Below, in pieces: positions 1-22,645 of a DNA stretch of 22,645 nucleotides; within the stretch, counting starts at the first letter, position 1, and the number at the start of each line of letters is the position of its first letter. The DNA is from Baffinella frigidus. Lineage: Eukaryota > Cryptophyceae > Cryptomonadales > Baffinellaceae. The DNA lies in the NCBI GenBank assembly GCA_026770585.1, contig MU646524.1:408149-430793 (forward strand). Reading direction: 5' to 3'. The position numbers and the translations under genes are program-made. The notes below the pieces were generated by a model that did not search any database, was not told where the DNA came from, and worked only from the letters and a program-made list of their open reading frames with translations.

Positions 1-96
1 TGCCATCTGTCCTTGCCACATGTGCGTCTGTCCTTGCCATCTGTCCTTGCCACATGTGCGTCTGTCCTTGCCATCTGTCCTTGCCACATGTGCGTG
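1..96. repeat. 34 bp tandem minisatellite, about 2.8 copies
   Basis: The block TGCCATCTGTCCTTGCCACA... recurs with a period of exactly 34 bases at 1, 35 and 69, and the last copy runs into CATGTGCG near 96. Copies are essentially identical, so the array is young. An ATG inside it (13) opens a long frame into the coiled-coil exon downstream, but that start is repeat-derived and unlikely to be real. Confidence 0.9.
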
Positions 97-207
97 GCCG
101 AGGCTGGGGGACCAACTCTAGAGTTTTCGGAACTTTGGGGGGCAACTCCGAACCTGTGTAGTGGGGCGAAGGTCGATTTCCGGCTGAGGCCGTGCGTGGT
201 GCGGCAG

Positions 208-2133
208 AGAAAGGAGGAGAAGGACGCCGAGCAGAAAGAGGAGGATGACGACAACGACGACGACGGCGACGACGCAGAAAGCATGGAGGAACTCGAGGAG
301 GAAGTGCTGGAGCTGCGCGAAGAGGCGGCGCGGCTGCGTCTGGAGTCGGATCGGTACCGCGAGGAGCGGGACCAGGCGCAGGCGTACCCCTACCTCCTAA
401 ACACTCAACACAAACATGAAATACGAAACACGAATCACGAAACCCCAAAATCCACAACCCAAAACTTAAACCCCAAAACCCAAAACCCAAAATCCAAAAC
501 CCAAAACCCAAAACCCAAACCCCAAACCCCATACCCCGAACCCCAAACCCCAAACCCCATACCCCAAACCCCAAACCCCAAACCCCAAACCCCAAACCGA
601 AACCCGAAACCATAAACCCTAAACCATAAAACCCTGGTTCAGGCGCACGGGGAGCGCATGCGCGCCGACCTCGCGGTAAGCAGCCCCCTCAACCCCGGAA
701 CTTTGAACATTAAACCCGGAACCTTGAACATTCACCCCAAACCCTAAACTCTAAGCCCTAAGCCCTCAACCCTGAACCCTTAACCCTGAAACCTGAAGTC
801 TGAACCCTGAACCCTGAACCCAAAACCCAAAACCCGAAACCCGGAGCCCTACACAAGGATGTCCAGAGCCCTGCGGAACTGTCCTTGCTTCTTACCCCCT
901 CTCTTCAAGCCACACAGCGGACGTGCGAGGGATTTTGTATAACCCGCTAGTGAATAGTCCCTAGGTCCTGCGGTAGGCAATCCCGTAGGGACCGGGGAGT
1001 GCATGCGCGCCGTTCTCACAGTCAGCAGCACGCTAACCTCTAAACCCCAAATATTAAACCCCAAACCACCCCCAACCCCAACCCCCAAACCTCAAACCCA
1101 AAACCCAAAACCCTAAACACTAAACCCTGAACCCTGAACCCTAAACCTAAACCCATAAACCCTCAACCGCTCGGACACACAGGGTATTTCGGCGAAGGGA
1201 CACGCGGTGGTGCGCCTCAACACCTCCCTCATGGCGCAAATCAAGGTGCCCCCTCTTCAACCACCCCCACCCCGTGTGAGACGGGCTCCAGGTCGGGCCT
1301 GCCTCGGGTGGAGAGATAAGTCATTTATGCAGACATTGCAGGGGTGCCTCGCTCATAAGAAAGAGCCCCCCCCCCTAGGACCACCACAGGCCCGTAGGCA
1401 TAGCCCTACTGTAGGGTCCTAGGATGAGGCGGTTTCTTATGAGCGAGGTACCCCTGTAGAGGGTGTAGGGTGTAGGGTGTAGGGTGCAGGGTGCAGGATG
1501 GAGGGTGTCCGAACCGTCCCCTCCGGCGTGCCGCGTCAGCAGCTGGAAAAGCTTCTCCAGAGAATTGCCAGCCTGTGCTCTCCCGGCCCATCCTCCTAAA
1601 ACGGGAGAGAGAGACAGAAACGGCCTCTGGCTGTACTCTCCATGCCCATCCATCCTCACCGCTGAGCAGCCAACGGGGGCTTCACGGATACAGTCCATCT
1701 AAACCATTTGTACTAGAATCGTATCCATTGCCCTGGATTTCAACCAACGCGACACGGACATGGGCCGCTGCTAAGTGGAGCGCTGGTCTCTTCCTGCTCA
1801 CCCTCCGAAATCTATGCTTTCCCTGCTCACCCCCCTCCAACGGTGTTGTCTCCCTGCCCACCTTCCCAAAGCGCTGTGCTCTCCCAGCTCATTCCCCTTG
1901 AGCGCTTTTGTATCCCTGCCCACCCTCCTAAAGCGCTCTGCTCGCTCTGCCCACCCTCGTAAATATGTCTTTTCCCTGCCCGCACTCCTACAGCTATCGG
2001 TCCCTAACGTGGCACACGTCCCGGTCTGCAGGAAATGAAGGCGGGGTCTCCCCAGAAAAGCGACTCCGGTCCGCCAGCCGCAGCGTCCGAAAGCGACGCT
2101 GCCCACGGTTCAGCCCACGGTTCGGGAGATTAG
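208..2133 (+). CDS. Coiled-coil protein, 3' part of a split gene (function unknown)
   Basis: Proposed exons: 208-383 (or 208-381), 643-675, 1183-1245 and terminal 2032-2133, with a possible extra exon near 1493-1570. The first exon follows a TGCGGCAG acceptor and encodes an acidic run (EEDDDNDDDGDDAE) and then a heptad-like charged coiled coil (MEELEEEVLELREEAARLR). The next two exons are phase 0 at both ends: AHGERMRADLA (11 aa, CAG/GTAAGC borders) and GISAKGHAVVRLNTSLMAQIK minus its last residue in the 20-residue quote limit (21 aa). The last exon follows GTCTGCAG and reads EMKAGSPQKSDSGPPAAASE to a TAG at 2131-2133. To keep AHGERM in frame, exon 1 must end at 381 before a GC donor (CAG/GCGTAC); the normal GT at 384 shifts the frame, so this border is uncertain. 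The 5' end is outside the window. No family recognised; acidic coiled-coil proteins are often scaffold or motor-associated, but nothing here proves a role. Confidence 0.5.
910..986. repeat. Dispersed repeat, copy 1 of 2
   Basis: CCACACAGCGGAC...GGGATTT...AACCC...CGGTAGGCAATCCCGTAGG resembles 5630-5712, which has CCACACAGCGGAC...GGGATTTCGAACAACCC...CAGTAGGCAATCCGTAGG. Both copies lie in introns just beside telomere-like arrays. Nature unknown; likely an old short mobile element. Confidence 0.65.
988..1018 (+). pseudogene. Relic second copy of the AHGERMRADLA micro-exon
   Basis: ACCGGGGAGTGCATGCGCGC CGTTCTCAC lines up with exon 643-675 (CACGGGGAGCGCATGCGCGC CGACCTCGC). The donor GCGGTAAGCAG has become ACAGTCAGCAG, so the 5' splice site is lost. 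It sits in the intron downstream of the intact micro-exon and looks like a decayed tandem exon duplicate. Confidence 0.55.
1339..1457. mobile_element. MITE-like palindromic element, family A, full copy
   Basis: Ends are CAGGGGTGCCTCGCTCATAA and, inverted, TTATGAGCGAGGTACCCCTG. The interior (CCCCCCCTAGGACCACCACAGG...CCTACTGTAGGGTCCTAGG) is itself palindromic, so almost the whole ~119 bp folds into one hairpin. No coding capacity: a non-autonomous element. It lies in an intron of the coiled-coil gene. At least eight relatives occur in this window; a clear target duplication is not visible. Confidence 0.85.
1458..1500. repeat. Short GTGTAGG telomere-variant array
   Basis: GGGTGTAGGGTGTAGGGTGC repeats directly after the MITE. 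It is a G-rich heptamer variant (GGGTGTA), opposite in polarity to the C-rich arrays upstream. Confidence 0.75.
1570..2000. repeat. Degenerate pyrimidine-rich minisatellite, unit ~35 bp
   Basis: Irregular copies of a unit like CCCTGCCCACCCTCCTAAAG CGCTCTG recur about nine times, including near 1575, 1795, 1820, 1850, 1880, 1913, 1940 and 1972. It forms the polypyrimidine-rich body of the last intron of the coiled-coil gene, whose acceptor is at 2029-2031. Frames through it are repeat artefacts. Confidence 0.7.
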
Positions 2134-2145
2134 AACACCTCGGTA

Positions 2146-2200
2146 CAGGGGTACCTCGCTCATAAGAAAATGCCTCCTCCTAGGACCATACAGTAGGCCG
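2146..2200. mobile_element. Family A MITE, 5' end only
   Basis: CAGGGGTACCTCGCTCATAAGAAA is followed by CTAGGACC and CAGTAGGCC, then similarity passes into the family B element. The right end is missing, which suggests that B inserted into, or recombined with, an A copy. Confidence 0.75.
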
Positions 2201-2300
2201 TGGCCAGTAGGCTCATACGTGAGGAACCTACCGTAGGGTCCTAGGACATGCCTAGGACCTCTTTGCGGTCAAATTTGACCGCATCGCCACTTAAGGGATA
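2201..2300. mobile_element. MITE-like element, family B, copy 1
   Basis: It matches 10519-10622 over CCAGTAGGCTCATAC, CCTACCGTAGGGTCCTAGGA, CATGCCTAGG and the right end CACTTAAGGGATA. The loop region differs: TGCGGTCAAATTTGACCGCA here and GGGCGATTATTCGCCC there. Both keep a perfect hairpin, so stem structure persists while sequence changes. Confidence 0.7.
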
Positions 2301-2373
2301 GGGATATCTCGTGTAAAGGAACCCGTAACTTAAGAACCCGCACCGGGTGTGGAGCCTGCGTGTTCTTAATGGT

Positions 2374-2739
2374 GTACCAGAGGGTTGACTAAATCTCAAG
2401 AGGATTAGTCAACCCGCTGGTACTGATCGACCGACCGACCCTCAAGCAAGGGACCCTGTGGTGCAGCGCTGTAGGATACATGAAGAATGCCAGTAGGAAG
2501 CGCGCGAGAGAGGAAGACACGAGGCATGTCGGGGTTTATTGAAGGAAGGTTTGCGGTACATGGGGAGCCTGGATGATAAGGTGCGTGTAATCTGAAGACG
2601 CTCGCCTTTTCGTTCTTAATTTTCAAGAACAATACAGGGATACCTCGCCTATCATAAGAACACCCTTGCTCGAGGATTGGCCGGTCGTAGTAACATAGGG
2701 TTGACTCCACGCGAGATTGAGTCAACCCTCTGGTACCAA
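2374..2739. mobile_element. Non-autonomous element with ~85 bp inverted ends, each containing its own hairpin
   Basis: The left end (2374-2458) reads ACCAGAGGGTTGACTAAATC...GATTAGTCAACCCGCTGGTAC...CTCAAGCAAGGG. The right end (about 2655-2739), read on the minus strand, gives ACCAGAGGGTTGACTCAATC...GAGTCAACCC...CTCGAGCAAGGG. Each end therefore carries an inner GTTGACT/AGTCAAC hairpin. The interior (2460-2650) has no convincing ORF. A single end of the same family lies at 10418-10510. Confidence 0.7.
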
Positions 2740-3388
2740 ATTAGAAACACGCAGGGGTCGAGTCCGTGCCGTCTCCTTAAGTCACGGGTTCTTGTACACG
2801 GGGTTTCCCTGTAGGGAAAACGGGCGCCTTCTCGGTGTTATTTGCAATTTTCAACTTGCACCACTCGGGAACCCAGTTTTCCTTGGAAATTTGGACACTT
2901 TTTTCGAGCCGAAAATTCACCTGCTCCATTCTCCGGGAGGGTAAGTTATGTCAGGTCAGATTTTTTTCTGTGTGTTAAGGTCCGCAAAAAGGGTGTGTGC
3001 GGACCTTGAACAATCAAGGTCCACAGAAAATGTTTGTGGTGTGCGCACCTTAAATAATTGAGGTCCACATCTCAATTTACTGGGTGTGACCTTAGTTTTC
3101 GTGACCTTAACCTCGAGTGACCCCTGAACATAATTCTCTACCGTTTAATAAGTGCTCCCAACATACATGTAGGCGGACACCCCACCCTTCTGCAGAAAGG
3201 ATCACCTTGACATCACCCTGTCCGTAGAAAAAGATCCACTTGTTTTACAAGGCAGAACTTTCTAAAAGGTAATTCTCAAGTGGAGGATGTGAAGGTGTGA
3301 TAGATCTGCGTACCGCGCCCGGACCAATAATACTACGGAGGAAAATAGATTCTAGGGCACGTCCGGTTTGCACCTGACAAAATTTACT
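2740..3388. other. Gene-free stretch with small hairpins
   Basis: No coding exon recognised. AT content is higher than elsewhere. GTCCGCAAAAAGGGTGTGTGCGGAC (about 2980-3004, quoted in halves GTCCGC/GCGGAC) forms a short hairpin, and 3018-3052 gives a looser one. A diverged copy of repeat C lies near 3147-3235 (CCCAACATACATGTAGGCGG ACACC...CTGCAGAAAGGATCACC). Confidence 0.55.
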
Positions 3389-3590
3389 AGTGTGGCCGAC
3401 GACAACCCATGAACTAATCTTATAACTACAAGTTTTTTGTTAAAAACTGAAACTGCCCGGGGCATGGGTCTTTTTTTTGACTGAAAACTGGCCAGTTTAT
3501 TGGTGTACAAAACTGATGGTGTAAAAAGCTGATGGGTAGCCTTCTCTTGTGCTTAATGGGTTGCCATTGTCCTGACTCGTCGGCCACACT
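3389..3590. mobile_element. 202 bp element with inverted ends AGTGTGGCCGACGA
   Basis: The left end AGTGTGGCCGACGACAACCCAT is matched inverted at 3555-3590 by ATGGGTTGCC...CGTCGGCCACACT (halves separated by a short insertion). The interior is AT-rich with T-runs and no ORF. Flanks TTACT and AACTT hint at a short target duplication but do not prove it. Confidence 0.75.
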
Positions 3591-3839
3591 AACTTTCACT
3601 CCTTTTTAACGCGGAAATGAGAACATTCCTGGTACAAATCTGACGCACCTGGTACAAACCGGACCTGTACCATAATTGTGGCCGTAGTCTTTTCTACGGA
3701 CGTGACCGGTCGTGTCCTGGGACCGAGGATTTGTAGGATGCTGCCGGCAGCCCACACGTTTTTTTTCCCGCCGGCCGGAACCGCTGGAAAGGGTGGCGAG
3801 GACAAAAGTCTGACAAGGGGAAACAGAACCCTGCAGAAA
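3591..3839. other. Intergenic, nothing coding recognised
   Basis: Contains the short direct repeat CCTGGTACAAA at 3629 and 3649 and a T-run. The motif GGTACAAA/TTTGTACC also occurs in several elements of the window (2725, 12531, 10800). No exon with family similarity was found on either strand. Confidence 0.4.
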
Positions 3840-3968
3840 GAGAACCCCTTTAGGTCCTTTTTAGGTCCTTTAGGTTCTTCGAGCTCTCAACATAGGCGGA
3901 CACCGGAACTGGTTCTGTAGAAAGGCCATGCTTCCTTTCGGATCACATCAAGGCCCCCTGTACAGAGT
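3840..3968 (+). repeat. Dispersed repeat C, copy 2
   Basis: TTCTTCGAGCTCTCAACATA GGCGGACACCGGAACTGGTT CTGTAGAAAGGCCATGCTTC closely matches 9297-9418 and, inverted, 21876-21960. Diverged copies lie at 3147-3235 and 4005-4118. No inverted ends and no ORF. Origin unknown; it could be a degraded retroelement fragment or a SINE-like unit. Confidence 0.8.
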
Positions 3969-4004
3969 TTATGGAGCTTATGGAGCTTATGGAGTTCGAC
4001 CTTT

Positions 4005-4118
4005 AGGTCCTTAGGTTTTAATTTCTCCCAACATAGCCCAACGACACGCCGTTCCGTAGAAGGGATCTGCAGGGAAAGCATTTTTGCTTTCGGATCGCGT
4101 TTCGCTCTCCAGTGCAGA
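4005..4118 (+). repeat. Dispersed repeat C, diverged copy just upstream of the acyltransferase gene
   Basis: AGGTCCTTAGGTT...CTCCCAACATAGCCC...CCGTTCCGTAGAAGGGATC...TTTCGGATCGCG...CAGTGCAGAGGC follows the repeat C order with many substitutions. Its end is about 160 bases before the proposed start codon, so it may supply part of the promoter or 5' UTR (inference). Confidence 0.65.
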
Positions 4119-4276
4119 GGCTCGTGAAGAGGGGATACAGGGTGGCTCTGTTGGGGTGTTTGAGTTGATCCAGAGGATATCTCACTCGCGCACGGATATT
4201 GCCTGTCCGGTGAAAGACGGAGTGTCACGTCCTTCGAGACCGTTTCCTGGACGTGACCGGGGACCAGAGGACCAAG

Positions 4277-7200
4277 ATGATGACGACCCGGGCTCTCGTG
4301 GCCACGGCTCTGCTGCATGCCGGCGTGGATGCCTTCCTGGCGCCTGCACTGCCGCCCGCGTGTGGCAGAGCAACACGGGTGCACGACGCGGGGATCGTGA
4401 TGGGGGCCCCAGCCTCTGGGTTGGGGTGGCAGCTTCCAGCGGGCCCTGCAGCGCGGAAGCATGGGCAGGCGGCGTTTGCGGGGCGGCGGCGCGGTGTGGC
4501 GTGCAGGATGGCAGCGGAAGCGATCACAATGGAGGAGGCCAACAGGTTACCTGCATACTCCAAAATCGGGAGGTTCAAGGTCAAGGGAATGACGGCGAGC
4601 CTGCCACTCGGGCTGCTGTTCCTGCTCGGAGCGATAGGGTGGGCGCTGGTGCTCACGCCCCCCATCGTTATGGCGTGGGTGTTCGCGAAGTGGTTCGACC
4701 CGCTCCGGCGGCGCATCGTCGACAAGGTCGTGAGCCTGTGGGCGTGGGGGGCCTGCCTGGCGATGCTCTACTTCCCGAAGCTCCAAGGCAGGGAGAACCT
4801 CCCCGGGAGGAACGAGGCGGTGATGTACATCCCGAACCACACGTCGTACCTCGACATCTTCACGCTCTCGGGATGCATCCCCCGCAGCTTCAAGTACGTC
4901 TCGAAGCAGGAGATCCTCCAAGTGCCGCCCCCGCCCTGCCCCCAGGGAGGGAGAGAGAGGGGAGGGAGAGGAGAGAGAGGGAGGGGGGGAGAGAGAGAGG
5001 GGAAGGGGAGGAGGGAGAGGCGATCGGATGGAGGAGAGATAGGGGATGCGGGCGGGGGTGACAGGCAGAGGCCACCAACCCTCACAGAAAGCCCAAATCA
5101 CTTCTGTCTATCTTTTCTGGTACAAGGACGTCGGACTCCGGCGGCCTTGTACTGGTTCGAGGACCAACCCGATTGAGGAGTTGAGCCTGCTGTGAAGGCT
5201 GGCGGCCCCTTCTCCGTCTTCCAATCACCCCACTCCATGCATGCAGCATGCATCACATCCATGCATCCAGCATTGCCGTACACCCTGCCGCACGCTCCTC
5301 CCATAGGTAGATGGTAGGGCTCTCGCATAAATGGATTGTTCTGCTCTCGGATAGGTGGATGGGAGTTGGTCCTCGTATAAGTGGATGGTAGGGCCCGCTC
5401 CACTCGCAAGTCGGGCAGGCGGAGGGAGGGGCTGACGCTTAACTTCTAGCTCTGTCCGAGTAGAGTTGGGCGCGTCATAAAATCAATTTAGGCGTCTAAA
5501 TGTTTTAAATTTGTACTGCTGCTCCTGCTGTAAAACTAACAATGACGCCCCCAATTTTTTTCGGTCAGATCTAGAACTTACGTGAATGGACCTGCGCAGG
5601 TGCCGAAAAAGTTTGTTGTTGGCCCTAACCACACAGCGGACTTCAACGGGATTTCGAACAACCCTGAAGCGATAAGACCTACGACCCTACAGTAGGCAAT
5701 CCGTAGGAATACATGGGGGGTTTATAGGGATACGGTCAAACAAACTGAGGGAGAGGAGGGTTTAACGGTTGAGGGAGACGCGCTCAACCCAACCCCCTGA
5801 ACCCTGAACCCTATACGCAGATACCGATCATCGGTTGGGCGATGCAAATGGCGGGACACATTGGGATCAAGCGCATGGTACACCCAAACCCCCAAACCCT
5901 ACACCCTAAACCCTAAACCCTAAACCCTAAATCCTAAACCCTAAACCCTAAACCCTGAAACCTAAACCCTAAACCAGGATAAGCGCTCGCAGCTGCAGAC
6001 GTTCAAGGAGACGGTAAACCCTAAACCCTAAACCACAACCCCTAAACCCCAAACCCTAAACCCCAAGTCCCAAACCTTAAACACTAAAACGTAAAACCTA
6101 AACCCCACAACTCAAATCCCAACCCCCAAACCCCAAGACCCAAACACTAAACCCCAAACCCTAAGCACTAAACCCCAAACCCCACAACTCAATCCTCAAC
6201 CCCCAACCCCCAAACCCTCAACCCCCAACCCCAAACCCCGAACCCCAAACCCCCAATCCCAAACCCCAAACCCTGAACCCTGAACCAGGTGGGGTGCCTG
6301 CAGAACGGGAACTCAGTGGTGACTTTCGCGGAGGTGAGAACCCACCTCCTTAAAACCCTAACCCTAAACCCTAAACTCCAAACCTCAAACTGAACCTAAA
6401 CCTAAACCCTAAACCCTAATCCCTAAACCCTGAACCCTCAACCCTAAACCCTAAACCCTAAACTAAACCTAAACCCTTGACCCACCTCCCTCACCCCCAC
6501 ACCCTGAACTCTGAATCGTAAACCCTCACCCATAAACACTCAAACCTAAACCCTGAAACGTAACCCCTTAACCCTAAACCCTAAACCCTAAACCGTGAAA
6601 CCTAAACCCTAAACGCTGAAACTTGAATCCTAAACCCTCACCCCTCACCCCTACACCCTAAACCCTGAAACCTCAAGACCAAAGACTAAAAACTGAAGTC
6701 TAAACACTAAACCCCAAACCCTACCCCAGGGGACACGGTCGGACGACGGGCGCCTCAAGAGCTTCAAGAAGGGCCCGATCAAGATGGCCATGCGGGTCTA
6801 CCCTAAACCCTGAACCCTGAAACCTAAACCCTGCACCCTACTCTCAACACTCAACACTCAACACTCAACACTCAACACTCAACACTCAACACTCAACACT
6901 CAACACTCAACACTAAACACTGAACACTGAACACTGGACAGTAAACACTGAACCCTAAACACTGAACCCTCAACACTACAAACTAAATCTTAAACCCTGA
7001 ACCCTGAACCCTGAACCCTAAACCCTGAACCCTGAACCCTGAACCCTACACCCTAAAGCCTGAAACCTCAACCGTGAACCCTGAAATGCGCGCAGAAACC
7101 CAAACTCCAAACCCCAAACCCCATACCCCAAACCCCATACCGCAAACCCCAAACCCCAAATCCTAAACCCTGGACCCTAACCGCAGGCTGGCGTGAAGCT

Positions 7201-7776
7201 TGTTCCGATCTCAATCTGCAACCTCTACAAGTGGATGCCAGGCTCGGCCGTAACGTACACCCGAAACCCTGCACCCTAAACCCTGAACCCTACACCCTAA
7301 ACCCTAAACTCTAATTTCTAAACCCGAAACTTCAAACCCTAAACCCTAAACCCTAAACCCTAAACCCTACACCCTAAACCCTACACCCTAAACCCTAAAC
7401 CCTAAAACCTCAAATCTGAACTTTAAACCCTAAACCCTAAACCCTAAACCCTTAACCCCAAACCCCACACCCCAAACCCCACACCTTTAACCCTAACCCT
7501 CAAACCCCAAACCCTAATCCCCACACCCCACACCCCACACCCAAAACCCCAAACCCCAAACCCCAAACCCCACACCCCACACCCTAATCCCTAATCCCCA
7601 AACCCGAAAGCAGGCCCCTGGCGGTCCCGCGCAACGTGATCGTCAAAATCCACCCCGGGATCGACCCCGAGGGAAAGACCGAGGAAGAGGTGCTACAGTA
7701 TGTCTACGATTGCGTCAACGGAGGCCTCCCTGAGCACCAGAAGCACTTGGGGTCTGTCTCGGAGGCTTCGGAGTAA
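4277..7776 (+). CDS. Plastid-type 1-acyl-sn-glycerol-3-phosphate acyltransferase (LPAAT/PlsC family), 7 exons, 359 aa
   Basis: Transfers an acyl chain to lysophosphatidic acid to make phosphatidic acid, the precursor of membrane lipids. Exons: 4277-4921, 5821-5877, 5978-6013, 6289-6333, 6730-6795, 7187-7254, 7614-7776; all GT-AG, phase 0 except the last intron (phase 2), TAA at 7774. Motif I is NHTSYLD (N187, H188, D193); motif II region IPIIGWAMQMAGHIGIKR (216-233); motif III EGTRS (261-265) is split exactly between exons 4 and 5; motif IV is VPISI plus VIVKIHPG (314-321). A hydrophobic segment at about 109-136 is a likely membrane anchor. The N-terminus has a short signal-peptide-like region with VDA^FLAP at 17-23, then an Arg/Ala-rich stretch, as in bipartite plastid presequences of secondary red algae. 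ATG 4277 is preferred over in-frame ATG 4253 because it places the signal peptide at the N-terminus. Exon 3 has only 36 bases. Confidence 0.9.
4943..5047. repeat. GA-rich microsatellite
   Basis: Runs of GGGAGAGAGAGGGGAGGGAG on the plus strand, near-pure purine for ~100 bases. The acyltransferase frame runs through it if intron 1 is not removed, giving an artefactual Gly/Arg/Glu tail. Confidence 0.9.
5446..5520 (+). repeat. Dispersed repeat E, copy 1
   Basis: CTAGCTCTGTCCGAGTAGAG TTGGGCGCGTCATAAAATCA ATTTAGGCGTCTAAATG matches the minus strand of 12324-12400 (CTAGCTCTAACCGAGTAAAG TTGGGCACATCATAAAGTAT). Both copies are intronic, in different genes. Confidence 0.75.
5882..7613 (+). repeat. Telomere-like heptamer arrays that fill acyltransferase introns 2-6
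   Basis: Introns at 5878-5977, 6014-6288, 6334-6729, 6796-7186 and 7255-7613 consist from donor to acceptor of CCCTAAA variants (CCCTAAAC, CCCCAAAC, CCCTGAAC, CCCACACC). The repeats start within a few bases of the donor (GTAAACCCTAAACCC, GTCTACCCTAAACCC, GTACACCCGAAACCC) and end at the acceptor (CCCTAAACCAG, CCCTGAACCAG, CTACCCCAG). All have the C-rich strand on the coding side. A block at 6845-6925 is a near-perfect run of the variant TCAACAC. Confidence 0.92.
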
Positions 7777-7784
7777 TGCGCCGA

Positions 7785-7815
7785 CAGGGGTACTTCGCTC
7801 ATGAGAAAACGAGAA
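7785..7815. mobile_element. Family A MITE fragment (5' end)
   Basis: CAGGGGTACTTCGCTCATGA GAAA is the left end of the family, immediately after the acyltransferase stop codon; the rest is missing. It may lie in that gene's 3' UTR. Confidence 0.7.
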
Positions 7816-7825
7816 ATGCGTGTGG

Positions 7826-7957
7826 GCTGGGGGTTTAGGGTTTAAGGTTTATGCGCAAGGCGGGCGGCCGCGAGTGAGCAGGGGGCTGGGGGGTCAGGGT
7901 TCAGGGTTTAAGGTTTATGCGCGAGGTGTGCGGGTGCGAGTGAGCAGAGAGGTGTGC
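7826..7957. repeat. Two tandem copies of a 66 bp unit
   Basis: TTTAAGGTTTATGCGC...GCGAGTGAGCAG occurs at 7841 and 7907 (period 66). The unit starts with TTTAGGG-like heptamers, so a telomere-type stretch was duplicated with unique sequence. Confidence 0.75.
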
Positions 7958-7991
7958 GGCACGACTGGAGTGCTGCGGGTGGGTTGAACTA

Positions 7992-8111
7992 CAGGGGTAC
8001 CTCGCTCAGAAGAAACCGCCCCCCCTAAGGACCTTACACTAGGTCCATGCCTGGGGTCCTATGGTGGTCCTAGGGGAGGGGGGGCAGTTTCGTATGAGCG
8101 AGGTTCCCCTG
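7992..8111. mobile_element. Family A MITE, full copy
   Basis: Ends CAGGGGTACCTCGCTCAGAA and TATGAGCGAGGTTCCCCTG, with the central palindromic CCTATGGTGGTCCTAGG region; about 120 bp, fully foldable. Confidence 0.88.
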
Positions 8112-8113
8112 TT

Positions 8114-8216
8114 GTCCTTAACGCCCTCTCCCCCCCTGGGTGGGGGCTGGCATGGGATAGGCCCGCCTCGGGGGCTATTAGACTTTGTGGGGGGTGGGGG
8201 GGGGGGGCGTTAAGGA
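8114..8216. mobile_element. 103 bp foldback element, ends GTCCTTAACGCCC
   Basis: GTCCTTAACGCCC...CCCCCCC at the left is matched inverted by GGGGGGG...GCGTTAAGGAC at the right. It lies exactly between two family A copies and differs from them in sequence, so it is a separate family. Confidence 0.7.
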
Positions 8217-8228
8217 CTAGTGTGGGTA

Positions 8229-8348
8229 CAGGGGTACCTCGCTCAAAAAAAAACGCCCCCCCCTAGAGGACCCTACAGTAGGCCTATGCCTAGGGCCCTG
8301 TGGTGGTCCTAGGGGGGGAGGCGGTTTCTTATGAGCGAGGTACCCCTG
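8229..8348. mobile_element. Family A MITE, full copy
   Basis: CAGGGGTACCTCGCTCA, then an A-run where other copies have TAAGAAA, then CCTACAGTAGGCCTATGCC, ending TTTCTTATGAGCGAGGTACC CCTG. Confidence 0.88.
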
Positions 8349-8518
8349 TAGGCCCGGCTTGGGAGCTATTGGCGGGAGCTATTGGCGCTCTTGGATAGAG
8401 TAGAGTGATATATTGAGGAATGTCGGGATGAGACCCGGAGTGGTCAACGGGGGTCGTGGATTTTGGCTCATCAGTAAAGGAAAGGAAATTCATTGGTGGT
8501 GGGCCCTGGTGCGCTCTA

Positions 8519-8600
8519 CAGAGGTACCTCGCTCATAAGAAAGTGCCACTCCCTAGGACCCTACAGTGGACATATGCCTAGGGCCCTATGGTGGTGCCAG
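8519..8600. mobile_element. Family A MITE, truncated at the right
   Basis: CAGAGGTACCTCGCTCATAA GAAAGTGCC...CCTAGGACCCTACAGTGG...CCTATGGTGGT, then unrelated sequence. About two thirds of an element. Confidence 0.8.
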
Positions 8601-8667
8601 TGAGGACATTTCGGAATCGCAAGGCTGTGAATCCCTCTCGCGAGATCCGTGTCGTCTCGATGTATGA

Positions 8668-8787
8668 CAGGGGTACCTCGCTCATCAGAAACCACCGCCC
8701 CCCCCCTAGGACCACCATAGGGCCCGAGGCATAGGCCTACTGTAGGGTCCTAGGGTGGGGTGGTTTCTTATGAGCGAAGTACCCCTG
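8668..8787. mobile_element. Family A MITE, full copy
   Basis: CAGGGGTACCTCGCTCATCA GAAACCACC at the left and GGTGGTTTCTTATGAGCGAA GTACCCCTG at the right. Arms pair over about 50 bases. Confidence 0.9.
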
Positions 8788-9093
8788 TACACGTTACCCA
8801 GCTGCCCCTCGTACCGCGCCGGAAATAGCCAAACGCCTAAAGGCATGACCCTGGGCCGGGGCGCGGTGGCCACCACATGTCGCGAGTGTGGGTATCTAGG
8901 CTCTAAGGGCATGTAAGGACGCACGGTTATGAGGGCATCGGCGTAGATTTACTTAGGCCTCCGAAGTAGATTCACTTACATGTAGGCCTGCTAAGTAGAG
9001 AGAGTTGACTGGTAAGAGCAAGTTCACGCCGTAGGTAGAAGCAGCAATCTGTACACAATCTACTTCTTGCGTTTGATCGGGCTTGGTCGCCGC
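8788..9093. other. Intergenic spacer between MITEs
   Basis: No exon recognised. It contains two diverged copies of a TAGATTCACTTA/TAGGCCT motif (8945-8995). Confidence 0.4.
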
Positions 9094-9211
9094 TGAGGCG
9101 TACCTCGCTCATGAGAAACTGCCCCCCCCCTAGGACCACCACAGGGCCCAGGGCACAGGCCTACTGTATGGTCGTAAGGGGGGGCGGTTTCCTATGCGAG
9201 AGGTGCCCCTG
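9094..9211. mobile_element. Family A MITE, diverged full copy
   Basis: GAGGCGTACCTCGCTCATGA GAAACTGCC at the left and GGCGGTTTCCTATGCGAGAG GTGCCCCTG at the right. Confidence 0.82.
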
Positions 9212-9296
9212 TAATCGCGTTCAGCAACCTGCCCGGGCTGGGCGCGACACGCTTCTGAGTGCCATCTTGTTTGCTATGGAGCCTGCCCCAGACCCG

Positions 9297-9418
9297 CAAG
9301 TGGGTCCTTCATGTCTTTTGGGTTCTTCGAGCTCCCAACATAGGCGGACACCGGAACTGGTTCTGCAGAAAAGCCATGCTTCCTTTCAGATCACATTCAG
9401 GCCCCCCGGTGCAGAGCA
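9297..9418 (+). repeat. Dispersed repeat C, copy 4
   Basis: GGGTTCTTCGAGCTCCCAAC ATAGGCGGACACCGGAACTG GTTCTGCAGAAAAGCCATGC, very close to 3868-3950, including the downstream TTCCTTTC(A/G)GATCACAT. Confidence 0.85.
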
Positions 9419-9429
9419 TCGCGGCAGAA

Positions 9430-9532
9430 ACAGGCTGAACACCGCCCCCAAGATGGTCATATGCCTTTAGGCATAGACCTACCGTATGGTCCTAGGGCGG
9501 TGTGCGTCCTGAATTTCGAGTAACCCCTGTAG
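9430..9532. mobile_element. Highly diverged family A MITE
   Basis: It retains the central CATATGCCTTTAGGCATAGAC CTACC and TATGGTCCTAGGGCGGT and an end resembling GAGTAACCCCTGTAG. Its minus-strand translation resembles that of intact copies, which supports common origin. Confidence 0.6.
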
Positions 9533-9657
9533 TGGAATTGTTTCGTGCGTGTAATGAAGATCTGGGCCCCCAGCCGTTCTTGAAGCGGTGCGCACAAGAC
9601 CTCAGATCTGAAACATGCTCTCACGTCTACACAAATGACTTCTTTTCCAGGGTGTTC

Positions 9658-9751
9658 CACTTAGTGCGGTCCACTTAGCAGGGCTCATAACCTGAGAGGA
9701 CAACATATGCCCTCTCCTAGACCTCAGAGGCACTTAGTGCGGTCCACTTAG
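9658..9751. repeat. 21 bp direct repeat downstream of the ureidoglycine aminohydrolase gene
   Basis: CACTTAGTGCGGTCCACTTAG occurs at 9658-9678 and 9731-9751, with partial further copies (TCCACTTA) at 9764. Between them, CCTGAGAGGACA...CCTCTCCTAGACCTCAGAGG is loosely palindromic. It lies in the presumed 3' UTR/downstream region of the minus-strand gene. Confidence 0.75.
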
Positions 9752-9795
9752 TAGGGTCCACTTATCGCCATAAGGTGTGCTGTCCTCTCCTCACA

Positions 9796-12700
9796 TCAGA
9801 GGCGCAGCAAGGGGTCGCGCGCGGTGTCCTTGTAGAGGATGTAGCGTGTCCGTTTGTCGCCGAGCGCTGCGTACCACTGCGGGACGAACGGCGCCATGTA
9901 GATCGCGTCGCCTGCCTGCGAGAGGGGACATTGCCTCCGTCATCTGGAATCACAGGCAATATCTGGTATCGTGTCCGGTTGTCGCCGAGCACTGCGTACC
10001 ACTGCGGGACGAAGGGCGCCATGTACACCGCGTCACCTGCCAGCGGGAGGGGATATCGCCTCCCGCATCAGTGCCCACCCCGCCGTCCCAGCTTGTAAAC
10101 TGTTTTTGATCGCACCGTTTCGAGGTTGGTGGAACAAATCGAAATGTCCAAGTCGGCAATTGGGCAAATCGAGAACGGCCAAGTCCTGGCGGAACAGCTC
10201 TCCCGCCCGATCTCATACGCAAACTTTGAATGCAAACCACCGTTTTGCCGTCTTAGGGGGGTGTCTTGTGTTATGAAAAAATGCTATGTCGAGGTCAAGA
10301 TAGCAAATGCTCATATACATTTATATATATATACATAAATAAATAAATGCTATGTCGATGCCAAGATAGCAAATTCCAGCCTCAAGACAACACAAAATGG
10401 ATTTTAAAATTCAATTTGTTGACGCGAGATTTAGTCAGCCTTCTGGTGCAAAATAGTCAACCCGCAGGTACTAATTTAAGAAAACAGTCACCGACCGAGG
10501 CTCGACCAAGGGTGTTCGTATCCCTTAAGTGACCAGTAGGCTGATACACCCTACCGTAGGGCCCTAGGACCTGCCTAGGGCTTCCACGGGCGATTATTCG
10601 CCCGTTGGTCACTTAAGGGATAGCTCGGAGATCCCGGTAGGGTCCTACGGCAGGGCTAGTCCTATCAGCATAGGACCACCCTGTGGACGGTGCGTGTCCT
10701 TGTTCGCAACAAATCTATTTACGAGCTTGCGAGCCAGACAGTCTGCGCGCAGAGCCTCCCGCCCTCAGAGTTGGAGCACATCGCCCTTTTCAATCCCCTT
10801 GATTTGTACTGAAGGCCGTTGGATTCCAACGACTCCTGGTGCGAATCAAGGGACTCAAAAAAACGGTTTGCTCCCACTCTGAGGGCTGGTGGGTGGCGAC
10901 CTGGGTCGAAAGGGTGGGGCCCTAGTACGGGGGGACTGTGGGAATCACCTGAACTGGGTACCACTTGTCGCCTAACCTGGTTTAGAGTTTGGGGTTTAGG
11001 GTTTGGGTTTTGGGGTTTGGGGTTTGGGGTTCGGGGTTTAGGGTTTAGAGTGTATGGGTTTGGGGTTTAGGGTTTAGGGTTTAGGGTGTAGGGTGTAGGG
11101 TTCAGGGTTCAGGGTTTATGGTTTAGGGTGTAGGGTGTAGGGTGTAAGATGTAGGGTCTATGGTTCAGGTTTTATGGTTCAGGTTTAGGGTGTAGGGTGT
11201 AGGGTGTAGGGTGTGGGGTGTAGTGTGTAGTATGTAGGGTTTAGGGTTTAGGATTTAGAGTTTGGGGTTTTGGGTTTAGGATTTAGGGTTTGGGGTTTGG
11301 GGTTTAGGGTTTGGGGTTTAGGGGTTTAGGGTTTAGGGGTGAGGGGTTAGGGGTTAGGGGCTAGCATGTAGGGTCTATGGTGCAGGGTCGTAACCGCTGA
11401 ATGCCCTTTCCTTCGAGGAGCATCATGCCGTGTTGGTTGTAGTGCACCTCCTGCGAAAGGGGGGACAGCCAAAGTTGAGGAAACGCCAACCCCCAAATTC
11501 AAAATCCTGAACTCCAAACCCCAAACCCTCAACCCCAAACCCCAAACCCCAAACCCCAAACCCCAAACCCCAAACCCCAAACCCCAAACCCCAAACCAAT
11601 TTTTAGCCGCNNNNNNNNNNNNNNNNNNNNNNNNNNNNNNNNNNNNNNNNNNNNNNNNNNNNNNNNNNNNNNNNNNNNNNNNNNNNNNNNNNNNNNNNNN
11701 NNNNNNNNNNNNNNNNNNNNNNNNNNNNNNNNNNNNNNNNNNNNNNNNNNNNNNNNNNNNNNNNNNNNNNNNNNNNNNNNNNNNNNNNNNNNNNNNNNNN
11801 NNNNNNNNNNNNNNNNNNNNNNNNNNNNNNNNNNNNNNNNNNNNNNNNNNNNNNNNNNNNNNNNNNNNNNNNNNNNNNNNNNNNNNNNNNNNNNNNNNNN
11901 NNNNNNNNNNNNNNNNNNNNNNNNNNNNNNNNNNNNNNNNNNNNNNNNNNNNNNNNNNNNNNNNNNNNNNNNNNNNNNNNNNNNNNNNNNNNNNNNNNNN
12001 NNNNNNNNNNNNNNNNNNNNNNNNNNNNNNNNNNNNNNNNNNNNNNNNNNNNNNNNNNNNNNNNNNNNNNNNNNNNNNNNNNNNNNNNNNNNNNNNNNNN
12101 NNNNNNNNNNNNNNNNNNNNNNNNNNNNNNNNNNNNNNNNNNNNNNNNNNNNNNNNNNNNNNNNNNNNNNNNNNNNNNNNNNNNNNNNNNNNNNNNNNNN
12201 NNNNNCCCCCCCGGACTAAACCATGAGGGTTTAGTCCTTGCTAAAATGTATTACATGTGACATATCCCGATCTGGCAAACTTCGGGTGGCTGGTGGACGT
12301 CATTATTAGTTTTAGAGCAAGGAGTCTGGTGCAAATTAAATATATTTAGACGTCTGAATATACTTTATGATGTGCCCAACTTTACTCGGTTAGAGCTAGC
12401 CGGGAGGAGGACCACCTTGAGGTTGAGGTTCTCACCGGGAGAGAAGTCCATGATATGCACGTTGAAGTCGTGCGCCACCGTCGACGGCAACAGCTTCCGC
12501 ACCTCAAACCGACTGCGTCTTTCTATTATTCCTGGTACAAAGCGGACGAAATTCGTCCGCGGATTAGTACTGATTAGACCCACACCGAGTTAGTCCGCTG
12601 TCGATTTGAGGTGCAGGGTATTGTCGCGTGGGAGGAGGAGCACCTTGACGTTGAGGTGCTCGCCGGGAGAGAAGTCCATGATATAGACATTGAAGTCGTA

Positions 12701-14052
12701 TGCCCACGTCGATGGCAACAGCTTGCGCAGCCGGAACACTTCGCCTGGTTGCAAGGCGGGGTTTTGAGTTGCCTCTTAGGGCCGGGGTTGGGGTTGTGAG
12801 CAAGTCCTTCTTCAACTGGGGTTGGGGTTGTAAGCAAGTCCTCCTTCGCCTGGGGTTGGGGTTGTAAGTAAGTCCACCTTCAACTTAAGTCCTCCATCAA
12901 CTTGAGTCCTCTTTCAACGCAAGTCATCTGTCAACTGAGAATAAGTTCTCCTTCAACGTAATGCCCATCATAAACCCTCAACCTTTCTGCATGAGGTGGC
13001 ACGGTGTGGTCCCTGTCGCAGGTAACAGCCTTCGCAGACGGAAATATTATATGTGGGGGTTTAACTTGCACGGTTAGGGCGTTTAGGATTTATTGTTTCC
13101 CGTCACATCGAGTCACAGGTTAGTTGCAGACCTTACGAAAGGGTAGCCTCATATCAGAAAGAGTGCAATTTTAGGACGCAGGACGTTCGTGGGGGGGTCA
13201 GGAGCAGGGGTTCGGGAGAGCGTGTACTTCGCCTGGTTGCAAGGGGGTTCAAGTTGCACGCCACCCTGGAGGCAACCCAGGGGCAAATATTAAGGTAATC
13301 TCCCACAGATGCCACCCGTTTCCGGTGGCATTTGTACGGGAGCTGACCTACAAAACCATCGATTTGACCAATAGTTGCCTCAAGGGTGGGTTGGGACCTG
13401 GGGCCTCAACGTTGGGAAGTTCCTCCGTCACCCCACTCTGGAACTGCGGTCGCTCCTGATCCTCGGGCGGCGGGACGTACACACGCTCGAACATCAGCAT
13501 CCGTGCGCCGCCTGCAGACAAGAGCCCCCCGGGCGTGTCTGCGGGGAAGTAGGCGAAGCCGCTCACCCCGAGGTCCCCAGTGACTTCGGTGAGGGTGATG
13601 GTTCCGTTGAGCACGAACACGAGTCTCTCGACGCCCTTGAGAGTTCTCCCTGCTTCCGAGTCCTCCAAGAGTTGCACCATCGTCATTGTGAAGTGCGCCC
13701 CTTGCATGCTGGGGGAGACCAGGACCGCTCCCAGCGCGTTCTTCCAGCCCGGTAGGGACGCGTACACGCGCGACTCTGGCGTGATTAACGCGTGATCCCG
13801 CTCGTACACAGCCCGCGTGAAACCTGGCAGGTCCTGGAACCGCGCCCCCACGAACCGCTCCGCCTCAAAGGTCCCTCCGTATTGATCTGGCTTGCACTCC
13901 TCCTGATCCAGCGGCTCAGGGCTCTGAGCCGCCGTTCCGCTCGCGCTCGGGCTCTGAGCCGCTGGATCAACCGTTCCGCTCGCGCTTGCAAGGCCAATGA
14001 GGGCGCCGAGGAAGAGTGCATCCAGCAGCACCGTCCTCACTCCAGCTCCCAT
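9796..14052 (-). CDS. UGLYAH: (S)-ureidoglycine aminohydrolase, 5 exons, 319 aa
   Basis: Mn-dependent double-cupin enzyme of purine/allantoin breakdown: (S)-ureidoglycine to (S)-ureidoglycolate plus ammonia, in the ER in plants. Exons on the minus strand: 14052-13398, 12744-12644, 11450-11395, 10976-10949 (28 bases) and 9915-9796 with TGA. All introns are GT-AG and phases close exactly: 960 nt. The first cupin has RDHALITPESRVYASLPGWK and ERLVFVLNGTITLTE. Exon 2 encodes LRKLLPSTWAYDFNVYIMDF. The metal ligands remembered for the Arabidopsis enzyme (E235, H237, H241, Q275) have counterparts E253, H255, H259 in EVHYNQHG (exon 3) and Q293 in APFVPQW (exon 5), all shifted by 18. An N-terminal hydrophobic signal peptide (about 1-25, ending ASASG) fits ER targeting. 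It is followed by a low-complexity repeat (AQSPSASGT). Extra exon copies lie in introns 2 and 4; the assembly gap is in intron 2. Confidence 0.93.
9964..10068 (-). pseudogene. Second copy of the last UGLYAH exon, splice acceptor lost
   Basis: A 125 bp tandem duplication: 9846-9943 is repeated at 9971-10068. The upstream copy (relative to transcription) encodes GDAVYMAPFVPQWYAVLGDN; 21 of 24 residues equal the functional exon. Its border has changed from CGCAG/GCAGGCGAC to CGCTGGCAGGTGAC, so the in-frame AG is gone, and it lacks the ILYKD...LLRL end and stop. Use of the shifted AG would break the frame. Most likely a dead duplicate. Confidence 0.85.
10275..10375. repeat. AT-rich block with a 29 bp direct repeat
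   Basis: AATGCTATGTCGAGGTCAAG ATAGCAAAT is repeated as AATGCTATGTCGATGCCAAG ATAGCAAAT about 65 bases later, flanking TATATATATACATAAATAAA. Inside UGLYAH intron 4. Two direct repeats around an AT-rich core resemble a small insertion with a long target duplication, but this is inference. Confidence 0.65.
10418..10510. mobile_element. Solo end of the hairpin-ended element (see 2374-2739)
   Basis: TTGTTGACGCGAGATTTAGTC AGCC...TAGTCAACCCGCAGGTAC TAA...CACCGACCGAGGCTCGACCA AGGGTGTTC follows the end structure seen at 2374-2458 and 2655-2739 (last block CTCGAGCAAGGGTGTTC). Confidence 0.65.
10519..10622. mobile_element. Family B MITE, complete copy (104 bp)
   Basis: Perfect terminal inverted repeats TATCCCTTAAGTGACCA (10519-10535) and TGGTCACTTAAGGGATA (10606-10622), with a central hairpin GGGCGATTATTCGCCC. 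The related copy at 2201-2300 has a different central hairpin. No coding capacity. Confidence 0.9.
10752..10895. repeat. Long imperfect foldback (~60 bp arms)
   Basis: GCCCTCAGAGTTGGAGCACA...CCCCTTGATTTGTACTG...GGCCGTTGG is followed, inverted, by CCAACGACTCCTGGTGCGAA TCAAGGGA...GCTCCCACTCTGAGGGC. Arms pair with several mismatches around a tiny ATT loop. In UGLYAH intron 4, beside the 28-base exon. Confidence 0.75.
10985..11385 (-). repeat. Telomere-like array, UGLYAH intron 3 (G-rich on +, C-rich on coding strand)
   Basis: TTTAGGG, TTTGGGG, GTGTAGG and TTCAGGG heptamers fill nearly all of intron 3 (11394-10977) between exon 3 and the 28-base exon 4. On the coding strand it reads CCCTAAA-type, as in the acyltransferase introns. 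Confidence 0.9.
11490..11599 (+). repeat. Telomere-like array of opposite polarity, UGLYAH intron 2
   Basis: Regular CCCCAAA units on the plus strand (about eleven in a row at 11519-11597), hence G-rich on the coding strand of UGLYAH. A separate conventional pyrimidine tract (TGTCCCCCCTTTCGCAG on the minus strand) lies between the array and exon 3. Confidence 0.9.
11611..12205. other. Assembly gap (595 N)
   Basis: Unknown bases inside UGLYAH intron 2, between the second exon-2 copy and exon 3. The array entering it from the left suggests the gap is repeat-caused. Further exon copies could be hidden in it. Confidence 0.99.
12213..12237. repeat. Small hairpin element end
   Basis: GGACTAAACC-ATGAG-GGTTTAGTCC is a perfect 10 bp stem with a 5-base loop. 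CCTTGCTAAAA just after it is echoed inverted by TTTTAGAGCAAGG near 12311-12323, so this may be one end of a ~120 bp foldback element. Confidence 0.6.
12324..12400 (-). repeat. Dispersed repeat E, copy 2 (inverted)
   Basis: The minus strand matches 5446-5520 over about 75 bases, including ACGTCTAAAT and TAGCTCT. It begins just downstream of the donor of the duplicate exon 2. Confidence 0.75.
12416..12531 (-). CDS. Second, intact copy of UGLYAH exon 2 (possible alternative exon)
   Basis: On the minus strand, acceptor TTTGTACCAG/GA and donor CTCAAG/GTGGTCC enclose 116 bases that start and end in the same phases as exon 2 (12744-12644). It encodes an 8-residue longer start (IIERRSRF) and FEVRKLLPSTVAHDFNVHIM..., 24 of 31 residues identical to exon 2 over the aligned part, without stop or frameshift. 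An internal CAG at 12510-12512 would be out of frame. It could replace exon 2 as a mutually exclusive exon; inclusion of both would duplicate the segment in frame at its 3' end only if the junction phase allowed it (exon 2 ends in phase 0, this exon starts with two extra bases, so it does not). That arrangement favours either/or use, or else the copy is silent. Confidence 0.75.
12542..12560. repeat. 19 bp palindrome GCGGACGAA-A-TTCGTCCGC
   Basis: Perfect 9 bp arms around one base, between the two exon-2 copies and directly upstream (minus strand) of the acceptor of the duplicate. Confidence 0.85.
12783..12960. repeat. Minisatellite in UGLYAH intron 1 (34 bp, then ~18 bp units)
   Basis: CTGGGGTTGGGGTTGTAAGC AAGTCCTCCTTCAA occurs three times with few changes, then shorter CAACTTAAGTCCTCC-type units follow. 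GGGGTTGGGGTTG is close to G-rich telomere-like repeats. Confidence 0.8.
13226..13256 (-). pseudogene. Fragment of the UGLYAH exon 2 acceptor region
   Basis: TACTTCGCCTGGTTGCAAGG GGGTTCAAGTTG resembles 12738-12772 (CACTTCGCCTGGTTGCAAGG CGGGGTTTTGAGTTG), which contains the real acceptor (CAG = 12747-12745). Only the border region remains; the exon body is not recognisable here. Probably a third, mostly lost copy. Confidence 0.65.
13306..13333. repeat. Short hairpin ATGCCACC/GGTGGCAT
   Basis: GATGCCACCCGTTTCCGGTGGCATTT in UGLYAH intron 1, an 8 bp stem. No function assigned. Confidence 0.6.
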
Positions 14053-14185
14053 TTTGAAGGCTGGCCTCAGTCTGGTCCAGGAACGGACAGAGAGAGGTGG
14101 TCAAGGGGGCACACCAAATCCACCGAGTCCTCTGGGAAGGCTTCTAAGCCGCCCAGGGCCTAAAGGCTGGGCGGAAAAATTGACC
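14053..14185. promoter_or_regulatory. Short spacer between divergent genes, likely shared promoter/5' UTRs
   Basis: 133 bases separate the start codons of UGLYAH (minus, 14052) and the MYND gene (plus, 14186). No TATA box or obvious operator is visible. Such head-to-head spacing suggests a bidirectional promoter (inference). Transcription start sites cannot be seen. Confidence 0.5.
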
Positions 14186-15426
14186 ATGAAGTTTGTCGGA
14201 GTTCCCCCGCAGCCCGCTCCCGCCTCGACTCGTGCGATGAGCGGCTGCTCGCACTGCGGGAAGCAGGGCGCGGCGCTCAAGCGCTGCTCGCGCTGCAAGC
14301 AGGTCTCGTACTGCGGCGCTGCGTGCCAGAACGCAGCGTGGAAGGGGCACAAGAAGACGTGCGTGACTCAGTCAGATTTGATTGCGAAGTTGAATGCGGC
14401 AAATTTCGCCAGCGACTGGCGAGGGGTGCTCAAGTGGGAGGGGCGCATGGAGGAGCTGATGGAAAATCAGGATGATGCAGGCTGCGCTACCATCCTTCAC
14501 ATGTTCGCTGAAGCGCACAGGTTGGGATCGATGGCAACGCTGAACAGAGATCATTCTCTCTCGATCGTTTCACTCTGTCTCGATCGTTTCAGGCGTGTCG
14601 AACTCCTGGGCAAGATGCAGCGTTTCCGGGACCAGGGCGAGGTCATGTGCACATGCGCCGAAAACCTCCTCGTTATTGGCAGGAGGAAGGAAGGAGAAGA
14701 ATACTTCCATCAGGCACGAAAAATTGGTCAGGCGCACGGCTTCATCTCGGTAGAATGTACTTCGTGCCTTGGTCTTGGCAAGATGGCGATGCTGGATGGG
14801 CGCACCGATGAGGGGGTAGAGCTGCTGCGAAACGCGCTGGTAGCGGCGCCGCTGTGTGAGGGGAACCCCCTCACCATGGAACTGGATGTACTCCAGGTTT
14901 TCACCACGCTCTGCCTCACACACGCAATCGACGAGGCGGAGAAAGTTATCTTGAGGTATCGAGAGGCAGCCAAGGCGGAGTCGGACAAGGTTGGGCACCT
15001 GTCCTACTGGGATTTCCACAGCATCTACGCCAGCGCGCGACTTCACGAGGTCCTGTGCACCTGCACCCCGCGTTGAGAACCCCCTTCACACTGCTCGGCC
15101 CTTGCATTCCGCCAAGGCCGATAGCGTTGCATTCCACCAATGCCGTTCTTTCCCAGCTTCCGCCACGCTCGGGCAAAGTCTCATGCACTCGTTGACCCTT
15201 GCGCTCTCACCAGGCGCGCGGGAGGCCTGAGGAGGCCGCGCGGGAGGTGCGCGCTCTGCTCGACCTCATGCGCGACAATGAGGCAGATGTCCAAGAACTA
15301 TCCGGTCGATGCCAAGACGTGTTGCGTGTCGCCAGCCTCAGCCTCAAGATCCTCGACCCGGCGCATGGGGAGGAGGAGCTCATCCAGTCTGTGGCAGATC
15401 AAATGGCGAAACTGCGCCTGGGATAG
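14186..15426 (+). CDS. MYND-type zinc-finger protein with helical C-terminal part, 2 exons, 358 aa
   Basis: Exons 14186-15049 and 15214-15426 (TAG 15424). The donor is CACGAG/GTCCTG and the acceptor TCTCACCAG/GCG, phase 0, joining ...ARLHE to ARGRPEEAAREV. The MYND finger covers residues 21-59: C21-x2-C24, C34-x2-C37, YC43-x3-C47Q, W52-x2-H55K-x2-C59, i.e. all eight Zn ligands of the family. MYND fingers mainly bind proline-rich peptides. The rest is alpha-helical with TPR-like pieces (GRRKEGEEYFHQARKIG, GRTDEGVELLRNALVAAP, GRPEEAAREVRALLD), so a protein-interaction role is likely; no SET or other catalytic domain is seen. If the intron is retained the frame stops at 15076. ATG 14186 is chosen because the upstream in-frame ATG 13997 lies inside the opposite gene; M18 is another possibility. 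A 14 bp direct repeat TCTCGATCGTTTCA lies at about 14558-14592. Confidence 0.85.
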
Positions 15427-15703
15427 GCATTGATCGCAGGGATGGCCGAAAACAGCGAGGTGTCGGTGTATGATGTGGTGCACCGTAGGCTGTGTTTCAG
15501 TGATGAAGGTCTGTGTCTCTTTTGGTGCTTGCTTGGGGTTTCATCTTGCCTTGCACCCTTCGGTGCTGCTCAGCCACATCTGACCGAAGCTCCGGCGCCG
15601 CTGGGAGGTTGCTCAAATCCGTGAAACCAGATCTCGGGTTTTCACCTACGACGGGGCGAATTCGACCCGCTGTCAAAAAAATTGAAGGGCTACACGTCCT
15701 CTA
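15427..15703 (+). other. Presumed 3' flank of the MYND gene
   Basis: No further exon recognised; no clear AATAAA close to the stop. One AATAAA on the plus strand lies at 15961-15966 (GCATAATAAAG), beyond the MITE, and would give a 3' UTR of ~540 bases if used. Confidence 0.35.
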
Positions 15704-15818
15704 CAGGGGTACCTCGCTAATAAGCAACCGCGCCCACCTAGAACCCTACAGTAGGGCTATGCCTAGGGCCCTATGGTGGTCCTAGGGGGGGACAGTTTCT
15801 TAAGAGCGAGGTACCCCT
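15704..15818. mobile_element. Family A MITE, full copy
   Basis: CAGGGGTACCTCGCTAATAA GCAACC at the left, TTTCTTAAGAGCGAGGTACC CCT at the right, with central CCTACAGTAGGGCTATGCC. Confidence 0.87.
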
Positions 15819-15917
15819 CCACCAGGCTATTAGTCCTGTATCACAAAAACACATTGAAAGGCGTCAAGTCATGTTCCGAAGCTGGGGCGCCGCGACGTGC
15901 CTACTGGGCACTTGAGA

Positions 15918-16034
15918 GATACACAAATGCTTTACCATCACTAGTAAAACCCAAATGCATAATAAAGTTCGTTGCCGGAGGGTAATATTTTTATTCGTTT
16001 TCGCAGATTCACGCGTGTCAAGGCACGTCGAGCG
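15918..16034 (-). pseudogene. Duplicate of the hydrolase terminal-exon end and 3' UTR (outermost copy)
   Basis: The segment containing AAATGCTTTACCATCAC...GTTGCCGG...AATATTTTTATTCGTTT...GGCACGTCGAGCG repeats the arrangement at 16220-16310 (AATGCTTTACTGTCAC...GTTGCCGG...AATATTTTTATTCGTTT...GGCACGTCGAG). It includes a second AATAAA on the minus strand (15995-15990), offset by 290. Only the last codons of the exon survive here (TLDVP-like, then TGA). Confidence 0.75.
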
Positions 16035-16127
16035 TCTGAATGCGGTTCTCTCATCTTTGCACGGTTCGACCATCCGCTTCAGGCCTTGAAAACGTTGCAT
16101 GTACACCTAGCCCCGACGCCAAGCGCC

Positions 16128-16212
16128 TCAAGGCACGTGGAGCGTTTCACCACGCGGCGCTGTAGAGCCGCGCACCTCATTTAGCGCGCGGAATTCGAGG
16201 ACGCCGAAAATC
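16128..16212 (-). pseudogene. Relic copy of the hydrolase terminal exon
   Basis: The minus strand reads GVLEFRALNEVRGSTAPRGE TLHVP then TGA; 19 of 25 residues match the intact terminal exon (GILEFLALNEMRASAAPRGE...). The acceptor side (the GEIAD part) is replaced by GATTTTCGG, with no AG in place, so it cannot be spliced as the original is. Confidence 0.75.
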
Positions 16213-16279
16213 ACCACACGAATGCTTTACTGTCACAAGATAGTAATCCCCAGTTCTGTAGTTGCCGGGAAGAAATATT

Positions 16280-16285
16280 TTTATT
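16280..16285 (-). terminator. Poly(A) signal AATAAA of the hydrolase gene
   Basis: AATAAA on the minus strand, 12 bases after the TAA at 16300-16298, within ACGAATAAAAATATT. The same signal is duplicated at 15995-15990. Confidence 0.55.
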
Positions 16286-16297
16286 CGTTTCCGGAGA

Positions 16298-16691
16298 TTA
16301 GGGCACGTCGAGGGTTTCGCCGCGCGGGGCCGCGGAGGCGCGCATCTCATTCAGCGCCAGGAATTCGAGGATGCCGTCCGCGATCTCCCCTAGGGTTTAG
16401 GGTGTGGGGTAAAGGGTTTAGGGTTTAGGGTTTGGGGTTGAGAGTTGATGGTTTGTGGTTCAGGGTTCAGGGTTTAGGGGTTAGGGTTTAGGGTTCAGGG
16501 TTTAGGGTTTAGGGTGTAGGGTGTAGGGTGTAGGGTGTAGGGTGTAGGGTGTAGGGTGTAGGGTTCAGGGTGTAGGGTGTAGGGTGCAGGGTTCAGCATT
16601 TATGGTGCAGGGTTCAGGGTGTAAGGTTTAGAGGTTACCCGCGTGGTGTTTGTGGATGTGGTGTCCGCCGTGCGCGAACACCACCCGCGGC
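16298..16691 (-). CDS. Alpha/beta-hydrolase, last two exons (catalytic-His end)
   Basis: Exon 16691-16639 follows GTGGCCCGCAG and reads PRVVFAHGGHHIHKHHA, ending GCGG/GTAACC in phase 1. Exon 16389-16298 follows CCCTAG/GG and reads (G)EIADGILEFLALNEM... to TAA. Phases fit. GGHHIH...EIADGILEFL matches the C-terminal end of alpha/beta-hydrolases, where GH carries the catalytic histidine and a helix ending in FL follows (family knowledge). The substrate cannot be told. The intron between is entirely TTTAGGG-type on plus (CCCTAAA on the coding strand). A possible preceding micro-exon (16827-16795 region, CCCGCAG/GTCGTGTCC...ACAGG/GTACGT) is uncertain. Upstream exons are probably those at 21298-21412. 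Confidence 0.65.
16391..16632 (-). repeat. Telomere-like array filling the last hydrolase intron
   Basis: TTTAGGG, GTGTAGG (seven in a row near 16511-16563) and TTCAGGG on plus. It extends from the acceptor CCCTAG to within ten bases of the donor. Confidence 0.92.
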
Positions 16692-17220
16692 CTGCGGGCC
16701 ACTCACAGTCAGCGTGTCTCTGGGTTCACGCCCCACGTGGGAGTAGTATGAGTGACTTTACACAAGTCACGTACCCTGTTGGGCCAGCCCGAGGACACGA
16801 CCTGCGGGCGACCGGCGGCTTCGGAATCTACCTTCACAGTGCTGGATTTAAAGACAATTGCAGGGAGGCCGCGTGGCACCACCTGCGGCCTACGAGTTTG
16901 GGTTTTCTGAGTTTTTTCAGAATCCCAACGTGATGTGGACTATTGGAGCCATTTCCCCACCCACAGCGGGCCACTCAGAATCAGCGTGAGGGGTGCCGCT
17001 AGGGTCAGGGAGTGGCAAGGAAACCATTAGCATCAGACAAGAGACCATGTGGCATAGGACCCAGCATCAGAATCTTACTCCACAGTGCTGGATTCAGAGA
17101 CAACTTGAGGACTATGAAGTCCTCAGGGTGAGCGAGGAAGCAGCCACACACACGCTGACTGTTTGCAGCGCCGACAGAGCTACGTGCCAGCTGTAAGAAT
17201 GCAGCCACCATGCGGCCTCC
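16660..17220. repeat. Duplicated segments (offsets 246 and 272 bp) upstream of the catalytic-His exon
   Basis: GCGGGCCACTCACAGTCAGC GTG (16694) recurs as GCGGGCCACTCAGAATCAGC GTG (16966), and CACAGTGCTGGATTTAAAGA CAA (16835) recurs as CACAGTGCTGGATTCAGAGA CAA (17081). The first pair contains the acceptor of exon 16691-16639; in the second copy the CAG is CGCTG, so that site is dead. The inverse motif ACACGCTGACTGT lies at 17150-17162. Confidence 0.7.
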
Positions 17221-17287
17221 CTGGCGCCATGCAGCCTCTCAACTCTAGCAGATTTGAGAGAGACGGGAAGGCTCACACGCACGACTT

Positions 17288-17633
17288 TTTGGGGGTTTGG
17301 GGTTTAGAGTTGAGGGTTTAGGGTTTAGGGTTGAGGGTTTAGGATTTAGGGTTGAGGGTTTAGGGCTGATGGTCTAGGGTGTGGGGTTTAGGGTTTGGGG
17401 TTTAGGGTTTAGGGTTTAGGGTTTAGAGTTGTGGGTTTAGGGTTGTGGGTTTAGGGTTCATGGTTTATGGTTCAAAGTTTAGGGTTAAGGGTTTGGGGTT
17501 TAGGGTTTAGGGTTTAGGGTTTAGGGTTTAGGGTTTAGGGTTTAGGGTTTAGGGTTGAGGGTTTAGGATTTAGGGTTTAGGGTTTAGGGTTTAGGGTTCA
17601 GGGTTCAGGGTTTAGAGTTTAGGGTTTAGTTTT
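17288..17633 (-). repeat. Telomere-like array (TTTAGGG on +)
   Basis: Nearly perfect TTTAGGG over 17480-17560 (about eleven units), more degenerate at the flanks (GTTGAGGG, TTTGGGG). This is the most telomere-like stretch of the window. Confidence 0.93.
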
Positions 17634-17649
17634 CAGGGGTCTTCTGCGC

Positions 17650-17738
17650 AGGATCTCAGACAAAGTGCCTTCACGTCTCTCCCTGCTCTGAACATGCGAT
17701 TTCTCCAGCCGTGCCACGAAATGGGAGAAGATGCTGTT
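17650..17738 (-). CDS. Putative exon, minus strand (possible part of the hydrolase)
   Basis: On the minus strand a strong acceptor (CCCCCTCTCTCTACAG) is followed by an open frame NSIFSHFVARLEKSHVQSRE and TLSEILRRRPL before the telomere-like array. A donor is not clear (GTGAAG inside is possible). The amphipathic character could suit a hydrolase lid, but there is no recognisable motif. It lies between the two better-supported exon groups of the same strand. Confidence 0.3.
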
Positions 17739-17799
17739 CTGTAGAGAGAGGGGGATATACCCAGCAGGAAGAGACTGGGAGAGCTGATGTGAGAGCTCC

Positions 17800-17900
17800 G
17801 CCTCGATCAGTCCATCGTTCTGTGAAACAAGGGAGAGATCATCAGTCCATCGTTCTGAGTTTGCAACGAGAGGTGCGAGACCATCAGTCCATCACGGTAG
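17800..17900. repeat. Three imperfect tandem copies of an ATCAGTCCATCGTTCTG unit
   Basis: GATCAGTCCATCGTTCTGTG, ATCATCAGTCCATCGTTCTG and ACCATCAGTCCATCACGG occur at spacings of ~33 and ~41. No function assigned. Confidence 0.7.
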
Positions 17901-17949
17901 ATGTTGCACGACGGTGAGAACACCTCAGGTTTTCGATTGTATACCACAA

Positions 17950-18510
17950 ACCCTGATGAACAAACCTTCAGTTAAACCCAACTGCCGAGTAAACCTGAAG
18001 CACCAATCCTGAACCTTGAACCGTCAACGCTAGACCGCAACCCTAAACCCTGACACCTGAACCCTAAACCAAACAACAAAACCCCTAAAGCCTCAAACCT
18101 AAATCCTAAACCCTAAACCCTGAACCCCAACCCCTAAACCGTAGCGCATGAACCCTGAACCCTAAACCGTAAAGCGTAGAAATCGAGCCCTGAAACCTGA
18201 ACACCGAACGCCAAACCCCGACCCCGAACCCTGGACCCTGGACACTAGACCCTACGCACTACGTCATACACCCATAAACTCTATACCCTATACCCTGCAC
18301 CCCACACCCAACAACCTACACCCTCCACCCTCCACCATCCACCCTCACCCCTCCACCCTGCACCCTGCACCCTGAACCCTGCACCCTGCACCCCAAACCC
18401 TCCACCCTCCAACCCACACCCCGCACCCCGCACCCCACACCCCACACCCCACACCCTTCACGCTACATGCTACACGCTACACCCTAACCGTGAACGTCGT
18501 TCACGCAACG
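17950..18510 (+). repeat. Degenerate telomere-like array of opposite polarity (C-rich on +)
   Basis: CCCTGAA, CCCTAAA, CCCTCCA, CCCTGCA and CCCCACA units. The variant drifts along the array: TGAA first, then TCCA/TGCA, then CCACA near 18420-18455. It faces the G-rich array 17288-17633 across a ~300 bp unique segment. Confidence 0.88.
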
Positions 18511-18822
18511 TAGCAGGGGATTCTCAAAAGCTGAGGGCCAGACTGCGCTCCGCTACATCCTAACCCCCAATCCCAAAACCCTGAACGCCAACCCACGTGC
18601 ACTCATCCCGGCACGCTAGATCTAAGACAGCACACGCACCGAATAAATAATATGAATGTATTTACAACGCCTGTTAAAACCAACAGGCTGTGTGTAGCCT
18701 GTTAATATAATATTTTGGTACGCAATATTTACAAAGCCTGTTAACATGAAATATTGGTTACCGTGGCCCACGCGACATAGCACGGGATTCTTGAGAGCTT
18801 GAGGGCGTGGCTTCTCTCCGCC
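18499..18822. repeat. Diverged direct duplication, offset ~266 bp
   Basis: CACGCAACGTAGCAGGGGAT TCTCAAAAGCTGAGGGC...CTCCGC near 18501 matches CACGCGACATAGCACGGGAT TCTTGAGAGCTTGAGGGC...CTCCGC near 18768. No coding exon was recognised in either copy. Confidence 0.7.
18640..18760. repeat. AT-rich segment with GCCTGTTAA repeats
   Basis: ATTTACAACGCCTGTTAAAA, AACAGGC, AGCCTGTTAATATAATATT and TATTTACAAAGCCTGTTAAC: three direct copies and one inverted copy of GCCTGTT around TATAATATT. Confidence 0.65.
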
Positions 18823-18979
18823 TGCCGCTCAAAATCAACGAAGAGCAGCCTCCGATGTACGATCGCCACCTGCGAGCGACGTTGATTAGACTCATGTGGT
18901 CTCTACTTCACGTATATACACACATAAACGTCCGTATACTAGTACTCATATACGTATTTTCGTTAAGTTGACACCAGAA

Positions 18980-19134
18980 TTAGACCCCTCGGTGGAAGTT
19001 TATTAGACCCCTCGGTGTTAGACCCCTCGACGTTTATTAGACCCCTCGAAAGACCGATGGGTCTAATAACAAAGACCGAGGGGTCTAATAAACGTCAAAG
19101 CCCGAGGGGTCTAATAAAGAGCAACGTTTATTAG
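18980..19134. repeat. Palindromically arranged array of TTATTAGACCCCTCG units
   Basis: Four direct copies of TTAGACCCCTCG (about 18980, 19004, 19019, 19037) are followed by three inverted copies CGAGGGGTCTAA (one as CGATGGGTCTAA) up to 19115. The middle pairs GACGTTTATTAGACCCCTCG with CGAGGGGTCTAATAAACGTC. CGTTTATTAG recurs at 19125. No ORF. It could be the inverted end of a foldback element or a clustered binding-site array. Confidence 0.85.
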
Positions 19135-19452
19135 TCGCCCATAAAGTCACGACCGCGTGCGTATTACCACACGAGGCTATCCATGCGAACATAATAAAAG
19201 GGCATTTTCAAATTTGTGGGGAAAATTAGTCACGTGGCGGTGGCTTTTCGACAGGCTTTATGACCAATTGCAGACATTTGGCGTATTTCATGGGCAATAA
19301 TCCAATAAGTGACGTATGATTATGTTTGCATGGATGGTCTCGTGTGGTACAGCGCGGAATCCAGCCGGGCGCCATCAGTCTTTCGCGCGAAAAGGCATCC
19401 GTGGGTAATCCATGGGCCCTACGGTAGGCGGCACCGTACCGTCACAAGCGTT
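19135..19452. other. Unannotated AT-richer spacer
   Basis: No exon or strong repeat recognised apart from CCGTGGGTAATCCATGG and CCCTACGGTAGGCGGC, which resemble the CCTACNGTAGG core of MITE families A and B. Confidence 0.4.
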
Positions 19453-19497
19453 CACGCGTGACCACCTTTCCAGCCCTGAAAAGGTGATCACGTGTGT
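19453..19497. repeat. Imperfect hairpin CACGCGTGACCACCTTT / AAAGGTGATCACGTGTG
   Basis: About 17 bp arms around TCCAGCCCTGA. The arm sequence is shared with the larger hairpin at 19539-19606, so these belong to one family. Confidence 0.8.
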
Positions 19498-19538
19498 ACC
19501 TTCTGGAATATTTTTTCTGTTTAAAATCGATGCACCTT

Positions 19539-19606
19539 TGCAAAAAGGATTCACGCGTGGGCACCTTTGAGAGGGCAAAGGTGCTCACGCGTGAATCCTT
19601 TTTGCA
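19539..19606. repeat. 68 bp near-perfect hairpin (31 bp arms, 6-base loop)
   Basis: TGCAAAAAGGATTCACGCGT GGGCACCTTTG is followed by loop AGAGGG and the exact inverse with one mismatch (30 of 31 pairs). So perfect a foldback is either a recent MITE or a maintained structure. Confidence 0.95.
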
Positions 19607-19689
19607 TGAATCGTAGGGGCATAGGAGGCCGTCCGGCTTGCCTCTTTCTGCGGGTGCGGGTGAGAGGCACTACAGGCGGGTGGTTGAGA

Positions 19690-19890
19690 CCTCGGAGACA
19701 GAGGGAGGGAGAGAGGGACAGAGAGGGAGGGAAAGAGAGAGAGAGAGAGAGAGGGAGGCAGAGAGAGAGAGAGGGAGGGAGAGAGGGATAGAGAGGGAGG
19801 GAGGGAGAGAGAGAGAGGGAGGGAGGCAGAGAGAGAGAGAGGGAGGGAGAGGGAGGGAGGGAGGGCGAGAGAGAGACAGAGAGACCTCGG
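19690..19890. repeat. GA-rich microsatellite
   Basis: GAGGGAGGGAGAGAGGGA and GAGAGAGAGAGAGGGAGGCA units over 200 bases, pure purine except occasional C or T. Confidence 0.95.
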
Positions 19891-19964
19891 AGGCGGTGAC
19901 CTTGCCTTGCCATCCCCACATCTTCCAGAGGACTACGAGAGCTGCTCGCCATGAGGACTGCAAT

Positions 19965-20135
19965 CCCGTGCTGCCCACCACACATTCAGCCGTTAGCTCT
20001 CGTCAGCCACGCCACATTCGGTGCTGTCCATAACACATTCCGCGTCAGCCACCACACATTCGGTGCTGCCCCCCACACATTTCGCAGTTAGCTCTCGTCA
20101 GGCACCACGCATTCGGTGCTGCCCCCCACAAGAGA
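19965..20135. repeat. Minisatellite, unit ~45 bp (CACACATTC...GTGCTGCC)
   Basis: CATTCGGTGCTGCCCCCCAC, CATTCGGTGCTGTCCATAAC and CCGTTAGCTCTCGTCAG alternate four to five times. Part of the unit overlaps the exon-like segment listed at 19925-20655. Confidence 0.75.
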
Positions 20136-20254
20136 CACGTTCCGCTGGATGGCGTTCAGACTCAGCCTTGGGGGGGGGTGCACACCGACCAAATCGTGTG
20201 AGGCAGAGCTAGCCTCTGCATGCTCGCAATCAAGATTGCTGTCTGGTGCTGGTA

Positions 20255-20395
20255 GGGGTGAGGGGTTAGGGCGTGGATGGGTTGGGGTGTAGAGGGGTTG
20301 GGGTGTAGAGGGGTGAGGGTGTAGAGGGGTGAGGGTGTAGAGGGGTGAGGATGTAGAGGGGTGAGGGTGAAGAGGGGTGAGGGGTTAGAGGCAAC
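20255..20395. repeat. GTGTAGAGGGGTGAGG minisatellite
   Basis: Six to seven units of 16-17 bases (GTGTAGAGGGGTTGGG, GTGTAGAGGGGTGAGG), G-rich on plus. A related short patch lies at 20465-20510. Confidence 0.88.
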
Positions 20396-20559
20396 CACAC
20401 ATGACACAGGCCGCCTCTGATCCACAGCCACGAGGATTGCAATCCGGTGCTCCTAGGGTTGCGGGGTTGGTGCGTAGAGGTGGTAGGGGTAAGAGGGTAG
20501 AGAGGTTGCTGCCCATCACAAATGACCCATTCCGAAGCAGGTTGGATTGCACAAATCGG

Positions 20560-20622
20560 TTCGAATTCAAACCTGTTTGAAATTCAAACCTGTTTGAATT
20601 TCCTAACCTGTTTGAATTTCCC
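20560..20622. repeat. Iterated palindrome CAAACCTGTTTGAATTTC
   Basis: TTCAAACCTGTTTGAA-type units occur three times at ~20 bp spacing (TTCAAACCTGTTTGAAATTC, AAACCTGTTTGAATTTCC, AACCTGTTTGAATTTCCC). Each unit contains the dyad AAAC-CT-GTTT. Confidence 0.85.
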
Positions 20623-20654
20623 GACACCTCTGACAATCCGGTGCTGCCCACCGT

Positions 20655-21165
20655 AGGGTGGTGGTTGAGGGTTGGCGGTTGAGGGTTGGCGGTTGAGGGT
20701 TTAGGGTTTGGGTTTTAGGGTGGAGGGTTCAGGGTTAAGAGCTTAGGGTTAAGGGTTTGGGATTGAGCGTTTATGGTTGATGGTTTATGGTTTATGGTTT
20801 ATTGTTTATGGTTTATGGTTCAGGGTTTAGGGTTTAGGGTTTAGGGTTTAGGGTTTAGGGTTTAGAGTTTAGGGTGTAGGGTGTGGGGTGTAGGGTGTAG
20901 GGTTTAGGGTTTAGGGTTTAGGGTTTAGGGTGTAGGGTGTGGGGTTTAGGGTTTAGGGTTTAGGGTTTAGGGTTGGGGGTTTAGGGTTTAGGGTTTGGGG
21001 TTTAGGGTTTAGAGTTTCTGGTGTAGGGTTTAGGGTTTATGCTTTAGGGTTTAGGGTTGATGGTTTGGGGTATGGGGTGTAGGGTTTAAGGTTTAGGGTT
21101 CAGGGTTCAGGATCGAGGGTTTAGGCATCAGGTTTTAGGGTTTAGGGTTGGCGGTTGAGGGTTGA
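20655..21165 (-). repeat. Telomere-like array (TTTAGGG on +)
   Basis: About 500 bases of TTTAGGG with GTGTAGG, TTTATGG and GTTGAGG variants. Near-perfect at 20820-20870 and 20900-20935. C-rich on the strand of the hydrolase gene, of which it is a presumed intron. Confidence 0.93.
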
Positions 21166-21297
21166 GGGCCTCACAGGGTGTGGTCTCGCCAATTTGCAGA
21201 GACCGGATGTCACTTATCCGTGGTTTTCGTGCAAACCCGTCAACGCTCGGAGTGAAAACAATCAGTCAACCCGAGTGAGGCAAGAAAGGGGGTGGAC

Positions 21298-21412
21298 CTG
21301 TCGACCCACGTGTGGAACTTTGAGAAGCCCCAGATGAGGGCATAGGGGCGGATGAACTTATGGGCGGAGAGGCACGGCACGGGGTTCAGGAGCACCAGGC
21401 CTGCGAAACCAT
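21298..21412 (-). CDS. Alpha/beta-hydrolase exon (beta6 region, GFAGLVLLNPVP)
   Basis: On the minus strand, acceptor GGATTCGCAG/AT, 115 bases, donor GTCGACAG/GTCCACC. It reads GFAGLVLLNPVPCLSAHKFI...WGFSKFHTWVD. (V/F)xGLVLLNPxP is the typical strand after the nucleophile elbow in alpha/beta-hydrolases (family knowledge). Starting with two bases of a split codon, it needs a preceding exon in phase 1; no GxSxG exon was found in the rest of the window, so the 5' part is probably beyond the right edge. It is on the same strand as the catalytic-His exons at 16298-16691, 4.6 kb downstream, and the order fits one gene, though that is inference. Confidence 0.55.
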
Positions 21413-21532
21413 CTGCGAATCCATCCGGAAACAGCACGTAAGCCACCAACCCCTAACGGAAGGACCGAAACGATTGATTTCGACCTGCTCCCAAAAGTTG
21501 ATTTCGTACCAAGATTAGGACTTAAGTCAACA

Positions 21533-21556
21533 CAGCCAGGCGAATTCGCCTGGCTG
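21533..21556. repeat. Perfect 24 bp palindrome
   Basis: CAGCCAGGCGAA followed by TTCGCCTGGCTG without loop. Isolated; possibly the centre of a small foldback or a protein-binding site. Confidence 0.9.
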
Positions 21557-21654
21557 GCAAGGTAAATCCGAGGTCTGAGAATCGAGGATTTGGTCTTTCT
21601 GTGAGGGTTGGTGGAGAGCGGCCGACACGGGGTACAGTACGTAGCATAACGCGT

Positions 21655-21722
21655 GGGGCATGTGCGTTGCTAGCGCTGGTTGTTGCTTAGGGCGTGTGCG
21701 GTGCTGGCGCTGATTGTTTGGT
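21655..21722. repeat. Two tandem copies of ~34 bp
   Basis: GTGCGTTGCTAGCGCTGGTT GTTGCTTAGGGC and GTGCGGTGCTGGCGCTGATT GTTTGG. No coding exon recognised. Confidence 0.7.
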
Positions 21723-21746
21723 AACACATCACCAATCTCTCTCTCC

Positions 21747-21817
21747 TTAAGGGCAGATGCACGTATGGGTGGAGAGGCACGGCACGGGGTTCAGCAGCGC
21801 CAGGCCCGCGAAACCTC
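21747..21817 (-). pseudogene. Duplicate of the beta6 hydrolase exon with an early stop
   Basis: On the minus strand, CTGGCAG/GA then GFAGLALLNPVPCLSTH (15 of 17 residues equal exon 21412-21298), after which the frame meets TAA (21749-21747). The acceptor is intact and in the same phase. It lies ~405 bases upstream of the intact copy and would truncate the protein if used. Confidence 0.7.
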
Positions 21818-21875
21818 CTGCCAGCTTCAGGTGGGGTTGGAGTTTGCATGGTTCAGGGACGCACGCGAGGTCGGG

Positions 21876-21960
21876 ATAGCAGGAAGCATGGCCTTTCTGC
21901 AGAACACGTTCCGGTGTGCGCCTATGTTGGGAGATCGAGGAACCTCAAGGACCTGAAGGG
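21876..21960 (-). repeat. Dispersed repeat C, inverted copy
   Basis: The minus strand reads AGGTCCTTGAGGTTCCTCGA TCTCCCAACATAGGCGCACA CCGGAACGTGTTCTGCAGAA AGGCCATGC, matching 3855-3930 and 9310-9378. Confidence 0.85.
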
Positions 21961-22496
21961 TACCAACCAAGGCACGCACACGTTTCCACGCGAGAAGTGA
22001 GGGTCAGGGTCGAGGCTTCGGAACGCGAGATCTTCAGCCAGAGTGCAAGGGGGCCTAGCGTTTAGGTGTTTAGCGGCACGGGTTTTAGTGTTCATGGTTC
22101 AGGCACACACACGCGGGATCTCAGAGGAGGCGGTTCATTACTTCACATGCGGGGGCACGCGAGATATCAGGGAAGTAGCACCAACCTCGTCGGTCCTTTT
22201 TCAGTGCAAAAAGCATCGGGCACCCATGCGAGCGTTGTTTTCGGGAACACCCGAGACCTCAAGGGCGACGGTGCATTACCAAGCAGGAACTTCTGTGGGG
22301 TATTCCAGGTAAGTTCTTGGAGCCATTGGTGCGTTCGTATAGCCCTTTGTGCGGTCTTTTGTCCATTTTGGCCGAAAACACCTATAAGATTGACTTTCGA
22401 AATACCCCCCCCCAAAGGTCCTGCGTGGCTTCACATGAGATATCGCGGCGAGATCGCAGGGGAACACCAAGCAGGGTCGAGGTGTCGAATTTGAGG
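21961..22496. other. No recognisable gene; weak internal repeats
   Basis: Fragments such as ACGCGAGATCTTCAG, ACGCGGGATCTCAGAGG, ACGCGAGATATCAGGG and ACCCGAGACCTCAAGG recur at about 20-110 bp spacing, with ATTACCAAGCAGG and ACACCAAGCAGGG. A good plus-strand donor CCAG/GTAAGT stands at 22309, but no convincing exon precedes it. Open frames here have no family features. Confidence 0.5.
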
Positions 22497-22645
22497 GAGG
22501 GGGGGGGGTGATGGAGTGAGTTGCGAGAGAGAGAGAGAGCGAGCGAGAGAGCGAGAGAGAGAAAGGGGGGGAGGAAGGGAGCCCGAGTGTGTGCGACAGA
22601 GAGAGCCCGAGGGAGAGAGTGAGTGTGTGAGAGAGAGAGCCCGAG
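22497..22645. repeat. Purine-rich microsatellite (GAGAGA/GAGCGA)
   Basis: GGGGGGGGTG then GAGAGAGAGAGAGCGAGCGA and GAGAGCCCGAG units to the window edge. Confidence 0.92.

Follow-up and report, generated by a model that had tools for sequence, protein, structure and literature searches.

In the genes sampled from the cryptophyte Baffinella frigidus, introns rich in the telomere-type heptamer CCCTAAA are real, spliced, recurrent and strand-filtered. They are most evident in a gene for a PlsC-type acyltransferase, in which introns 2-6 consist almost wholly of this unit. The origin of introns and the diversity of their sequences are a long-standing question, and here one seven-base unit builds a set of introns. 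The gene is part of a 22,645-nucleotide stretch of DNA (C222:408149-430793, referred to as the window) from an assembly of 382 Mb in 1,364 contigs.

Splicing of the PlsC Acyltransferase Gene

The acyltransferase gene is located on the plus strand and comprises seven exons and six introns. Spliced translation of this model affords an open protein of 359 amino acids that matches the Pfam family Acyltransferase (PF01553) with an E value of 3.6e-30. The best protein match (P0001, JGI) is 100% identical over 358 amino acids and is encoded by a contig of 1,199 bases. Since the PlsC exons span 3,500 bases in the genome, we infer that this contig must derive from spliced RNA. Since the contig encodes the identical spliced protein, the exon joins of PlsC are real. 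All six joins agree with P0001 at the protein level, with GT-AG ends and exact excision, which confirms the statement in the initial annotation that the seven exons give an uninterrupted enzyme. The matches that rank after P0001 share at most 76% identity with the product, and the highest-ranking ones from a named organism belong to Hemiselmis (P0016, 62%, and P0031, 64%). With the 76% relative P0002, our own spliced protein-to-DNA aligner reproduced the internal exon borders of PlsC; this aligner accepts no donor other than GT or GC and no acceptor other than AG, and outside PlsC it constitutes no independent test of intron ends.

Exon 1 (4277-4921; all features of this gene are on the plus strand) was placed by spliced translation and is identical to P0001 from M2 on. 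By eye, its N-terminus resembles a plastid-targeting leader. Intron 1 (4922-5820, 899 bp) is a partly GA-rich, non-repeat intron in which the heptamer is restricted to 34 bp close to the 3' end (5783-5816). The remaining exons were placed by spliced translation, identity to P0001 and spliced alignment: exon 2 (5821-5877), exon 3 (5978-6013, 36 bp), exon 4 (6289-6333, 45 bp), exon 5 (6730-6795, 66 bp), exon 6 (7187-7254, 68 bp) and exon 7 with the stop codon (7614-7776). Between them lie the five heptamer introns. Intron 2 (5878-5977, 100 bp, 97% CCCTAAA-like) reads GTACACCC...CCAG, intron 3 (6014-6288, 275 bp, 99%) reads GTAAACCC...CCAG, and intron 4 (6334-6729, 396 bp, 97%) reads GTGAGAACCC...CCCCAG. 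Intron 5 (6796-7186, 391 bp, 97%) reads GTCTACCC...CGCAG and in one place has a run of the variant unit CACTCAA. Intron 6 (7255-7613, 359 bp, 99%) is in phase 2 and reads GTACACCC...GCAG. Every one of the six PlsC introns contains stop codons in all three frames.

Composition of the Heptamer Introns

For introns 2-6, the percentages are those of the bases that a repeat hidden Markov model (HMM), built of seven states for each strand, assigned to sense CCCTAAA. The label starts 1-5 nt after the first base of the donor and stops 2-6 nt before the end of the intron, and none of the seven exons contains a single labelled base. The earlier description of five consecutive introns of 100-396 bp as nearly all degenerate CCCTAAA is therefore correct. 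The 208 units in these introns are exactly 7 nt long in 199 cases, and the most common are CCCTAAA (40), CCCCAAA (21) and CCCTGAA (17). A shuffled window was labelled to a fraction of 0.0. As a further control, seven permuted heptamers of equal composition still labelled 10-54% of the bases in introns 2-6, so part of any HMM label reflects tolerance of C/A-rich low complexity. Reversed sequence, of which 0.166 of the window was labelled, was rejected as a control for chance because CCCTAAA read backwards is similar to a rotation of the same unit.

Heptamer Arrays in Other Genes and Across the Genome

Similar introns occur in other genes. CCT-alpha (contig C94) was modelled with P0121, to which it is 90% identical over the part compared; 12 of its 13 introns hold sense arrays that cover 31-96% of the intron, and one has none. 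One of its introns has a GC donor (GC-AG) at a join that is backed by the proteins of relatives, and intron 10 contains a gap of 205 N. In a second CCT gene (contig C6), the model of which is less sure because its exons were placed by a distant paralogue, sense arrays were found in three introns, and other introns have none. The window itself contains a minus-strand gene named from protein matches as (S)-ureidoglycine aminohydrolase. Its intron 10977-11394 is filled nearly end to end by an array at 10979-11388 with CCCTAAA on the sense strand of the gene. An antisense array (11481-11597, plus strand) sits inside the preceding intron (11451-12643), separated from the acceptor by 30 nt and beside a gap of 595 N. 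Of the remaining aminohydrolase introns, one contains a 42-bp sense array and one has no array.

According to the HMM, arrays make up 12.1% of the window on the plus strand and 7.6% on the minus strand. Three plus-strand arrays (388-635, 686-854 and 1030-1168; coding score 163-396, plus strand) probably sit in introns of a predicted gene on the same strand. A minus-strand array in sense orientation (16391-16637) terminates in ...CCCTAG, immediately adjoining a probable coding exon on that strand (16304-16390). A gene with MYND-like cysteines, recognized by eye (14234-15058 and beyond), contains no arrays, also not in its one apparent intron.

Genome-wide we counted 53,120 exact triple repeats, compared to 27 for the reversed control. 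In the 22.6 kb of the window there are 25 exact triples, a density above the genome-wide average of 0.139 per kb, for which the total length includes stretches of N. By a codon-usage score, which picks up the majority of the longer known exons, we detected no coding in C20:1-10000, a region chosen by place that contains five minus-strand and three plus-strand arrays of at least 40 nt, nor in a stretch of C1 that was fetched by its repeat pattern and also contains arrays. These observations show that the repeat is not limited to introns. Of 20 contig starts inspected, 19 are N, and the sole readable one (C20) does not open with the repeat. Among IMG/VR contigs, those with four exact units gave nine stretches, each with only one or two short arrays.

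Orientation and Splice Signals

The four genes with modelled introns contain 35 intronic arrays of at least 28 nt, 32 in sense and three in antisense orientation. Of these, 23 lie no more than 12 nt from a splice site, and every one of the 23 is sense, with a binomial probability of 2.4e-7 if arrays were independent, which they are not, since the sample comprises four genes only. The internal arrays include nine sense and three antisense cases (abutting versus internal, p 0.034, Fisher), and the antisense arrays belong to CCT-alpha (two) and the aminohydrolase gene (one). In these counts some introns are merged stretches because the model of the second CCT gene omits exons of 7, 8, 8, 16 and 72 nt, and one CCT-alpha row joins two introns.

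This strand bias can be attributed to the splice-site dinucleotides: (TTTAGGG)n contains both AG and GT in every unit, whereas (CCCTAAA)n contains neither. The 15 introns in which the repeat makes up 60% or more (4,076 nt, one aminohydrolase intron being counted minus its last two bases here and in the CTRAY counts below) contain 55 AG and 43 GT as read, compared to 373 AG and 602 GT in the reverse complement. What the repeat offers to splicing is the absence of rival sites. The rule that the sense strand carries no GT or AG inside offers a natural way to test what an intron interior must provide for the spliceosome.

Array ends were compared for arrays of at least 60 nt. The 3' end is an acceptor-like YAGG in 18 of 33 arrays from the window, C94 and C6, as opposed to one of 13 from C20, C1 and C7; in this comparison C7 has some coding signal, and loci on C39 and C1202 were left out. 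The two groups are not told apart by GT at the 5' end (20 of 33 at the gene loci versus six of 13 elsewhere). Genome-wide, arrays leave the register CCCTAAACCCTAAACC with a non-C base in 7,338 cases, 450 of which are AGG, or 2.9-fold the even share of 153, a figure that assumes an equal share for each of 48 triplets. This excess is a hint, and only a hint, of acceptor-like array ends; in the loci examined, AGG makes up none of 11 such exits.

Consensus motifs are GTRAG for the extended donor and CTRAY for the branch site; they differ between lineages and are not strictly defining. By eye, one of 28 donors reads GTRAG (GTGAGA, PlsC intron 4), a consensus that may not be that of cryptophytes. 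The initial annotation had proposed that each unit supplies a branch-point-like motif. The CTAAA of the repeat differs from CTRAY, which occurs near the acceptor in three of the 15 repeat-rich introns and four times in 555 nt, compared to 11 times in 2,856 nt of mid-intron sequence. Since this is no clear enrichment, the idea that each unit provides a branch point is unsupported. The suggestion that these introns form an unrecognized class applies to their composition and not to their splicing, which looks ordinary given their GT-AG ends (one GC-AG).

Growth of the Arrays

Neighbouring units within the arrays resemble each other. In 37 arrays with 1,411 units, 263 of which are CCCTAAA as the most common unit, we counted 160 identical non-canonical neighbours at lag 1, compared to 59.5 ± 6.0 after shuffling (2.7-fold), and this excess falls to chance by lag 8. 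Such local clustering of variant units is the trace expected from slippage or short tandem duplication, and the local spread of variants is that of a minisatellite. Minisatellites that have grown in introns are tandem arrays with local clusters of variants. The heptamer arrays are alike in both respects; they differ in scale, in that they occupy 12 of the 13 modelled introns of one gene, and in their strand bias at splice sites.

A BLAST comparison (E < 0.05) of 27 exons with 24 introns or merged stretches located eight intronic copies of exon edges, in two of the three genes tested and with none in the introns of PlsC. All eight lie in the intron that adjoins the source exon and point in the same direction, and six begin at the first or finish at the last base of the exon. 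Under random pairing, the chance of this adjacency is about 1e-9, as calculated post hoc. Local duplication across the border between array and exon would explain these copies. The aminohydrolase gene also contains two duplicated exon segments of 100-104 bp with 87% identity. Together, the clustered variants and the copies of exon edges are signs of slippage or local tandem duplication, beside or instead of telomerase.

Origin of the Heptamer Introns

We think it probable that these are ordinary GT-AG introns, the interior of which was replaced by a slippage-amplified telomere-type minisatellite, with splicing acting as a filter on orientation. By this route, short telomere-type tracts would enter non-coding DNA in either orientation and would lengthen by replication slippage or local tandem duplication, at times copying an exon edge too. 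Within introns, only arrays that splicing can tolerate would be retained. A long sense tract, devoid of GT and AG and with stops in every frame, could serve as filler without rival splice sites, and an antisense tract, with a GT and an acceptor-like TTTAG followed by GG in every seven bases, would be mis-spliced and removed, chiefly near splice sites. The donor and the acceptor would be leftovers of the host intron. The initial annotation had suggested that telomere-type repeats either created or replaced introns. Replacement appears to be the better supported of the two, given that the same genes contain introns that are partly filled or free of arrays (PlsC intron 1, CCT-alpha intron 6 and others).

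Creation would mean that double-strand breaks in exons received telomere-type repeats, either through telomerase or through captured telomeric DNA, and that the C-rich sense tracts became introns because they contribute no splice sites inside. PlsC introns 2-6 are suggestive in this regard: the repeat reaches to 1-6 nt from either splice site and leaves no visible trace of an older intron, donors such as GTAAACCC resemble a G joined to the repeat, the four exons between the heptamer introns measure just 36-68 nt, and five of six PlsC introns are in phase 0 as judged by exon lengths. Double-strand-break repair is among the mechanisms of intron gain listed in the excerpt of PMC3443670. We nevertheless regard creation as unlikely, because many arrays leave part of their intron unfilled, and the same genes contain several introns that lack arrays altogether. 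Equally doubtful is the broader proposal that the repeat supplies new spliceosomal introns throughout the genome, in which C-strand insertions into exons would be spliceable at once, since stop codons are present and GT and AG are absent inside, and would then lengthen by slippage. If true, repeat-born introns would be a route of gain beyond the seven mechanisms in that excerpt, closest to break repair.

A possible account, to which we give somewhat more credit, is that the arrays are a slippage-prone satellite without any link to telomerase, the likeness to telomeres being coincidental or long past. The strong degeneracy and the clustered variant units are in line with this idea, but CCCTAAA is the most common unit and the number of exact genomic triples would fit a continually renewed source. 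Spread of the arrays as the body of an introner-like transposon is far less credible. An element of 116-120 bp, bounded by terminal inverted repeats of 24 bp, does occur in the window in six copies, and at locus L003 its ends border arrays; there, however, the element interrupts the arrays instead of enclosing them. Furthermore, array lengths vary from tens to hundreds of bases, and by eye the array ends share no terminal motif beyond splice-like GT and AG. Least probable of all is that the assembler misplaced or inflated the arrays. Gaps of N do occur in or beside arrays (595 N beside 11481-11597 and 205 N in CCT-alpha intron 10), but the frame-keeping GT-AG borders, the identity of the spliced protein and the consistent orientation in genes on three contigs argue against such an artefact. 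For replacement and creation alike, this genome is a case in which relatives can be compared to test whether telomere repeats let introns grow or arise.

Comparison with Known Systems

Among the matches listed in the open-access literature (titles and starts of abstracts, with few subscription papers), we found no description of introns made of telomere-type repeats. Interstitial telomeric sequences (ITS) of primates and rodents are reported, in excerpts of PMC7215372 and PMC2246262, as inserted during break repair. The heptamer arrays are similar in that they are telomere-type repeats remote from chromosome ends and often degenerate. Unlike ITS, they make up whole introns, several in succession, and follow the orientation of the gene.

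Introner elements of Micromonas, Aureococcus and Amoebophrya, as described in excerpts of PMC9860276 and PMC7789003, also represent repetitive DNA that forms many introns in an alga or protist. They differ from the present case in that they are unit elements with terminal repeats instead of a tandem heptamer. According to the excerpt of a 2022 introner survey, low-complexity families were dropped from it because their similarity might stem from microsatellite expansion. A case like the heptamer introns would probably be set aside by such a filter, so similar cases may have been missed. Finally, the excerpt of PMC3022908 describes plant telo boxes (AAACCCTA) as a telomere-type motif that occurs in genes, in some cases within introns. 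These boxes are single short motifs linked to gene starts, whereas the arrays described here fill introns over hundreds of bases.

In the CCT-alpha gene (locus L032), degenerate telomere-type CCCTAAA heptamers account for 93% of a GC-AG intron (2738–2916, ends GCACACCC...CTCAG). Intron 11 of the same gene contains two truncated copies of the start of the following exon (1888–1918 and 1961–1989), which lie between heptamer arrays. As a separate observation, the small, 11-kb contig C1202 of the assembly has a chaperonin match (G000 C1202:9689–9916) within an open frame of 446 aa; this sequence may belong to an organelle or a bacterium, or it may represent a retrocopy.

On the minus strand of the window, two exon segments of the (S)-ureidoglycine aminohydrolase gene each have a nearby duplicate with approximately 87% identity (12402–12501 paired with 12630–12729, and 9841–9944 paired with 9966–10069). 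The spliced alignment of this gene takes one copy per duplicated segment.

The window also contains six copies of a MITE-like element (1339–1456, 7992–8111, 8229–8348, 8668–8787, 9095–9211 and 15704–15819), which measure 116–120 bp and carry terminal inverted repeats of 24 bp (CAGGGGTACCTCGCTCATAAGAAA). TA flanks three of the six copies on the left, four on the right and one on both sides. Ends of this element adjoin the heptamer arrays in L003, another array-bearing sequence stretch. Elsewhere in the window (18997–19118), short tandem copies of TTTATTAGACCCCTCG precede copies in reverse-complement orientation.
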